Shown: in pieces, positions 1-64,000 of the stretch | Layout: each line of letters opens with the position of its first letter | Position numbering within the stretch: the first letter of the stretch is position 1 | From: Flavobacteriales bacterium | Lineage (GTDB): Bacteria > Bacteroidota > Bacteroidia > UBA10329 | Length of the DNA stretch: 64,000 nt | Direction: 5' to 3' | Assembly (NCBI GenBank): GCA_021739695.1 | Contig: JAIPBM010000007.1 | Coordinates: forward strand, 1 to 64,000 | The notes under the pieces: model-generated | What the model was told of the DNA's origin: nothing | Seen by the model: only the letters and a program-made list of their open reading frames with translations | Databases searched by the model: none | Program-made: the position numbers and the translations under genes

Positions 1-34
1 ATCCCGTTTCGCATGCGAAACGGGATTTTTTTAT
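1..34 (+). terminator. Rho-independent terminator of an upstream plus-strand gene
   Basis: Positions 1-26 are a perfect 26-base palindrome (arms ATCCCGTTTCGCA) followed directly by six T residues at 27-32. This is a strong intrinsic terminator read on the plus strand. It presumably ends a gene that lies outside the window to the left. Confidence 0.85.
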
Positions 35-60
35 GCCAGAATCTTAAGTCGAAACTGGCT

Positions 61-101
61 CTAAAATGAAAAGCCCCTCAAATCTACGACTTGAGGGGCT
101 T
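61..101 (-). terminator. Rho-independent terminator of citrate synthase gene
   Basis: The arms AAGCCCCTCAA (71-81) and TTGAGGGGCTT (91-101) form an 11-bp stem with a 9-base loop. On the minus strand it is followed by TTTTCATTTT (70-61). It lies about 45 bases beyond the stop codon of the citrate synthase gene and most likely ends that transcript. Confidence 0.85.
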
Positions 102-147
102 CGTTATTTCCAATGAAGGAACGGTTCAAATGAACGCGCTGCTTCTC

Positions 148-1434
148 TTATCGATTTGACATCGGATTGTAAGGTCTTTCGTTGGCTCCAGTATAGATCT
201 GACGAGGACGACCGATCGGCTCTTTATTGGCCATCATCTCTTTCCATTGAGCAATCCATCCTGGAAGACGACCCATAGCAAACATTACCGTGAACATCTC
301 GGTTGGAATACCAATTGCCTTGTAAATGATTCCAGAGTAGAAATCCACGTTAGGGTAAAGATTTCGCTCTTTAAAGTAATCATCATTAAGAGCCACATGC
401 TCCAATTGCTTGGCCAGATCAAGAATTGGATCGCTCACACCTAATTTCTCCAATACATCATCGCAAGATTTTTTGATGATGGTTGCGCGAGGGTCAAAGT
501 TCTTGTAAACACGATGACCGAATCCCATGATGCGGAATGGATCGTCTTTATCTTTTGCTTTATCAATCCACTTTTGCATGTTGCCGCCATCCTTTTGGAT
601 GTTCTCCAACATTTCAATGACAGCTTGATTGGCGCCACCATGAAGCGGACCCCAAAGTGCAGAAACACCAGCAGCAATAGAAGCATAAAGATTAGCTCTT
701 GAAGAACCGACTATTCTCACAGTTGAAGTAGAGCAGTTTTGCTCATGATCTGCATGAAGAATAAGCAGCTGATCCAAGGCTCTAACGATAACTGGATCTG
801 GTTCGTAGTCTTCAGTTGGAACAGAGAACATCATATTCATGAAATTCTCGCAGTAGTTGTATTTGTTCTTTGGATAAACAACAGGATGACCAACAGAATT
901 CTTGTGAGACCATGCAGCAATTGTGCTGATCTTGGCAATAAGTCTGATGATGGTCAGATCAACTTTTTCCTCTTCGCGATCTGGATCAAGACTTTCTGGA
1001 TAGAAAGTTGAAAGCGAAATAAGGTTTGAAGCAAGAACTCCCATTGGATGGGCTTTTCTTGGAAACGCTTCAAAAAACTCTTTCATGTCTTCATGAATGA
1101 GTGTGTGTCGAGTGATTTTTTCCGTCCAATCTTGGAAATCCGGTTTAGACGGAAGTTCACCGTATATTAATAGGTATGCTACCTCCAAAAATGTTGACTT
1201 CTCAGCCAACTGTTCTATTGGATAACCTCTGTATCTCAGAATCCCCTTTTCGCCATCCAAAAATGTGATGGCGCTACTTGTTGCCCCTGTATTCTTGTAG
1301 CCACTATCAAATGTGATGAGACCCGTCATATCTCGCAACTTGCGAATATCAATTCCTTGTTCGTTCTCCGTTCCGGTAATTACCGGTAGTTCAATTACTT
1401 GATCTCCTACACGGATCTCAGCTTTGTCGCTCAT
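148..1434 (-). CDS. gltA: citrate synthase (type II)
   Basis: Condenses acetyl-CoA and oxaloacetate to citrate, the entry step of the TCA cycle, in the cytoplasm. The 428-residue length and N-terminal beta domain match the hexameric type II enzymes. The catalytic triad is visible: His265 in WGPLHGGAN, His307 in MGFGHRVYK and Asp364 in NVDFYSG, corresponding to E. coli His264, His305 and Asp362. The C-terminus carries the conserved GRPRQIYTG segment. The gene appears monocistronic, with its own terminator at 61-101 and a 205-base upstream gap. The assigned ATG is the natural start, because the protein begins just before the expected first beta strands. Confidence 0.97.
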   Translation of the reverse strand: MSDKAEIRVGDQVIELPVITGTENEQGIDIRKLRDMTGLITFDSGYKNTGATSSAITFLDGEKGILRYRGYPIEQLAEKSTFLEVAYLLIYGELPSKPDFQDWTEKITRHTLIHEDMKEFFEAFPRKAHPMGVLASNLISLSTFYPESLDPDREEEKVDLTIIRLIAKISTIAAWSHKNSVGHPVVYPKNKYNYCENFMNMMFSVPTEDYEPDPVIVRALDQLLILHADHEQNCSTSTVRIVGSSRANLYASIAAGVSALWGPLHGGANQAVIEMLENIQKDGGNMQKWIDKAKDKDDPFRIMGFGHRVYKNFDPRATIIKKSCDDVLEKLGVSDPILDLAKQLEHVALNDDYFKERNLYPNVDFYSGIIYKAIGIPTEMFTVMFAMGRLPGWIAQWKEMMANKEPIGRPRQIYTGANERPYNPMSNR

Positions 1435-1590
1435 TTGTTTGTGTCAATAAAAGGTTTTGTTTCTGTCCTGCGATTATACGAAAAATTCAATCATTCAAAT
1501 TGTCATAAACCTTTGATCTGAACAAGTTTTGCAATCGAATAACCAATGTTTTAACAATGCTTTTTACTCAAGTCCTGTCCTCTTGGTTAC

Positions 1591-1622
1591 AACAAAAAAA
1601 GACGCTGATCGTTCAGCGTCTT
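1591..1622 (-). terminator. Rho-independent terminator of the ECF sigma operon
   Basis: The inverted repeat AAGACGCTGA (1599-1608) / TCAGCGTCTT (1613-1622) has a 4-base loop. On the minus strand it is followed by a run of T residues (complement of the A-run at 1594-1600). It sits just after the stop of the minus-strand gene at 1640-2110. Confidence 0.85.
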
Positions 1623-1639
1623 CTTCATTTTCCTTCCAT

Positions 1640-2110
1640 TTAATGTGGCGGGCCACCAGGGATTTTAGTGCGGTCTTTGGCACCACGCAGTAGTTCCTTT
1701 CTAAAACCTTGCTCTGCTCCATGTAATAGAACCACTTTTTGCATTGGGAGTATCTTCTTAAATCGTTCGTTGTATTCCTTTTTCAGGTCCAGCTCTTGTT
1801 GCTCAAACGCCAGTTCTTTATCTACCGCAGCCGATAATTCCGCATCAGATAGTTCTGCTTGATTCTTTTTCGTGCTAATTCTATTGTCGCGTCTTTTTGA
1901 CCGAATCGACTGCATCTTACCTTCCAACTCGTTGTAAAGAGGCCAAAATTGCTGAGCTTCCTCAGGCGTTAGATTCAATTCGCTGGTCAGATAAGCTACT
2001 TTGAGCGCCTCCAATCTTTCTCTTTTAGATGGTTCAAGTTCTTCTTGAGCCTTCACCAACTGAATGGAGTTCAGCAATACGGCAATTGTCAATAATATCA
2101 GCTTCTTCAT
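1640..2110 (-). CDS. small periplasmic protein of ECF sigma operon (Spy/CpxP-like)
   Basis: A 156-residue protein with a signal peptide (about residues 1-21, ending VKAQ) and a mature part that is almost entirely charged alpha helix. The segment LNLTPEEAQQFWPLYNELEGK recalls the LTxxQ-type helical repeats of Spy/CpxP proteins. In Bacteroidota such proteins are often called 'sensor of ECF-type sigma factor'. It is the last gene of a three-gene minus-strand operon after the sigma factor (2644-3189) and a membrane-anchored protein (2112-2585), with a 1-base gap to the latter. A role as envelope-stress sensor or chaperone feeding the anti-sigma protein is inferred from context only. The protein ends in a Pro-rich tail (GGPPH). 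Confidence 0.75.
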   Translation of the reverse strand: MKKLILLTIAVLLNSIQLVKAQEELEPSKRERLEALKVAYLTSELNLTPEEAQQFWPLYNELEGKMQSIRSKRRDNRISTKKNQAELSDAELSAAVDKELAFEQQELDLKKEYNERFKKILPMQKVVLLHGAEQGFRKELLRGAKDRTKIPGGPPH

Positions 2111-2111
2111 G

Positions 2112-2585
2112 TCAGATTTCTATTTCATCAATAATTGTGTTCCATTCCATTTCTTCTTCAGCGTTTAGATAATCAATGACGTCTTCTTCTGAAAGAGTGT
2201 TTTGCGTCATTGTTGCATCGCTATAATCAACCAGATCATAGCCGACCAATTCTGTGGGTTGAAGATCTGCGTAGTAAGTAAGTTCTTGAACCGAGATTGA
2301 GGCTAAGACGGTATCAAAATCAGGCGTGGCGCTTTTGTTTGGAAGAAAAAAGAACCAAGCAGCTAAAGCCATTGCTGCAATTCCAAAACTTGGAACCAAC
2401 CATCGAGTCAAACGGATAGCGGGTTTTTCAACATCAACTTCTGAAGCTCGAACATTCTCCATAACCCGTGGAGCCAGGTTCTCAAAATATCCAGCAGGAA
2501 CTTTGAAAGGATTCCGCGTCAGATCTGATTCTGAAGCTCCTTCAAAATGAAGCGTTGATTCGTTTGGTTCCGTTGTGTTTTTCAT
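2112..2585 (-). CDS. membrane-anchored protein, probable anti-sigma factor
   Basis: A 157-residue protein with a cytoplasmic N-terminal part (residues 1-62), one membrane segment (about 65-82, FGIAAMALAAWFFFL) and an acidic C-terminal part outside. The stretch NPFKVPAGYFENL is a recurrent motif in Bacteroidota proteins encoded just after ECF sigma genes. This position, 58 bases downstream of the sigma gene and 1 base before the periplasmic protein, fits an anti-sigma or sigma-regulator role. There is no zinc-binding HxxxCxxC anti-sigma motif, so the mechanism is not shown by the sequence. Confidence 0.6.
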   Translation of the reverse strand: MKNTTEPNESTLHFEGASESDLTRNPFKVPAGYFENLAPRVMENVRASEVDVEKPAIRLTRWLVPSFGIAAMALAAWFFFLPNKSATPDFDTVLASISVQELTYYADLQPTELVGYDLVDYSDATMTQNTLSEEDVIDYLNAEEEMEWNTIIDEIEI

Positions 2586-2643
2586 TTCGATTGATTGACA
2601 ACGATTTTTGGGAAAGGTTTAATTTTTGAATCCTACTGTAGAA

Positions 2644-3189
2644 TTACCGCTTAACAAATGCTTCTATTTTCTTCACTGCGTGATGATACGATGCTTTTAG
2701 TGCGCCAACCGAAGTTCCCGTCACTTCGGCAATTTCTTCATACTTCATTTCATCAAAATACTTCATGTTAAACACCAATCGCTGTTTGGTTGGCAACGAA
2801 AGAATGGCGCTTTGCAATTTCAATTGAATGGCGTCTCCACTCATTTCTAGGTCAGCTTCCAAATTGGATGACAGCGAGTTTGAAACATCATCAAGTGAAA
2901 CGAATATGTTCTTTCGTTTTTTCTTTAGAAAGGTCAACGATTCGTTCGTTGCAATGCGATAAAGCCACGTAAAAAGTTGGCTATCTGCACGAAATCCCTC
3001 AAGATTTTTGAAGGCTTTGATGAATGTATTCTGGAGCACATCGTCCGCGTCATCGTGTTCAATGACGATCCTGCGGATGTGCCAATACAGCCGCTCCTGA
3101 TACTTGTTTACGAGCTGACTGAAAGCCCAATTACGAGACGAAGGATCTCGGAACTGTTCAAGCAATTTCCTGTCCGATTCGTCCGTCAT
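2644..3189 (-). CDS. ECF (sigma-70 family) RNA polymerase sigma factor
   Basis: A 181-residue sigma factor with only regions 2 and 4. Region 2 spans about residues 24-90: DADDVLQNTFIKAF is the core-binding segment and FRADSQLFTWLYRIA the promoter-melting segment. Region 4 spans about 124-176 (LPTKQRLVFNMKYFDEMKYEEIAEVTG, then the helix-turn-helix). It resembles RpoE-like ECF factors. The ATG is only 9 bases after the stop of the transketolase C-terminal subunit gene, so it could be read from the same transcript. It is followed by the putative anti-sigma and periplasmic partner genes. No promoter could be assigned with confidence. Confidence 0.93.
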   Translation of the reverse strand: MTDESDRKLLEQFRDPSSRNWAFSQLVNKYQERLYWHIRRIVIEHDDADDVLQNTFIKAFKNLEGFRADSQLFTWLYRIATNESLTFLKKKRKNIFVSLDDVSNSLSSNLEADLEMSGDAIQLKLQSAILSLPTKQRLVFNMKYFDEMKYEEIAEVTGTSVGALKASYHHAVKKIEAFVKR

Positions 3190-3198
3190 GTGCGAGTT

Positions 3199-4152
3199 TT
3201 ACTTCCTCGCGATGGCTTTCAATGCAGCTTCAACAATGCTTTCTGTGCTCAATCCGTATTTTTCCAACAGTTGTTCTGGTGTTCCACTTTCTCCAAAGCT
3301 GTCGTTCACTGCCACCATTTCCATTGGTGCTGGATTGTGCAAAGCAAGCGTTTGTGCAACACTATCGCCAAGGCCACCATTACGTTGGTGTTCTTCGGCA
3401 GTCACCGCGCAACCTGTTTTGTTAACGGAAGCTAAGATGGCATCCACGTCCAAAGGTTTAATTGTGTGGATGTTGATTATTTCGGCACTCACGCCTTTAT
3501 CGGCCAAAATGGCCTGCGCCTCAATGGCCTTCCATACCAAATGACCTGTAGCGAAGATGCTTACATCAGAACCATCTGCTATTTTCCAAGCTTTTCCAAT
3601 TTCAAATTTTACGTTTTCTGGAGTGAAATTCGGAACTTTTGGTCGGCCAAAACGGAGGTAAACTGGGCCTTCATAATCGGCAATTGCAAGCGTTGCTGCT
3701 TTGGTTTGATTGTAATCGCAAGGATTGATGACGGTCATTCCAGGCAACATTTTCATCAGCCCAATATCTTCCAATATCTGATGCGTTGCGCCATCTTCTC
3801 CCAAAGTAAGACCAGCGTGAGAAGCACAGATCTTTACGTTTTTGCCAGAGTAAGCAACTGACTGCCGAATCTGATCGTACACACGGCCAGTACTGAAATT
3901 GGCAAAGGTGCCGGTGAACGGAATCTTTCCACCAATGGTCAATCCTGCCGCAATTCCGATCATGTTCGCTTCTGCAATTCCAACTTGGAAAAAACGGTCA
4001 GGAAACGCATCCTGAAAGGCATTCATTTTGAGTGACCCGATAAGGTCAGCGCAAAGCGCTACCACGTTCTCATTCTTCTGTCCCAACTCGAACAGTCCGT
4101 CTCCAAATCCAGAGCGCGTATCGCGGTCTTCAGTTAGTTTTTCTATTACCAT
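3199..4152 (-). CDS. transketolase, C-terminal subunit
   Basis: A 317-residue protein corresponding to the pyrimidine-binding and C-terminal domains of transketolase. It transfers two-carbon units in the pentose phosphate pathway together with the N-terminal subunit (5651-6496). The segments [18 protein letters not shown] (carrying the Glu that activates thiamine diphosphate), [14 protein letters not shown] and [11 protein letters not shown] are typical of the split, two-gene form. Between the two halves lies a VWA protein gene (4154-5551). That gene ends 1 base before this start, so translation is probably coupled. The ECF sigma gene follows 9 bases downstream. Confidence 0.93.
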
Positions 4153-4153
4153 G

Positions 4154-5551
4154 TTATCGTAGTTCTACAAGTTGAGATTTGCCAGAGAAAATTGTGAAAT
4201 CCTGTTCAGTCGTATAAAAAGCGCGCTTTGATCCTGTTGGTCTGAAAACCACTTTATAGCTTCCCGGCTGTAACGGAATGCTTTCTGTAGTTAATTCAGG
4301 ATCAAGCGAATAAAGCCAGGTTAGACCCGTACCTTCTTTCAAAAACACATCGCCTACGCCTTTCGTTTTTCGCATGATGTGCGCCATTCCAGGTTGAGGA
4401 ATTTCTACGGTTGTTGTGTGGCTTTGTCCCACATTCACACCCGGAACGTACATTCTTGGAAGTGTGAGTATTTCCAGATCATAAGTTCCAACCAAGTAGC
4501 GTTGCTTGTCATCAATGCGCTGAATATTCAAGGTATTCATGTCATCTTTTTGCCGCACAATGGCCTGTAGATTCTCATAATCGTGCTTGCCTTGTACTTT
4601 AACGACCAGATCTCCTTGTGGAGCATCCAATGCAATGACGTTATGAATGCCAGGAATCAACTCAATACTGTCTTTGGTAACAGAAGGAATTGTGTGAACT
4701 TTCATACGATATGAAGCAAGCGGATCGATACTCAAAGTATCTGGAACTCCTCTGTGGTTCATTGTGTGAATAAGGTTGTAGATCATTTTGCCCGAATGCA
4801 GATCGTAGAACGTCATGTTCAAATCCGTTTCTGTTGGTTCTCCGTTCGAATCAAGTAGGTTTACTTGTACCGATGTTGGGTTCAACGCCTGCGAGATAAC
4901 CACGTTCAGAATGTCTTTGAACGAGCGTTCGTTCTGTGCATTAAAGTAATTGCCGATGCACTTGAATCGATCAACGAGTTCAAGGTCAAGCCCAATACCG
5001 ATCACGAATGGTTTCAGCACAATACCTTTGGATTGGAGTGCCAATGATACAGCGCATGGGTCGCCAGCACATTCCTCAATGCCATCAGTGATCAAAATGA
5101 TCATGTTGCGGCAGTTGCTACATGGCGGGAAATCCTTGGCAGATTGTTCTAAACTGTACGCAATTGGCGTGGTGCCTTTCGGCTGAATTCTTTCTAAGGC
5201 TTTTTTGATCTCCCAAGCACCTCCACCATTGAACGGCACTTCCAATTTTGTGTCCTTACAATCGCGCTGGGTGCTTGAAATGAATGGACTTTGATGTCCA
5301 TAAGCACGAAGCGCAAGCTCCAGATTATCAACATTTTTCAAGCTGTCCAACAGCTCGTTCAGAAGTTGCTTGGCAATGTCAATTTTCATCCCACTTTCCC
5401 AATGGCCAAACATGCTTTGGGAACCATCAAAAACAAATAAAATTCGGTTGAGTGGCTTCTCTTTTTCCTGCGCAAGCGAATTGGAGCTAGCTATGAGTAG
5501 CAACCCAAGACCTAACATCAGAACAGAAATATGTTTCCTCAAAAGGAACAC
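4154..5551 (-). CDS. secreted von Willebrand factor A domain protein
   Basis: A 465-residue exported protein with a signal peptide (residues 1-27, ending SLAQ). It is followed by a VWA domain (about 34-225) with an intact metal-ion-dependent adhesion site, D42-G-S44-Q-S46, and a later [11 protein letters not shown] segment. Several Cys ([25 protein letters not shown]) may form disulfides in the periplasm. The C-terminal half is beta-rich with no domain I recognise. It sits between the two transketolase subunit genes, 1 base before the C-subunit start and 99 bases after the N-subunit stop. No functional link to transketolase is known to me. The ligand is unknown. Confidence 0.85.
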
Positions 5552-5650
5552 GGATTTAATGAAAAGTTAGAAATGAAGAATTAATAATTACCGTTTCAAA
5601 ATTAGCTTTTGAAGCACGACCACTCCATACTTACGCCTTACACCTCCCTT

Positions 5651-6496
5651 TCAATAATCTCCCAGTGTTTCTTCCAGTTGAGCCAGCGCCACTTCCAGTT
5701 GGGCATCATTTGGTGCTACTCCGTGCCACTTGTGCGTTCCCATCATGTAATCAACTCCCATACCCATTTCAGTTTTCATGAGATTGATAACCGGAACTCC
5801 TTTGCCAGTAGCTGCGTTACATTCAGCCATTGTTTTAAGCAGATCGTCCATGTTGTTTCCATCGCAAGAGAAAACCTTCCAGCCAAATGCTTCGAATTTC
5901 GCTTTCAAACTTCCCATGTTCAAGACATGATCCGTGCTGCCATCGATCTGCTTTCCATTAACGTCAACCGTAGCAATGATATTGTCAACCTTTTTGGCTG
6001 AAGCGTACATCAGCGCTTCCCAAATTTGACCTTCTTGCAATTCGCCATCTCCATGAAGCGTGTAAACCAACTTGGATTCGCCATTGAGTTTCTTGGCATG
6101 TGCAGCACCGATTGCCACAGAAAGTCCTTGACCCAACGAGCCGGACGACATTCGTATACCTGGCAAACCTTCGTGTGTGGTTGGATGACCTTGAAGACGC
6201 GTGTTCAGAAAACGAAATGTGGAAAGTTCTTTCACAGGGAAATATCCGTAGCGCGCTAAAACGCTGTACCAAACTGGTGAAATATGACCGTTTGAAAGGA
6301 AGAATAGGTCTTCGCCCGTTCCATCCATTTCAAAATTGGATGGATTCGGCTTCATGATCTCGTAATACAGCGACACGAAGAATTCAACGCAACCCAACGA
6401 ACCTCCAGGATGACCAGAGGCCGGAGCATGAACCATTCTGACAATATCTCTTCGTGTTTGAGAACAAATACGATTCAGTTCTTCAGTAGATGGCAT
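5651..6496 (-). CDS. transketolase, N-terminal subunit
   Basis: A 281-residue protein equal to the thiamine-diphosphate-binding domain of transketolase, acting with the C-terminal subunit at 3199-4152. Visible motifs are SGHPGGSLG (about 28-35), the GHPT loop (103-106), and the cofactor phosphate/Mg site starting at GDGELQEGQ (149-157) and ending at VDVNGKQIDG (N180). The length is typical for the split form. It is the first gene of the minus-strand run down to 1640, with a 244-base divergent gap to the symporter gene on the other strand. That gap should hold its promoter. Confidence 0.93.
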   Translation of the reverse strand: MPSTEELNRICSQTRRDIVRMVHAPASGHPGGSLGCVEFFVSLYYEIMKPNPSNFEMDGTGEDLFFLSNGHISPVWYSVLARYGYFPVKELSTFRFLNTRLQGHPTTHEGLPGIRMSSGSLGQGLSVAIGAAHAKKLNGESKLVYTLHGDGELQEGQIWEALMYASAKKVDNIIATVDVNGKQIDGSTDHVLNMGSLKAKFEAFGWKVFSCDGNNMDDLLKTMAECNAATGKGVPVINLMKTEMGMGVDYMMGTHKWHGVAPNDAQLEVALAQLEETLGDY

Positions 6497-6740
6497 GGGG
6501 CTTCAGATTGGTTCGGTTCAAAAGTAGCCGAAGCCACAGGGCAGGCAAAGCAACGTTGATAACTTTTGAAAATCGGAATCAGTCTATTTTTGATGATTGA
6601 ACGGTGTATGAAGGTATTCAAGACTGCATTTCATATGCTCATATTCGAGCATTTTTCTGCCCAGCCTAATTCAACATCCGTTGTTGAAACTTTGACCTTT
6701 TCCGCCCAAACCGATCCATTTCTTACTGCTACTTTTCATC

Positions 6741-8480
6741 ATGCAACTATCCACCCTCGACTGGTCCATCATCGCGGCCTTCTTCTTCGTTTCGCTCGTA
6801 ATTGGAATTCTTGTTTCGCGCAAAGCGGGTTCCAGTTCGGCTGAGTTTTTCCTATCGGGAAGAAATATGCCTTGGTGGCTTTTGGGCGTTTCGATGGTGG
6901 CAACCACATTTTCTGCCGATACACCCAACCTTGTAACTGATATTGTCCGAAAGAACGGTGTATCGGGCAACTGGGTCTGGTGGGCATTTCTTCTTACTGG
7001 AATGCTGACGGTTTTTGTTTATTCCAAACTCTGGCGCAGGTCGGGTGTGCTCACCGATCTGGAATTCTACGAAATACGCTATGGCGGAAAAAGCGCAGCG
7101 TTCCTTCGTGGTTTCCGAGCCATTTATCTAGGTGTGTTTTTCAACGTGATGATCATGGCCACGGTGTGTTTAGCGGCAATTAAAATTGGCGGGGTCATGC
7201 TTGGTCTTACGCCAGCACAGACCTTGCTTATTGCCAGTGTTGTTACTGTTGCATATAGCTCGATGGGTGGTTTGCGTGGTGTTCTCATCACCGATTTCTT
7301 TCAGTTTATTTTGGCCATGATCGGCACTATTTGGGCAGCAGTGGTTTTGCTTGACCTACCGCAAGTTGGCGGATTGGACGCGCTACTAGCACACGAAGAA
7401 GTGGCTTCGCTCACGAACTTCCTACCCGATTTTTCAGACACAGAAAGTCTTATTCCGCTACTGATCATTCCCCTTGCGGTGCAATGGTGGAGCGTGTGGT
7501 ATCCTGGTTCTGAGCCTGGTGGCGGTGGCTATATCGCGCAGCGTATGTTGGCCGCAAAAGACGAACAGAATGCGATGGGCGCCACGCTATTTTTCAATAT
7601 GGCGCATTATGCTTTGCGACCTTGGCCGTGGATCATCATTGCGCTTTGTTCTGTGGTGGTTTTTCCAACCTTGGATAGCATTCAAAACGCATTTCCCAAC
7701 ATCGATGCAAACATTATCAATGATGACCTTGCTTATCCTGCCATGCTAACGTTGCTGCCTGCCGGATTACTTGGCTTGGTGATCGCCTCGTTGGTTGCAG
7801 CTTTTATGAGTACCATTTCCACACATCTCAATTGGGGAAGTTCGTATGTGGTCAACGATTTTTATCAGCGCTTTGTAAAGCCAGAGGCTTCGCAAAAAGA
7901 ACTTGTGATGGTAGGTAGAATTTCTACTGTACTGCTGATGGTTTTTGCTGCGCTGATGGCGCTGTTGCTGACCAATGCCTTGCAGGCCTTCAATATTCTG
8001 ATGCAGATCGGTGCTGGAACAGGTTTGATCTTCATTCTCCGTTGGTTCTGGTGGCGCATCAATGCTTGGACAGAAATTAGTGGAATGGTCATTTCATTCA
8101 TCGTGGCGATTGTACTCGAAATAATTGCTCCTGAACTCGTACCAGCGAATTTCAAATTGGTTGTAGGTGTAGGCATCACCACCGTTGGTTGGCTTGCCGT
8201 TACTTTTCTAACGCAACCCGAAACGGACGAAACGCTTCGTGCATTCTGTGTCCATGTCAATCCAACAGTTGGATGGAAAAATTTCCGATCTTCTCAAGCA
8301 GTAGTCACGGGAAATCTTCCTCTACAGATTTTCGGGATGTTCCTTGGTTGTGTGGTGGTTTACACCGCGCTTTTCGCCACGGGTTCGTTCATTTATGGCA
8401 ACACAATCGCTGGTTTTTCCTTAGGTCTTTCCTCGGCCCTTTGCCTTGCGCTATTGGCTAAATTGTGGAAGAAGTTCTGA
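6741..8480 (+). CDS. sodium:solute symporter (SSS family)
   Basis: A 579-residue inner-membrane transporter of the SSS/LeuT-fold superfamily. It has about 13-15 hydrophobic segments along its whole length. The segment FFLSGRNMPWWLLGVSMVATTFSADTP near the N-terminus is the first-to-second helix signature of the family, and AYSSMGGLRGVLITDFFQF is another family hallmark. The substrate (sugar, amino acid or organic acid) cannot be told from the sequence. It lies convergent with an acylase gene (46-base gap) and divergent from the transketolase operon. An in-frame ATG just before QLSTLDWS is a good start, since membrane helix 1 follows at once. Confidence 0.9.
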   Translation: MQLSTLDWSIIAAFFFVSLVIGILVSRKAGSSSAEFFLSGRNMPWWLLGVSMVATTFSADTPNLVTDIVRKNGVSGNWVWWAFLLTGMLTVFVYSKLWRRSGVLTDLEFYEIRYGGKSAAFLRGFRAIYLGVFFNVMIMATVCLAAIKIGGVMLGLTPAQTLLIASVVTVAYSSMGGLRGVLITDFFQFILAMIGTIWAAVVLLDLPQVGGLDALLAHEEVASLTNFLPDFSDTESLIPLLIIPLAVQWWSVWYPGSEPGGGGYIAQRMLAAKDEQNAMGATLFFNMAHYALRPWPWIIIALCSVVVFPTLDSIQNAFPNIDANIINDDLAYPAMLTLLPAGLLGLVIASLVAAFMSTISTHLNWGSSYVVNDFYQRFVKPEASQKELVMVGRISTVLLMVFAALMALLLTNALQAFNILMQIGAGTGLIFILRWFWWRINAWTEISGMVISFIVAIVLEIIAPELVPANFKLVVGVGITTVGWLAVTFLTQPETDETLRAFCVHVNPTVGWKNFRSSQAVVTGNLPLQIFGMFLGCVVVYTALFATGSFIYGNTIAGFSLGLSSALCLALLAKLWKKF

Positions 8481-8526
8481 CGAGCTTTTTATTTCCTATC
8501 AGAAGTATCACGGCACGACTAAACCG

Positions 8527-10611
8527 TTATTCTCCAGGATGGTAGGTTCGTTCTGCCATCTTCTCGACTGACGCTCTATACAATGGCATGGATTTGTATT
8601 CATGATTGGTGAACAGTTCCATCTGATCAGTATAGTGTTTGCTTTCTGGATGACTTGAAGCACCATAAGCGTTGACTGTTTTCACTTCTGCTTTTCCGTT
8701 TACGAAACGCACTTCTTGAATGTAGCCATCACCACCAGTTACCTTGTAAATCCCATTCTTCTTATCATATAATTTGGTGTCCGTAGCACGAGGCACTTCG
8801 CGAAGTCCGTGTGCCGGAAAACTCTTGTTTCCGCGCACCAAACGCTGAAGTTCGCCAAGCGGCACATCGATGGTTCCGTGCGTTTTTATTAGAAATTTCT
8901 TGGCTTTTCGAATGGCTTCCACAGCCATTTCTTCTGAAACGTGTTCTTTCCGAATCATCAGCAGCGCAAACGGGCCATCGAGTTCATGCATCAAGTTGTC
9001 GTGCACCACCATGGCCAATCCAGCATGCACATCTGTAATGTCATCTCCTTTCCAATTCCACGCTTTTAGCGAACGGATGGCATCAGCAATGTCTGGATAC
9101 TTTGCCTCGTCAAGGGCATACATTTCCGCAAAGTGCGTGCTGTAACTTCCATCGGGATGATAAGCTGCATCATACTTGATCTTAGTAAGATCGTACTCGG
9201 TGTATTTGGCATCGCCATGTTGTTCGAACAAATAGCCGAATCGCTCGCCACGATTATACTCGAAGGTCTGCACCCCAGGAAACATTTGATCCCAATTGCA
9301 ACTCTCACCAGTGCAATGCAGCGGAGTATTATTTGCATTGTATACGTATCCGCAATCCGGATTCGTTGCATTTGGAATCTTATCAAAGTCAAGCAGCTTG
9401 GTCCATTTGTACGCAGGATTATCTGATGTAATCGGAGGTGACCAATTCAGCTTCGGGTCTCGGTCTGGAACCTGACCACCAGAGTGCATCATGATGTTTC
9501 CTTCTGCATCTGCGTAAATGATATTGAAAAGTGGAATCGACTGCTTTTCTATGGCCGTTTTGAACTCATCGAAGTTTTGCGCCTTGTTCATTTCGTACCA
9601 CTGTTGCCCAGCAGCTATGTGCATATATCCAGGAAAACGGAAGGCAAACGTGCCGTGCTTCGTTTCCCAAACAGGTCCGTAAGTACTGTATTTCACTTTT
9701 TTGGAAACGGGAATCACCATTCCGATCACTTTCACCTTCAGTTGTACTTTATCGTGTCTGAAGTTGACCCATTTACCATCGTATCGATATTGATCCTTGT
9801 TTTCTGGATTGATCTGCAGTTTGTACACATCGCCAAACTGATGGTAATTGGTTGTGTGCGCCCATCCCAATTTTGGGTTCGAGCCCACAAAAATGGTGGA
9901 GCCTCCAGCAAATGTTCCGCCAACCATATTCCAACCTTCTTCGCTTACCATGTGTGCTTCGTACCAGGCAAATCTTCCTTCAATGGGCTGATGCGAGTTG
10001 ACGAGCAGATATCCGTTCCCATCATCCATGTGTTTTGCATCTATTGCAAAAGCGTTGGAACCCGTGCCGAAGAATTCGTTCGAACCAAAAAATTCCTCAA
10101 TACGATTCTCGTTTATCGCCTTTAGTGCCATGCCAGTTCCTGCCATCAGCGCCACGCTTAATGTTGAACTTTTTGTCAGGTCTTTGGCTGTTACCGGAAA
10201 TGCCTTTTTTAACAGAACTTCTTTAGGATGTGCCGTTGCATAGTCGTTCAATCCTTGCGCGTAACCTTCGAGCACAGCACGGAAAGCAGGCGACAGGTCT
10301 CTTTCAAATGTGGCATCCACCAACGAATCTACCCGTAGCAATTGCAAGCCAAAATCGAACAGCACTCCGTCTTTGCCTTTAAAACTGCCCAACAGTCCTT
10401 TTCCGGCCATTACTGCTTCCTGAATGTCTGCAAAGTTGTCTTCAGAATGCGCGTAGGCCAATCCGTAAGCGGCATCTGCATCGGTCTTGCCATAAATGTG
10501 CGGAACACCAAAGGTGTCTCTGATAATGGTAACATCTTTGGGGTTGATGGTCTGAGAAAATACAGGGAGCCAACCAATGAAGGAAAGGCAAAGAAGAATT
10601 CTGATCAACAT
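8527..10611 (-). CDS. penicillin/acyl-homoserine-lactone acylase family Ntn hydrolase
   Basis: A 694-residue secreted amidase precursor of the penicillin acylase (S45) family. A signal peptide (1-19) precedes IIRDTFGVPHIYGKTDADAAYGLAYAHSEDN, the family's alpha-subunit start. The autoprocessing site is visible at GTG-SNAFAID, where Ser185 would become the N-terminal nucleophile of the beta subunit. HQPIEGRFAWYEAHM follows it. The family cleaves amide bonds of acylated substrates such as beta-lactams or acyl-homoserine lactones; the actual substrate is unknown. It is a lone minus-strand gene between a symporter and a response regulator. It would act in the periplasm or outside the cell. Confidence 0.88.
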   Translation of the reverse strand: MLIRILLCLSFIGWLPVFSQTINPKDVTIIRDTFGVPHIYGKTDADAAYGLAYAHSEDNFADIQEAVMAGKGLLGSFKGKDGVLFDFGLQLLRVDSLVDATFERDLSPAFRAVLEGYAQGLNDYATAHPKEVLLKKAFPVTAKDLTKSSTLSVALMAGTGMALKAINENRIEEFFGSNEFFGTGSNAFAIDAKHMDDGNGYLLVNSHQPIEGRFAWYEAHMVSEEGWNMVGGTFAGGSTIFVGSNPKLGWAHTTNYHQFGDVYKLQINPENKDQYRYDGKWVNFRHDKVQLKVKVIGMVIPVSKKVKYSTYGPVWETKHGTFAFRFPGYMHIAAGQQWYEMNKAQNFDEFKTAIEKQSIPLFNIIYADAEGNIMMHSGGQVPDRDPKLNWSPPITSDNPAYKWTKLLDFDKIPNATNPDCGYVYNANNTPLHCTGESCNWDQMFPGVQTFEYNRGERFGYLFEQHGDAKYTEYDLTKIKYDAAYHPDGSYSTHFAEMYALDEAKYPDIADAIRSLKAWNWKGDDITDVHAGLAMVVHDNLMHELDGPFALLMIRKEHVSEEMAVEAIRKAKKFLIKTHGTIDVPLGELQRLVRGNKSFPAHGLREVPRATDTKLYDKKNGIYKVTGGDGYIQEVRFVNGKAEVKTVNAYGASSHPESKHYTDQMELFTNHEYKSMPLYRASVEKMAERTYHPGE

Positions 10612-10728
10612 AGAATAAGGGGTTGTTTAATGATGCGTGAAAATAAGTCCTTGATCTCTACGACCAACAGATTGCTGAATGAACTTAGAATCTTAACGCT
10701 AGGTTAATGAGATAACCGCGAAATGCTA

Positions 10729-11424
10729 CTAAGCTACAAACTTGTAGCCTACGCTCCGAACCGAGAGAAAGTGCTTCGGATATTTCGGGTCTGCCTCAAA
10801 GTACTTTCGGAAGGCGAGGATATAATTATCGATGGTGCGCGTGGATGGAAACGCATCATAACCCCAAACAGTTTCTAAGATCGTCTCGCGAGAAAGCACC
10901 TCGTTTCTGCGTTCAACAAAAAGACGAAGGAGTTTCATTTCACGTTTCGAGAGCGGATGATCGTTCCCGTCTTTATCCGTAATGGTATAAGAACCGAAAT
11001 CGATGCTGCAGCTCCCAAATTGGAAGGAACTGACCGAACGGTCCAGATCATTTCCACCGCGTTTCAGCAATGCTTGAACACGCAACAGGAACTCATCCAG
11101 ATTGAAGGGTTTTGTGAGGTAGTCATCGCCACCGATCTTGAGGCCGAATACGCGATCTTCCACCGAACTTTTTGCCGTTAAGAAGAGTATCGGAACCTTC
11201 GTGTTTTCCAGCCTGATGGTCTGACAAATAGTGAATCCGTCCACTTCGGGCAACATCACGTCCAAAATCACCAGATCAAATCGTTTTCGGGCAAACTCTT
11301 CCAATGCAATCTTGCCGTTGGAAACAGCCGATACTTCGTAGCCCTCCAACTCCAAGTTCAGCTTGATGATGTCTTGGAGGCTTTCTTCGTCCTCTACCAG
11401 AAGAATGCGTTTGTTCATGCTCAT
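10729..11424 (-). CDS. OmpR-family response regulator (orphan)
   Basis: A 231-residue two-component DNA-binding regulator. The receiver domain (about 5-120) has the acidic pocket E11-D12-E13, phosphoacceptor Asp55 (LVILDVMLPE), Thr83 (FLTA) and Lys105 (YLTKPF). The C-terminal winged helix (about 135-231) contains LSKREMKLLRLFVERRNEVLSRETI and RTIDNYILAFRKYFE, typical of the OmpR/PhoB class. No histidine kinase gene is next to it. The start MSMNKR is followed at once by the receiver beta strand, and a second ATG (M3) is also possible. It is divergent from the membrane protein at 11462, with only 37 bases between starts. Confidence 0.93.
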   Translation of the reverse strand: MSMNKRILLVEDEESLQDIIKLNLELEGYEVSAVSNGKIALEEFARKRFDLVILDVMLPEVDGFTICQTIRLENTKVPILFLTAKSSVEDRVFGLKIGGDDYLTKPFNLDEFLLRVQALLKRGGNDLDRSVSSFQFGSCSIDFGSYTITDKDGNDHPLSKREMKLLRLFVERRNEVLSRETILETVWGYDAFPSTRTIDNYILAFRKYFEADPKYPKHFLSVRSVGYKFVA

Positions 11425-11461
11425 CTTGTCCGCTAAAATTAACGGTAATTTTAACCGCAGA

Positions 11462-13015
11462 ATGAGCCAACGCCTTTTCGGAAGTTCTTTACCTGTTTTA
11501 GGGTACGCTTGCTTTTTGGCTGCCCTATTTCTATTTGTTCAAGGTTACCAGTTCAATACGGCAGACCAAGCGGAACATTTGCCGCAGGTTTACCAAATGC
11601 TCGACTCGGAACTTTATCCGCACGATTATTTTGTGAACGCAAGCAATTCCATTTTCACCATACGCATCTATTACGAGAAACTTGTCTTGCATGTAGCGCA
11701 GACAATCGGTTTAGAATGGGGACTTTTCATTCTCAATTTCTGTTTTGTTGCCTTAATGGCTTACTCGTTTTCTTGTATTGCCGAGGCGTTTTTTAACGAC
11801 CGATGGGCCATGATTTTGGCTCCGTTACTTGCCTTGTTAGTGTTTTACAACTTCACGGTTGGTGGCAACCATGTGATGTACGCAAGCTTCATTTCAAGCA
11901 CCATTGCAAAAGGAGTATCGAGTTTTGCTATGCTGCAATTTCTTCGGCATAAACGGGTTTTTGCAGGATTGCTACTCGGATTGGCCTCGCTGTTTCAGCC
12001 ATTGGTGGGTTTGCAGGTTTTTCTTCTCCTCTCTGGATATGAGCTTTTCGTTTGTCGAAATGTGAGAAATGTGCTGAACTTGAGTTTGCCTTACTTGGCC
12101 TTGGCGCTGACAATCCTTATTCCTGCCGTTCAACACCAATTACTGGGCGAAGAAGGATTTGACAAAGAACTTTACTACGAAATCCTCTATCGTTTCCGCA
12201 ACTATCATCACTTTCTGCCTTCGCTTTTCCCAGTAACGCATTACATCAAGTTTGTAGGATTGCTGGTGCTTGGACTCGTCAGCTACGTAATTGCAAGACC
12301 TAAAGACCGTGGCCTTTACGTGTCTTTCGTAGGGCTTGCGGTGCTCGGCATGTTCGTCTATTGGGTTGGTTTGGAATTGATTGGAATACACGCTTTTGGA
12401 AAGACGCAATGGTTTAAGACAACCGTTTGGATCGGGGCATTCAACGCCATTATGGTAGCAGGCTTGCTCGGACAATTGCTTTCGGGATTTTTTCCCTTTC
12501 ATAAAGTGAGGAACTACGTTTTACCTTTTTCGGTTGTCCTATTTACGGTGTTGATAGTGGCAATCACAAACTCAAAATACCTGCCCGAGAAATTTCAGCA
12601 TAAGTATGTGGTCGGAAATCGGGTTCAAACGGATCTTGAAAAGATGCACTTGTGGATAGCTGACAATACAGCAAAGGATGTTACTGTTCTGGTTTCGCCA
12701 GTTGATGATAGTTTCTCGTGCGAAGCCAAACGAAGCATGCCTATTCATTTCAGGGCCATTATTCACGAGCCGTTTTTCATGCTGCCTTGGTATGAAGATT
12801 TCAAAGAGATCTACGGAGTTTCTTTGGATAATATCGAAGGAATTGATGCCCGCGAAAATGCGATCAAGCGCTATGAGAATAGAAATTATCGCGGCACAAG
12901 TAAGCACATCGACCTGAGGTTGGACAACCTCGAAACCTGCCAATTCAGCTCAGAATTGGGTCCAATTATACATCAGCAAGGAAGCTTGGTTCTTACCGAA
13001 TTCCAAGCACTTTAG
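11462..13015 (+). CDS. polytopic membrane protein, GT-C-like
   Basis: A 517-residue inner-membrane protein with about 10 hydrophobic segments spread over residues 8-370, then a soluble C-terminal part of about 130 residues. The first loop (NTADQAEHLPQVYQMLDSELYPHDYF) is acidic and follows helix 1, as in GT-C glycosyltransferases, but I cannot assign a family. An in-frame ATG 33 codons upstream would overlap the divergent response regulator and adds a non-hydrophobic Arg/Ser-rich tail. I therefore chose the ATG at 11462 (MSQRLFGSS), directly before helix 1. A role in cell-surface glycan assembly is only a guess from topology. Confidence 0.7.
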   Translation: MSQRLFGSSLPVLGYACFLAALFLFVQGYQFNTADQAEHLPQVYQMLDSELYPHDYFVNASNSIFTIRIYYEKLVLHVAQTIGLEWGLFILNFCFVALMAYSFSCIAEAFFNDRWAMILAPLLALLVFYNFTVGGNHVMYASFISSTIAKGVSSFAMLQFLRHKRVFAGLLLGLASLFQPLVGLQVFLLLSGYELFVCRNVRNVLNLSLPYLALALTILIPAVQHQLLGEEGFDKELYYEILYRFRNYHHFLPSLFPVTHYIKFVGLLVLGLVSYVIARPKDRGLYVSFVGLAVLGMFVYWVGLELIGIHAFGKTQWFKTTVWIGAFNAIMVAGLLGQLLSGFFPFHKVRNYVLPFSVVLFTVLIVAITNSKYLPEKFQHKYVVGNRVQTDLEKMHLWIADNTAKDVTVLVSPVDDSFSCEAKRSMPIHFRAIIHEPFFMLPWYEDFKEIYGVSLDNIEGIDARENAIKRYENRNYRGTSKHIDLRLDNLETCQFSSELGPIIHQQGSLVLTEFQAL

Positions 13016-13042
13016 CAAAGGCAACTACGGTTATTTACGTAG

Positions 13043-13068
13043 GCGATTACGGTCAAACTCGTAATCGC
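13043..13068. promoter_or_regulatory. perfect 9-bp inverted repeat upstream of lipoprotein gene
   Basis: GCGATTACG (13043-13051) and CGTAATCGC (13060-13068) are exact inverted copies with an 8-base spacer. They lie about 62 bases before the lipoprotein start at 13131. No T-run follows, so it is not a standard terminator. An operator or an mRNA leader hairpin is possible. Confidence 0.4.
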
Positions 13069-13130
13069 ACGTTCTCATGCATTCTCAAATTTGCAGCTCA
13101 AACTAAAAATCTAACCCTAAATAAACCAAC

Positions 13131-13886
13131 ATGAGCGCACTAAGTAGCACTTTAAAATGGGGACGATTCCTTGTCTTGGCAGGAGCCGTTTCTTTTTCAA
13201 TTACGTCTTGTAATACAGATGAAACACCCGAAACACCGACTGACCCAGCAAGCAACCCGCCAACTCCTACTTTCGGAGTAGGATACGGCACGCTAGCCGC
13301 TATAAAAACCGTTACCACATTCGATCCTGGATTTGGTGTGCCAATTCAGGAGATCGTGCTTGGTTTGGGTTCGGCAGGCTTTACCAATGCGTTGGATTAC
13401 AGTAATCTGATCGATGCTGGAACCATTACGCTGGAAGGCGAAACTTTGACGCGGGCAGAAAACAATGCTTACTACAACTCTCCCACGCAGACAAACCCAA
13501 CAGGAATTGATTTCAGCGGAAATCCAAGCTGGGAAGTAGGCGGTTCTTCCGGTGTACCGGCATTCTCGCACACGACCAATATCGGTTTTCCAACGCTTGG
13601 TGCGATCACTAGCGCAACCACCATTCCCGGAACAGGAGATTACGTGCTCACGGTTGCCAATATTTCTGGTGCCGATTCGGTCTTCTTCATGCTTGGTGGA
13701 ATTTCTCATACCGAACCTGGAAACTCAACCTCCAGCACCTTCACGGAAGCAGAGATCAATACCATGGGAACAGGTGCAAGCTTCATGCAAGTGGCTCCTT
13801 ACAGATGGGAGATGGCCACAAAATCGGGCAAGGATTTCTATTTCGTAACTGAAACAGTAAAAACACAATCTATTACTATCGAATAA
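13131..13886 (+). CDS. putative lipoprotein of unknown function
   Basis: A 251-residue protein. It has a lipoprotein signal (residues 1-26) with lipobox ITSC (Cys27), followed by an acidic, Pro/Thr-rich linker (DETPETPTDPASNPPTPT) that would tether a globular domain to the outer membrane. The rest is beta-rich, Gly/Thr/Ser-rich and free of further Cys. I recognise no domain. The gene stands alone, with a 115-base upstream gap holding an inverted repeat (13043-13068) and a terminator directly after (13907-13942). Confidence 0.7.
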   Translation: MSALSSTLKWGRFLVLAGAVSFSITSCNTDETPETPTDPASNPPTPTFGVGYGTLAAIKTVTTFDPGFGVPIQEIVLGLGSAGFTNALDYSNLIDAGTITLEGETLTRAENNAYYNSPTQTNPTGIDFSGNPSWEVGGSSGVPAFSHTTNIGFPTLGAITSATTIPGTGDYVLTVANISGADSVFFMLGGISHTEPGNSTSSTFTEAEINTMGTGASFMQVAPYRWEMATKSGKDFYFVTETVKTQSITIE

Positions 13887-13906
13887 TTGATTGGAACAAT
13901 GTGGGT

Positions 13907-13942
13907 GAGGTCGGCTTCTTCGGAGGTCGGCCTCTTTTTTTT
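13907..13942 (+). terminator. Rho-independent terminator after lipoprotein gene
   Basis: GAGGTCGGC (13907-13915) pairs with GTCGGCCTC (13926-13934), all nine positions pairing with two G-T wobbles, across a 10-base loop. Eight T residues follow at 13935-13942. It lies 20 bases after the stop at 13886. Confidence 0.85.
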
Positions 13943-14013
13943 GCAGAAACCATTAAGTTACATTCAAATTTTATAAACCGTGTTTTAAGTAATAGGGTTT
14001 AATTTGTCCTCAA

Positions 14014-14589
14014 ATGAAAACGGAGGAGCTCTTCATCAGGAACATGGTCAGCAGTCGTTGCATTCTAGCCGTTAGGCAAATGTTGCGTTCGTTGGATATG
14101 GAAGAAGTGGAACGTATTTCGCTTGGCCGTGCAGTGGTAGGTTACGAAGATGAAAGACAATTGGCACAGTTCATCGATGCACTTCCATCCATTGGATTTC
14201 TATTGGTGGAAGACGATGGACAGAAACAACTGGAGATGATAAAAGCTGCTTCAATCGAGCTGTTCTATCATGGAAATAATGCCAATTCGCTTATCCGTAA
14301 TTCAGATCACTTGAGCGAACGCACTGGAATGCCTTATCATCAACTTAGTCGCATTTTTTCTGAACAGACCGGCACAACGCTCGAGAAGTACATCATTCTA
14401 CTTAAGATTGAGCGGGTAAAGGAACTCTTGAGTTACAAAGATTTAACGCTCAGTGAAATATCCTATCAAATGGGATACAGTAGTGTTCAGTATCTGAGTA
14501 ATCAATTCAAGCAGGTTACCGATGTAACGCCTAAACAGTTCAAGGATGGACAAGGTGGTCAGCGTATTCCGCTGGACAAGCTCATTTAA
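14014..14589 (+). CDS. AraC-family regulator with degenerate HMA-like N-domain
   Basis: A 191-residue transcription factor. The C-terminal AraC-type DNA-binding domain (about 90-178) has two helix-turn-helix units: LSERTGMPYHQLSRIFSEQTG, and LSEISYQMGYSSVQYLSNQFKQVTDVTPKQFK with the conserved family signature. The N-terminal 70 residues (IRNMVSSRCILAVRQMLRSLD) resemble the ferredoxin-like heavy-metal-associated domain found in front of many Bacteroidota AraC proteins. Its CxxC metal site is reduced to Ser13-x-x-Cys16. It stands 125 bases upstream of the PqqD-like gene in the same direction. With the inverted repeats in that gap, it is the obvious candidate regulator of the 14.7-22.0 kb gene set, though this is inference. 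Confidence 0.88.
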   Translation: MKTEELFIRNMVSSRCILAVRQMLRSLDMEEVERISLGRAVVGYEDERQLAQFIDALPSIGFLLVEDDGQKQLEMIKAASIELFYHGNNANSLIRNSDHLSERTGMPYHQLSRIFSEQTGTTLEKYIILLKIERVKELLSYKDLTLSEISYQMGYSSVQYLSNQFKQVTDVTPKQFKDGQGGQRIPLDKLI

Positions 14590-14611
14590 AGGATTAACCT
14601 CAATCATCTGC

Positions 14612-14696
14612 TTGTGTGAATCTTACACAACCAAGTTATAAAACTGTAATTCCCGTCCGATTTCAAGTCTGTTACTTTGACCTAATACAATCGGAC
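14612..14696. promoter_or_regulatory. two inverted repeats in the promoter region of the PqqD/ATP-grasp operon
   Basis: In the 125-base gap before the PqqD-like gene there are two exact inverted repeats. TTGTGT (14612-14617) pairs with ACACAA (14625-14630), and GTCCGATT (14655-14662) with AATCGGAC (14689-14696). Between the second pair lies TTACTTTG (14672-14679), close to the Bacteroidota -7 consensus TAnnTTTG but one base short in spacing. The arrangement suggests an operator overlapping the promoter. AraC proteins usually bind direct repeats, so the binding factor is uncertain. Confidence 0.4.
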
Positions 14697-14714
14697 AACT
14701 AAAAATCAGAAGTC

Positions 14715-14963
14715 ATGATAAGCCTAAAGAAAAACATTGCAATCAGCGAGTCAGGGTTCGTTTTCAACCCTACCACTGGCGATTCGTTCTCCCTTAATTC
14801 TGTCGGAACCGACATTCTCAAATTGTTGAAAGACGGTAAGGGCGAAAAAGAGGTGAAAACTACCGTTATCGACAGGTATGACGTGGACGAAGAAACCTTT
14901 GACAAGGATTATTACGACTTCCTGAAAATGTTGGGCCAATACAAACTTCTTGACGCATCGTAA
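14715..14963 (+). CDS. PqqD-like protein (RiPP recognition element fold)
   Basis: An 82-residue cytoplasmic protein matching the PqqD family in length and pattern. The N-terminal strands (IAISESGFVFNPTTGDSFSLN) lead to SVGTDILKLLKDGKGEKEV, a helix, and the C-terminal helices with VDEETFDKDYYDFLKMLGQYKLL. PqqD and its relatives bind the leader part of ribosomal peptides and present it to a modifying enzyme. Here no radical SAM gene is present; instead an ATP-grasp ligase gene follows 2 bases downstream, and a PLP decarboxylase with a leader-like tail lies further on. The binding partner is therefore probably encoded nearby. The assignment to the fold is good, but the role is inferred. No Cys is present. 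Confidence 0.78.
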   Translation: MISLKKNIAISESGFVFNPTTGDSFSLNSVGTDILKLLKDGKGEKEVKTTVIDRYDVDEETFDKDYYDFLKMLGQYKLLDAS

Positions 14964-14965
14964 TC

Positions 14966-16036
14966 ATGAAAAAGCAACTGACCATAGCCGTTACGGGGCT
15001 GAACAACATCGATAGTCCAGGACCGGGAATTCCCGTGATCAGGGCCTTGCGCGACAGCGAAGAATTCGAGGTTCGGATTATTGGTCTGAGCTACGAAACC
15101 CTTGAACCGGGCATTTACATGCACGAAATGGTGGATCATGTTTATCAGATTCCATTTCCGAAATCTGGAACAGAAGTGATCTTCGGACGAATCGCTTACA
15201 TCAACTCATTAGAGAATATTGATGTGCTGATTCCAAACTTCGATGCAGAACTGTTCAACTTCATCAAGTTGTCAGATCGGATGGAAAGCGAATTGGGAAT
15301 CAAAACCTTCCTTCCAACCTTAGAGCAATTTGAGGCGCGCCATAAGGTGAATCTCGAAGAGTTCGGAGAGAAGCATGGCATGCTTGTTCCGAAAAGCAAA
15401 ATGATCTTTTCCACCGCGGAAATTCCAAAGTTGGCACAGGATTTTACCTATCCGATTGTAGTGAAAGGTCAGTTTTACGATGCCCATATTGCCTACAATC
15501 AAGAACAGGTGGCCACGTATTTCAACAAGATAGCTGCCAAGTGGGGACTGCCGATTGTCATTCAACAGTTCGTTTATGGAACAGAAGTGAACATCATTGC
15601 TCTTGGCGATGGCGAAGGCAATATGATAGGCGCGGTGCCCATGCGCAAGCAATACATTACTGACAAAGGCAAAGCTTGGGCAGGAGTGAGTTTGGATGAT
15701 GAAGGCTTACTATCCGAAGCTAAATCGATGATAGCAAGTTCAAAATGGCGAGGCGGAATGGAGCTCGAGTACATCAAAACCAGCGATGATGAATATTACC
15801 TGCTCGAGATCAATCCACGATTCCCAGCATGGGTTTACCTCGCAAATGGTTGCGGTCAGAACCTTCCCGAAGCATTGGTAAAAATGTCATTAGGAGAAAA
15901 GGTGAAACCGTATGACAGTTACGAAGTCGGAAAAATGTTCATCCGCTATTCGTGGGACATGATCGTAGACATGAAGGAGTTCGAGGAGATTTCTACAACT
16001 GGAGAGCTTGGACCAAAGAAGCGAAAGGCTTCTTAG
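14966..16036 (+). CDS. ATP-grasp carboxylate-amine ligase-like protein
   Basis: A 356-residue cytoplasmic enzyme of the ATP-grasp superfamily (CarB/D-Ala ligase type). It would activate a carboxylate as acyl phosphate and join it to an amine or thiol. The N-terminal preATP-grasp domain (about 5-110) begins with IAVTGLNNIDSPGPGIP. The ATP-binding part has Lys167 (YPIVVKGQF), the acidic strand GMELEYI (264-270) and metal-binding E281-I-N283-P-R285. The C-terminal tail is Lys-rich (KKRKAS). The start lies 2 bases after the PqqD-like stop, so the two are almost certainly co-translated. Neither substrate is evident. Other readings are a carbamoylation or biotin-carboxylase-type reaction. Confidence 0.85.
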   Translation: MKKQLTIAVTGLNNIDSPGPGIPVIRALRDSEEFEVRIIGLSYETLEPGIYMHEMVDHVYQIPFPKSGTEVIFGRIAYINSLENIDVLIPNFDAELFNFIKLSDRMESELGIKTFLPTLEQFEARHKVNLEEFGEKHGMLVPKSKMIFSTAEIPKLAQDFTYPIVVKGQFYDAHIAYNQEQVATYFNKIAAKWGLPIVIQQFVYGTEVNIIALGDGEGNMIGAVPMRKQYITDKGKAWAGVSLDDEGLLSEAKSMIASSKWRGGMELEYIKTSDDEYYLLEINPRFPAWVYLANGCGQNLPEALVKMSLGEKVKPYDSYEVGKMFIRYSWDMIVDMKEFEEISTTGELGPKKRKAS

Positions 16037-16040
16037 AGTA

Positions 16041-16059
16041 ACGAGTTGCGAGTTTCGAG
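16041..16059. repeat. short dispersed repeat, copy 1 (before four-helix-bundle gene)
   Basis: ACGAGTTGCGAGTTTCGAG lies between the ATP-grasp stop (16036) and the four-helix-bundle start (16083). It shares GAGTTGCGAGTTTC or AGTTGCGAGTTTC with the copies at 16452-16475 (inverted) and 17860-17883 (direct). Confidence 0.7.
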
Positions 16060-16082
16060 TCACGAGAATTAACCGAAGAAAG

Positions 16083-16445
16083 ATGAAAGATTTCAAGAAA
16101 TTGATTGTTTGGCAAAGGTCAATGGATGTTGTGGATAAGGTTTTCGACCTGATTGAAAATATGACGCGAGCAGAACAATGGATTCTGTCAAACCAGGTCG
16201 GTCGTTGTTCCGTCTCCATTCCATCAAATATTGCGGAAGGTGCTGGAAGAAAGACAAGTAAGGATTTTGCCCACTTTTTAGACATTGCCTTAGGTTCAAG
16301 TTTTGAATTGGAAACGCAACTGCTTATTTGTCAAAGAAGAAAATCGCTCGCCCAAACAGACCTGAACGGAATGATACAGGAAGTATTGGAAATACAGAAA
16401 ATGATAATTGGACTGCAAAAAGCAGTTCGCGCAAAACAAGATTAA
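16083..16445 (+). CDS. four-helix bundle protein (S23 / 23S rRNA intervening-sequence type)
   Basis: A 120-residue helical protein of the S23 family. It shows the hallmark start DFKKLIVWQRSMDVVDKVFDLI and the core QVGRCSVSIPSNIAEGAGRKTSKDFAHFLDIALGSSFELETQLLI. The family was first found in insertions of 23S rRNA genes and is widespread in Bacteroidota; its biochemical role is not known. A longer in-frame start at 16008 would overlap the ATP-grasp gene and translate repeat DNA, so I use the ATG at 16083. It sits between the ATP-grasp and decarboxylase genes, flanked on both sides by related short repeats. It looks like a cassette dropped into the operon and not a pathway enzyme. Confidence 0.88.
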   Translation: MKDFKKLIVWQRSMDVVDKVFDLIENMTRAEQWILSNQVGRCSVSIPSNIAEGAGRKTSKDFAHFLDIALGSSFELETQLLICQRRKSLAQTDLNGMIQEVLEIQKMIIGLQKAVRAKQD

Positions 16446-16451
16446 ACGCAT

Positions 16452-16475
16452 TCTCGCAACTGGAAACTCGCAACT
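16452..16475. repeat. short dispersed repeat, copy 2 (inverted, before decarboxylase gene)
   Basis: This 24-base unit is the exact reverse complement of the unit at 17860-17883; its core on the minus strand is AGTTGCGAGTTTCCAGTTGC. It lies in the 45-base gap between the four-helix-bundle and decarboxylase genes. Together with copy 3 it brackets the decarboxylase gene as an inverted pair. Confidence 0.8.
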
Positions 16476-16490
16476 AGAAACTCAGAAAAC

Positions 16491-17849
16491 ATGGAAAAGC
16501 AGCGCTATGAAAGGCCAATAATCAGAAGGCTGAATACTGGAGTGATGAACAAGTTCGGTACTAAGACGGAGTACGAACCAGTAACGCATATCGATGATTG
16601 TGCCGTGAAAGATCTGATGGCAGAGTACGGTTCTCCGTTGTTTGTAATCTCACAGAAAACGATTCACGAAACGTACCAAGCGGCAAATCGTGCTTTCAAT
16701 ACACGCTATCCAAAGGTTCAATTTGCCTGGAGCTACAAGACCAACTACATCAATGCGGTTTGCAACGTTTACCACAAGTTGGGTTCGTGGGCAGAAGTAG
16801 TTTCTGGATTTGAATACCTGAAAGCGCTGAAGAATGGAGTTCCTGGTTCGAAGATCATCTTCAACGGACCAGACAAAACTGTTGAAGAGTTGAAGTTGGC
16901 AATTGAGAATAAATCACTCATTCACATCGATCACTTGGATGAGCTTTACACGCTCACAGAAATGTGCGAGGAGACAGGAATTCGTCCCAAAGTGGCCATA
17001 CGTGTAAACATGGACACAGGAATCTACCCAATGTGGGACCGATTCGGTTTCAATTATGAGAACGGACAAGCTTGGGACGCTATCAATAAGATAGTTCTTA
17101 GCGATAGAATGGATCTGGTAGGATTGCATGCACATATCGGAACGTTTATGCTTACTGCCAATGCTTACGGGGTTGCTGCCAGAAAACTCTCTGAATTGGC
17201 CTTGAGCATTCAGAAAAAATACGATAAGAAGATCCAGTACATAGATATGGGCGGAGGTTTTGCCTCTACCAATACGCTGAAGGGTTCTTTTCTTTCAGGA
17301 ACAGATACATCACCAAGCTTTGATGATTATGCTGAGGCGATTTCAACCGCCATCATGAATGCTGGTTTTGTGGAGGACGAATTGCCATTGTTGATTCTGG
17401 AAACAGGTCGGGCAATGATTGATGAAGCTGGTTCTTTGCTTGGTTCGGTTATTTCAAATAAGCGATTGAGCGATGGACGAAAAGCCACGATCATGGACTT
17501 TGGCGTAAATATTCTGTTCACTTCGTTCTGGTATGACCACAAGATCAGTCCTGCGCAGGAGTTCAGCCATCATACCGAAGATTCGGTTATGTACGGCCCG
17601 CTGTGTATGAACATTGACGTGGTGCGCGAGAATGTGACGCTTCCGCCATTGAAACGAGGCGACCATGTGGTTGTGCATACCGTAGGTGCTTACAACATGA
17701 CCCAATGGATGCAATTTATTGCATTGCGTCCAGCAGTTGTGATGATTGACCTTGACGGCAAACCGCACATTATCCGAAAGCGCGAAACGCTCGACAATAT
17801 CGATCAGCAGGAGCAAATGCCTGCGTACCTGAAAGAGTTTAAATTATGA
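16491..17849 (+). CDS. PLP-dependent decarboxylase, diaminopimelate/ornithine decarboxylase fold type III
   Basis: A 452-residue enzyme of the group IV amino acid decarboxylases. The PLP-binding Lys83 lies in FAWSYKTNY, His213/His215 are in GLHAHIGT, the phosphate-binding loop is GGGF (254-257), and E304-T-G-R307 follows. GPLCMNID carries Cys372 and Asp376, the residues contributed to the partner active site. The family domain starts only near residue 46 (YGSPLFVISQKTI). The first 45 residues are extra and include YERPIIRRLNTG, which resembles YxxPxL leader motifs recognised by PqqD-like domains. Since it sits in a ligase/transport cluster, it may not be the lysine-pathway LysA. The substrate (an amino diacid, a basic amino acid or a ligated derivative) is unknown. 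Confidence 0.85.
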   Translation: MEKQRYERPIIRRLNTGVMNKFGTKTEYEPVTHIDDCAVKDLMAEYGSPLFVISQKTIHETYQAANRAFNTRYPKVQFAWSYKTNYINAVCNVYHKLGSWAEVVSGFEYLKALKNGVPGSKIIFNGPDKTVEELKLAIENKSLIHIDHLDELYTLTEMCEETGIRPKVAIRVNMDTGIYPMWDRFGFNYENGQAWDAINKIVLSDRMDLVGLHAHIGTFMLTANAYGVAARKLSELALSIQKKYDKKIQYIDMGGGFASTNTLKGSFLSGTDTSPSFDDYAEAISTAIMNAGFVEDELPLLILETGRAMIDEAGSLLGSVISNKRLSDGRKATIMDFGVNILFTSFWYDHKISPAQEFSHHTEDSVMYGPLCMNIDVVRENVTLPPLKRGDHVVVHTVGAYNMTQWMQFIALRPAVVMIDLDGKPHIIRKRETLDNIDQQEQMPAYLKEFKL

Positions 17850-17859
17850 ATGAGCTACG

Positions 17860-17883
17860 AGTTGCGAGTTTCCAGTTGCGAGA
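17860..17883. repeat. short dispersed repeat, copy 3 (direct, after decarboxylase gene)
   Basis: This unit begins 10 bases after the decarboxylase stop. It is identical over 24 bases, inverted, to 16452-16475. A small ORF through it (17846-18031) has no protein-like composition and is not annotated. Confidence 0.8.
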
Positions 17884-17884
17884 T

Positions 17885-18013
17885 GTCAATCCCCCGTCCC
17901 AAAAGTTCTGCAAGCTCCACTTTTGCGTCACCCCCTTTGAAACGGGGACTGAACTCCATCCTCCTTTTAAAGGAGGTGCCGAGGAACGAGGCGGAGGATT
18001 TTCATCAGATATT
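17885..18013. repeat. structured intergenic repeat-like element
   Basis: The gap before the urea-transporter fusion holds stacked short stems: CCCC (17933-17936) with GGGG (17943-17946), and the near-palindrome CCTCCTTT-T-AAAGGAGG (17960-17976). GGCGGAGGAT follows at 17990-17999. The C-rich then G-rich layout is like common interspersed elements of Bacteroidota genomes. No coding sequence is evident. It could also affect mRNA stability between the decarboxylase and transporter genes. Confidence 0.45.
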
Positions 18014-18033
18014 CAATTAGTTGATTTCTAAAC

Positions 18034-20220
18034 TTGAGAGATTCTAATAGATACACTTGGAAATTGATCTGGGAGGGACTGTTGCACAGTTACTCCCAGA
18101 TTTTTTTCAGCCTCGATAAGGTATTTGCCGTTGTTCTACTCTTATGCTCGTTCATTGATCCTTATGTAGGCATAAGCGCCATTATTGCTGGCGTAATCGC
18201 TATTCTGACTGCATATTTCTTGGGCTTTGATCACAAGAACATTCGCGAAGGAATGTACAGTTTCAACAGCGTCATGGTTGGAATGGTGATGGCCGTGTAT
18301 TTCGACATGAATGTGCCGTTCATGCTCTTGCTCGTGCTGATGTCCGTGTTCACGCTCTTTTTCACATTGGCTATCAATGCACAACTGAAGGTCTACGGAT
18401 TGCCGATAATGAGCATTCCGTTCCTTTTCGGTGTTTGGACAATCCATTTGGTAGGTCGCGAATTTGCTGGATTGCATCTTACCGAACGCGGCATTTACAC
18501 CATCAACGAGTTGTGGTCGTACGGAGGCGAAACGCTGGTCAACTTCTATGATATGATGGAGAATCTGCCAATTCCAGACATTATAGATGTGTACCTCCGA
18601 TCGCTGGGCGCCATCTTCTTTCAGTTTAACATCTTGGCCGGATTGGTGATCATGGTCGGCCTCATTCGCTTTTCGCGCATCGCATTTCTGCTATCGCTGG
18701 TCGGTTTTTTTAGCGGCTACCTGTTCTTCGGTTTCATGCAAGGGCAGTTCTCGCATTTGCACTACAGTTACATTGGGTTCAACTTCATTCTGTCGGCCAT
18801 TGCTTTGGGCGGATTTTTCATCATTCCATCGCGCGGATCGTTTTTGCTTGTGGCATTGGCATCTCCTATCATCGCCATTCTGATTGCTGCCATCGGCAAT
18901 CTTTTCACCGTGGTTCAACTCCCGATTTATTCACTTCCATATAACGTACTTGTACTTATTACATTATATGTTCTGAAGTTGAGGTTGGCTCCGCGAGGTC
19001 TGACTCCCATCGTGGAACAGTCCTATTCTCCAGAAGTAAATCTGTACCGATTCCTCAATCAGAAAGAGCGTTATGCCAACGATACCTACTTCCATATTTA
19101 CCTTCCTTTTTATGGCGAATGGACCATTTCGCAAGGACATGATGGCGATATAACGCATAAGGGAGAATGGAAAGAAGCCTTTGATTTTGTTGTGGAAGAT
19201 GAGCAGCACAAAACCTATAAGGATTCGGGAACGAGACTGGAGGATTTTTACGGTTACGGTCGTCCGGTGATGGCGCCACAGGCGGGTTGGGTGGTTTCGG
19301 TTGAGAACGATGTGGACGATAACCAGATCGGTGAAGTGAACCTAAAGCAGAATTGGGGAAACACGGTTGTTATTCAGCACGGAGAAGGTTTATACACCAA
19401 ACTCAGCCACTTGAAGCACGGAAGTGTGAAAGTGGAAGTTGGAGAGCATATCAAGAAAGGACAAGTGTTGGCCGCATTAGGAAATTCTGGCCGTTCGCCA
19501 GAACCGCATATTCATTTCCAAATGCAGACCACGCCATACATCGGTAGCAAGACCTTGAAATACCCGCTTGCTTACTACATGGAGAAAACGGCTGATGGTC
19601 AACGGTTTCATTCATACGATTATCCGAAAGAAGGACAGATCATTTCCAATGTGAAAGTGAATCCGCTGCTTAAAAAGGCATTTGCCTTCATTCCAGGAAT
19701 GCATATTCATCTCGAATCGGAAGGCGAAAAGTTTGAGTGGGAAGTGTTTACGGATGCTTACAACTATACTTATATCTATTGCCATCAAACGGAGGCGGTT
19801 GCTTATTTCGTGAACAACGAGACGCTGTTCTATTTTACCAAATACATCGGCAATCACGCTTCACCGCTGTTCCAATTCTATACTGGACTCTATAAAGTGA
19901 TGCTCGGATTTTATCAGGATCTGAAGATCACAGACCATTTTCCTGTAGATGCCATCTATTCGGGAGTTCTGAAAGGAATGCTCGATCTGGTTTCGCCATT
20001 TTATCCTGTTGTAAAAGCAGATTACGAATTGAGCTATTCAGAAATGGATGATGCCATCGAGCCTGAATGGGCCAAGCTCAATTCCGAGCTTTCCGTGAAA
20101 GCATTAGGAGGTACAAGACTTAAGAAAAACTTTCACATCGAGTTCTCTCACGTAGGTATTTCCAAGTTCGCTATATCTCAGAACGGTAAAGAAAAAGTGT
20201 ACTCATGCGAAGTGCGGTAG
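18034..20220 (+). CDS. urea transporter-like channel fused to a periplasmic M23 peptidase-like domain
   Basis: A 728-residue inner-membrane protein. Residues about 15-320 form about 10 membrane segments of urea-transporter type, including GFDHKNIREGMYSFNSVMVGM; the family conducts urea and related small amides. Residues about 350-520 form an M23/lysostaphin-like domain with GYGRPVMAPQAGWVV, H459 (KLSHLKHG), GEHIKKGQVLAALGNSG and the H492-I-H494 pair. In the first metal motif (HxxxD), Asp384 is present but positions 380-381 are Lys-Glu, so zinc binding is doubtful. A further 200-residue C-terminal part has no known domain. The start is TTG (18034); an in-frame stop lies at 18022-18024 and no ATG precedes the first helix. 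It overlaps the next gene by 16 bases. Confidence 0.82.
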   Translation: MRDSNRYTWKLIWEGLLHSYSQIFFSLDKVFAVVLLLCSFIDPYVGISAIIAGVIAILTAYFLGFDHKNIREGMYSFNSVMVGMVMAVYFDMNVPFMLLLVLMSVFTLFFTLAINAQLKVYGLPIMSIPFLFGVWTIHLVGREFAGLHLTERGIYTINELWSYGGETLVNFYDMMENLPIPDIIDVYLRSLGAIFFQFNILAGLVIMVGLIRFSRIAFLLSLVGFFSGYLFFGFMQGQFSHLHYSYIGFNFILSAIALGGFFIIPSRGSFLLVALASPIIAILIAAIGNLFTVVQLPIYSLPYNVLVLITLYVLKLRLAPRGLTPIVEQSYSPEVNLYRFLNQKERYANDTYFHIYLPFYGEWTISQGHDGDITHKGEWKEAFDFVVEDEQHKTYKDSGTRLEDFYGYGRPVMAPQAGWVVSVENDVDDNQIGEVNLKQNWGNTVVIQHGEGLYTKLSHLKHGSVKVEVGEHIKKGQVLAALGNSGRSPEPHIHFQMQTTPYIGSKTLKYPLAYYMEKTADGQRFHSYDYPKEGQIISNVKVNPLLKKAFAFIPGMHIHLESEGEKFEWEVFTDAYNYTYIYCHQTEAVAYFVNNETLFYFTKYIGNHASPLFQFYTGLYKVMLGFYQDLKITDHFPVDAIYSGVLKGMLDLVSPFYPVVKADYELSYSEMDDAIEPEWAKLNSELSVKALGGTRLKKNFHIEFSHVGISKFAISQNGKEKVYSCEVR

Positions 20221-21383
20221 TCACCTTATTATTTGTGCTTTTTGCATTGCTTGGCCATTCTCAGGAATGGTCGGATAAGGCGCAGTATGATGCCTACATG
20301 AAAGGCGATTGGCAGCAGGTGATTGAGCTAGGAAAACTGGCCAGAAAAGCAGGAGCCGATTACTACTATATCCGCGTTCGGAATGGTTATGCCAACTATC
20401 AATTGGGTAGGTTTCATCAGGCCGAAAAGGAATTTGAAAAAGCGCTGGAGTTCAATAGTGGCGATGTCTTTTCCAAGCGCTACAGCTACTGGTCTTCTTA
20501 TTATGCAGGCAATGTTTCCACCGCTTTGGTCAAAAGCGGTCAGATGTCGCCACCGGAGCAAGACACGATTCAAGTAATTAAACCGAAATTCTTCACGGCC
20601 ATTTCTGCGTTGGGAGGTTACCGCGTGTCCACTTCGCAGAATTTTGTAGGCAACATGCCGTATGTTTCTGCTTACCTCGACCATCAGATCGGGAAGCGAA
20701 TTACGCTCCATCATGGTGTCAGTTATCTCAACCAAACACGCACTTCTTTTATCAATAGATTGAACTCAACCGTTTGGCAGGTCGGGTATTTGGCCACGGT
20801 GGGAATTCAAGTCGCGAAACACACCACCATCGCGCCTTCGTTCGTTATGCAATACTGGCAAACAGATGGCTTTAAGGTTTACGACCTGAGTGCAACCTTA
20901 GCGGTCCGTCAGCAATTCGGAAACATGAATACCACACTTATCGGTGGCTATTTCCAAGATACGGACACGACTAAATACATGGTTGGTGGTTCTTTTACCT
21001 GGTATCCGCTGCACAACTTGAAATTGTATTCCATCACATCTGGTGGTTACAATTTTGGCGGTGCGGCCCCAAATCCATTCGTGAAGCAAACCATTGGCGG
21101 ACAGTTGTTCAAAAAAGTTTGGTTGAGTTCATCCTTCAACTGGAATCATCAGGTATTGGTATTTGAAGATATCGGCCTTGATTTTGCCAATAATAGTGTT
21201 GACAGATTGAATTGGAAATGGTCACTGAGCCCCGTTTTCTATCCTCTTCCTAAACTTGCGCTTTCTCTGACGTATTCTATCGAATCCCGTCAATATTACC
21301 GCTTGGGCGAATTGGGCATTGCCAACATTTCCGATCCGTACAATTTCCACTCATTCTATGTAGGTTTGAACTATAATTTCTGA
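20205..21383 (+). CDS. outer-membrane beta-barrel protein with N-terminal TPR-like part (YaiO type)
   Basis: A 392-residue protein with a signal peptide (1-19, ending GHSQ). A helical TPR-like stretch follows (about 25-110, NGYANYQLGRFHQAEKEFEKALEFNSGD), then a beta-barrel of alternating strands (about 125-392). The last residues GLNYNF end in an aromatic residue, the usual outer-membrane barrel assembly signal. The layout matches the YaiO outer-membrane family. Its start lies 16 bases inside the urea-transporter/M23 gene, and the TPR gene follows after 2 bases. The three are therefore a tightly coupled unit that could link inner membrane, periplasm and outer membrane. The substrate is unknown. 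Confidence 0.8.
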   Translation: MRSAVVTLLFVLFALLGHSQEWSDKAQYDAYMKGDWQQVIELGKLARKAGADYYYIRVRNGYANYQLGRFHQAEKEFEKALEFNSGDVFSKRYSYWSSYYAGNVSTALVKSGQMSPPEQDTIQVIKPKFFTAISALGGYRVSTSQNFVGNMPYVSAYLDHQIGKRITLHHGVSYLNQTRTSFINRLNSTVWQVGYLATVGIQVAKHTTIAPSFVMQYWQTDGFKVYDLSATLAVRQQFGNMNTTLIGGYFQDTDTTKYMVGGSFTWYPLHNLKLYSITSGGYNFGGAAPNPFVKQTIGGQLFKKVWLSSSFNWNHQVLVFEDIGLDFANNSVDRLNWKWSLSPVFYPLPKLALSLTYSIESRQYYRLGELGIANISDPYNFHSFYVGLNYNF

Positions 21384-21385
21384 AC

Positions 21386-21994
21386 ATGAAAAACATCGTT
21401 TTATTCGCAGTTTGCATCGGTATTTCCTTTGGTAGCTTGGCTCAATCAACTGATCTGCAGGTTGCTTTTAAGAAGAGCTACGCCAACGAGACCAAAAGCG
21501 ATTTCACAGCTGCTATCAAAGACCTGAAAGCAGTGTATTCCGAAACCTCATACGAAACCAATTTGCGTTTGGGCTGGCTGCATTATTCGGCCGGACTCTT
21601 CACCGAATCCATGGCCTATTACACCAAAGCCATCGACCTGATGCCTGCTTCTGTTGAAGCCAAATTCGGCTACGTTTACCCAGCTGCAGCGGTCGGAAAT
21701 TGGGATCAGGTTAAAAACCAGTATGAGAGCATTCTTCGCATTGATGCCAAGAATTCACAGGCACATTATCGTCTTGGCCTGATCTATTACGGACGGGAAG
21801 AATTTGATAAAGCATTGCAGCATTTTCAGGTCGGTTTCAACCTCTATCCATTCGATTACGACTTCAATCTCATGATGGCTTGGACAAGCCTCAAAATGGG
21901 TAAAATGCGCGAAGCAAAAGTGCTTTTCAATAAGGTTTTGCTGCTTTCACCAGACGATCAATCAGCCATCGAAGGACTTTCTTTGATAAAGTAA
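21386..21994 (+). CDS. periplasmic tetratricopeptide repeat protein
   Basis: A 202-residue exported protein. A signal peptide (1-20, ending GSLAQ) is followed by about five TPR-like helix pairs, for example TNLRLGWLHYSAGLFTESMAYYTKAIDLMPAS, AHYRLGLIYYGREEFDKALQHFQVGFNLYP and LMMAWTSLKMGKMREAKVLFNKVLLLSPDD. Such repeats hold protein complexes together. It is the last gene of the PqqD/ATP-grasp/decarboxylase/transport set, 2 bases after the barrel gene, and probably scaffolds the barrel or the M23-like domain in the periplasm. A dispersed repeat begins within 30 bases after its stop. Confidence 0.82.
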   Translation: MKNIVLFAVCIGISFGSLAQSTDLQVAFKKSYANETKSDFTAAIKDLKAVYSETSYETNLRLGWLHYSAGLFTESMAYYTKAIDLMPASVEAKFGYVYPAAAVGNWDQVKNQYESILRIDAKNSQAHYRLGLIYYGREEFDKALQHFQVGFNLYPFDYDFNLMMAWTSLKMGKMREAKVLFNKVLLLSPDDQSAIEGLSLIK

Positions 21995-22020
21995 TTCAGG
22001 GCGTTCCCGATAAAAGATCA

Positions 22021-22155
22021 GGTCGGGCTGTCCGCTTTATCTTTTTCCCAAAACACGAGGTGGTCATTCTGAGTACCGATTGTCGTAAGCTAATGGCGTA
22101 TCGAAGAACGATCGAGTGGTTTTGGGAAAAAGGATGCCGCTTCCATCCCTAACGC
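22021..22155. repeat. dispersed intergenic repeat with nested insert, copy A
   Basis: The left arm GGTCGGGCTGTCCGC (22021-22035) and right arm AAAAAGGATGCCGCTTCC (about 22127-22144, continuing to GCAGC at 22155) match the element at 56239-56314, which is in opposite orientation. Here the arms are separated by a perfect 14-bp inverted repeat, CTTTTTCCCAAAAC (22041-22054) / GTTTTGGGAAAAAG (22119-22132). It encloses 64 bases with GTCATTCTGAGT and GTATCGA, a motif set also seen at 38418-38516. No ORF is present. Confidence 0.75.
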
Positions 22156-22182
22156 AGCCCGGTCTGAAACACCTTCGCTTTT

Positions 22183-25164
22183 TCAAGCCAAAGCCGAATC
22201 TGCCACACGCGTATTCGGAGTTTCAATGCTCAAATTCGGAATACGTTCCACATAGCTTGTTTCCAGACTGATATGCCCGAATTCCTCGGTCACTTTGCCA
22301 CGCAGTTTGTAAATGCCCGGTCCACGGAACGGATAGCGCGTAGCAACATTCGGAAACTGAACGCTATTGATCCATTGCCCTTCTAGGTCGATGAGATTGC
22401 CGAAGGTCATGTACTTGCCATCGCTTGTGTGCGTGCCGCGAATGTGAACGCGATAACCGATGATCTCTACCGTTTCGTTCACGCGCTGATGAATTTCAGC
22501 TGCGGTTGTGGTCGGCAATCCCGTTCGGTCAATCAAATCGAAAGGCGAAATGGTGACCAGAAAACCTAACAATTCCATTTCATCATACGCGTTTTCGAGT
22601 TTGTGATACCAGAGTTCGGGCAATTTGAATTCCTTCACATCGGCATCAAACAACTTCTTTTCTGGTTTAGAAACCTTGGTGTGACCGAGCAGAAAATGAG
22701 CATCCCACAGCAGCGCCTTTTTATCCAACCCAGTAAAACGAAGCGCTCCAACTCGGATGAGAATTCGCAACTGTTCCAATGAAATAGGAACACGTTTTGC
22801 TACATCGCGTAGGTCTTGAAATACACCATTCTGGTGGCGTTCAATGAGTAACTGTTTCATCGTTCCGGCTTCAAAACCAGCAATCATTTCCAAGCCAATG
22901 AAAATGTCCTTTCCGTAGATAGTTGCTCCGCTATTGCTGCGATTCACGCAGGGCAGATTGATGATTGCTCCGTGCATTTTTGCTTCGTGCAAGTAGAGTT
23001 CCTGCGAGTAGAAACCGCCACCGTTGTTCACGGTGGCCACCATGTATTCGAGCGGATAATGTGCCTTGAGGAAAAGCGCTTGGAAACTCTCCACGGCATA
23101 ACTGGCCGAGTGGCCTTTAGCAAAAGCAAAATTTCCGAAACTCATAATCTGTTCCCAGATTTTCTGAATGGTTTCCTGCGGATGACCTTTGGCAATACAA
23201 TTATTGAAAAACCGGTCTTTGATCTTTCCGAATTCGTTGCGCTCACGGAATTTCCACGACATACCTCTGCGCAGCACATCGGCCTCTTCAAGCGTAAGAC
23301 CTGCAAAAATGTGCGCCACTTTCAGCACATCTTCCTGGTAGACCATTACGCCAAAAGTGTCGTGCAGAATGGCATACATTTCGGGCAATTCGGCCTCGGC
23401 TGCTTTTCGTCTTGCTTCATCCTGAAACCGCAGAATGTACTCGCGCATCATGCCACTTTTAGAAACACCCGGACGAATGATGGAACTGGCCGCCACCAAA
23501 CGGTTGTAGTCTTCTGCTTTCAATTTTGTGAGCAACATCCGCATGGCGGGCGATTCCACATAGAAGGCACCGACCGTTTTGCCGTGTTTCAGTAGTTTTT
23601 TGATGGACGGATCTTCCTTGAAACGTGGAATGTCGTGCACATCCACTTCCACACCTTGGTTCTCCCTGATGATGGAAATAGAATCTTTGATCTTGCCCAA
23701 ACCGCGCTGTCCGAGAATGTCGAATTTGTGCAATCCTACATCTTCTGCCACGTGCATATCGAACTGCGTGGTAGGAAAACCTTTGGGCGGCAAAAACGTG
23801 GCGCTGTACGAATGAATATCGAGTTCGGGAATGAGAATTCCGCTGGAATGCACCGTGGTGTGGTTGGGGAAACTTTGAATTCGGAAACCGTATTTCAACA
23901 CCAATTTCGAGAGATGGTCGAGCGAATTCACATCCAAATAGCGATCATTCAGTCGGTCAATCTCTTCGGCCGGAAGGCCAAGAACCTTTCCCAATTCACG
24001 GTTCACCGAACGGTCTTTGAAGGTCGAATAAGAACCCTGCAACGCGGCTTTCGGATAACGCTCGAAAATGTAGCGTGTCACATCCTCGCGGTCGCGCCAC
24101 GAGAAATCGATGTCGAAATCGGGCGGATTTTTCCGCGATGGATTGATGAAACGCTCGAAATAGAGGTCGAGCTCGATGGGGTCCACATCGGTGATACCTA
24201 TTATATAGGCTACCATGCTGTTGGCACCGCTGCCGCGCCCAATGTGGAAATAACCCTGTCGCTTGGCGTAGTTGACAATGTCGTGGTTGATGAGAAAGTA
24301 GCTGAAGAACTTTTTCTGTTCGATAATGTCCAACTCCTTTTGCAAGCGCTCCAAAACCGTTCGGTTCACGTTCGGATATCGGTATTTCAAATTGTCTTGG
24401 CAGAGTTGTTCCAGTCTCTCTTTGTCCTCTTGAAACGAACCCAAAAAATGCCGTTGATTGTTCGAAACAGCATAATTGCCGAACTCGAAATTCACCTTGC
24501 AATCCTGCAAAAGCCGTTCAGTGTTTTGGATGATGTGTGGGAATTCGGCAAAGGCATCGCGCAGCATATCGCAACTCCAGAACGTGTCTTTCTCGGTGGC
24601 TTGCTGTTCAATAGGCAATCGGCTCAGAAGGCAATTCTGGTCGATGGCGCGTAGCAGTCGATGTGTGTTGAAATCGTGCTTGCTACGGAAAGTCATCGGT
24701 TGTAGCACCACCAGTTTTTCCTTCTGATCTACCCATGGCGAAAACCGCAGGCGCATCAGTTCGCTTGGTGCAACACCCACAAATTCGTTTTCCTTCAGCT
24801 TTCTTTTTGTAGCGTTCGCAAGCGGATAAATGGTGTAAGCGTGGGAGAATTCTGGCGCTTCGTTTAAAACCTCTTCGTTATACATCAACTGCTGCGAAAG
24901 ATGCTTGTTGATCTCTCTGTAGCCTTCATTATTTCGCGCCAGCGCCACATACTTGGTCTGTGTTTTTACTTTGAAATCGACACCAACAACAGGATGAAGA
25001 TCGAACTCGCGGGCGTGGCGCAGAAACTCCAAACACGCGGCTGAAGAATTCACATCGGTCAACGCCACAGACCGTGCTCCCGCTCGAACCGCGATCTTGA
25101 GCAGTTCTTCAGGTCTTACCGTTCCGTAATGGAAACTGTAATATGAGTGGCAGTTGGTGAGCAC
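22183..25164 (-). CDS. DNA polymerase III alpha subunit, short (DnaE2-like)
   Basis: A 993-residue C-family DNA polymerase. It is shorter than the replicative DnaE and close in size to DnaE2/ImuC translesion polymerases. The palm motif PDFDIDF gives catalytic Asp349 and Asp351; HIGRGSGANSMVAYIIGITDVDP precedes it and KFDILGQRGLGKI carries the third acidic residue. FAFAKGHSASYAVESFQALFLKAHYP is the fingers region, and an OB-fold (about 890-975) follows. The N-terminal PHP domain (NCHSYYSFHYG) has lost part of its His metal motif. No imuA, imuB or dinB gene is adjacent, and no LexA box was identified. A role in damage-tolerant synthesis is probable but not proved. Confidence 0.9.
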   Translation of the reverse strand: MLTNCHSYYSFHYGTVRPEELLKIAVRAGARSVALTDVNSSAACLEFLRHAREFDLHPVVGVDFKVKTQTKYVALARNNEGYREINKHLSQQLMYNEEVLNEAPEFSHAYTIYPLANATKRKLKENEFVGVAPSELMRLRFSPWVDQKEKLVVLQPMTFRSKHDFNTHRLLRAIDQNCLLSRLPIEQQATEKDTFWSCDMLRDAFAEFPHIIQNTERLLQDCKVNFEFGNYAVSNNQRHFLGSFQEDKERLEQLCQDNLKYRYPNVNRTVLERLQKELDIIEQKKFFSYFLINHDIVNYAKRQGYFHIGRGSGANSMVAYIIGITDVDPIELDLYFERFINPSRKNPPDFDIDFSWRDREDVTRYIFERYPKAALQGSYSTFKDRSVNRELGKVLGLPAEEIDRLNDRYLDVNSLDHLSKLVLKYGFRIQSFPNHTTVHSSGILIPELDIHSYSATFLPPKGFPTTQFDMHVAEDVGLHKFDILGQRGLGKIKDSISIIRENQGVEVDVHDIPRFKEDPSIKKLLKHGKTVGAFYVESPAMRMLLTKLKAEDYNRLVAASSIIRPGVSKSGMMREYILRFQDEARRKAAEAELPEMYAILHDTFGVMVYQEDVLKVAHIFAGLTLEEADVLRRGMSWKFRERNEFGKIKDRFFNNCIAKGHPQETIQKIWEQIMSFGNFAFAKGHSASYAVESFQALFLKAHYPLEYMVATVNNGGGFYSQELYLHEAKMHGAIINLPCVNRSNSGATIYGKDIFIGLEMIAGFEAGTMKQLLIERHQNGVFQDLRDVAKRVPISLEQLRILIRVGALRFTGLDKKALLWDAHFLLGHTKVSKPEKKLFDADVKEFKLPELWYHKLENAYDEMELLGFLVTISPFDLIDRTGLPTTTAAEIHQRVNETVEIIGYRVHIRGTHTSDGKYMTFGNLIDLEGQWINSVQFPNVATRYPFRGPGIYKLRGKVTEEFGHISLETSYVERIPNLSIETPNTRVADSALA

Positions 25165-25227
25165 TTAGTGCAGATGTTAGATTTTAGTATTAAGACATGA
25201 GGCTTCATCACTTCAACGCTTCATTAA

Positions 25228-25265
25228 GTCTATATTATCGACATACTTTAGTTCATAATATAGAC
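25228..25265. promoter_or_regulatory. perfect 11-bp inverted repeat in divergent promoter region
   Basis: GTCTATATTAT (25228-25238) and ATAATATAGAC (25255-25265) are exact inverted copies with a 16-base spacer. They lie in the 184-base gap between the divergent dnaE-like gene (start 25164) and the propeller-cyclase gene (start 25349). An operator for either gene is likely. An intrinsic terminator is not, since no gene is transcribed into it. Confidence 0.45.
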
Positions 25266-25348
25266 CATATTTATTTCTGTCAGGCATCAATAACTGTTTT
25301 TCGGTGACTGCTTCCAGCGTATTTCTATTTTTACCCAAAGCTTAAGCC

Positions 25349-28300
25349 TTGCGCCAATTCATCGTAGCCTTTATTATCTCGATGCTGACCTTGGGTCAGA
25401 ACTTCGCGCAGCAATACAATTTCAAGAAATTTTCGATTGAGGAAGGCTTGCCACGCAGCGGGGTTTACTGCCTACTGGAAGATAGTCGCGGGTTTTTATG
25501 GGTTGGAACCGAAGGTGGCGGATTGGTACGATTTGACGGTCGTGAGTTCGTGACATTCACCAATGGAAATGGGCTTTCTGGAAACACGGTCCGGTCGTTA
25601 TTCGAAGATGAAAATGGCATGCTGTGGATCGGAACCGATGGCGATGGACTGTGTCGATATGACGGACAGAATTTCAAAACATTCACGCAAGAAAATGGCC
25701 TCAGTAACGACTACGTGCGCTGCATAACGCAAGATGGAAAGGGCGATATCTGGATTGGAACCTACGGTGGCGGATTAAATCGGTTGCACTTCGATAAAGA
25801 CTCGCTAACCGTAGCTGTTTTTGATACTGACGGACCGCTGAAAAGCAATAATGTGCGCTCCTGCCTGAAGACCGAAAAGAACGAACTATGGTTTGGAACA
25901 GATGCTGGATTGTATCAGCTGAAAGATGAAAAATGGACGCTTTTCGATGACTCTTCAGGCTTGCCAGGTAATCGCATTCTGGCGCTTTACCAAGATCAAT
26001 CGAACAATCTATGGATCGGCACAGAGAACGGAGCTGCGAAAAAAACAGCTAACGGATTTCTGAATTACACAGAAAAGGATGGATTGATCAGTGATCGTAT
26101 CCGTGGAATTTCGCAGGATGACCTCGGAAACATGTGGTTCGGTACGCAGGATGGCGTTTCGCGATTTGACGGAAAACGCTTCCTCTCATTCACCGAAAAG
26201 AACGGACTGAGCAACGATCGTATTCGTCATATCATCACCGACCGTTCGGGCAACATGTGGTTTGCAACGTATTTCGGTGGTATCTGCCGATTTTCCGGGG
26301 AAGAATTCATCCATTTTACAGAACAGGACGGAATCAGTAGCAATCAACTGTTATCTGTTTATGAAACAGCAGATGGCTCCATTTTACTGGGAACGTTGGA
26401 AGGCGTGACCGAAATAAGACGTGATACAAACGGCAATTGGAAAATAGAACGTGATCCGATCGGGCTCATGTTTTTTGATGAAGCCATCAACGTCATTGTC
26501 ACAGCCCCAAATGATGAGCTTTGGATAGGAACGAACCACGGCATCTTTGTAAAAGATGAAACGCATCTCTCCAATTTGGAAACGGATGGACAGCCGTTTG
26601 AAGAAAACGTCAAAGCCATTCTGATTGAACCCGAAGGCCATTTTTGGGCAGGCACCAATCAGGGCGTTACGCGTTTCAAAAAGACCGAAACGGGCTTTGT
26701 ATTCGACCAATATCATAGCAATCCGAACATCAACGAAAGTGCTGTTTCTGCCATTGAACGCGATGCGCTTGGTAGAATTTGGGTGAGTTACCTGAATGCC
26801 GAACTCGTGATTTTTGAGAACGATGAATTCATTGTTCCGAACCTGCCAGCAGCCATCACCAAAATTGCAACGGTAAAGCAAGGTCCTGATGGTTTTATGT
26901 GGATTGGCACAGAGGGCAACGGGCTTTTTAGGCACCAACTTTCTCCAGAACCGATAAAAGCTTCCGATTTTACACATTTCGGGAAGAAAGATGGTCTTAC
27001 ATCTTTGGATCTGCGCCAGTTGTTGTTCGATGCAGAAAATGATCTTTGGCTAGGCACAAGCTCAGGCGTTGACCGTGTGGATCTGAACAATCGAGGTGAG
27101 ATAATTGGGGTTAAGCACTTTGGTCGCACAGAAGGATTTACTGGAACAGAAACAAACGAAAATGCTGCTTGCCTCGCCAAAAATAGAAGCCTTTGGTTTG
27201 GCACCGTCCATGGAATAACACGACATGAAGCATCTTCAAACAGGAACCGCGAGGTTGAAAATAAGCTTCACATCACCGGTGTGCACTTAGAATTTGAACA
27301 AGCTGATTGGACCACAAGCAACTACGCCAACGGCACCACCGCTTACTTCAATTTGCCGAATGAACTGCAACTTCCGTACGCATCTAACAGCCTTACAATA
27401 GAATACAATGCCATCGACCTGCGGAATCCGAGCAAGGTTCAATACCAATGGAAATTGGAAGGATATAGCGATGAATGGTCGATGGTCGAATCCAAGAGCA
27501 GTCATTCGTTCACCAATCTACAACCGGGCGATTATACTTTTCTGGTCCGTTCGGTAAACGCAGAAGGCGTTTGGAATGAAATCCCAGCCCGTTTTTCGTT
27601 CATGATCATTCCTCCATTCTGGATGCGATGGTGGTTCATTGCTCTTTGTGTTCTTCTGTTGATCGCTTTGGTTTGGGGAATTGTAAAGATCCGCGAGAAA
27701 CGTCATTTAGCCGAACGTTTACGACTTCAGAAAATGGTGGACGAACGTACGGTTGAGTTACGCGCAGAAATGGAGCGTTCCGATCAATTATTGCTGAATA
27801 TTCTTCCGCTGGAAACAGCCGAAGAGTTGAAAAAGAACGGCTATGCATCAGTTCAGCAATACGACATGGTATCGGTATTGTTCACCGATTTTGTCGGTTT
27901 CACCAACATCACGGAGGGAATAACCAACGAAGAACTGGTGCGTTCGTTAGATGAGCACTTTCGCCTGTTCGATGGAATCATGGACAAATACGGCATAGAG
28001 AAGATCAAAACCATTGGCGATGCATACATGGCTGCTGGCGGCATTCCAACACGAACCATCACCAATCCGATATCTGTGGTGGCAGCCGGTTTGGAAATGA
28101 TCCATCGTTTGAAAGAGCTCAACCGAAAAAAAGAAGCAAAGGGCGCCATTGCGTGGAATCTTCGCTTGGGAATTCACACCGGAAGTGTGATCTCAGGAGT
28201 TGTGGGTAAGAACAAATTCGCCTTCGATATTTGGGGAGATGCCGTGAACACCGCTGCGCGAATGGAAAGCAGTGGCGAGATAATGAAAGTGAATATCAGC

Positions 28301-28504
28301 GGATCGACATACGCGTTGGTAAAGGACTATTTCGAATGCACGCCTCGCGGAAAGATCAAGGCGAAAAATAAAGGAGAGATTGAGATGTATTTCGTAGACC
28401 GACTGAAGTCCGAGTTCAGCGCAGAGGAGGATGGATGCGTACCGAATGACGCGTTCATGGAGCTTGTTTCAGGCAAGGCAGAAAAAAATTCAGAGGCCAA
28501 TTAA
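25349..28504 (+). CDS. beta-propeller sensor with C-terminal adenylate cyclase domain
   Basis: A 1051-residue membrane sensor. It has a signal peptide (1-20), then about 12 repeats of the two-component regulator propeller type (pattern LWIGTDGDGLCRYDG) up to about residue 640, a Y_Y_Y domain (about 680-750), one membrane helix (about 758-778) and a short coiled coil. A class III cyclase domain (about 840-1030) follows. Metal-binding Asp847 (LFTDFVGF) and Asp891 (IGDAYMA) are present. Lys887 (KIKTIGD) and Asp960 (FDIWGD) are the residues that select ATP, and Asn967/Arg971 (AVNTAARM) complete the site. It therefore should make cAMP in response to a periplasmic ligand. The start is TTG, with a stop at 25343-25345 in frame upstream. 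No histidine kinase domain is present. Confidence 0.88.
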   Translation: MRQFIVAFIISMLTLGQNFAQQYNFKKFSIEEGLPRSGVYCLLEDSRGFLWVGTEGGGLVRFDGREFVTFTNGNGLSGNTVRSLFEDENGMLWIGTDGDGLCRYDGQNFKTFTQENGLSNDYVRCITQDGKGDIWIGTYGGGLNRLHFDKDSLTVAVFDTDGPLKSNNVRSCLKTEKNELWFGTDAGLYQLKDEKWTLFDDSSGLPGNRILALYQDQSNNLWIGTENGAAKKTANGFLNYTEKDGLISDRIRGISQDDLGNMWFGTQDGVSRFDGKRFLSFTEKNGLSNDRIRHIITDRSGNMWFATYFGGICRFSGEEFIHFTEQDGISSNQLLSVYETADGSILLGTLEGVTEIRRDTNGNWKIERDPIGLMFFDEAINVIVTAPNDELWIGTNHGIFVKDETHLSNLETDGQPFEENVKAILIEPEGHFWAGTNQGVTRFKKTETGFVFDQYHSNPNINESAVSAIERDALGRIWVSYLNAELVIFENDEFIVPNLPAAITKIATVKQGPDGFMWIGTEGNGLFRHQLSPEPIKASDFTHFGKKDGLTSLDLRQLLFDAENDLWLGTSSGVDRVDLNNRGEIIGVKHFGRTEGFTGTETNENAACLAKNRSLWFGTVHGITRHEASSNRNREVENKLHITGVHLEFEQADWTTSNYANGTTAYFNLPNELQLPYASNSLTIEYNAIDLRNPSKVQYQWKLEGYSDEWSMVESKSSHSFTNLQPGDYTFLVRSVNAEGVWNEIPARFSFMIIPPFWMRWWFIALCVLLLIALVWGIVKIREKRHLAERLRLQKMVDERTVELRAEMERSDQLLLNILPLETAEELKKNGYASVQQYDMVSVLFTDFVGFTNITEGITNEELVRSLDEHFRLFDGIMDKYGIEKIKTIGDAYMAAGGIPTRTITNPISVVAAGLEMIHRLKELNRKKEAKGAIAWNLRLGIHTGSVISGVVGKNKFAFDIWGDAVNTAARMESSGEIMKVNISGSTYALVKDYFECTPRGKIKAKNKGEIEMYFVDRLKSEFSAEEDGCVPNDAFMELVSGKAEKNSEAN

Positions 28505-28557
28505 ACCTTGGCAGCATATTTGGCATCAGAGCATCACACACATTAAAACAAGAACTC

Positions 28558-29040
28558 ATGAAAAAGTTAATGGCAACAGCAGCGGTAGTGGCACTTTTGG
28601 CAGGAACTGGATTTGCGCAGGATAATTCCGTAAAGCGCGGTCCAGCACCAGAAAGAGCACAAATGAAAGAGGGGAAGCATCGTGATATGATGGCCGATAT
28701 TCCAAATTTGACGGAAGAGCAGAAGTCACAGATAAAAGCAATCCGCGAAGAAGGACGCAAGCAATCAGAACCCCAGCAAAAGGAAATGAAAGAACTGCGT
28801 TCAAAATTGCAGGAATTGAAGGCGGCTGAAAATCCAGATCAAAAACAGATCAACCAACTGATTGACAAATCAGCTTTGTTGAAAGCTGAAATGGAAAAAT
28901 CAAGAACAGCTTCTGAATTGAAAGTTAGAAGCATTCTTACTCCCGAGCAACGCAAAGTGGTAGATGCAAAGCAAAAGGAACACATAGAAATGCGCGAGAA
29001 AAAGCAAATGGAGCGTAAGGAAATGAAAGACGCGAAATAA
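28558..29040 (+). CDS. Spy/CpxP-like periplasmic protein
   Basis: A 160-residue exported protein, with signal peptide 1-20 (GTGFAQ), whose mature part is a highly charged helix. Two LTxxQ-type motifs are visible, NLTEEQKSQIK (about 50-60) and ILTPEQRKVVD, as in Spy and CpxP chaperones and stress sensors. The tail is very rich in Lys, Glu and Met. It begins 53 bases after the cyclase stop in the same direction and ends at a strong terminator (29049-29085). It is an independent second member of this class beside the one at 1640-2110, which belongs to the sigma operon. Confidence 0.8.
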   Translation: MKKLMATAAVVALLAGTGFAQDNSVKRGPAPERAQMKEGKHRDMMADIPNLTEEQKSQIKAIREEGRKQSEPQQKEMKELRSKLQELKAAENPDQKQINQLIDKSALLKAEMEKSRTASELKVRSILTPEQRKVVDAKQKEHIEMREKKQMERKEMKDAK

Positions 29041-29048
29041 ATTGGACC

Positions 29049-29084
29049 AGACCTACTAGGTTTTCAAAACCTAATAGGTCTTTT
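29049..29084 (+). terminator. Rho-independent terminator after Spy-like gene
   Basis: AGACCTACTAGGTTTT (29049-29064) pairs with AAAACCTAATAGGTCT (29066-29081) with one mismatch and almost no loop. TTT follows. It is the first of two hairpins in tandem. Confidence 0.75.
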
Positions 29085-29090
29085 ATCTTG

Positions 29091-29127
29091 AAGCCCGCAC
29101 TCAATTGAGTTGCGGGCTTATTTTTAT
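29091..29127 (+). terminator. second tandem terminator hairpin
   Basis: AAGCCCGCA (29091-29099) pairs with TGCGGGCTT (29111-29119), with CTCAATTGAG inside the loop able to pair with itself. ATTTTTAT follows. It lies between the Spy-like gene and the lipoprotein gene at 29131, whose start it nearly touches. Confidence 0.75.
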
Positions 29128-29130
29128 CCA

Positions 29131-29565
29131 ATGAAATCACTCTTACCAATACTGGCCAGCCTCTTTCTTTTGGCCTGCCACAATCCTACTCCACCAGACA
29201 TGAAAGCCGAAGAAAAGATCAGAACCGTGCTTGCCGAGCAACAGGAATGTTGGAACAAAGGCGACATCGACTGCTTTATGCAGGGCTACTGGAACTCCGA
29301 TTCGCTGCGATTTATAGGAAAGTCGGGTATCAACTATGGCTGGCAAGCAACATTGGATAATTACAAGAAGTCATATCCTGACAAAGCTGCGATGGGCACT
29401 TTGAACTTCGAACTCTTGGATCTAGAACCCATCGGAACTGACAATTACCTCGTCACCGGAAAGTGGAAACTGACCCGCGAAACGGATGAACCGAATGGCC
29501 TGTTCACCCTCATCTGGAAACGCTTTGGCGATGAGTGGAAGATCATTTATGATCATTCGAGCTAA
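29131..29565 (+). CDS. NTF2-like (DUF4440/SnoaL-like) lipoprotein
   Basis: A 144-residue lipoprotein precursor. The signal MKSLLPILASLFLLAC ends with the lipidated Cys16. The mature part is an NTF2-like fold of the DUF4440 kind: IRTVLAEQQECWNKGDIDCFMQGYW, then beta strands ending in LIWKRFGDEWKIIYDHSS. The pattern of a helix with 'WN-GD' followed by the final 'W-I--DHSS' strand is typical. An in-frame ATG 7 codons upstream lies inside the terminator hairpin and spoils the signal peptide, so the ATG at 29131 is used. Function is unknown; related domains bind small hydrophobic ligands or act as isomerases. Confidence 0.82.
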   Translation: MKSLLPILASLFLLACHNPTPPDMKAEEKIRTVLAEQQECWNKGDIDCFMQGYWNSDSLRFIGKSGINYGWQATLDNYKKSYPDKAAMGTLNFELLDLEPIGTDNYLVTGKWKLTRETDEPNGLFTLIWKRFGDEWKIIYDHSS

Positions 29566-29630
29566 TTTTAGGAATTGAACTCTTTTTCTCAACCCTTGTT
29601 AAATCAATGTTCAAACATTAAATTTATACA

Positions 29631-30506
29631 ATGAAACGTTCAATCCACAAGATCATACCAGCCCAAAAGGTAAATATGGGCGGCATCATATTAGATCAAT
29701 CGCTGCCTGTGCATGGCGTAGAGCAGATCGATCCATTCCTATTAATTCACCATTGGGCCAATAAATTGCCGGGTGGCGAAAGAGAAAAAGACCTTGGCGT
29801 GGGGCCGCATCCACACCGCGGCTTCTCACCGGTTACACTGATATTTAAAGGTGCAGTGCATCACCGCGATTCCTTGGGAACCAAAAGCGTGATCAAGGCA
29901 GGTGGCGCGCAATGGATGAACAGCGGAAAAGGCATCGTTCACAGCGAGCGACCTCCAAAAGAATTGGCCGAAGCGGGTGGCGATTTCGAACTCATTCAGT
30001 TCTGGGCAAACACGCCTGCCGACCGAAAGATGGAACCAGCCAAGTATCAACCACTCACCGCAGAAAAAACACCTTGGATCACTTCCGAAGATGGAAAAGT
30101 GAAAGCAGGTGTTGTGGCAGGAGAAACATTGGGTAAGACCGGTCCGATTGAATTGATGACGCCAATGCTCGTGATGCGTTTCGAGATCGGGAAAGACGGA
30201 AAGATGGAAGTTCCGATCCCGAAAGATTTCAATGCGATATTTTATCTGCTTGACGGTAAACTTGAGGTAAATGGCGAACGCCACGCGGGAGCAAAAGACC
30301 TCGTTTGGTTTAAGAATGATGGCGAAAGCATTTCGTTTGAAGGCTTGGAAGAAACCCGTGCCATTCTGTTGGCCGGTGAACCCATCAACGAGCCATTGGC
30401 CACCTACGGACCTTTCGTAATGAACAACCAAACGCAGATTATGGAAGCGCTACGCGATTACCAAATGGGTAAAATGGGCGTGTTGATAGAGGAGTTTGAT
30501 TCGTAA
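29631..30506 (+). CDS. pirin family protein
   Basis: A 291-residue bicupin of the pirin family. The metal-binding motif region DPFLLIHHWA ... GVGPHPHRGFSPVTLIFKGAVHHRDSLG is clear. It provides the His residues and leads to GGAQWMNSGKGIVHSERP with the usual downstream His/Glu. The C-terminal cupin (about 165-285) has DFNAIFYLLDGKLEVNGE. Bacterial pirins are iron or other metal cupins with quercetinase or regulatory activity reported for some; the role here is unknown. A 65-base AT-rich gap precedes it. A structured repeat (30516-30598) follows immediately after the stop. Confidence 0.92.
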   Translation: MKRSIHKIIPAQKVNMGGIILDQSLPVHGVEQIDPFLLIHHWANKLPGGEREKDLGVGPHPHRGFSPVTLIFKGAVHHRDSLGTKSVIKAGGAQWMNSGKGIVHSERPPKELAEAGGDFELIQFWANTPADRKMEPAKYQPLTAEKTPWITSEDGKVKAGVVAGETLGKTGPIELMTPMLVMRFEIGKDGKMEVPIPKDFNAIFYLLDGKLEVNGERHAGAKDLVWFKNDGESISFEGLEETRAILLAGEPINEPLATYGPFVMNNQTQIMEALRDYQMGKMGVLIEEFDS

Positions 30507-30515
30507 AGCGCCACG

Positions 30516-30598
30516 CGTCATTCCCGAAGCATCCGTCATGTCGAGCGAGGAACGAGTCGAGACATCTAGTAGATTACTCCACTGCGGTCGGAATGACG
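30516..30598. repeat. interspersed repeat with inverted CGTCATTCC ends
   Basis: The ends CGTCATTCC (30516-30524) and GGAATGACG (30590-30598) are exact inverted copies around an 83-base element. It contains GTCGAGCGAGGAACGAGTCG, typical of interspersed palindromic repeats in Bacteroidota. It fills the gap between the pirin and the small exported protein gene. Confidence 0.7.
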
Positions 30599-30615
30599 AA
30601 ACTTAATTGCAACGC

Positions 30616-31008
30616 ATGAAACGAAACACCTTCATACAAAAGATCAGCTTCCTAGGAGTAGGGTTCAGCCTTGCTCCTAGGAAGCTCCTTTCAGCCGATC
30701 TAACCGGAAAGACCTTTGCGCTGCCAAAGCCAGTCATTCACATTCCCCACGGGAATTTTGCCACAATGGAATTGGAAAAATTGATCATTCCTGAATATGG
30801 ATTGGAGTGCAGTGTTCAACATTTTATGCGCAACGGAATCGAGTCATCTGCTCACGACCTTACGGTCAGTTCGTTCAGACGAGGCGATCAATTCCTCTTC
30901 ATTTCATGCACTTCAGATGGGAAGATGCACACAGAAGGCGAGATCACAGGACTAAGTATCGAAGTCACTTCGCCAGATTGCCAGTTTTTTACGCTGTCCG
31001 AAAAGTGA
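30616..31008 (+). CDS. small exported protein of unknown function
   Basis: A 130-residue protein with an N-terminal basic-hydrophobic segment (KRNTFIQKISFLGVGFSLA) that looks like an export signal but lacks the twin-Arg motif. The mature part is mostly beta, with Cys in EYGLECSVQHF, FISCTS and SPDCQFF. I recognise no domain. The ATG at 30616 is preferred over one 3 codons upstream, because it directly precedes the basic n-region. It lies just after a repeat element and 57 bases before the EamA-like gene start. Confidence 0.55.
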   Translation: MKRNTFIQKISFLGVGFSLAPRKLLSADLTGKTFALPKPVIHIPHGNFATMELEKLIIPEYGLECSVQHFMRNGIESSAHDLTVSSFRRGDQFLFISCTSDGKMHTEGEITGLSIEVTSPDCQFFTLSEK

Positions 31009-31065
31009 TTTCAATTGCTTGAGTTGTGTACATTGATGGTTCATAATTTAACCATCGCACAGCTC

Positions 31066-31389
31066 ATGAACACCTTATTGCTCACAGGCGCCATCATCGC
31101 CAACATCCTTACCAACATCGGTTTTAAATATTCCGCACTCAACGAAGCCATTCCTGCCAAAAAATGGGGCTTTCTCGCCCTTGGGCTCGTCTTCGGCCTC
31201 ATTAATTCCGTGCTCTTTACCGAATCGTTGCGCTTCGTTTCCTTGCAAGTGGCCAGCACGGTTTTCTTCTCGCTGACCATTGTGGGGCTTTATGGCGTTT
31301 CGGTGTTCTGGTTCGATGAGCCGATCACACTCCTCCGATTAGTAGGTGCGGGCGTGGTTACCGTTGGGGTGATTATGATGTCTATTTAG
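31066..31389 (+). CDS. small EamA/SMR-like membrane protein
   Basis: A 107-residue protein with four membrane segments: LLLTGAIIANILTNIGF, WGFLALGLVFGLINSVLF, LQVASTVFFSLTIVGLYGVSVF and LLRLVGAGVVTVGVIMM. The ending LRLVGAGVVTVGVIMMS matches the last helix of EamA/drug-metabolite-type proteins. It is half-size, so it would need to dimerise as SMR proteins do. Upstream in-frame starts exist at 31036 (ATG) and 31015 (TTG). I chose 31066 because it directly precedes helix 1. The substrate is unknown. The next gene begins 35 bases after the stop. Confidence 0.7.
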   Translation: MNTLLLTGAIIANILTNIGFKYSALNEAIPAKKWGFLALGLVFGLINSVLFTESLRFVSLQVASTVFFSLTIVGLYGVSVFWFDEPITLLRLVGAGVVTVGVIMMSI

Positions 31390-31424
31390 AACTTCACTTA
31401 CTTTGAGAACCTAAACAGTCAGCC

Positions 31425-32471
31425 ATGTCTCCAACCAAAAAACTCCTCCTCTTCGTCCTTCTTACCATCATCGGCTTCGCCCTTTACACTTTCATCTCCA
31501 CTGGTTTTTTCAGAAGTGTGGAGAATGACTTCAATGGACAAACCGTGCTGGAAATTCCGATAAAAGGAGCAGAAGACATTACCATAAGCGCGGCAGACAG
31601 CTTTGCCATTGTTTCGGCCACAGCCCGTTTGGCCTTTCCGCCCAGCGAGCAGGAACATGGTGGTCTGTATTACATGGAATTGAAGAGCGGGAACTTCGTT
31701 CTTACCCACTTGACACCCGATTTTGGGAAGGATTTTGCACCTCATGGCATTTCCATGTTCAAGCGCGATAGCGTCTATACCATTGCGGTTGTCAACCACA
31801 TGATGGACGAACATTCCATCGAGATCTTTACGCTTGTCGGCAAGAAACTGACGCACATCCGCACCGAAAAATCAACCAAATTGGTGAGTCCCAACGATGT
31901 TGTGCTGCTGGATGAAAACCGTTTTTACGTAACCAACGACCACGGCAATGCCCACGGCTTTGGCCGTTTGCTGGAAGATTATGGCAATTGGGCAGCATCA
32001 AACGTGCTCTATTTTGACGGGCAGCAATTTACCGAAGCTGCCGAGGGCATTTCCTTTGCCAACGGCATCAACTTCGACCCCAAGCGCAACTTGGTGTTTG
32101 TGGCTTCGCCCCGAAGGTTCCTGATCAAGGTTTATGCGAAGGCCGATGACAATTCGCTCTCTTTCGTAGAAGACATTCCGTGTGGAACGGGTGTAGATAA
32201 TATTGAATTCGACAACGAAGGAAATCTCTGGGTTGGTTGCCATCCCAACCTCTTGCGTTTTACGGCTTACGCCACAGGCAAAAAGGAAACTTCGCCATCC
32301 GAAGTATTGAAGATCGCGTATCGAGGCAAAGGCGATTACACGGTAGAAAGCATGTATACTAATGATGGTTCGCAGGTATCGGCCACTTCGGTAGCTGCAC
32401 CATTTGGCAATCTGCTTTTTGTGGGAAATGTGAAAGATGACGAGATGCTGATTCTGAAGCGAGACAACTAA
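31425..32471 (+). CDS. paraoxonase/SMP-30-like beta-propeller protein
   Basis: A 348-residue protein with an N-terminal membrane anchor or signal (7-26) followed by a six-bladed propeller of the arylesterase/paraoxonase type. Calcium-site-like segments occur in order: FAPHGISMF (about 103-111), VSPNDVVLL, YVTNDHGNAHG, FANGINFDP and GVDNIEFDNEGNLWVGCHPN. This order and spacing match PON family members. The likely activity is lactonase or esterase, outside the cytoplasmic membrane. It is followed by two small membrane protein genes within 9 and 5 bases, so all three may be co-transcribed. Confidence 0.83.
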   Translation: MSPTKKLLLFVLLTIIGFALYTFISTGFFRSVENDFNGQTVLEIPIKGAEDITISAADSFAIVSATARLAFPPSEQEHGGLYYMELKSGNFVLTHLTPDFGKDFAPHGISMFKRDSVYTIAVVNHMMDEHSIEIFTLVGKKLTHIRTEKSTKLVSPNDVVLLDENRFYVTNDHGNAHGFGRLLEDYGNWAASNVLYFDGQQFTEAAEGISFANGINFDPKRNLVFVASPRRFLIKVYAKADDNSLSFVEDIPCGTGVDNIEFDNEGNLWVGCHPNLLRFTAYATGKKETSPSEVLKIAYRGKGDYTVESMYTNDGSQVSATSVAAPFGNLLFVGNVKDDEMLILKRDN

Positions 32472-32480
32472 GCCTTCCTG

Positions 32481-33065
32481 ATGTCTATCAAGGCTGTTTT
32501 TCCTAGAATTTTACTCTTTGCTTTGGTAGGAGCAGTGGTGGCCACGCTTTGCGATGCCAACCATGTTTTTACCGAAACGCTCAGTTATCCGAAGCCCTTT
32601 TTGTTCGGACAAGCATGGTTTGTGTTTCCCGGGTTTGTGGTCGCATTCTCCTTTATGGGATTGAATTACATCTATGCACCCTTCTTTTTCCCCAAAGCTG
32701 CCACCAGCACCCAAAGCACCAGTGCAGGAAGCCTTCCGGTCTTTGCCGATAGCCTCATTCTTTTTATGATGGTTTACCTCATGAGCGGATTCGGAAATGA
32801 TGAACCCGTAATGCTTTCTATCATCTTTTATGCAAGTTTTCTGCTGCGGTGGCTCTTCACCTACGAACGCTTTTTCATCCTGCTTTTTGCCATTCTTTTG
32901 GGAATTGGCGGCATGGTGGTGGAAGGAGCAATGACACAGATTGATCTGGTGCATTATCGCCAACCGGAGATTTTTGGCGTTCCGTTTTGGCTCGGTGGCG
33001 TGTACATGCACGGAGCCTTGGCCCTCAGAGAAGGAATGCGCTATTTCGTTTATTCTAAAGGATAA
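32481..33065 (+). CDS. integral membrane protein of unknown function
   Basis: A 194-residue protein with about five or six membrane helices; LLFALVGAVVATLCDANHVFTETL is the first. The ending FWLGGVYMHGALALREGMRYFVY is distinctive. It recalls small membrane proteins annotated as DUF families, but I cannot name one with confidence. It starts 9 bases after the paraoxonase-like stop and ends 5 bases before the DoxX-like gene. This suggests one transcript for the three. Confidence 0.6.
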   Translation: MSIKAVFPRILLFALVGAVVATLCDANHVFTETLSYPKPFLFGQAWFVFPGFVVAFSFMGLNYIYAPFFFPKAATSTQSTSAGSLPVFADSLILFMMVYLMSGFGNDEPVMLSIIFYASFLLRWLFTYERFFILLFAILLGIGGMVVEGAMTQIDLVHYRQPEIFGVPFWLGGVYMHGALALREGMRYFVYSKG

Positions 33066-33070
33066 TTTTC

Positions 33071-33424
33071 ATGAAAGACATCAGCCTTTACATCATGGCC
33101 GGATTTTACATCTACGCTGGGGTCAATCACTTCCGAATGCCCAAATTCTACCTGCACATGATGCCGCCATTTATTCCGTGGCACGAAATGGTGAATAAAT
33201 TGAGCGGTGCGATTGAGATCTTTCTCGGACTGCTGTTGTTCTGCCCTGCCTATTCTACCTACGCAGCATGGGGAATCATTGCTTTGCTGATTGCTGTTTT
33301 CCCTGCCAACATCTACCATCTTACCTCGGCCAAACCGAATGGTAAATTTCCCATTTGGGGATTGTGGTTAAGGCTGCCTTTTCAAGCGGTATTTATCGCA
33401 TGGGCGTGGTGGCATACGTTTTAA
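33071..33424 (+). CDS. DoxX-like membrane protein
   Basis: A 117-residue, four-helix membrane protein. The first helix YIMAGFYIYAGVNHF, then KLSGAIEIFLGLLLF, YAAWGIIALLIAVFPANIYHLTS and the last helix LPFQAVFIAWAWW follow the DoxX/MauE-like pattern, including the 'FPANI' signature at the third helix. Members are linked to quinone- or thiol-dependent redox in some systems; here the role is unknown. The ATG at 33071 is 5 bases after the preceding stop. Confidence 0.78.
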   Translation: MKDISLYIMAGFYIYAGVNHFRMPKFYLHMMPPFIPWHEMVNKLSGAIEIFLGLLLFCPAYSTYAAWGIIALLIAVFPANIYHLTSAKPNGKFPIWGLWLRLPFQAVFIAWAWWHTF

Positions 33425-33447
33425 CTTCGCATTGCCGAACTTAAAAA

Positions 33448-33918
33448 ATGCTGACTGACAAGCCACTTGTAGATAAGAACTATCTGCTACAGAAATTCTC
33501 TGGGAAGGGCGGCTGGACCTATGCTGCCATTCCGGAAGTGCCAAAGAACCCACACACGCCTTTTGGTTGGGTTCGGGTACGAGGTAGTATTGACGGCTTT
33601 CGATTGGAAAAATGTAAACTCCAGCCAATGGGCAACGGTCAGTTGTTTTTGCCAGTTAACGCTACCATTCGCAAGAAAATAGGAAAGGAAGCCGGTGATA
33701 CGGTGCATATCATCCTTTTTGAGGAAGAAATATCGGAACAGATTCGTCTGGAATTGCGATTGTGTTTAGAGAATGAGCCAGAGGAAATACGAGACACTTT
33801 CTACCATTTGAGCGATTTCCTGCAGGACAATTACTTAGGTTGGTTGCAGGATGCTAAAACCGAAGAGGAAAAAGCCAATCGGATTCTTAAACTGATTGAG
33901 GAATTGGCCACCTATTGA
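33448..33918 (+). CDS. DUF1905/YdeI-like protein
   Basis: A 156-residue cytoplasmic protein. The first part is a DUF1905 beta-barrel (about 15-100): GGWTYAAIPEV, PFGWVRVRGSIDGFRLEKCKLQPMGNGQLFLPVNATIRKKIGKEAGDTVHIILFEE. A short YdeI-type helical tail (about 105-156) follows. No enzymatic residues are known for this family and the function is unknown. Its stop overlaps the stop region of the convergent OsmC gene by 7 bases. Confidence 0.85.
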   Translation: MLTDKPLVDKNYLLQKFSGKGGWTYAAIPEVPKNPHTPFGWVRVRGSIDGFRLEKCKLQPMGNGQLFLPVNATIRKKIGKEAGDTVHIILFEEEISEQIRLELRLCLENEPEEIRDTFYHLSDFLQDNYLGWLQDAKTEEEKANRILKLIEELATY

Positions 33919-34328
33919 TCAGAATATTCGATCTTGTAGTTGATCGGGCCGTTTTTCTTAAGCATTGCTGCAACACCGCAGTACTTTTCGAACGAAAGCG
34001 AGATGGCTTTTTCAACTTTTTCATGATCCAGGTCGTTTCCTCCAACTATGTAGATCAACGTGATATCAGAAAAAACCTTGGGATGCTCTTCCGTTAATTG
34101 CGTCTCTGCTTTCATCTCAAAATGTGTGAAATCCACGCGCATTTTTCGAAACAACGAAACAACATCCATTCCTGTACAACCGGTTAGTCCGGCAAGCACC
34201 AATTCCTTGGGGCTTGGTCCAGAATCATCTCCCATTTCAGGGGTTGTATCCATTCGCACCGTATGATTCCCTAGATGGCTATCAAATGCCATCTTATCCT
34301 TCCAAACTGTGTTCACTTTATATTCCAT
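33912..34328 (-). CDS. OsmC family peroxiredoxin-like protein
   Basis: A 138-residue protein of the OsmC/Ohr superfamily, thiol peroxidases that reduce organic hydroperoxides. The core SPKELVLAGLTGCTGMDVVSLFRKMRVDFTHFEMKAETQLTEEHPKVFSDITLIYIVGG is typical. Cys52 lies at the helix start (GLTGCTG) and corresponds to the peroxidatic Cys. The second Cys in EKYCGVAAML is at the usual position of the partner Cys. It is the last gene of a minus-strand trio with DUF1801 (11-base overlap) and M19 dipeptidase. It is convergent with DUF1905. Confidence 0.92.
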   Translation of the reverse strand: MEYKVNTVWKDKMAFDSHLGNHTVRMDTTPEMGDDSGPSPKELVLAGLTGCTGMDVVSLFRKMRVDFTHFEMKAETQLTEEHPKVFSDITLIYIVGGNDLDHEKVEKAISLSFEKYCGVAAMLKKNGPINYKIEYSDQ

Positions 34329-34695
34329 GTCGTTTTGTTTTGATTATTCCGTTCTCATACAATTCTATGGCATCCGTTAGCACAGAATGTATAACTGCAA
34401 TTGGCAGATCATCATTCGGATTGACTCTCAGAATCTTCATTCGCTTTCTATCTCCTGTTTCCAACTGCGGATGGTCAAGGTGTTTTCCTTCCACCATCAG
34501 AAAATAGGGTTCATTCAGTTTCTTGTCTTTCCACAGATAGCAAAACACTTTGCCGCCATACGTGAAGCAAGGTGAGCCATATTTCAGTGTTTCTTCTATC
34601 CTCTTGTCAACTTTCAATATGATGTTTCTCATCGCTAGAAAGCAAGATCGATTCGGTTCTGGTTGAGACAAATAAAACTGCTGAAGTTTTTCCAT
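34318..34695 (-). CDS. DUF1801 family protein
   Basis: A 125-residue protein of the DUF1801/YdhG-like fold. The core is RNIILKVDKRIEETLKYGSPCFTYGGKVFCYLWKDKKLNEPYFLMVEGKHLDHPQL. The 'E-LKYG-P-F' stretch and the following strands are family hallmarks. The function is unknown in the family as a whole. The gene overlaps OsmC by 11 bases downstream and starts 3 bases after the dipeptidase stop, so it is translated as part of that operon. Confidence 0.8.
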   Translation of the reverse strand: MEKLQQFYLSQPEPNRSCFLAMRNIILKVDKRIEETLKYGSPCFTYGGKVFCYLWKDKKLNEPYFLMVEGKHLDHPQLETGDRKRMKILRVNPNDDLPIAVIHSVLTDAIELYENGIIKTKRHGI

Positions 34696-34698
34696 TAG

Positions 34699-35967
34699 CT
34701 AGAACGCGCCTTTCTTCTCAAGGAAGTACTCCCACATCTGAAGAAACTTCTCCGAAGAACGTTTAATCGGTTCAAGGTCAACGCCTTCTTTCTCCAGCAG
34801 GCGCCAATGCGATTCCAGCAATCCGGGATGCGCCAAGCCTTGCAGTTCGATGGCTTCGTAGGTACTGTCAGGGTTTGCTTGATAGCAACCTTCTTCTCCG
34901 TATCGTGGATGATGATGATTGAGCCATCCGTTAAAATCAGTCTGAAATCCGATGGAAAGATTCGCGACTTCTTCCTCCGAAAGATGCTGTTCCAAAAATG
35001 CTTTCACTTCCAAGTAAGTGAACTTATAACTGTCAATTGAGCCATCACAATACCTTTCTAAGGCATCAATCTTGGCCTGATAATCCGCTCTCGACTTATA
35101 CGGTCTGCAACTCTCGCCACTCACAGGCAGCGAAATAAAACCATTGTTGGCGTACACTTTAAGCACATCTTCTTCCTCCATTCCGCGTGGCTGGTTCTGA
35201 ATGGGTTTGAACATATCATGTGTTACCAAAGGCGGAATGTGCTTTTCTTCCATCAGCGCCAACGCGTCTTTCCGCGTGTTGTCGCTCATGTGGGTAATGT
35301 CGGTCATGATGCCTGCATTGGCCAGCCACAGAATGGCATTCCTGCCTTTCTCGGTCAGTCTTCGGTTCTTCTCCTTTTTAAACAGACTTGAGAGGTTCAG
35401 AAATTTCAGTGCAAACACAGGCTGATTGGCTGCTGCGCCATACTTGCTGTCTACCAAATGCACCAAGGTGATGAATGCCACGCCCTGTTCAGCCCAAAAA
35501 TTGGCGTCTTCCTGCGAATTGATCAAGCGTTTTCCGCCTTCAATGGAATGAATGATGATGGTTTTGTCTGTTGCATGAACAAGCTCGCGAGCTTCCTTTG
35601 GCGTGCGTGCCACCGCGAAATCTTCCGAATTGGCTGCCACAAAATCATTCACATACTTGATCTGCTTCATGATCACCTTACGGCCGCGCTTAGCAGAAGC
35701 GATATTCTCTTGGGTCAACGCCCCAACGCAAAGAATGCGCGCGCCTTTATTCTTGCGCAAGTAGTTGGCATAATTCACATTGGTGAACTGGTGTTTCCAA
35801 CTCAGGTCAGGCGGATTTGCTTCATCAAATATTTCCAATCCATCCCCAAAAAAGGAATACGGAACGTGCATGCACGGATGAATCTGCAGATCGATGTATT
35901 CGTGGATTTCCTGCGCTTTCGCGGAGAAAAAGAGAAACGGGAAAAGGAAAAATTTAAGCCAGCGCAT
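34699..35967 (-). CDS. membrane dipeptidase (M19) family protein, exported
   Basis: A 422-residue protein with a signal peptide (1-18, ending SAKA) and an M19-like amidohydrolase barrel. Visible parts include the N-terminal strand YIDLQIHPCMH, IIIHSIEGGKRL, FITLVHLVDSKYGAAANQP, IMTDITHMSDNTRKDALALMEEKHIPPLVTHDMF and LSIGFQTDFNGW. Renal dipeptidases cleave dipeptides, often with a D-residue. The usual N-terminal HxD (DGHND) is replaced by DLQIHPC, so metal binding may differ and some members are not dipeptidases. It is the first gene of a minus operon with DUF1801 and OsmC. Confidence 0.82.
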   Translation of the reverse strand: MRWLKFFLFPFLFFSAKAQEIHEYIDLQIHPCMHVPYSFFGDGLEIFDEANPPDLSWKHQFTNVNYANYLRKNKGARILCVGALTQENIASAKRGRKVIMKQIKYVNDFVAANSEDFAVARTPKEARELVHATDKTIIIHSIEGGKRLINSQEDANFWAEQGVAFITLVHLVDSKYGAAANQPVFALKFLNLSSLFKKEKNRRLTEKGRNAILWLANAGIMTDITHMSDNTRKDALALMEEKHIPPLVTHDMFKPIQNQPRGMEEEDVLKVYANNGFISLPVSGESCRPYKSRADYQAKIDALERYCDGSIDSYKFTYLEVKAFLEQHLSEEEVANLSIGFQTDFNGWLNHHHPRYGEEGCYQANPDSTYEAIELQGLAHPGLLESHWRLLEKEGVDLEPIKRSSEKFLQMWEYFLEKKGAF

Positions 35968-36021
35968 TGCAGAACAATACTAAGGTTTTAATAAATGCGC
36001 ATAATTGCTTACCAGTCGAAA

Positions 36022-36050
36022 GAAAAAGGGCGCCCCTTTCGGAAACGCCC
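36022..36050 (-). terminator. probable terminator after htrA
   Basis: GGGCG (36028-36032) pairs with CGCCC (36046-36050), and the inner bases can pair in part. On the minus strand TTTTTC follows (complement of 36022-36027). It lies about 28 bases after the HtrA stop. Confidence 0.6.
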
Positions 36051-36078
36051 CCATCAACCAACCTATCCCACTTCTTCC

Positions 36079-37509
36079 CTACATACCAAACCCGTAATAG
36101 GCGGTCAATCCGTTGGGGTACACTCCCTCAATTAATACCCCACCGTCTTTCTTGCTCAATGCACTCATCACATCTGTTGATGATTGCACTGGTTTTCTAT
36201 CCACTCTTGTAATGATGAATCCTTCCTTAATGCCTGCTCCTTTCAGTTTCCCGCTGCTGAGGTTCCGCACTTGCAATCCGCTACGAAGACCGAGTTTGGT
36301 CAATTGCTCTGAATTGAGCGGTTGTAGATCGGCTCCAAGCTGAACCATCAGGTCAGCTTCTTTAGAGATCAATTCTGTATCGCCATTTCTGTTGCGAAGC
36401 TCCACATCGAATTTGCGCAGTTCATCATCCCTCAGCACCGTGATCTGGGCCACATCGCCAGGACGATATTCCCCGATTTTCTCCTGAAGTTCAGGCACAT
36501 TCTTCACTTTCACTCCATTCACGGCCACAATAATGTCCCCTTCCCTGATTCCAGCATCATGAGCCGCGCCATCTTTAGATAATCCGTTGACGTAAGCGCC
36601 TTCTGACACACTTAGACCTTTTTCAGACGCTAGTTTTCCATTCAGATCACGGATACTTACGCCAATGAAGGCCCGTTGCACCGTTCCGAATTCGAGAATA
36701 TCATCCACCACTTTTCGGGCAATATTTACAGGTACTGCGAACGAATAACCAGCATAACTACCAGTTGTTGATGCAATAGCTGTGTTGATTCCAATGAGCT
36801 CTCCACGTGTGTTGACCAAGGCTCCACCACTGTTACCTGGATTGACGGCTGCATCGGTCTGAATGAAGCTTTCTATGGCTAATTCTTCTCTAAGAATATT
36901 GATGTTTCTGCCTTTGGCACTAACAATTCCAGCTGTAACGGTTGAGTTCAAATTGAAGGGATTTCCAACTGCCAATACCCACTCGCCCACTTGCACGTTT
37001 TCCGAATTGCCGTACGGAATGTAAGCCAAACCTTCCTCATCGATTTTAAGCAATGCAAGGTCGGTGTTTGGGTCAGTGCCAAGCACTTCTGCCCTGTAGC
37101 TTCGCTGGTCGTCAAGCACAACCTCCACCTCATCGGCATTGTTCACCACGTGGTTATTCGTCAAAATGTATCCATCGCCCGAAATGATCACACCTGAACC
37201 ACTACCCTGCTGCGCTTCAGGCTGCATTCCGCGGTCGAAAAAGAACTGGTAAAATGGGTTGGCGCTGGAAACTCCACTTCTGACCACTTTTGTTTTGATG
37301 TGCACCACCGAATGAATGGAATTGTTGGCCGCTTCCACAAAATTGACACTGCCTTCTGGTGCCTCCATCGGGTAGCTGACCCGCTGAACCGGAGCCGTGT
37401 AAACCTGCTCAACGATTGTTCCGTTCTTCTTTTCTAAATACGTGTAGGTTCCTACCGAAACAATTGCTCCTGTAAGGGCCGCCACTATCACTCCTGTTAC
37501 GTTTTTCAT
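36079..37509 (-). CDS. periplasmic serine protease, DegP/HtrA family
   Basis: A 476-residue protease and chaperone acting on misfolded envelope proteins. It has an N-terminal signal anchor (about 4-23) and a trypsin-like domain with the catalytic triad His120 (TNNHVV), Asp150 (NTDLALL) and Ser227 (NPGNSGGAL). Two PDZ domains follow (about 265-365 and 385-470): REGDIIVAVNGVKVKNVPELQEKIGEY in the first, and LKGAGIKEGFIITRVDRKPVQ in the second. The gene stands alone, divergent from dapF with a 105-base gap, and is followed by a terminator. Confidence 0.95.
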   Translation of the reverse strand: MKNVTGVIVAALTGAIVSVGTYTYLEKKNGTIVEQVYTAPVQRVSYPMEAPEGSVNFVEAANNSIHSVVHIKTKVVRSGVSSANPFYQFFFDRGMQPEAQQGSGSGVIISGDGYILTNNHVVNNADEVEVVLDDQRSYRAEVLGTDPNTDLALLKIDEEGLAYIPYGNSENVQVGEWVLAVGNPFNLNSTVTAGIVSAKGRNINILREELAIESFIQTDAAVNPGNSGGALVNTRGELIGINTAIASTTGSYAGYSFAVPVNIARKVVDDILEFGTVQRAFIGVSIRDLNGKLASEKGLSVSEGAYVNGLSKDGAAHDAGIREGDIIVAVNGVKVKNVPELQEKIGEYRPGDVAQITVLRDDELRKFDVELRNRNGDTELISKEADLMVQLGADLQPLNSEQLTKLGLRSGLQVRNLSSGKLKGAGIKEGFIITRVDRKPVQSSTDVMSALSKKDGGVLIEGVYPNGLTAYYGFGM

Positions 37510-37614
37510 TGCTGCTTCGATTTTGATTTAACTTTGGATTTCTATTTCCCGTTGCCGAGAGGTTTCAAAATTAACGCCACCAAAATCTGATCGTTGTATC
37601 CAGTTTTCTAAAAA

Positions 37615-38394
37615 ATGTTAATCCCATTTAGCAAATACCACGGCACAGGCAACGACTTTGTGATGATAGACAATCGCGAACTCGGCCTAGAACTTTCACA
37701 AACTCAAATTGCGCAACTCTGCAATCGAAGATTCGGAATTGGTGCCGATGGCCTCATTCTACTTGAAGTTGAAGAACGGATAGTGCGCATGGTTTATTTC
37801 AACTCTGATGGCGCGCCAAGCAGCATGTGTGGAAATGGAGGCCGTTGCTTCGTGGATTTTGCCCAGAATCTGAATGTGCTTCGCGACAGCGGCTCTTTCA
37901 TGGCAGTTGATGGTTTGCATGATTTCAAAATGGAGCATGAGCTCGTCAGTTTGAAAATGGGTGATGTTTCTTCAATTGAAGCAATCGGTGATGCGGTTTA
38001 TCTTGACACCGGATCTCCGCATTACGTAACCATGGTTGATGAAGTGCTTGACATTGATCTGATTTCTGATGCACGAAAAGTGCGCTACAATGATCGCTTC
38101 GCGGAGAAAGGCACCAACGTCAATTTTGTGGAAATGATGGATGGAACGGCCCACATCCGAACTTACGAGCGTGGCGTAGAAGACGAAACGCTTTCGTGCG
38201 GAACTGGAGCCACAGCTTGTGCCATTGCTATGCATCATTTGGGCAACGTGTCTGAAACAGATGTTCCGATAAAAGTGTTGGGCGGAAAACTGAGCATTTC
38301 CTTCAAGCTGCAGGCCAATGGTTCGTACACCGACATTTGGCTTACTGGCCCAAGCAAGCACGTTTTTGACGGAACAATCGAATTGCACGCATGA
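37615..38394 (+). CDS. dapF: diaminopimelate epimerase
   Basis: A 259-residue enzyme that interconverts LL- and meso-diaminopimelate for lysine and peptidoglycan synthesis in the cytoplasm. Both halves of the pseudosymmetric fold are present. The two catalytic Cys are C72 (SSMCGNGGRC) and C195 (TLSCGTGATAC), with the usual GTGNDFVMIDN start. DAP therefore occurs in this organism, which matters for reading the decarboxylase at 16491. A structured repeat follows, then the acetyltransferase and mltG in the same direction. Confidence 0.96.
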   Translation: MLIPFSKYHGTGNDFVMIDNRELGLELSQTQIAQLCNRRFGIGADGLILLEVEERIVRMVYFNSDGAPSSMCGNGGRCFVDFAQNLNVLRDSGSFMAVDGLHDFKMEHELVSLKMGDVSSIEAIGDAVYLDTGSPHYVTMVDEVLDIDLISDARKVRYNDRFAEKGTNVNFVEMMDGTAHIRTYERGVEDETLSCGTGATACAIAMHHLGNVSETDVPIKVLGGKLSISFKLQANGSYTDIWLTGPSKHVFDGTIELHA

Positions 38395-38417
38395 TACGTG
38401 TTGCTACATCGCGGGCG

Positions 38418-38516
38418 GGTCATCTTGAGTGGTTCCGATGTCAATCGGAATTGTATCGAAAGGTGTGCGCGGGGTTCTCGATACGATCTTCGTCCCTCAG
38501 ATCACTCGAACTGACC
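38418..38516. repeat. structured interspersed repeat
   Basis: The ends GGTCATCTTGAGT (38418-38430) and ACTCGAACTGACC (38504-38516) are imperfect inverted copies. Inside are TTCCGAT (38433-38439) / ATCGGAA (38444-38450) and GTATCGA (38453-38459) / TCGATAC (38478-38484). Motifs are shared with the insert in copy A (22055-22118). It fills the gap between dapF and the acetyltransferase gene. Confidence 0.65.
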
Positions 38517-38525
38517 AGTGCTTAA

Positions 38526-39053
38526 ATGAAATACGAACTTTTAAAAGGTGAAAAAGTGACCTTGCGCGAAATGCGCGATGACGACCTTGAGCTCATATAC
38601 GATTGGGAAAACCGTTCGGAATTATGGTATTTGGGCGATGTGCACGAACCGCTGACCGAAGCTGAAATCTCCAATTTCATCAATCATTCCTCAGGAGATA
38701 TTTATACAGACGGTCAGCTGCGATTGATGATTGACGCTGATAATCGAACTGTAGGTTGCATCGATCTATTCGAGTTCGATAAATTCAACCTTCGAGCTGG
38801 CGTGGGCATTCTTATTGCAGAACCTGAAGACCGAAAAAAAGGCAGCGCAAAAGAAGCGCTCGATCTTATAACGAATTACTGCTTTGATGTGCTGAATCTG
38901 AGGCAATTGTACTGCCACATAACCATTGACAACAAGGCAAGTTTGCAGTTATTCATAACGTGTGGATTTGAACAATCGGGCACCAATCGCGATTGGGTAA
39001 AAAAGGGAAATGCATTTATTGACGCAATGTTTATGCAGAAGCTAAATGGCTAA
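38526..39053 (+). CDS. GNAT family N-acetyltransferase
   Basis: A 175-residue protein of the RimJ/RimL-like GNAT group. LREMRDDDLELIYDWENRSELWYLGD is the typical N-terminal half. AGVGILIAEPEDRKKGSAKEALDLITNYCFDVLNLRQLYCHITIDNKASLQLFITCGF carries the acetyl-CoA-binding strand and loop, where the usual RGKG is RKKGSA. The acceptor is unknown; relatives modify spermidine, protein N-termini or antibiotics. It overlaps mltG by 8 bases, so the two are coupled in translation. Confidence 0.9.
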   Translation: MKYELLKGEKVTLREMRDDDLELIYDWENRSELWYLGDVHEPLTEAEISNFINHSSGDIYTDGQLRLMIDADNRTVGCIDLFEFDKFNLRAGVGILIAEPEDRKKGSAKEALDLITNYCFDVLNLRQLYCHITIDNKASLQLFITCGFEQSGTNRDWVKKGNAFIDAMFMQKLNG

Positions 39054-40110
39054 GAAAAAGAGTTCTAAAAAAAGCGGTTCTTGGAAAAAACCTCTTGCCA
39101 TCGTTGTGGTTATTCTGATGTGTCTTGGAGGTGCTTCAGCGTGGGAAATGTATTCCATCATTTATGGCTCTAATGTGGGTCTTAGCACGGATAAGGTGTA
39201 TTTCTACATTCCCACTGGCTCAAAGTTTCAGGATGTTTCAAACGCGTTGGTCGAGCAGGGATTCATAGAAAGCCAAGCCACATTTGATTGGGTCTCAGAA
39301 CAGAAAAAATACAAGCTCAACGTGAGAGCAGGTTGTTATCGACTAAAGAATGGAATGAGCAATAACGAACTGGTCAATATGTTGCGAGCAGGATTGCAAG
39401 AACCTGTGATGGTCACATTCAATAATGTGCGTTTTAAGGAAGATCTGGCCGGAAAGGTGGGTAAGTTCATTGAAGCCGACAGCACGCAGATCATCAACCT
39501 ACTGAATAGCAATTCGTTCGTTTCCAAGTACGGTTTCAACACCACCACTTTCCTCACTATTTTCCTTCCAAACACCTACGAATTCTGGTGGAACACTTCC
39601 GCAGAGCAATTTCTAGAACGAATGACTTCCGAGTACAAGAAATTCTGGACAGCTGAACGGAAACAAAAAGCGAAAAACCTCGGATTGAGTCAATCTGAAG
39701 TGAGCATTTTGGCTTCGATCGTTCAAAAAGAAACCAACAAGAACGATGAGAAACCGACCGTTGCAGGCGTTTATCTCAACCGTTTGAGAAAAGGCATGTT
39801 GCTTCAGGCCGACCCGACTCTCGTTTACGCAAACCGCGATTTTGAAGCAAGACGTGTACTCAATAGCCACAAAGCGATTGACTCGCCTTACAACACCTAC
39901 AAATACAAAGGGTTACCGCCCGGCCCGATTTGCCTACCGAGTATTGAAAGCATTGATGCGGTGCTCAACGCCAAATCGCACAGCTATCTTTATTTCTGCG
40001 CCAAGGCAGATAATTCCGGTTACCATTCGTTTGCCACAACCTACTCTCAGCATCTTCAGAATGCACGCGAGTTTCAGCGCGAACTGAACAGAAGAAAGGT
40101 TTACAGGTAG
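39046..40110 (+). CDS. mltG: endolytic murein transglycosylase MltG
   Basis: A 354-residue inner-membrane enzyme that cuts nascent peptidoglycan glycan strands. It has a Lys-rich N-terminus, one membrane helix (about 16-34), a LysM-like region (about 50-115) and the YceG catalytic domain. Catalytic Glu229 lies in SIVQKETNKNDE. The downstream segments VYLNRLRKGMLLQADPTLVYA, DSPYNTYKYKGLPPGPI and YLYFCAKADNSGYHSFATTYSQH are all family signatures. It overlaps the acetyltransferase gene by 8 bases, and a phosphohexomutase gene follows after 28 bases. Confidence 0.95.
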   Translation: MAKKKSSKKSGSWKKPLAIVVVILMCLGGASAWEMYSIIYGSNVGLSTDKVYFYIPTGSKFQDVSNALVEQGFIESQATFDWVSEQKKYKLNVRAGCYRLKNGMSNNELVNMLRAGLQEPVMVTFNNVRFKEDLAGKVGKFIEADSTQIINLLNSNSFVSKYGFNTTTFLTIFLPNTYEFWWNTSAEQFLERMTSEYKKFWTAERKQKAKNLGLSQSEVSILASIVQKETNKNDEKPTVAGVYLNRLRKGMLLQADPTLVYANRDFEARRVLNSHKAIDSPYNTYKYKGLPPGPICLPSIESIDAVLNAKSHSYLYFCAKADNSGYHSFATTYSQHLQNAREFQRELNRRKVYR

Positions 40111-40138
40111 ATTCTATCTTCGCCCAAAATCAAACACA

Positions 40139-41548
40139 ATGGCACTCCCAATTAAATTCGGAACGGACGGTTGGCGCGCAATGATCGCCAAGGAATTCAC
40201 GGTAGAAAACGTGGCACGCGTAGCGCAAGGAACGGCCACTTGGGTTATTTCGCAAAGCTTGCCAAAGGTGGCCGTTGTAGGACACGATTGCCGTTTTGGC
40301 GGACCGCTTTTTGCCGAAACCACGGCTAAGGTTTTCCTTCAGAATGGATTTGAGGTTCATGTGGCTGAAGGTCCCGTAACCACTCCAATGGTTTCGTTGG
40401 GAGCCAAAGAATTGAAAACGGGAATTGGAGTTATCATAACTGCAAGTCACAACCCGCCTGCCGATAACGGCTACAAATTGAAGGGAAACCATGGTGGACC
40501 GCTGCTAGAAGCTGACGTGAAAGCTGTGGAGAAACTTATTCCTGACAGCATAGATTTCGAATTGGATGCCATCGATTTGGACAGTTATCGTGAAAGCGGT
40601 AAACTGAAAACGGCTGAACTGGAGGATATGTACGTTCAGAAGGTTGAAGCCAATTTTGATCTGGATGCCATCCGCAATTCAAAGATGGAATTCGCCTATG
40701 ATGCAATGTACGGTTCAGGGCAATTTGTGATGCGGAGATTATTTCCAGACATCACGTTACTGCACTGCGAGCACAATCCGTTGTTCGATGGCATTTCGCC
40801 AGAACCGATTTTGAAAAACCTGGGTGAGTTTGCCGATGTGATCAAAGTTTCGGGCGACATCGATTGCGGTCTGGCAACTGATGGCGATGCTGACCGAATT
40901 GCACTTTTTGATGGCGAAGGGAATTACGTGGATAGTCACCACATTCTGCTACTTCTCATTCATTATCTGCATAAAGTGAAAGGTTGGAATGGAAAGGTCG
41001 GAACGGGTTTTTCATCCACCGTAAAGATCAATCAGCTTTGCGAGAAGTACGGATTGGAATTGGAAGTGGTGAAGATCGGTTTCAAGCATTTGTGCGGAAT
41101 CATGATCAAGGAAGATGTGCTTGTTGGCGGTGAAGAAAGTGGCGGCATTGCTGTAAAAGGTCATATTCCTGAACGAGATGGCATTTGGAACGGACTGATT
41201 CTTTGGGAATTCATGGCGAAGTCTGGAAAAAGCCTTCGTCAGCTTATTCAAGAAATCGATGATCTTGTCGGTGAATTCGCCTTTGAGCGTAACGATCTGC
41301 GCATAGCACAATCGCTGAAAGAAGAAATTGTAGCCAATTGCGAAGCGGGCAGATACGACCATTTCGGACCTTACAAAGTTCAGCGGATTGACGACATGGA
41401 TGGTTGGAAATATTGGCTCAGCGATTCAGAATGGGTAATGATCCGCCCGTCTGGAACCGAACCTGTGCTGAGAACTTATGCCGAAGCGAAAACGAGAGAA
41501 GATGCCTTAGCTATTCTTGAGGCTTGCCGTGTTCAGATCGGGGCGTGA
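40139..41548 (+). CDS. phosphoglucomutase/phosphomannomutase family protein
   Basis: A 469-residue alpha-D-phosphohexomutase. The phosphoserine loop is TASHNPPADNGYK (Ser103). The metal loop is DGDADRIALFD, the sugar loop is GGEESGGIAV and the phosphate-binding loop is RPSGTEPVLRTYAEA. These are the four conserved parts in order. Substrate (glucose, mannose or glucosamine phosphate) is not decidable from these motifs. The KFGTDGWR start is shared with PGM/PMM and GlmM. Its 3' end overlaps by 38 bases, tail to tail, the 3' end of the minus-strand gene at 41511. Confidence 0.93.
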   Translation: MALPIKFGTDGWRAMIAKEFTVENVARVAQGTATWVISQSLPKVAVVGHDCRFGGPLFAETTAKVFLQNGFEVHVAEGPVTTPMVSLGAKELKTGIGVIITASHNPPADNGYKLKGNHGGPLLEADVKAVEKLIPDSIDFELDAIDLDSYRESGKLKTAELEDMYVQKVEANFDLDAIRNSKMEFAYDAMYGSGQFVMRRLFPDITLLHCEHNPLFDGISPEPILKNLGEFADVIKVSGDIDCGLATDGDADRIALFDGEGNYVDSHHILLLLIHYLHKVKGWNGKVGTGFSSTVKINQLCEKYGLELEVVKIGFKHLCGIMIKEDVLVGGEESGGIAVKGHIPERDGIWNGLILWEFMAKSGKSLRQLIQEIDDLVGEFAFERNDLRIAQSLKEEIVANCEAGRYDHFGPYKVQRIDDMDGWKYWLSDSEWVMIRPSGTEPVLRTYAEAKTREDALAILEACRVQIGA

Positions 41549-42329
41549 GAATGCTTTTCAAAATTCCTGATGCTCGTACTCTGATCAAGTCCGAACCTTT
41601 TGCTTCCACAATAGTCCAATCGACTCTTCCAAGTGCTGAACTTTCCGCATAGGTTTTGTCAGTGAGAACCATCGGAACATCTGTTTGAGCAGCAAGCGCT
41701 TTCTGAACATCTTCTGAGTAAATAACGATATGGGTAAGTCTCTTTTTAAGTGCGCTGAATTCTTCAGTCAGATCGAGTGTATCCAACATTGCTACTGATA
41801 CCTTCGGCCCAACCACCAGAACCTCCACTAGATTCTTAGAGTCTGTAAGACCTGTAACGTATTCTGCCAGCTCCGTGTCCGATGGGGCTTGCTCGTGCTT
41901 AGCTGGATTTCCGCTCGTTTGAGGCACTTCTCGTCCACTGGTTTCAACAAACGCAACAGTATCACCTTTAAGTTCTATCCAAGTAAGGAAGTCTTGGTCT
42001 CGCCAAGAGCGGGTGAAAAACTCAGAATGGCTTTTTGCTAAAACCACCTTTTTCTTCGCTTTCTCTTCAACCGCCTTTTTTGTTTCTTCCGAGAAAACAA
42101 TGAAAACGTCTGTTTTCTTAGTGTATTTGTTCCAAGCGCTTAGCCTACTGGAAGTACCATCGAAATGCTTTCGAATATCATCCCCAACAAATAGAACTCG
42201 GACATTTTCTGCTTCGCTCCCTATTGTACTCCTTAGCTCTTTAACGTTGATGCTGTTGTTCGGAGCTTGCGCTTGTGAGTTTAACGAAAGAGCCGAAACA
42301 AGAATTATTACACTCCAGATGTGATTCAT
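41511..42329 (-). CDS. exported protein with duplicated domain of unknown function
   Basis: A 272-residue protein with signal peptide (1-20, ending NSQA). The mature part contains two related copies of one domain. The first is about 28-130 (VRVLFVGDDIRKHF ... DVFIVFSEETKKAVEE). The second is about 160-265 (VEVLVVGPKVSVAMLD ... THIVIYSEDVQKALAAQ). The neighbouring protein at 42609-43055 has a single copy with the same pattern and the ending SDILTALGEHKVR, compared with KSILTPRSEHGKPQE here. The two genes are paralogs. I do not recognise the domain. Its 3' end overlaps the phosphohexomutase gene by 38 bases. Confidence 0.65.
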   Translation of the reverse strand: MNHIWSVIILVSALSLNSQAQAPNNSINVKELRSTIGSEAENVRVLFVGDDIRKHFDGTSSRLSAWNKYTKKTDVFIVFSEETKKAVEEKAKKKVVLAKSHSEFFTRSWRDQDFLTWIELKGDTVAFVETSGREVPQTSGNPAKHEQAPSDTELAEYVTGLTDSKNLVEVLVVGPKVSVAMLDTLDLTEEFSALKKRLTHIVIYSEDVQKALAAQTDVPMVLTDKTYAESSALGRVDWTIVEAKGSDLIRVRASGILKSILTPRSEHGKPQE

Positions 42330-42608
42330 GGTAAATGGCTTTGAGTTGGTGATTCCAAACCTAAATCATATGTATCGTTATGGAAATAGCCAAAAATGGT
42401 CAATTTAATCGTTGTTTAAAGCTCCTTCCAAGACAAATGAAACAAGAGAACAACTGGCCATAAGGATCACGAACTCAACTAAGCCAACTCAATATTTCGA
42501 TCACAGTAATACCAAAATTTACGAAAATTCAAACCAATAACCGGCTCAAAACCACATCGCTGCCAAATAAATGCACGGCATACAATAAGAAACAAGCGGA
42601 CCTAATCA
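42330..42608. other. 279-base gap between two paralogous genes
   Basis: I see no coding sequence, repeat, strong hairpin or RNA gene here. The stretch is AT-rich and should contain the promoter of the minus-strand gene ending at 41511. Confidence 0.5.
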
Positions 42609-43055
42609 TTATCGCACCTTGTGTTCACCAAGGGCAGTAAGAATATCAGATCTATTTTCGGTTGTTAGAAAGCCACTGAAATGGTTTTCTTTTATTGCCA
42701 AAAAAGTATAGCCATCAGATAGCTCATAACTAGCGTCAAAATAATTCCCGTATTCTTCTGAGATAACGACCGTACCTTTGAAAAGCTTTTCGACCTTTTT
42801 CTTGATTTTTTTGGAAAAAACGGCCACCACATCCACTTTACCTGTCAATTCGCTACAAAAATCTTCCAAAAATCCACCTTTCAAATCGTTTGCAACAACT
42901 TTGTCGTTAATAAACAGTAATCGCACGTCAGCATCATTACCTACTAGCTGGTGGATTGTGTTCAAATCAATCGAATTATCTTTTACGCTATTCTGAGCGA
43001 AAAGCATACTCACAGTTAAGATTGAAGAGAATGTCATAAAAATTATTTTTTTCAT
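42609..43055 (-). CDS. exported single-domain paralog of the 41511-42329 protein
   Basis: A 148-residue protein with signal peptide (1-20, ending MLFAQ). The single domain has IHQLVGNDADVRLLFINDKVVANDL, VDVVAVFSKKIKKKVEKLF and an ending SDILTALGEHKVR. It aligns by eye with each half of the 272-residue neighbour, including the alternation of a beta strand ('LLFI') and a basic, Lys-rich helix after a short 'FSK' strand. There is no Cys pattern or known motif. Function is unknown. It lies 17 bases upstream of the small membrane protein gene in transcription order reversed, so co-transcription is possible. Confidence 0.6.
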   Translation of the reverse strand: MKKIIFMTFSSILTVSMLFAQNSVKDNSIDLNTIHQLVGNDADVRLLFINDKVVANDLKGGFLEDFCSELTGKVDVVAVFSKKIKKKVEKLFKGTVVISEEYGNYFDASYELSDGYTFLAIKENHFSGFLTTENRSDILTALGEHKVR

Positions 43056-43072
43056 AGCGATTAGATTGTAGT

Positions 43073-43441
43073 TTACACATTCAAACTTACGGACTTCTTT
43101 TCGTTTATGGAATAGTTAAAAATAGCCCATCCAATTATGTAAGCAATCAGGTCAAAGATATCGGAAGTTACAAGTAAGCAACCTTTTGGAAGATACCATT
43201 CGAAATAAACCGAATAAACTACTAGCACCGGCAAGGTGTGCGAATGAGTCAAACGATAATTCGGCCAGAAATAGCGGTACACGGCCAAACCCAAGGTGAG
43301 CACAATGGGCAAGCAAAGCAGATCATCTAAATAGCTGTGAATAACAGGAAGGAAAATCCCAAAGCCTTTTTCCAAGGTCTGATTGATTGCGGCAAGCAAG
43401 ACAGCCAAAAGAAAAATCGGATTTGAAAGCGTTCGTTTCAT
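43073..43441 (-). CDS. small polytopic membrane protein
   Basis: A 122-residue protein with about four membrane segments: NPIFLLAVLLAAINQTL, LCLPIVLTLGLAVYRYFW, LPVLVVYSVYFEW and IFDLIAYIIGWAIFNYS. The ATG at 43441 (MKRTLSNPIFLL) is preferred over one 23 codons upstream, because it overlaps the upstream gene's stop as ATGA (43438-43441). This is a 4-base overlap typical of coupled genes. No family recognised. It could be a small VanZ-like or similar protein, but this is weak. Confidence 0.6.
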   Translation of the reverse strand: MKRTLSNPIFLLAVLLAAINQTLEKGFGIFLPVIHSYLDDLLCLPIVLTLGLAVYRYFWPNYRLTHSHTLPVLVVYSVYFEWYLPKGCLLVTSDIFDLIAYIIGWAIFNYSINEKKSVSLNV

Positions 43442-43725
43442 CCTGGTGTTGTTGCTACCATCCAAAGAAAAAACCACGTAATAGCTGCGAATATGATGTG
43501 AACGACCCAAGCGGCCCTTCGAACAATTCGCATCATAAAACCATCATCTTCTCTAATTCTGAGATAGTCATTTGCAAAAGCCTCATCTGCATGCCGTTCG
43601 CGCTCTATTTTCTCATCAAGAGAACGCTGATCCAATAGCTCGTTGCAATTGCTGCAGCGGTCCGTAGGCTGTTTGTTCCATTCGGTCCAAACTCCGCAAT
43701 GCGGACATTTTTTTTCAGTCTTCAT
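43438..43725 (-). CDS. zinc-ribbon membrane protein
   Basis: A 95-residue protein. The N-terminal zinc ribbon has two CxxC pairs, CPHC (near residue 6) and CSNC (near 24), followed by a charged helix. One C-terminal membrane segment (VVHIIFAAITWFFLWMVA) comes after the basic MMRIVRR. An alternative start 29 codons upstream adds a Cys-rich tail (QICVNCSQDC) that could be a second finger, so the exact start is uncertain. MKTEKKCPHC is the simplest choice. The stop overlaps the next gene's start as ATGA. Confidence 0.6.
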   Translation of the reverse strand: MKTEKKCPHCGVWTEWNKQPTDRCSNCNELLDQRSLDEKIERERHADEAFANDYLRIREDDGFMMRIVRRAAWVVHIIFAAITWFFLWMVATTPG

Positions 43726-43822
43726 TGAAAACAATTTGTTAAAAATAGCTGCCAAGATGCAGTCTTGCGAACAATTGACACATATTTGTGTTTCTGCAAT
43801 TCTGTCAACCATTTAACGTTTT

Positions 43823-46204
43823 ATGAGATTATTTATCACAGCAGTAATGCTGATTATCAGCATTGGAGTAAATGCCCAAACAGGCATCGTTAGTGGTAGA
43901 ATTGCGGACGCAAAAAACAACGAACCGATTCCGTTCGCCAACGTTGTCATTCAAGGGACAACCATCGGTGCATCTTCTGATCTGGATGGAAAGTATGAGA
44001 TCAAGAATATTACTCCGGGGCTTTACAACGTGGAGGTTTCTTTTCTCGGATACAAAAGCAAGGTTGAGTACGAGGTAGAGGTTTTCAATAACAAACCGGC
44101 ACAGGTCAATTTCAATCTTGAAGAGGACAGCAAAACGTTGGAAGCTGTTGTTGTGAAGGCCAATCCGTTCCAGAAGAAAGAAGAAAGCCCTGTTTCGTTG
44201 CGAACCATTGGTGTAAACGAAATTCAGCGGAATCCTGGCGGAAACAGAGATATTTCAAAAGCCCTGCAATCATTGCCAGGTGTGGCCAGTTCGGTGGCTT
44301 TCCGTAATGATCTTATTATCCGTGGTGGTGCTCCGAATGAGAACCGTTTTTACCTCGATGGCATCGAAATTCCGAACATAAACCACTTTGCTACGCAAGG
44401 TTCTTCTGGCGGACCGAACGGGTTGATCAATGTAAACTTCATCCGCGAAGTGGAATTCTTCTCCGGTGCTTTTCCTGCGAACCGCGGCAACACATTGAGT
44501 TCCGTTTTGAACTTCAAGATGAAAGATCCGCGTCAGGATCGGATCGGTGGGAATTTCACGCTTGGTTCTAGTGATGCCGGAATAACGATTGAAGGACCAA
44601 TTGCAAAAGGTCATTCGTTCATGTTCTCATATCGAAGAAGCTATTTGCAGTTTCTTTTCCAAGCAATCGGCTTGCCTTTCCTGCCAACTTATGATGATTT
44701 CCAGCTGAAGTATAAAGCTAAGATCAACGATAAGAACGAGATAACCGTTATCGGGCTTGGGGCCATCGATCAGTTCAAACTCAATTTGAGTGATAAACTT
44801 GATGAAGATCAGAAACGACTGGTTGAGATACTTCCCGTTAACAATCAATGGAATTACGCACTTGGCGTTAACTGGAAAAACTATCGTGAAAAAGGCTATT
44901 CAGAATTGGTCGTTAGCCGTAACATGCTCAACAACGAAGCATTCAAATATGCCGACAATATTGAGGTTGACACGAACCTGATCCTTAACTACAAAAGCCA
45001 AGAAATTGAGAACAAGTTGCGTTATGAAAACAATTGGCTCGATAAAGGTTGGAAGATAAATTACGGTGTCCTTTATGAATTTGCGCGATACAACAATTCC
45101 ACTTTCTCTAAAATCACCTTACCAGATGGTTCAACGGGCACTGTCGATTTCAGTTCAGCGGTTGATATTCACAAATGGGGTGCTTTCGGTCAGGTAAGTC
45201 ACTCATTTGTTCAAGGACGATTGCTGCTTTCATTGGGCGCTCGAGTTGATGGAAACAGCTACTCTACTCAAATGGCGAAGACATATGAAACATTTTCGCC
45301 CCGTTTCTCCATCTCCTACGCCATCAACGATCAACTCAATTTGAACGCGAATGTTGGACGCTATTTTCAGTTGCCGCCATACACCACGCTTGGTTTCAGA
45401 AATAATAGCGGAACGCTTGCAAACAAGGACAATGGACTCAAATACATTGCTTCTAATCATGCAGTTTTAGGTGGAGAATTCGTCACCAAAACGGGACTAA
45501 AGGTCTCGGTTGAAGGATTCTTCAAATACTGGGAGAATTATCCGTTTTTGGTTCGCGACAGCATTTCATTGGCCAACCTTGGAGCTGATTTTGGTGTGAT
45601 CGGGAATGCAGAGGTCAAGTCCGATAATCAAGGCCGCGCTTACGGAGTGGAAGTTTTGGTCCAACAAAAACTCTGGAAGAATTTCTACGGAATTCTTGCT
45701 TACACATGGGTTCGCAGCGAGTTTCAGGATTACAAAGGCGATTTCATTCCGTCATCTTGGGATGCGCAACATTTGATTTCGCTCACAGGTGGATACAAAT
45801 TCAAGCGAAACTGGGAGTTAGGTTTAAGATGGCGCTTCACAGGAGGTTCTCCGTACACACCTGCTGACGAAGAAACATCTGCCATAATTCCCGTTTGGAA
45901 TTTGAACCGAGGCGCCATTCGCGATTATTCGCAGCTGAACGGTGAAAGACTAAAACCTGCGCACTTCCTTGATCTGCGAGTAGACAAGAAATGGTTCTTC
46001 AAAAAATGGGCGCTCAATTTGTATTTGGACGTTCAGAATGTGTACGCTTTCAAGGCGCAGCAACCGCCTAGTTATGTTCTAAGAAAAGATGCTGACGGAA
46101 ATGCTCTTATCGACCCGAACGATTCATCTCGCTATCAGTTGGATAAGGTCAAAAACACCACGGGAACAGTGCTACCTTCGTTCGGGATAATTATTGAAAT
46201 TTAG
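43823..46204 (+). CDS. TonB-dependent outer-membrane receptor with carboxypeptidase-like N-domain
   Basis: A 793-residue outer-membrane transporter. The signal peptide (1-19, ending VNAQ) is followed by a carboxypeptidase-regulatory-like beta domain (about 20-105, with GIVSGRIADAKNNEPIPFANVVIQGTTIGASSDLDGKYEI). The plug comes next (about 115-225, with GGNRDISKALQSLPGVASS and NDLIIRGGAPNENRFYLDGIEIP), then a 22-strand-type barrel (about 235-793). The substrate is unknown. No partner SusD lipoprotein gene is adjacent, so it is likely not a sugar PUL receptor. Starch-independent substrates such as siderophores, peptides or vitamins are possible. Confidence 0.93.
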   Translation: MRLFITAVMLIISIGVNAQTGIVSGRIADAKNNEPIPFANVVIQGTTIGASSDLDGKYEIKNITPGLYNVEVSFLGYKSKVEYEVEVFNNKPAQVNFNLEEDSKTLEAVVVKANPFQKKEESPVSLRTIGVNEIQRNPGGNRDISKALQSLPGVASSVAFRNDLIIRGGAPNENRFYLDGIEIPNINHFATQGSSGGPNGLINVNFIREVEFFSGAFPANRGNTLSSVLNFKMKDPRQDRIGGNFTLGSSDAGITIEGPIAKGHSFMFSYRRSYLQFLFQAIGLPFLPTYDDFQLKYKAKINDKNEITVIGLGAIDQFKLNLSDKLDEDQKRLVEILPVNNQWNYALGVNWKNYREKGYSELVVSRNMLNNEAFKYADNIEVDTNLILNYKSQEIENKLRYENNWLDKGWKINYGVLYEFARYNNSTFSKITLPDGSTGTVDFSSAVDIHKWGAFGQVSHSFVQGRLLLSLGARVDGNSYSTQMAKTYETFSPRFSISYAINDQLNLNANVGRYFQLPPYTTLGFRNNSGTLANKDNGLKYIASNHAVLGGEFVTKTGLKVSVEGFFKYWENYPFLVRDSISLANLGADFGVIGNAEVKSDNQGRAYGVEVLVQQKLWKNFYGILAYTWVRSEFQDYKGDFIPSSWDAQHLISLTGGYKFKRNWELGLRWRFTGGSPYTPADEETSAIIPVWNLNRGAIRDYSQLNGERLKPAHFLDLRVDKKWFFKKWALNLYLDVQNVYAFKAQQPPSYVLRKDADGNALIDPNDSSRYQLDKVKNTTGTVLPSFGIIIEI

Positions 46205-46262
46205 AATGTCAGTTGGCGCTCTTTCCTAAGAAAATCACTAAATTTTCATACCTTCTTCCGCT

Positions 46263-46559
46263 ATGAGTGCAGGAGGACACATGATGGACATGGTTCGCAG
46301 AATGCGTGAAAATCGCGCTTTGCTCCTTGCCAAAAGGGAAAAAAGGAAGAAAGTGATTAGCGCATATAACTCTGATGCAACATATTCGGAAAAATCAATC
46401 CACTCAGATTCCAATTTGACTGATACGGATTTGATTGAAGTATTTCAGGAGATTCGTAAAAGCAAGACTTTTGAACGCAAATTGGTTATGACAAAAACCG
46501 TTGGTGTCATGATTGCCATGTTTATCCTCGTTGTGGTAGTCATATTGATATATGCGTAA
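46263..46559 (+). CDS. small membrane-anchored protein of unknown function
   Basis: A 98-residue protein. A basic N-terminus (about 10-35, REKRKKVIS) and an acidic/Ser middle part (NLTDTDLIEVFQEIRKSKTF) lead to one C-terminal membrane segment (KTVGVMIAMFILVVVVILIYA). The topology suggests cytoplasmic or peripheral anchoring. It overlaps the following 625-residue membrane protein by 8 bases. This suggests translational coupling and a role as its small partner, although nothing in the sequence proves this. Confidence 0.6.
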   Translation: MSAGGHMMDMVRRMRENRALLLAKREKRKKVISAYNSDATYSEKSIHSDSNLTDTDLIEVFQEIRKSKTFERKLVMTKTVGVMIAMFILVVVVILIYA

Positions 46560-48429
46560 ATATTTCAGCCTACTTCAATCGTGGCAAACCATCGTGTTCT
46601 GTATAGCGCTCGGTCTCTTTACGTACACAAGTTATCGCACTGCAAACCTATCGTTTACGTATGACGAAAGTTCGACCGTTTTAGAATATGTAGGGCGAAC
46701 ATACGCCTACATTTTCACGCGGGCTCCAACAGCTACAAACCATCTGCTGAACTCCGCGTCAGCGAAATTCTTCAGTTCAATCTTTCCTGCCAGCGAATTT
46801 GTTTATCGTCTTCCAAATCTGTTGGCGCATTTGGTTTACATGCTGTTTTCGGCACTTCTAGTTTCCCGCTTACGTACTGCAGAAAACACTTTCAAGATCT
46901 TTGGTTTCGTTCTGCTGAACTTCAATCCATATCTACTGGATTTCTTTTCGTTAGCACGCGGCTACGGTCTTGCGGCATGTTTTACGATGGCAGCAATCTA
47001 CTTTCTCTTCCGCTATCATCAATCGTCCAATCGATCACCGCTATTTGCATGTTTGATTTCCTGCAGTTTGGCAGTACTGAGCAATTTTACCTTACTCAAT
47101 TTCCTTCTTGCTATTAGCTGCTTCATATTTATTGACGAATGCTTTAAAACATACAACGGCAGACGATTTTCATCGTTGGTCATAAATGCAGGTTTCGTCC
47201 TTCTAACGGTGTTCTTTCTTTCGTTAATAATCTATTCTCCCATCCATGAGCTCGTTTCAAAGAACGAACTGTTCTTCGGAGGCGAAACCGGAATATGGCA
47301 AAACACCTTACTGTCCGTGATCCAAAAATCCACTTACAGCGATGATCAGCAGAAAAACTCCTTGGCTGTATTGGTTTTCCTAGTCATGTTGGGTTTATCG
47401 TGGATCTTAGCATTACCGCAAGTAACTTCTCGAAACAATTTCGGGCTTAAACTTTTACTCCTCATCTCCATTATTCTATTTGGACTGTTGGCGCAAAACA
47501 TGCTTTTTGGAACAAGATTCATTCAGGAGCGCACGGCACTTTTCCTCTATCCGCTATTCATCTCAACTGTAATTTTTTCCATTCATGAATCAACATTTTT
47601 GCACTCATGGGTGAAGAATACCATGGTTGGAATATTTGCCTTTATCATGTTTTCAAATACGCTTGCTAGCGCCAATCGCAACCACACACTCGATTGGAGT
47701 CACGAAGCAGACATTAAATTCCTTATGCACCAAATTGAGAACGAAAAGCGACCATATCAAACCAACTTTGTAGTGGACTGGCCTTATGGCGTAAGTTGTC
47801 AGTTTTACAGAGAATTGCTTGGGTATTCTTGGCTGAAAGTTGTAGAAAATCCGAGCTCGCTACCGTACAGGATTCCCGAAGAAGATAAGTTATCGATTGA
47901 TCATGTAGACGTAGAATTGGTAACGGACACTTCACGGCCATCGATCAAAACCAGCATTGAAAAACGCCTTCAGTTTGGCAACGGATTATGGCTTTTGACA
48001 CACAGAAAGCCTGATGTAACGGAGAAAGTGGTTGCGCGCAAATGGCAATCGAATAACGAATTCATTGATGGTGAGGAATATGTGACGCTGTACAACACCA
48101 ACCTTAGTGAAGCGTGGAACACAGATTCCTTATTGAACTTTCGTGTTACGCTGAAACTAAAACCAAAATGTTCTTCAGACCTGAGTGAAATATGGTTGGT
48201 CTGCGAAATTGACCAACAACGGATTGTTGTCGAAAATTGCTCATCGCAAAAGGATACGAACGGATTCCACGAGCTAAATGCATTCTACAGACAATCACGG
48301 AGTCTGCACACGGGTTATTTGAACATATATCTATTCAACCCACAAAAAGCAAAGTTGGAATTAACTGATTTTGAATTTGTGTCGATGAATTTAAAGGGCT
48401 TCCATCAGCCACCAGATCAACCTAACTGA
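46552..48429 (+). CDS. polytopic membrane protein, GT39-like
   Basis: A 625-residue inner-membrane protein. It has about 11 membrane segments in residues 8-375, followed by a soluble C-terminal domain of about 240 residues with several Cys. The first loop, TANLSFTYDESSTVLEYVG, contains the acidic 'YDE' pair in the position where GT39/PMT-type glycosyltransferases keep their catalytic Asp-Glu. RLPNLLAHLVYML and DFFSLARGYGLAACF also fit this type. A role in transferring lipid-linked sugars is therefore likely but not proved. It overlaps the 98-residue anchor protein gene and is convergent with the beta-lactamase-like gene. Confidence 0.75.
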   Translation: MRKYFSLLQSWQTIVFCIALGLFTYTSYRTANLSFTYDESSTVLEYVGRTYAYIFTRAPTATNHLLNSASAKFFSSIFPASEFVYRLPNLLAHLVYMLFSALLVSRLRTAENTFKIFGFVLLNFNPYLLDFFSLARGYGLAACFTMAAIYFLFRYHQSSNRSPLFACLISCSLAVLSNFTLLNFLLAISCFIFIDECFKTYNGRRFSSLVINAGFVLLTVFFLSLIIYSPIHELVSKNELFFGGETGIWQNTLLSVIQKSTYSDDQQKNSLAVLVFLVMLGLSWILALPQVTSRNNFGLKLLLLISIILFGLLAQNMLFGTRFIQERTALFLYPLFISTVIFSIHESTFLHSWVKNTMVGIFAFIMFSNTLASANRNHTLDWSHEADIKFLMHQIENEKRPYQTNFVVDWPYGVSCQFYRELLGYSWLKVVENPSSLPYRIPEEDKLSIDHVDVELVTDTSRPSIKTSIEKRLQFGNGLWLLTHRKPDVTEKVVARKWQSNNEFIDGEEYVTLYNTNLSEAWNTDSLLNFRVTLKLKPKCSSDLSEIWLVCEIDQQRIVVENCSSQKDTNGFHELNAFYRQSRSLHTGYLNIYLFNPQKAKLELTDFEFVSMNLKGFHQPPDQPN

Positions 48430-48441
48430 CCAAACTGACTC

Positions 48442-49431
48442 TCAACGATTTTCGAAGACGATTGTTGAAATATCTTTGATTACCTGAGCCTGTTGTTGCC
48501 AATCATTTCCTCTGGTCATAACGCATAACAGATAAGGAGATTTGTCATCGTATATGATTCCACAATCGTGCAATTGTTTTATATCTGAGTCTACCGAACC
48601 GCGTTCTCCGAACTTACTTGAAACGATAGTTCCCTCAGGAAGACCAGCCCTTAATCCATCTTTGAAGTTGGAACGAGACAATATTTCAAGCGCCAATTGT
48701 GAATTTTCCTGCGACAGATAAGTTGAGTTATAGAGTATTCTGAAAAATGACGAATACTCCTTTATAGTAAGGAAATCATCAGGTGTTGAAGCATTCGGTT
48801 CTTCCATACCAAGATCAGCCCAGAGAACTTTTGTGAATCCAGCGGAAACCAACTCCCTCAAAATAAGATTCTTGGCATTATTATCAGATTTTATAATCAT
48901 ACGCTCCAACAAATCAAGCACGCGATAACTTTTGCCTAATTCAATCATTTCATCGCTGATGTTGGCCGTATATTCATCAATAGACTCCGAATCAAAAACA
49001 ATTTGCTTTTGTAGGAATTCAGGTTTAACTTCTGAATATTTTAAGGCTCCAATCAGAAAAGTGACTTTAAGAAGGCTGGCTGGAGAAAATACTTCTTTCT
49101 CATTTATCCCTATCCACGGTCCATTGTTCAAGTCTCTGTAATAAACAGAAATAGAGTTCACTCGACCATCATGAATTATCTCCTTAGTGAATTCATTCAA
49201 CTTGGATCTAAGCTGTTTGTCTTTCAGCGCATCAGACGGAGTGTAGCTGTCACACTCGAGCAAGGGATTGATGAACTTATGTTTTCCAGGAACGCGCGTC
49301 TCTTGAGTTTGTGCAGAAACAGGCCGAGATTCAACGTTTTCTTTCTTAAGCAGCACTCCCGAATGCCCAACGTAAAACGAGGCTATCGCTACTGCGACAA
49401 TTAACCCTACCACTCCAATCCATCTAGCCAT
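48442..49431 (-). CDS. class A beta-lactamase-like serine hydrolase
   Basis: A 329-residue exported or membrane-anchored protein. An N-terminal helix (5-22) is followed by a class A beta-lactamase fold. The active-site SxxK is S119-L-L-K122 (FSPASLLKV). The second motif is S182-D-N184 (IKSDNNAK). The third motif, normally KTG, is K273-F-G275 (SSKFGERGSVD). The SxxK and SDN motifs are intact, so an acyl-enzyme is expected, but the changed KTG makes true beta-lactamase activity uncertain. A peptidoglycan or peptide substrate is equally possible. It lies convergent with the GT39-like gene; the gap between stops is 12 bases. Confidence 0.82.
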   Translation of the reverse strand: MARWIGVVGLIVAVAIASFYVGHSGVLLKKENVESRPVSAQTQETRVPGKHKFINPLLECDSYTPSDALKDKQLRSKLNEFTKEIIHDGRVNSISVYYRDLNNGPWIGINEKEVFSPASLLKVTFLIGALKYSEVKPEFLQKQIVFDSESIDEYTANISDEMIELGKSYRVLDLLERMIIKSDNNAKNLILRELVSAGFTKVLWADLGMEEPNASTPDDFLTIKEYSSFFRILYNSTYLSQENSQLALEILSRSNFKDGLRAGLPEGTIVSSKFGERGSVDSDIKQLHDCGIIYDDKSPYLLCVMTRGNDWQQQAQVIKDISTIVFENR

Positions 49432-49503
49432 TCTACCAAGAAAATATAATGCGAAATTAATGCAGGTTTCTCAACGATTTTGACAGCCAATTAACCAATG
49501 GAA

Positions 49504-49538
49504 ATAAAAAAAGCATCTTCGCAAATGCGAAGAGGCTT
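49504..49538 (-). terminator. Rho-independent terminator after groL
   Basis: AAGCATCTTCGCA (49511-49523) pairs with TGCGAAGAGGCTT (49526-49538) with one mismatch. On the minus strand TTTTTTTATTTC follows (complement of 49501-49512). It lies about 25 bases downstream of the groL stop. Confidence 0.8.
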
Positions 49539-49560
49539 TTCCAATTTTCGACTGATAGGA

Positions 49561-51207
<1,647 letters not shown>

Positions 51208-51229
51208 TTAGATTTTTTGATTTGATGAA

Positions 51230-51508
51230 TTAAACGATTGCGAAAATATCAGACTCACGCATGATGAGCACATCGGTTCCGTCAACAGTAATTTCTGTTC
51301 CCGCATACTTTCCGTAAAGGACCGTATCACCAACTTTCACAGTCATTGGCTCGTCTTTTTTACCTGTTCCTACAGCAACCACCTTCCCTTTTTGTGGCTT
51401 TTCTTTAGCCGTATCTGGAATGTAAATTCCTGAAGCTGTTTTTTCTTCGGCAACCGCTGCTTGAACCACAACTCTGTCGGCCAATGGTTTGATTTTAATA
51501 GCTCCCAT
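51230..51508 (-). CDS. groS: co-chaperonin GroES
   Basis: A 92-residue cap of the GroEL ring. The core strand [42 protein letters not shown] contains the mobile loop ([12 protein letters not shown]). The final strands [13 protein letters not shown] are typical. The start is in a 163-base gap downstream of secG in the same direction. No CIRCE repeat (TTAGCACTC-N9-GAGTGCTAA) is visible before it. Confidence 0.97.
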
Positions 51509-51611
51509 TTTATAATTATTGATTTAGTGAATATTGTTTTGGTGACTCGCCCCTGTCACATTTTGTGCCATCGACCAATTGCAGACAATAGGGCTGAAAT
51601 GATGGCATAGG

Positions 51612-51650
51612 CACAAAAAAAATGTCAGAATGTGTGACATCCTGACATTT
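51612..51650 (-). terminator. Rho-independent terminator after secG
   Basis: AAATGTCAG (51620-51628) pairs with CTGACATTT (51642-51650). On the minus strand a run of T residues follows (complement of the A-run 51614-51622). It lies about 22 bases after the secG stop and separates it from groS. Confidence 0.8.
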
Positions 51651-51671
51651 CTTAAAATGTGTATTTGGAGA

Positions 51672-51992
51672 TTATTCCACCGGAAGTGGCTCGCCTGCAT
51701 CTTCGCTTTGCGCTGGCATGGCTGCGTTCTCTACTTGCTCTTGAATGGCAGATTCTTCTTGAGTCTCTCCTCTTTCAATAAAGAAGTTTGAACCAAGCGT
51801 AAGAACCATAAGGGCAATGGTAAGATACCAAGTGGCTTTTTCTAGGAAATCGCCAGTTCTTTGAACTCCGATAATTTGGTTTGACGATGAAAAATCGGAG
51901 GCCAAACCTCCACCTTTGCTGTTTTGAACCATTACTACGCCAACCAGTAGAAGGCAAACAACAATGATCAAAATGATAACGAGTGTGTACAT
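51672..51992 (-). CDS. secG: preprotein translocase subunit SecG
   Basis: A 106-residue inner-membrane subunit of the Sec translocon with two helices. Helix one is LVIILIIVVCLLLVGVVMVQ. The conserved SKGGGLASDFSSSNQIIGVQRTGDFLEKATW loop leads to helix two, YLTIALMVLTLGSNFF. It ends in an acidic tail (EESAIQEQVENAAMPAQSEDAGEPLPVE), longer than in E. coli and common in Bacteroidota. It starts 1 base after the stop of the 276-residue protein, so it belongs to the miaB-lptE transcript. Confidence 0.95.
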   Translation of the reverse strand: MYTLVIILIIVVCLLLVGVVMVQNSKGGGLASDFSSSNQIIGVQRTGDFLEKATWYLTIALMVLTLGSNFFIERGETQEESAIQEQVENAAMPAQSEDAGEPLPVE

Positions 51993-51993
51993 T

Positions 51994-52824
51994 TTATAAT
52001 GAATTCAGTTTATCGTCTATTTCTTTTAAACGGGCGGCAAAGTAAACGCTTTTCTCTGGATATTTCAAGCTAAGTGATGCATAGGCTTGACTTGCCAATT
52101 CGTATTTCTCTTGTTGGAAATAAATATCGGCCAGTGTTTCTGAAACAACCGTGAAATCTTCTTCCATGCTTTTGGATGCAACTTTCTGCGGATTGAAGAA
52201 TTCTGCCCGCTTTCTCGGAGCATCTGATTGCTGCGTTAAGAAGTGCTCTATCAGCTCAATATTGCTTCGTGCAGGCACCGATCTTGTGCTTTTAGCATCT
52301 GCCTTTGTCTCTTGTTTGGAACTGCTTTTTCCCGATTCGGTAAAAGCCAACCATTCGCTGAAACTGAGTTCGTCTGGTCCGGTTTGCTCAGGTTCTTCCA
52401 ATTCATTGGATTGAACCAATTCAGGAAGATCGGCTGTTTCTAGTTGATAGATGATCGGTTCAGGAATGAGGTCATACAACGATTCGTGTTCAACTTCTAC
52501 CGTTTCAAGCTGCTCATCGCGTACAATTTCAAGTGGCACTAGCTCCGGAATTTCCCCTTCAACAGGTTCAATCGGTTTCGGCTTCGTTTTCTTTCTGTCG
52601 TGCAAATAATCGTGCAGCAACTTTCTGTCTGATGCCATTACCGCAGCCAACTGCAACTGATTCAATTGGTCGATGTGATTTTCGATCTGCAGATTTTTCG
52701 CAAGCATCATCTGTGCCGCTTGGAAGTATGGATAACGACTGATCACTTCGCGCAATTGCGCAATGCTATCCGCATTCATCAAAGCCGGGTTCTCGAGCCA
52801 ATGGTAGAATTGATCTTGCGTCAT
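51994..52824 (-). CDS. TPR-like cytoplasmic protein of unknown function
   Basis: A 276-residue protein without signal peptide. The N-terminal helical part (FYHWLENPALMNADSIAQLREVISRYPYFQAAQMMLAKNLQ) and C-terminal TPR-like repeat (SETLADIYFQQEKYELASQAYASLSLKYPEKSVYFAARL) are separated by a long acidic, low-complexity linker (about 95-175). It is a conserved hypothetical of Bacteroidota, located between lptE (1-base overlap of stop and start) and secG (1-base gap). It probably serves envelope assembly or translocation. This is inferred from position only. Confidence 0.68.
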   Translation of the reverse strand: MTQDQFYHWLENPALMNADSIAQLREVISRYPYFQAAQMMLAKNLQIENHIDQLNQLQLAAVMASDRKLLHDYLHDRKKTKPKPIEPVEGEIPELVPLEIVRDEQLETVEVEHESLYDLIPEPIIYQLETADLPELVQSNELEEPEQTGPDELSFSEWLAFTESGKSSSKQETKADAKSTRSVPARSNIELIEHFLTQQSDAPRKRAEFFNPQKVASKSMEEDFTVVSETLADIYFQQEKYELASQAYASLSLKYPEKSVYFAARLKEIDDKLNSL

Positions 52825-53342
52825 TACCAGTTTACAACTGCTTCGTTGAAAATGTCCAATATCAATTGGTCGTTAATTTCTTCAATTAACGACTGCTCTA
52901 CATCCGTAATGTTTTGTGTGGCATCAAAATCGGCAAATCGTGTGAACGATTTTTCGAAGCTCTTGGAATCATCCTTCGTGTCAGTGTAATTGACATTTAC
53001 ACTGATGGTGAGTCGGTTTTTGGCGGCTGTTTCGTTGCCTTGGATGGCAACTGGCTTAGTCTGATAGGCAGAAATGTAGCCTTCAAATCGAATATCTCCA
53101 CCCTTATTCAATAGATCAAGATTGGATCTACTAATGAACAATTGGCGCAAGGCTTCGGTAAATGCCTGAGGCATATTGGCCGGTGCCAATGGTGCGTAAG
53201 AAGGGAAGAAATCGATGCTGACAGATTTGACCTCTGGTGAGATGCTAGCACCTGTGAAGGAATAGACTCCGCAACCCGCCCAAAGCGGGAAAATTAGAAG
53301 CACTAAAACCTTGAAATACGAAACAAGTGAAAACCTCGTCAC
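52824..53342 (-). CDS. lptE: LPS assembly lipoprotein LptE
   Basis: A 172-residue outer-membrane lipoprotein that plugs LptD in lipopolysaccharide export. The signal FKVLVLLIFPLWAGC ends with the lipobox Cys. The core GVYSFTGASISPEVKSVSIDFFPSYAPLAPANMPQAFTEALRQLFISRSNLDLL is the LptE family hallmark. An ATG 41 codons upstream (53465) is in frame, but its extra residues (RNPKYEIRN, VIARNEAIS) are translations of repeat DNA (53337-53461). I therefore use the GTG at 53342, which gives a compact lipoprotein signal (MTRFSLVSYFKVL). It overlaps the next gene by 1 base. Confidence 0.8.
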   Translation of the reverse strand: MTRFSLVSYFKVLVLLIFPLWAGCGVYSFTGASISPEVKSVSIDFFPSYAPLAPANMPQAFTEALRQLFISRSNLDLLNKGGDIRFEGYISAYQTKPVAIQGNETAAKNRLTISVNVNYTDTKDDSKSFEKSFTRFADFDATQNITDVEQSLIEEINDQLILDIFNEAVVNW

Positions 53343-53461
53343 TGCGAGGGAGGAACAACCGTGGTGATCTGTGTGATAGAAAGAGATTGCTTCGTTCCTC
53401 GCAATGACGCACTGTGTATTAGGCTTTCCGTTTCGGATTTCATATTTCGGATTTCGGATTT
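53337..53461. repeat. interspersed palindromic repeat plus short tandem repeat, in-frame in the lptE ORF
   Basis: The ends CGTCACTGCGAGGGAGGAAC (53337-53356) and GTTCCTCGCAATGACG (53394-53409) form an inverted repeat with a 4-base insertion, around a 73-base element. Immediately after (about 53424-53461) the units TTTCGGATT repeat imperfectly three to four times. It lies between the sigma-54 activator stop (53466) and the likely lptE start, and is read in frame as the first 41 codons of the longer ORF. Confidence 0.8.
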
Positions 53462-53465
53462 TCAT

Positions 53466-54713
53466 TTATCCAAGGTTGTACTCTTTTATCTTTCGATAGA
53501 GCGTTCGTTCGGAGATTCCCAATTCTTGAGAAGCCGCTTTTCGCTTTCCACGATGACGCTCCAACGCTTTCTTGATCAATTCTATTTCACGGTCTTCGAG
53601 CGAAAGTGATTCTTCCACCTCTTCGTGTTCTTCGTAAGGCTGTTCTCCAGCTCTATGAACCTGTACTTCGTGAACGCTTGGCCCAAAATCGGAAGCGCCT
53701 GCCGGTGCAACATCTTGATGCAATCTTCTGATGGTAGACGCGTGATGCTCCGTTATGTCCTCGTCATTCTGACCCGACACGACATCAAGCACCAATTTTT
53801 TCAGGTCGTTGATGTCGCGTTTCATATCGAAAAGCACCTTATACATCAATTCGCGTTCAGAGAAATCTGTTTGTGCATCTCCACTTCCAGATGAACCTGA
53901 TGCAGTTCTAACTGCTGGAAGATTAGTCTTGCCATGATCTGGCAAATAATTGCGCAGCACATCCACTCCTATCTCGCGCTCCTTTTCGATGATGGAAATC
54001 TGCTCTGTAATATTTCGCAGCTGACGGATATTTCCTGGCCAGCGATAATTCATGAGCATCACTCGCGCCTCTTCCGTCAGTCGAACACCTGGCATTCTGT
54101 ACTTCTCGGCAAAGTCGCCCGCAAATTTCCTGAACAACAATGGCACATCTTCTTGGCGTTCGCGCAGGCTCGGAATGATGATCGGCACCGTATTCAAACG
54201 GTAATAAAGGTCTTCTCTGAATTTGCCTTTGCTGATAGCATCTGGAATATTGACATTGGTTGCAGCCACAATCCGAACATTGGTTTTCAATGGTTTGGAA
54301 GAACCAACCTTTATGAACTCGCCTGTTTCCAGCACACGCAGCAATCGTACTTGTGTTGACATTGGCAATTCGGCCACTTCATCCAAAAAGATGGTACCGC
54401 CATCTGCTACTTCGAAATAACCTTTTCGTGCTTCGTGCGCTCCAGTAAACGAACCTTTTTCGTGGCCGAATAGCTCTGAGTCGATGGTTCCTTCTGGTAT
54501 GGCTCCACAGTTTACAGCGATGTAAGAACCATGCTTGCGCGAGCCCATCTGATGGATGATCTGCGGCAAAGCTTCCTTCCCCGTTCCGCTTTCTCCTGTC
54601 ACCAACACCGAAATATCGGTTGGTGCCACTTGCATGGCTGTATTGATTGCATGATTGAGCAAAGGTGAATGCCCAATGATGCCGAAACGCTGTTTTATCT
54701 GATCAACTGTCAT
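53466..54713 (-). CDS. sigma-54-dependent transcriptional activator (no receiver domain)
   Basis: A 415-residue bacterial enhancer-binding protein. The AAA+ domain (about 12-240) has Walker A GESGTGKE (40-47), the sigma-54 contact loop GSFTGA (87-92; Ser in place of the common Ala), Walker B TIFLDE (107-112) and a sensor region. A linker follows, then a C-terminal Fis-type helix-turn-helix (about 375-412, ALERHRGKRKAASQELGISERTLYRKIKEY). There is no receiver or ligand domain at the N-terminus, so control must come from expression, ATPase regulation or an unseen partner. It lies between miaB (10-base gap) and lptE. Confidence 0.93.
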   Translation of the reverse strand: MTVDQIKQRFGIIGHSPLLNHAINTAMQVAPTDISVLVTGESGTGKEALPQIIHQMGSRKHGSYIAVNCGAIPEGTIDSELFGHEKGSFTGAHEARKGYFEVADGGTIFLDEVAELPMSTQVRLLRVLETGEFIKVGSSKPLKTNVRIVAATNVNIPDAISKGKFREDLYYRLNTVPIIIPSLRERQEDVPLLFRKFAGDFAEKYRMPGVRLTEEARVMLMNYRWPGNIRQLRNITEQISIIEKEREIGVDVLRNYLPDHGKTNLPAVRTASGSSGSGDAQTDFSERELMYKVLFDMKRDINDLKKLVLDVVSGQNDEDITEHHASTIRRLHQDVAPAGASDFGPSVHEVQVHRAGEQPYEEHEEVEESLSLEDREIELIKKALERHRGKRKAASQELGISERTLYRKIKEYNLG

Positions 54714-54723
54714 TACTCAAATT

Positions 54724-56166
54724 TCATTTTACGGCTGTTCCCAATAGCGTGGCCGATGTACAATCGTTCACGAAAACATCCACGTAATCGCCTTTTTTGA
54801 AATTTTCCTTCGGAAAAACAATCACTTTATTCTGAGGATTTCTTCCCTGAAGCATATCGTCCGACTTTTTGGATGTTCCTTCAACCAAGACTCGGAAGGT
54901 TTTTCCGAGATCTTTCTTATTGCTTTCATGCGAGCTTTTGGCCTGCACTTCAATTACCTCAGAAAGCCGTCTTCCCTTCACTTCTTCAGGAATATCATCT
55001 TCCATTTTCTTGGCCGCGGCAGTTCCTGGTCGTTCAGAGTATTTGAACATATAGGCAAAATCGAAACCTACCTGTTCCATCAAACTCAAAGTGTCTTGAT
55101 GGTCTTCTTCCGTTTCTGTACAGAAACCCGTGATAATATCCGTTGAAAGTCCGCAATCTGGAACGATCTCTTTGATCTTGGCCATGCGCTCGAAGTACCA
55201 TTCGCGGCTATAACCACGATTCATCAATTCAAGCAAGCGCGTGCTGCCAGATTGAACAGGCAAGTGAATGTAGGAGCAGATATTCTCGTATTCCGCCATC
55301 GCATACAGCACATCATCGTGCATATCCTTAGGATGAGATGTAGAGAAACGAACACGCAGATCAGGATTGATCTTGGCAACCATCACCAATAGTTCTGCAA
55401 AACTGACTGTTCCGCTAAGGTCGTTTCGAGCAAGAATGTCTTTTTTGAGGCCTCCTCCGCCCCACAAATAGCTATCTACGTTTTGACCTAGAAGGGTTAC
55501 TTCCTTGTAGCCATCGGCAAAAAGTTGAGTGCACTCCTGAACAATGGATTCTGGATCGCGGCTGCGTTCCCTTCCTCTAGTGAATGGAACCACGCAGAAA
55601 CTGCACATATTATCGCATCCACGTGTAATGGAAACGAAAGCACTGACGCCATTTCCGCCCAAACGGACTGGACTGATATCGGCATAGGTTTCTTCTCTGG
55701 AAAGCAAAACGTTGACTGCTTTCTGACCTGATTCGGCTACACGAACGAGGTTTGGAAGATCGCGGTAACTATCTGGTCCAACGACAATATCTACGAGTTT
55801 TTCTTCTTCGAGCAGTTTGGTTTTGAGACGCTCTGCCATGCAGCCCATTACACCGATAACCATATCGGGATTGTTCCTTTTGGCTTTACGGAAGATATTC
55901 AATCGACCACGGACGCGCACTTCGGCATTGTCGCGGATGGCGCAAGTGTTTACGAAAATGACATCGGCCTCTTCCATCACTTTGGTGGTTTCAAAACCTT
56001 CATCAATAAGCACGGATGCTACGATCTCGCTATCGGAGAAATTCATGGCGCAGCCGTATGATTCTATGTAGAGTTTCTTGCCTGTGCCTGTTTTTATAGG
56101 CATGTCCAAAGCTTCGCCTTGTCTGGTCTCGTCTATGTCTTTAACTGAAATATCTTGGTTCCGCAT
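54724..56166 (-). CDS. miaB: tRNA-2-methylthio-N6-dimethylallyladenosine synthase
   Basis: A 480-residue radical SAM methylthiotransferase that modifies A37 of tRNAs reading U-starting codons. The N-terminal domain has its three Cys for one iron-sulfur cluster: YGCAMN, NTCAIRD and GCMAERL. The radical SAM motif is CxxxCxxC in [17 protein letters not shown], followed by [14 protein letters not shown]-terminal TRAM domain (about 405-475) is present. All six Cys are in place. It is the first gene of the minus-strand run miaB, activator, lptE, TPR-like gene, secG. Confidence 0.97.
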
Positions 56167-56238
56167 CTTAAAAAATTGGAGCGCAAAGGTACTTAAAAGA
56201 AATACGAATCTGTCAGTTTGGCAGACGATTGATAGCGC

Positions 56239-56314
56239 TGCGTGAGGGACGGAAGCGGCATCCTTTTTTGTTTTTCACAAAAAAGATATAGCGGACTGCC
56301 CGACCCGAATTTGC
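56239..56314. repeat. dispersed intergenic repeat, copy B (opposite orientation to copy A)
   Basis: Read on the minus strand it contains GGGTCGGGCAGTCCGC then TATATCTTTTTT and AAAAAAGGATGCCGCTTCC followed by TCCCTCACGCAGC, matching the arms of the element at 22021-22155. The insert found in copy A is absent here. It lies in the 248-base gap between miaB and the GT2 gene. Confidence 0.75.
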
Positions 56315-56414
56315 GCTGGGTTTGTGCGGTGGCGAGGGACACGCCCTCTTTCGTGAACGAACGGACTGAAGGCGAAGATGCTCAACAAAGGGTTTCGCTA
56401 TTTTCGCCCTGCGA

Positions 56415-57131
56415 ATGAGCTCACCGAAAACTGTTGATATTGTTGTGCCTTGCTTCAACCCAAGAAGCGGTTGGGAAACGATTCTTTCGGAGAGCGTGAC
56501 AAAGCTGAAAAATGGCCTGCCTGAAGGCGCGCTGGGCTTGGTGATTCTGGTAAATGATGGTTCGACAAGCGGCATTTCGGAAGATGTGGTGGCGCAGCTG
56601 ATGGCGCGAACGCCTGAACTGAAATTGATCGAATACCCGAAAAATATGGGCAAAGGCTACGCGGTGCGGATGGGAATTCGATCGAGCGAAGCTGATCTTC
56701 AGATTTATACAGATGTGGATTTTCCGTATGTGGAGACTTCGATATTTGAGTTTTACGGAGTCTTGTCGGAGAATGAAACGGATGTGGTGGTGGCGAGCCG
56801 CGGACAGACGTATTATGATTCGCTTTCGGCTTTCCGTAGAATATTATCGAAATCGTTGCGTTGGCTGAACGGTTTGCTGTTTGGGCTGAAAATAAAGGAT
56901 ACGCAAGGTGGTTTGAAGGGATTCAATGCTGCTGGTCGCGAGGTGTTTTTGCAAACGCGCGTGAACCGTTACCTGTTTGATCTGGAATTCATTCAACAGG
57001 CTTCGAAAGTTGGTCTGAGGCTGAAAGCAATTGACGTGAAACTGAAACCAGACATTATACTGCCATCGCCAAGCCCAACGATCTTGCTGAAGGAATTGAA
57101 TAATTTCGTTCGACTTCTATTCTCGAGATAG
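56415..57131 (+). CDS. family 2 glycosyltransferase (dolichyl-phosphate mannose synthase-like)
   Basis: A 238-residue inverting glycosyltransferase. The GT2 core begins TVDIVVPCFNPRSGWE. The nucleotide-binding VNDGST motif and the metal-binding Asp pair in QIYTDVDFPYV, with NMGKGYAVRMGI between, follow the DPM1-like order, ending with the C-terminal segment GGLKGFNAAGREVFLQTRVNRYLFDLEFIQQASKVGLRLKAIDV. There is no membrane anchor. It is the first gene of a tight plus-strand set with two membrane proteins, overlapping the next by 1 base (TAGTG). Confidence 0.92.
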   Translation: MSSPKTVDIVVPCFNPRSGWETILSESVTKLKNGLPEGALGLVILVNDGSTSGISEDVVAQLMARTPELKLIEYPKNMGKGYAVRMGIRSSEADLQIYTDVDFPYVETSIFEFYGVLSENETDVVVASRGQTYYDSLSAFRRILSKSLRWLNGLLFGLKIKDTQGGLKGFNAAGREVFLQTRVNRYLFDLEFIQQASKVGLRLKAIDVKLKPDIILPSPSPTILLKELNNFVRLLFSR

Positions 57132-59362
57132 TGCGGTTCGACAAACACGTTTTCTTTTCTGCTCTTGCGGTTGTATTGCTGGCCGTTCTGGTCTGTTTCC
57201 GGTTTTTTGGTGATGTGATCATGCATCCAGATGAATTTCTATTCGGTGCATCGGGCGATGGATTGAAGAATTATTTCTCGGTTGCCTATCAAGTAATTCA
57301 TGGCGAAGGAACTTGGTTCCGTGGTATGCTTTATCCGTATGGCGATCATTTGATCTTTGCAGATGGCCAACCGCTTCTCACAAAAATTCTTTCGTGGTTC
57401 ATAGAACCGGATGTGAACAATGGCCCGCAGATCATTGCCATTATGAATCTGCTGATGATCGGCAGCCTCGTTATCACCGCTTGGTCCGTGCATCGGCTGC
57501 TGGTTTGGAATTATGTGAATCCGTGGTTTGCGGTTCCTTTCTCGTTGACCATCGCCTTTCTAAGTCCACAGCTGGCGCGTTTCATCGGCCATTACGCTTT
57601 GGCTTACACTTTTTTCGTGCCGATGAGTTGGCTGCTGATTGCAGGATTCGCTCGAACCAATTGGCCGTGGTTGCTTTCGGCTTTCACTTCGGTTGTCGTG
57701 TTGGGTTTCGCTTTCCTTCATCCTTATTACGAATTCATTTTTGTGATTTTTCTAGGTTCCGTATTGGGTTGGGAATTGCTGATAAAGAAGTTCCGAATCG
57801 CTGACGTTAAAAACCTGCTACCACAACTGTTTGCATTGGTTGCTCCGCTTGTCCTTTTCATGCTTTATCAAAAATGGGTTGACCCGTATACTGATAGACC
57901 AACAGCTCCTTCGGGCATTTTCGATTACGTAACCACATTTCAGAGTGTGTTTGTTCCGGTGGCCGATCCATTCCGAACTCTTTTCAATTCATACTTCTTC
58001 CGAATTTTCATTCCTGGAAGCTGGGAAGGCAACGCTTACATCGGCATGGTGGCTTCGTTCACAGCATTTGCGTCTTTCTTGGCAATGGGCAAGCGATTAT
58101 TTCATCGTAAGTGGAAAACGCTCTCGCATCCGATATTGCCGGAAACACTCAAAATCGTTTTCATTCCTGGAATCCTAACCTTGCTGTTTGCAATGGGTTT
58201 GTTTCACAAACTCGGACTTTATTGGCTTTCAGATTTCATCACGCCTATAAAGCAGTTCCGGTCACTTGGTAGAATTGCATGGATCTTCTACTACACGCTC
58301 TCCATTTGGACGGTTTATCATCTCTATGTCATGTTCCGCCATTTCCGCTCGGTGAACAAGGGCAAGTACGCGTATCACATTTCATTGATCATTGGATTGT
58401 GCGCCTTCCTTTGGATGTTGGACGCCATTGTAAATATCAAGCACAATAAGCTGCAGATGATCGACCAGACGGCACATGAAGCATTTTCAGATAAATATGT
58501 ATCCCAATGGAAGACGGCTGGTGTTGTTATTGAAGATCATCAAGCCATTATGCCTTTGCCCTTTGCGCTGATCGGTTCTGAAAAGATAAGCCTGCAAGTG
58601 GGTCACAACAGTTCGTTACACGCCATAAAAGCTTCGTTCTCTTCGGGTCTCCCAATAGTTGGCGGTGCTTTATCAAGAACTTCATTGGATGTGACTCAAA
58701 AGTCTGCGCAACTTGTCAGCAATATCCTTTTTCCACGACCAATTCTGGACGCATTTGATCAGAACAAAAAGCTGTTGTTTCTGCAATCTGACGAACCTCT
58801 TACTGCGGAAGAACAACTGCTACTATCCAACGCAGAATTGGTGTTTCAGAATGCCGATTATCGTCTCTACTCTACCACGATTTCCAATATTCGCTCACTG
58901 TACGAGCACGCTTCATCACTTCCTGATTCAGTTGAATTTTCGCTGAGCAACTGCTACATCAAACCTTTGGAATTTGAAGATCATGCGGAAGAACTTTGGG
59001 GTTCACCAAGCTATGAAATGAGCTCGTCCGACAAGATCATCGACACGGTTTTTAGCCAGTCGGATACGTTGAATATCAGCTATTGGGTTAAGGTTGACCC
59101 GAATGCAGAACTGTTGCCAAACCGAGTTTATTCTATTGATCGTGTGTGGCAATCCGACAGAGGAATTGATAGAACTCCGAACCTTCAAGACGGCTGGCTT
59201 TTCGTTTCTGAAAACCTGATAACAGAAGCTGGCAAGCGTCATGTTTATACGATCTATGCACGAGGCGGAACACTGAGCCGAATACAATTACGGGCAGCCG
59301 ATCAGACGATCATTCACCGCGAAGGAGAACAGGTCTACTTGAACAATATTCCGCTACACTGA
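57131..59362 (+). CDS. polytopic membrane protein with C-terminal soluble domain
   Basis: A 743-residue inner-membrane protein. About 12 membrane segments lie in residues 6-440, then a 300-residue soluble part follows. The start is GTG at 57131, sharing a base with the GT2 stop (TAGTG). The first helix is preceded by basic residues, as expected for a cytoplasmic N-terminus. The extracytoplasmic loop after helix 1 (PDEFLFGASGDGLKNYFSVAYQV) is acidic, as in GT-C transferases. Together with the GT2 gene it could build and transfer a lipid-linked sugar, but no catalytic motif proves this. Confidence 0.68.
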   Translation: MRFDKHVFFSALAVVLLAVLVCFRFFGDVIMHPDEFLFGASGDGLKNYFSVAYQVIHGEGTWFRGMLYPYGDHLIFADGQPLLTKILSWFIEPDVNNGPQIIAIMNLLMIGSLVITAWSVHRLLVWNYVNPWFAVPFSLTIAFLSPQLARFIGHYALAYTFFVPMSWLLIAGFARTNWPWLLSAFTSVVVLGFAFLHPYYEFIFVIFLGSVLGWELLIKKFRIADVKNLLPQLFALVAPLVLFMLYQKWVDPYTDRPTAPSGIFDYVTTFQSVFVPVADPFRTLFNSYFFRIFIPGSWEGNAYIGMVASFTAFASFLAMGKRLFHRKWKTLSHPILPETLKIVFIPGILTLLFAMGLFHKLGLYWLSDFITPIKQFRSLGRIAWIFYYTLSIWTVYHLYVMFRHFRSVNKGKYAYHISLIIGLCAFLWMLDAIVNIKHNKLQMIDQTAHEAFSDKYVSQWKTAGVVIEDHQAIMPLPFALIGSEKISLQVGHNSSLHAIKASFSSGLPIVGGALSRTSLDVTQKSAQLVSNILFPRPILDAFDQNKKLLFLQSDEPLTAEEQLLLSNAELVFQNADYRLYSTTISNIRSLYEHASSLPDSVEFSLSNCYIKPLEFEDHAEELWGSPSYEMSSSDKIIDTVFSQSDTLNISYWVKVDPNAELLPNRVYSIDRVWQSDRGIDRTPNLQDGWLFVSENLITEAGKRHVYTIYARGGTLSRIQLRAADQTIIHREGEQVYLNNIPLH

Positions 59363-59363
59363 A

Positions 59364-60644
59364 ATGGAATTTTCTGGTTTCCGAAAGACGCTTGCTTGGC
59401 TATTTGCTGTTGGAGTCTGTTTGTTCATCACCAAAATGTATCACTTTGGAGATCGGATGGATGACGTGATCTGGTCCGATCAAGAAGGGTATTACGTCTA
59501 TTTACCTGCCATTTTCATCCACGGTGGATTCGAACACGTAGAATGTATTTCCGGTTGTGACATTGTAGAAACCGCGAACGGAACACGTGCTTTTACTAAG
59601 TACACTTATGGTGTGGCGCTTTTAGAAAGTCCGTTCTTTCTGGTCGCCAATGCAATGGCGCATGTTCTTGGATATCCAAGAGACGGCCGTTCCATGCCAT
59701 ACGTGTGGGCAGTAATGATAGCTGCCATTTTTTACATGCTTGCAGGTTTGCGGTTGCTCGCCAAATTGCTTTCAGAACTTGGGTTCAGTCGCCTTGTTTC
59801 GTGGCTTGTTTCCCTTGGAATGTTGTTCGGAACAAACCTTTTCCATTACACTTTCCGAGAATCGGGAATGTCGCATGTTTATTCGTTTTTCCTGTTTTCT
59901 GCGTTGATCTATGGCTCGCATCGAAAATTGAATTCCGAGCATCTGAAGTGGCGGTTAATGACTGCCGTTAGTTTAGCGCTTATCATCCTTATTCGACCAA
60001 CCAACGTAATTGCCATTCTCATTCCAATGCTTTGGGGAATTGACACGAAAAACTTTAAAAACCACCTCAAAAAATGGTTCAGCGATTTTCGATGGTTCCT
60101 GTTGTTTGGTTTGACACTTGCTATCCTTTTTCTGCCACAAATGCTTTACTGGAAGCACATGACGGGCAGTTATATTTTCTATTCATACGGAAGTGAAGGT
60201 TTCGTTTTCTGGAACCGTCCGAAAATGTTGAAAGTCCTGTTCAGCCCACAAAATGGCTGGTTGATCTATTCACCAATTGCTCTATTAGGACTATTGGGAA
60301 TTGGAATGATGATCAAACGCCATCAAAAAGGATGGCTACTTCCGATTGTTACTTTGTCGCTTGCAACATACATTTTCGGAAGTTGGTGGGCTTGGTGGTT
60401 TGGTGGCGCTTTCGGTCACCGCTGTTATGTCGATTTTCTTCCAATACTTGCGTTGCCATCAGCTTTCGCGGTCGCTGAAATAGGAAAATCAAACCGTATA
60501 GTTGCGCTTGGCTTCGCAATAATGGCAATACTCGCCCTCTACGTCAACCTCAGAATGAGTTACGTTTACGAAGGGATGTGGGACGGCCCGAATTGGGGCT
60601 GGTACGATTATATCGGAAAACTAAAACAGGCTTTCTTCCGCTAA
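59364..60644 (+). CDS. polytopic membrane protein, GT-C-like
   Basis: A 426-residue inner-membrane protein with about 10 membrane segments. The first loop (DRMDDVIWSDQEGYYVYLPAIFIHG) is Asp/Glu-rich, and FHYTFRESGMSHVYSFFLF and GSWWAWWFGGAFGHRCYVDFLPILALPSAFA are unusual, conserved-looking stretches. The acidic loop after helix 1 fits the GT-C glycosyltransferase layout, but no family can be given. It starts 1 base after the preceding stop and overlaps by 4 bases, tail to tail, with the minus-strand surface protein gene. Confidence 0.68.
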   Translation: MEFSGFRKTLAWLFAVGVCLFITKMYHFGDRMDDVIWSDQEGYYVYLPAIFIHGGFEHVECISGCDIVETANGTRAFTKYTYGVALLESPFFLVANAMAHVLGYPRDGRSMPYVWAVMIAAIFYMLAGLRLLAKLLSELGFSRLVSWLVSLGMLFGTNLFHYTFRESGMSHVYSFFLFSALIYGSHRKLNSEHLKWRLMTAVSLALIILIRPTNVIAILIPMLWGIDTKNFKNHLKKWFSDFRWFLLFGLTLAILFLPQMLYWKHMTGSYIFYSYGSEGFVFWNRPKMLKVLFSPQNGWLIYSPIALLGLLGIGMMIKRHQKGWLLPIVTLSLATYIFGSWWAWWFGGAFGHRCYVDFLPILALPSAFAVAEIGKSNRIVALGFAIMAILALYVNLRMSYVYEGMWDGPNWGWYDYIGKLKQAFFR

Positions 60645-63600
60645 CGGACCATCGAGAAAGTGCCGTGATAAAGATGCGGCTCGCCCAGTAGATCAACTGT
60701 TTCAATCTTATAAATATAAATTCCCTGAGGAACTAATTTCCCATGGAACTTACCATCCCAACCATTATCTAAACTGGATGAGAAGAACAATTCTTGATCC
60801 CATCGATTGTAAATGGTCATGTTGAATGACATGAGGCTTTGACCCTGTGGAACCCACACTTCATTCACTCCGTTGTTGTTTGGCGTAAACGCGTTAGGGA
60901 TATACAAGGTGTAATGCGGATCGACCTGCAAAGTGCCATAAGTAGTATCCAAACATCCGTGCTGCGTTGCTACAATCTGCGTAATCGAATACATTCCAGT
61001 GTCGGGGTATTCGTAGATGGTTTCCATTGAAATCACGTGATCTTCGAAAGGATGAAATGTGAATTCGCTGCTCACAATACTATCTGCCAAGTTGGTGACA
61101 GTGACAACTGGATCAATGATGTCCAGATGCTGAGAACTCAACGAAAACAAAGCCGTTGGCTTCTTATAAACCTGTAGATAGTTGTTTTTCACTTCACTAT
61201 CTGCGCAACCTTGTGCCGTTACTACATTTAAACGAACGGTGTAAGTACCAGCTTCGAACATACTCGTGGGATTTCGAAGGCTTGAAGAAGTACCATTTCC
61301 GAACGTCCAAGTACGGTACAAAGAGCTGTTACCGTTATAAGATTGATCTTCGAAGCTAACGAGCAACGGCTCACATCCTTCCAACACATCGCTTGAGAAA
61401 TTAGCAACCGGCATTTCATAGACTTGAATTGTTCCTACAAATGGTTCGCTGATGCAACCATTATCTTCGATGATCAAGGTGACATTTTGCGGCCCTGGTG
61501 CATTGAAAATGATGCCTTGTGGCTGACGAAGTATGGAACCAGTAGGAAATCCTACGGGACCGAAATTCCAAGAAAAACTGGCATTCGGCCCAAAATATCC
61601 GCTAGCAAGTAGATTGAAAGAATTCACGTTAAAACACTTTCCATCTGGAATGGCAAACTCAGCAGTTGGCGTTGGGAAAACGGTTACCTGAACCGTATCG
61701 TAGTTCTTACACCCTTGCTCTTCTGCTTTCAACACGTAATTCAAGACCTGAACATCATGTGTTGGATTGACCAATTGAACTGTGGTGAGAGAAGCAGTTG
61801 GATCCAACACTCCATTGATCGGTGTCCAACTGTAATTGACACCAGCTATTGGTGCTGAACCGATAGGACCAGAATCGCCAGAACAAAAAGAAATATCTGA
61901 GCCAGCATTCACGGCTGGCGGCCCTAATATTTCTATCTGTGCCGTTTGATTGATGGAAACGCATCCGTTCCAAGCCACGGTCAGATCTACATCGTAAATA
62001 CCAGGAGCAGCCCAAAGCACAGCCAACGGTCCAATTCCATTTCCGTTGGTAATTGTTCCACCCACAAAATTCCATTGAAACTGAGCTGCAGCATTCGCAT
62101 TTCCTGTATAATTTACCAACATAGGAGTGCCCGCGCAACCCACAGCTGGAAGATTGAAATCGGCCGTTGGTGGTGGCGTAATGGTTACAAGCACCGTATC
62201 ATCATTGGAACAGCCATCGCTTCGGGTAACTGTTACGATGTATTCCATATCCACTTGAGGCGTACAAAGCGGATTGTAAATTCCCGTATTGGAAAGATCG
62301 GTAGCTGGACTCCATTGAAATGTACTGTTCGGAGCGCTGGAACTCGCATTGAGTAGCACACTTCCACCAATGCATACCGAAACATCGTTTCCTGCAAAAG
62401 GCGTTGGGCCGTCATCTACGGTTACGGTTACGGAATCTGAAACCGCAGCAGAACCGCAGTTATCGGTTACCGAAACGTGATAGACCGTAGTTTGCGTTGG
62501 TGCTGGAGTGATATTCTGCGACACTCCAAGTCCATTGTCCCACGTATATGTAAAGAGACCTCCGCCACCTTCTGCAACGCACCATGAAATGGCGTTTCCA
62601 ACACAAATGGTCGTGTCATTACTTGTGGTGGTACTGATGGGAGAAAGGTCATTAATGTAGATTCGAAATGTATCTGTAAGGCCACACGTGGATGTGACCA
62701 CCACAAATTCAACGTACTCTATTCCTTCAGCAACATTATCGTTGATAGGAGAAATGGTAAACGAGACGCTATTCTGCCCAGCAGGAATAATGATCGTGCT
62801 GTCGGTCTGATTAAGTTCTGGTATCGGATCGTAGTCAATTCCCCAACCTGCGGTCGAGCCAGAAATCCAAATAGGCACAGGGAAATCCTGTGTGATAACC
62901 GAGCCATTGAGCGTAAGGGTCACTGTAGCATCGTTACAGCCTTCGTAAGCTGTAGAATCTGCAGCGGCAGTGGCTGTTTCAACCACGATACTTCCTGTCG
63001 TCAAACTATTCTCCTCAATAAAACAACTCGTGTCGAAGCTCTGATCAAATCCACCATCAGATTGCAAAAACCTTAGATGATACGTTTCTCCGCAGATCAC
63101 ATCTCTTGATGCTGTCATCACAGTTGTTATTCCTCCGAACACCAAAAGAGGATTACCTACATTATCAATGTAATAGGCGGGATTTCCGCAACCTTGGTTG
63201 TTGATGGTCGTGATCTGAATTGGGGTTGAAGTGCCAGGGATGAGGGCAATATTAGTCTCTGCCAACGGGACACTTACGCCAGTTATCGTGATGGCAAAAG
63301 GATCTACATAATTAGAACAAGAAAAATTTGGATGCTCTTCTGAACAGAAGACATACTTGAACTGTACGTAATCTGCATTTGGAACGAAATCAAACTCAAG
63401 AATAATGGCATCTCCAGATGTTTCCCCAGTAAGGTTGTCTAAATAGGCACTTCCAGGTGTTCCAAGATCGGTTGAAGCAAAATTGATCTCAGGTTGAGCT
63501 GCTTCCGTGACATCGCCATTGCTTAATCCAACGCCTGAAGAAATCCCCAGACCAGTTGGATTGGCTGCTGTTGTAAACGCGCCAATAGCCAGTGGCGAAC

Positions 63601-63766
63601 CTGTAATGGAAGCGTTACTAACCACAACTCCAGGGCCGGCAATGATCTCTGCTAATTGCTGTGCAGTCTGACCTGTTGTCACCACCATTTGCGCAGAAAC
63701 ATTGGCCACAAGCAAAAGCAATGAGACAAGAATAAAAAGGATGAATCTGTTGAACCTCAAGGTCAA
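60641..63766 (-). CDS. secreted PKD-domain surface protein with gliding/T9SS C-terminal domain
   Basis: A 1041-residue exported protein. The signal peptide (1-25, ending NVSAQ) is followed by a choice-of-anchor L domain (about 28-255, including YVQFKYVFCSEEHPNFSCS). Beta-sandwich and PKD-like domains fill the rest (about 380-950), with repeated WxFGPVG- and SWxFG-like segments such as FSWNFGPVG and RTWTFGNGT. The C-terminal domain (about 955-1041, FTPNNNGVNEVWVPQ ... YNRWDQELF ... PQGIYIYKI) is the gliding-motility-associated type used by type IX secretion. It is probably displayed on the cell surface or released for adhesion. The following partial gene has the same C-domain. Confidence 0.9.
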   Translation of the reverse strand: MTLRFNRFILFILVSLLLLVANVSAQMVVTTGQTAQQLAEIIAGPGVVVSNASITGSPLAIGAFTTAANPTGLGISSGVGLSNGDVTEAAQPEINFASTDLGTPGSAYLDNLTGETSGDAIILEFDFVPNADYVQFKYVFCSEEHPNFSCSNYVDPFAITITGVSVPLAETNIALIPGTSTPIQITTINNQGCGNPAYYIDNVGNPLLVFGGITTVMTASRDVICGETYHLRFLQSDGGFDQSFDTSCFIEENSLTTGSIVVETATAAADSTAYEGCNDATVTLTLNGSVITQDFPVPIWISGSTAGWGIDYDPIPELNQTDSTIIIPAGQNSVSFTISPINDNVAEGIEYVEFVVVTSTCGLTDTFRIYINDLSPISTTTSNDTTICVGNAISWCVAEGGGGLFTYTWDNGLGVSQNITPAPTQTTVYHVSVTDNCGSAAVSDSVTVTVDDGPTPFAGNDVSVCIGGSVLLNASSSAPNSTFQWSPATDLSNTGIYNPLCTPQVDMEYIVTVTRSDGCSNDDTVLVTITPPPTADFNLPAVGCAGTPMLVNYTGNANAAAQFQWNFVGGTITNGNGIGPLAVLWAAPGIYDVDLTVAWNGCVSINQTAQIEILGPPAVNAGSDISFCSGDSGPIGSAPIAGVNYSWTPINGVLDPTASLTTVQLVNPTHDVQVLNYVLKAEEQGCKNYDTVQVTVFPTPTAEFAIPDGKCFNVNSFNLLASGYFGPNASFSWNFGPVGFPTGSILRQPQGIIFNAPGPQNVTLIIEDNGCISEPFVGTIQVYEMPVANFSSDVLEGCEPLLVSFEDQSYNGNSSLYRTWTFGNGTSSSLRNPTSMFEAGTYTVRLNVVTAQGCADSEVKNNYLQVYKKPTALFSLSSQHLDIIDPVVTVTNLADSIVSSEFTFHPFEDHVISMETIYEYPDTGMYSITQIVATQHGCLDTTYGTLQVDPHYTLYIPNAFTPNNNGVNEVWVPQGQSLMSFNMTIYNRWDQELFFSSSLDNGWDGKFHGKLVPQGIYIYKIETVDLLGEPHLYHGTFSMVR

Positions 63767-63806
63767 AATTTTGGCGCGCGAATTTACTTAATCGTTTACG
63801 ATAATG

Positions 63807-64000
63807 CTACTTCAGCAATGTTACGTGCCCGGATTCCTTGATGATCGTGTTTTTCACGGAACGGGCTAGTATTCGATAGGCATAGACGCCCAAAGGCATG
63901 ATCTGGTTGCCTCGATTATTCAATGTTCCATTCCATTTTTCAAATGGGTCAGTTGAGTGAAAAATCAGCTTGCCCCATCGGTCATAAACCCACATTTCGT
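63807..64000 (-). CDS. C-terminal part of a second gliding/T9SS-type surface protein (partial)
   Basis: The reading frame enters from the right edge and continues to a stop at 63807. About 64 residues are visible: WVYDRWGKLIFHSTDPFEKWNGTL ... MPLGVYAYRILARS ... GHVTLLK. They match the same C-terminal sorting domain as the neighbour at 60641 (YNRWDQELFF ... PQGIYIYKI). An internal ATG exists at 63995, but the codon before it is sense, so the gene starts beyond the window. It ends 40 bases before the next gene's start. Confidence 0.85.
   Translation of the reverse strand, partial: EMWVYDRWGKLIFHSTDPFEKWNGTLNNRGNQIMPLGVYAYRILARSVKNTIIKESGHVTLLK

Follow-up and report, generated by a model that had tools for sequence, protein, structure and literature searches.

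Discrete lasso RREs bind leader peptides of the pattern [Y/W]xxPx[L/V/I/F/A], and in the LppB complex the kink at the leader Pro is held by N33, the Tyr side chain sits in a pocket lined by Y60 and is bonded by D70, and F74 packs against the Pro while also lining a second pocket (PMC13381572). Among PLP decarboxylases, FigC is grouped with SbnH, AcsE, MccE, BtrK and DAP decarboxylase (DAPDC); FigC, SbnH, AcsE, MccE and BtrK decarboxylate conjugated amino acids, with BtrK acting on one attached to a protein, and the Asp that elsewhere lies beside the catalytic Cys and binds the substrate side-chain amine is Met355 in FigC (PMC7857480). Relatives of both kinds of protein occur together in the window, by which we mean the whole stretch of 64,000 nucleotides analysed here, in a gene set whose decarboxylase carries a leader-like N-terminal tail. 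The features of the locus are as follows.

13907–13934, + strand: terminator-like stem-loop and T-run (12-pair stem with seven GC pairs, then eight T), the upstream boundary of the unit
14014–14589, + strand: AraC-type regulator, accessory (PF12833, 3.6e-18)
14715–14963, + strand: PqqD-like protein, by sequence a discrete RRE (PF05402, 1e-11, above cut-off)
14966–16036, + strand: ATP-grasp ligase (PF15632, 3.8e-9)
about 16083–16445, + strand: S23 (23S-rRNA-intervening-sequence) four-helix-bundle protein (PF05635, 9.3e-34)
16491–17849, + strand: PLP decarboxylase of alanine-racemase fold, FigC/DAPDC/BtrK type (PF02784, 6.7e-30; Orn/DAP second domain PF00278, 1e-12)
16506–16559, + strand: leader-like tail of the decarboxylase, residues 6–23, YERPIIRRLNTGVMNKFG (conservation, fixed spacing, low pLDDT)
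18034–20220, + strand: UT–M23 fusion (PF03253, 1.9e-54; PF01551, 1.4e-18)
20205–21383, + strand: secreted protein with N-terminal TPR and a likely C-terminal outer-membrane barrel (signal-peptide-like N-terminus, final Phe)
21386–21994, + strand: secreted TPR protein (TPR_2, 2.6e-16; signal-peptide-like N-terminus)

The seven same-strand ORFs of the first-pass annotation lie where it had placed them, with the 2-base gaps (PqqD/ATP-grasp and barrel/TPR) and the 16-base overlap (transporter/barrel) that it had reported, and Pfam backs its calls for AraC, PqqD, ATP-grasp, decarboxylase, UT, M23 and TPR but not for the barrel. Its seven-gene unit had nonetheless passed over an eighth gene, that of the S23 protein, between ligase and decarboxylase. 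Of the inverted repeats that it had described upstream, one stem-loop was found, at 13907–13934, but this has the look of a terminator for the gene before it, and the search gave no further strong inverted repeat. The S23 gene is an insertion and not part of the core cassette: close relatives of the window have cassettes without it, and it recurs once among the surveyed loci, in the same ligase–decarboxylase gap of a distant genome (L120, 9505–9912). The AraC gene is likewise outside the core, as roughly one surveyed locus in four has it upstream. Its product has a conserved N-terminal part that matches no Pfam model, reads near LRLKNMVCNxC in a relative and has in part disappeared from the window copy. 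Two matches to Flavo-1 RNA exceed the Rfam gathering score, one at 22017–22169 (−; 51.3 bits), directly downstream of the cassette and ahead of a DNA polymerase III alpha-like gene, and one at 56230–56309 (+; 50.9 bits).

Comparison across genomes confirms the gene set and shows it to be widely conserved. In congeners and in genomes of other families the order PqqD, ATP-grasp, decarboxylase, UT–M23, barrel, TPR is kept. A decarboxylase-alignment scan of GTDB genomes returned at least 501 relatives, and among 103 loci, comprising the best 80 of these and more distant genomes, 93 had the PqqD-like, ATP-grasp, decarboxylase and UT–M23 genes in order on one strand, with median gaps of −8, 22.5 and 11 bases across these first four genes. 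Contig ends truncate seven of the ten exceptions, and one (L090) has a PqqD-like protein at the score threshold, leaving two true exceptions: L061, which lacks the transport genes though its contig continues, and L131, which lacks the upstream genes. TPR and barrel-like genes usually lie downstream of the fusion, a TPR gene following it in most loci; in distant members the tail and the gene order persist, but the barrel model has no match and a signal-peptide-like protein of ~280 aa comes after the TPR gene or the fusion instead. Among 247 sampled Bacteroidota genomes the decarboxylase occurred in 23 and UT–M23 in 23, and these were the identical set, spanning 20 genera and 13 families (by automatic family codes). 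The co-occurrence search that had been suggested from the sequence thus found the neighbourhood recurring in diverged genomes, and in related genomes the genes have stayed neighbours; since it recurs across such diverged genomes, the arrangement is far beyond chance. PqqD, ligase and decarboxylase did not share a single reading frame at any locus.

Some further observations concern individual loci. Two Bacteroidales loci have a gene for ~280–315 aa between decarboxylase and UT–M23 (L099, 11364–12311; L120, 11443–12276). In one genome (G159) a contig carries a cassette at each end (L188 and L189), one copy with a stop in UT–M23, which is probably an assembly overlap. The cassette had no match among 72,556 plasmid records, and plasmid carriage was set aside; none of its seven proteins matched a PADLOC model, which led us to discard an anti-phage defence system. 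We searched the literature as open-access PMC full text, where no description of the gene combination was found, in line with the first-pass annotation, which knew of no described pathway with this combination; two genome-wide RRE surveys do not mention a decarboxylase.

The feature that sets the decarboxylase apart is a lasso-leader-like motif, YERPxI...G..NKFG, at the N-terminus of this 452-aa protein. Across 101 enzymes the tail hardly varies, even where enzyme identity drops to 47%, with Tyr6 in 98 (Phe in 3), Glu7 in 100, Pro9 in 101, Ile11 in 92, Gly17 in 90, Asn20 in 93, Lys21 in 101 and Gly23 in 100, a Tyr-to-Lys spacing of 15 in 101/101 and a fixed spacing from Lys21 to the folded part in 99/101. 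Mean entropy in these enzymes is 1.00 bit for residues 6–23, 1.58 for the linker (residues 24–46) and 0.97 for the catalytic part. The AF2 model has a mean pLDDT of 86 with the catalytic part well predicted, but values fall below 50 for residues 7–25, and alignments to FigC and DAPDC begin only at residues 32–34, so that the tail remains unaligned with relatives of solved structure. All the cassette decarboxylases examined carry it, and it is absent from 12 LysA-like homologues of related genomes. Being conserved, predicted to be disordered and followed by a more variable linker, the tail has the appearance of a docking motif. Its Y..P.I pattern fits that of the leaders bound by discrete lasso RREs, and the distance from its Tyr to the conserved Lys/Gly is one that we take to resemble the distance from the lasso leader Tyr to the penultimate Thr/first core residue. 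A graspetide-like core (TxTE) within the tail was considered and rejected, as conservation of T24, T26 and E27 does not extend to distant members.

The PqqD-like protein is, judged by its sequence, a discrete lasso-type RRE with the leader-gripping residues retained. Its four best PDB matches by profile are TbiB1 (2.6e-12), TfuB1, PbaB1 and LppB, all lasso or LPP RREs solved with YxxP or WxxP leaders, and PqqD itself ranks lower (0.06). Once the LppB chain numbering of the profile alignment is shifted by 18 to that of PMC13381572, LppB N33, Y60, D70 and F74 align without gaps to N28, Y55, D65 and F69 of the window protein, and these are conserved in 96, 91 (Phe in the other 5), 93 and 92 of 96 homologues, respectively. 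Consistent with a contact between tail residue 6 and RRE residue 65, these positions covary: of 96 pairs, 93 are Tyr–Asp, two Phe–Tyr and one Phe–His, which is the strongest of the 28 × 78 tail-by-RRE pairs by normalised mutual information. Seven further enzymes with Phe6 (FERP) were found, and all six of the RREs recovered for them have Tyr65 (6/6). In a tree built without the tail the Phe6 lineages need one or two changes, and the covariation is therefore clean but made of few events, on one or two branches only.

Might the RRE instead serve an ordinary precursor, encoded elsewhere or missed, with the tail a relic or regulatory decoy of a leader? Both the lasso type of the RRE and the likeness of the tail to a lasso leader would suit such an ordinary RiPP pathway. 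However, when short ORFs with Y..P.[ILV] were inspected by eye at 87 loci, over a region reaching 3 kb upstream and 5 kb downstream of the cassette, no YxxP mini-gene recurred outside near-identical genomes, so that no gene-encoded leader-bearing precursor was evident around these loci. The lasso B2 transglutaminase-like protease (PF13471), whose presence would mark a lasso cluster, is absent from the whole genome, and a relic would not stay near-invariant down to 47% enzyme identity; we consider this alternative quite unlikely. The only other PqqD-like protein of the genome (L144, 7800–8963, on contig 2) lies beside kinase-like and signal-peptidase-like ORFs, an arrangement that presumably resembles HPr-rel-A. 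With no recurrent mini-gene nearby, no B2 protease family and the other PqqD-like protein among different genes, no conserved candidate ligand other than the tail was found. Of the earlier suggestion that the PqqD-like fold binds a leader peptide, the leader-gripping fold stands, but the likeliest ligand is the decarboxylase tail and not a separate precursor. We think it probable, on good sequence evidence, that the decarboxylase is docked by way of its tail on the RRE.

The decarboxylase is nearest to FigC (7kh2; 4.2e-65, Z 43.6), then to DAPDC, in both sequence and fold, with BtrK a little further (Z 40.7). Both PF02784 and PF00278 are present, the PLP Lys83 and catalytic Cys372 are invariant, and so, in a 39-member alignment, is Met373 beside Cys372. 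As read from the alignment, the citrate-contacting H357 and R387 of FigC correspond to Ile375 and Gln405, and the partner of the conjugate is therefore probably not citrate. Scores against the equivalog models fall short of the curated values for both FigC/FslC (NF041039; 222.7 bits against 500) and LysA (TIGR01048; 218.5 against 297.9), and a role in lysine biosynthesis was set aside, the genome having a separate LysA-like gene. The ligase has an ATP-grasp fold (AF2 pLDDT 92.6; nearest fold 2pn1, Z 30.4) with a conserved EINPR motif, the ExNxR metal site; its specificity could not be taken from the fold, biotin carboxylase, GAR synthetase, PylC and L-amino-acid ligase all following 2pn1 at Z 24–26. 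From the family of the decarboxylase and its pairing with a ligase, we give about an even chance to the ligase making an amino-acid conjugate that is then decarboxylated. Of the proposal that the set ligates and decarboxylates an amino acid or peptide, the recurring ligase/decarboxylase/transport cassette itself is supported, while we only infer the chemistry and the product.

The invariant Lys21 allows another use of the tail, as a covalent carrier: the RRE would present it, the ATP-grasp enzyme would load an amino acid on Lys21, the same enzyme that bears the tail would decarboxylate that amino acid in cis, M23 might release the product and the UT channel would let it out. Lys21 lies within the disordered tail in 101/101 enzymes and at a spacing from the folded part that is fixed in 99/101, the cassette shows no separate carrier protein, and in BtrK there is a precedent for decarboxylation of a protein-borne amino acid (PMC7857480). 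Lys21 may, however, merely contact the RRE or another partner, and its fixed spacing fits a plain docking motif equally well. Moreover, we know of no ATP-grasp enzyme that loads such an enzyme tail, and we regard the carrier role as unlikely; if true, it would amount to a leader-guided, carrier-based pathway with neither precursor peptide nor carrier protein.

In the fusion protein, a UT domain (about 18079–18972) is followed by an M23 domain (about 19156–19530) and a C-terminal part of unknown fold. The UT domain clearly matches PF03253, though it scores 114 bits against the curated 274.6 of the equivalog TIGR03441, and it keeps both proline-containing signature stretches, with Ser at a signature position where classical urea transporters have Thr. 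Urea utilisation was rejected, the genome having no urease alpha subunit. The M23 ligands H, D and HxH and the catalytic His are kept: across 70 proteins, H375, D384, H459, H492 and H494 each show conservation of 97% or more. The UT domain is positively charged at either end and acidic in its central loop; because this charge pattern puts both UT termini inside, the M23 domain is predicted, by a rule of thumb, to be cytoplasmic, and the envelope role that it had been given becomes doubtful. The accompanying label “YaiO-type” found no backing either, there being no Pfam or NCBIfam YaiO match among 30 homologues of the barrel protein; these had TPR in 21/30 and single matches to BBP2_2 and OMP_b-brl, and the C-terminal part of the 20205–21383 protein is likely an outer-membrane barrel.

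The same genes could be read as envelope remodelling, in which the DAPDC relative and M23 act on peptidoglycan fragments that the UT channel and barrel move inwards. The nearness of the decarboxylase to DAPDC in sequence and fold and the intact M23 metal ligands would agree with this. The acidic residue that lies beside the catalytic Cys in DAPDC/ODC is Met here, however, M23 is predicted on the cytoplasmic side, the genome has a separate LysA-like gene, and the RRE and tail would be left without a role, all of which makes this reading very improbable. As to the direction of transport, export of the product would be the simplest reading as against import, one that we hold tentatively and at somewhat less than an even chance.

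We return to docking by the tail, and propose a conserved biosynthesis–transport cassette that operates with no precursor peptide. In it, the PqqD-like RRE would grip the disordered tail (residues 6–23) as lasso RREs hold a leader, with Tyr6, Pro9 and Ile11 in the cleft, and this docking would set the decarboxylase beside the ATP-grasp ligase. The ligase would join an amino acid, via its side chain, to another group; the decarboxylase would strip the alpha-carboxylate from the conjugate, as in FigA/FigC and BtrJ/BtrK; and the small amine or amide product would leave via the UT channel and the TPR and barrel proteins, perhaps trimmed or freed by the M23 domain. Because docking is its core, we hold this joint reading with rather better than even confidence. 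The leader-like tail on a decarboxylase is the new point, as it suggests an undescribed kind of enzyme tethering in a small-molecule pathway, itself apparently undescribed, with envelope transport genes of its own and present in at least 13 Bacteroidota families. RREs serve as markers of ribosomal-peptide clusters; if the tail is the ligand, some orphan PqqD-like proteins would be enzyme-docking adaptors, which would change how PqqD-like matches are read in genome mining.

Altogether, the set lacks the defining features tested of RiPP, lasso and FigC pathways, and its parts are of known kinds. With PQQ biosynthesis it has the PF05402 domain of PqqD in common, but no radical SAM enzyme lies in the cassette and the profile match to PqqD is only 0.06. 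BtrJ is an ATP-grasp ligase, and the butirosin pair BtrJ/BtrK shares with the cassette an ATP-grasp ligation, here putative, after which a related PLP enzyme removes the carboxylate; butirosin, however, uses a carrier protein, BtrI, and none is seen in the cassette. The rhizoferrin pathway of FigA/FigC (FslA/FslC) follows the ligase-then-decarboxylase logic that is proposed for the cassette, with a decarboxylase of the same clade and Met beside the catalytic Cys, but here the ligase is an ATP-grasp enzyme and not an NIS synthetase, the citrate-contacting His and Arg are not conserved, and RRE, tail and transport genes are added. Compared with the discrete lasso and LPP RREs (TbiB1, 5v1u/5v1v; TfuB1, 6jx3; PbaB1, 9x90; LppB, 9x8z), whose sequence family and YxxP-gripping residues it shares, the PqqD-like protein stands in a cassette without precursor peptide, lasso protease or cyclase, where the leader motif is borne by a 452-aa enzyme.
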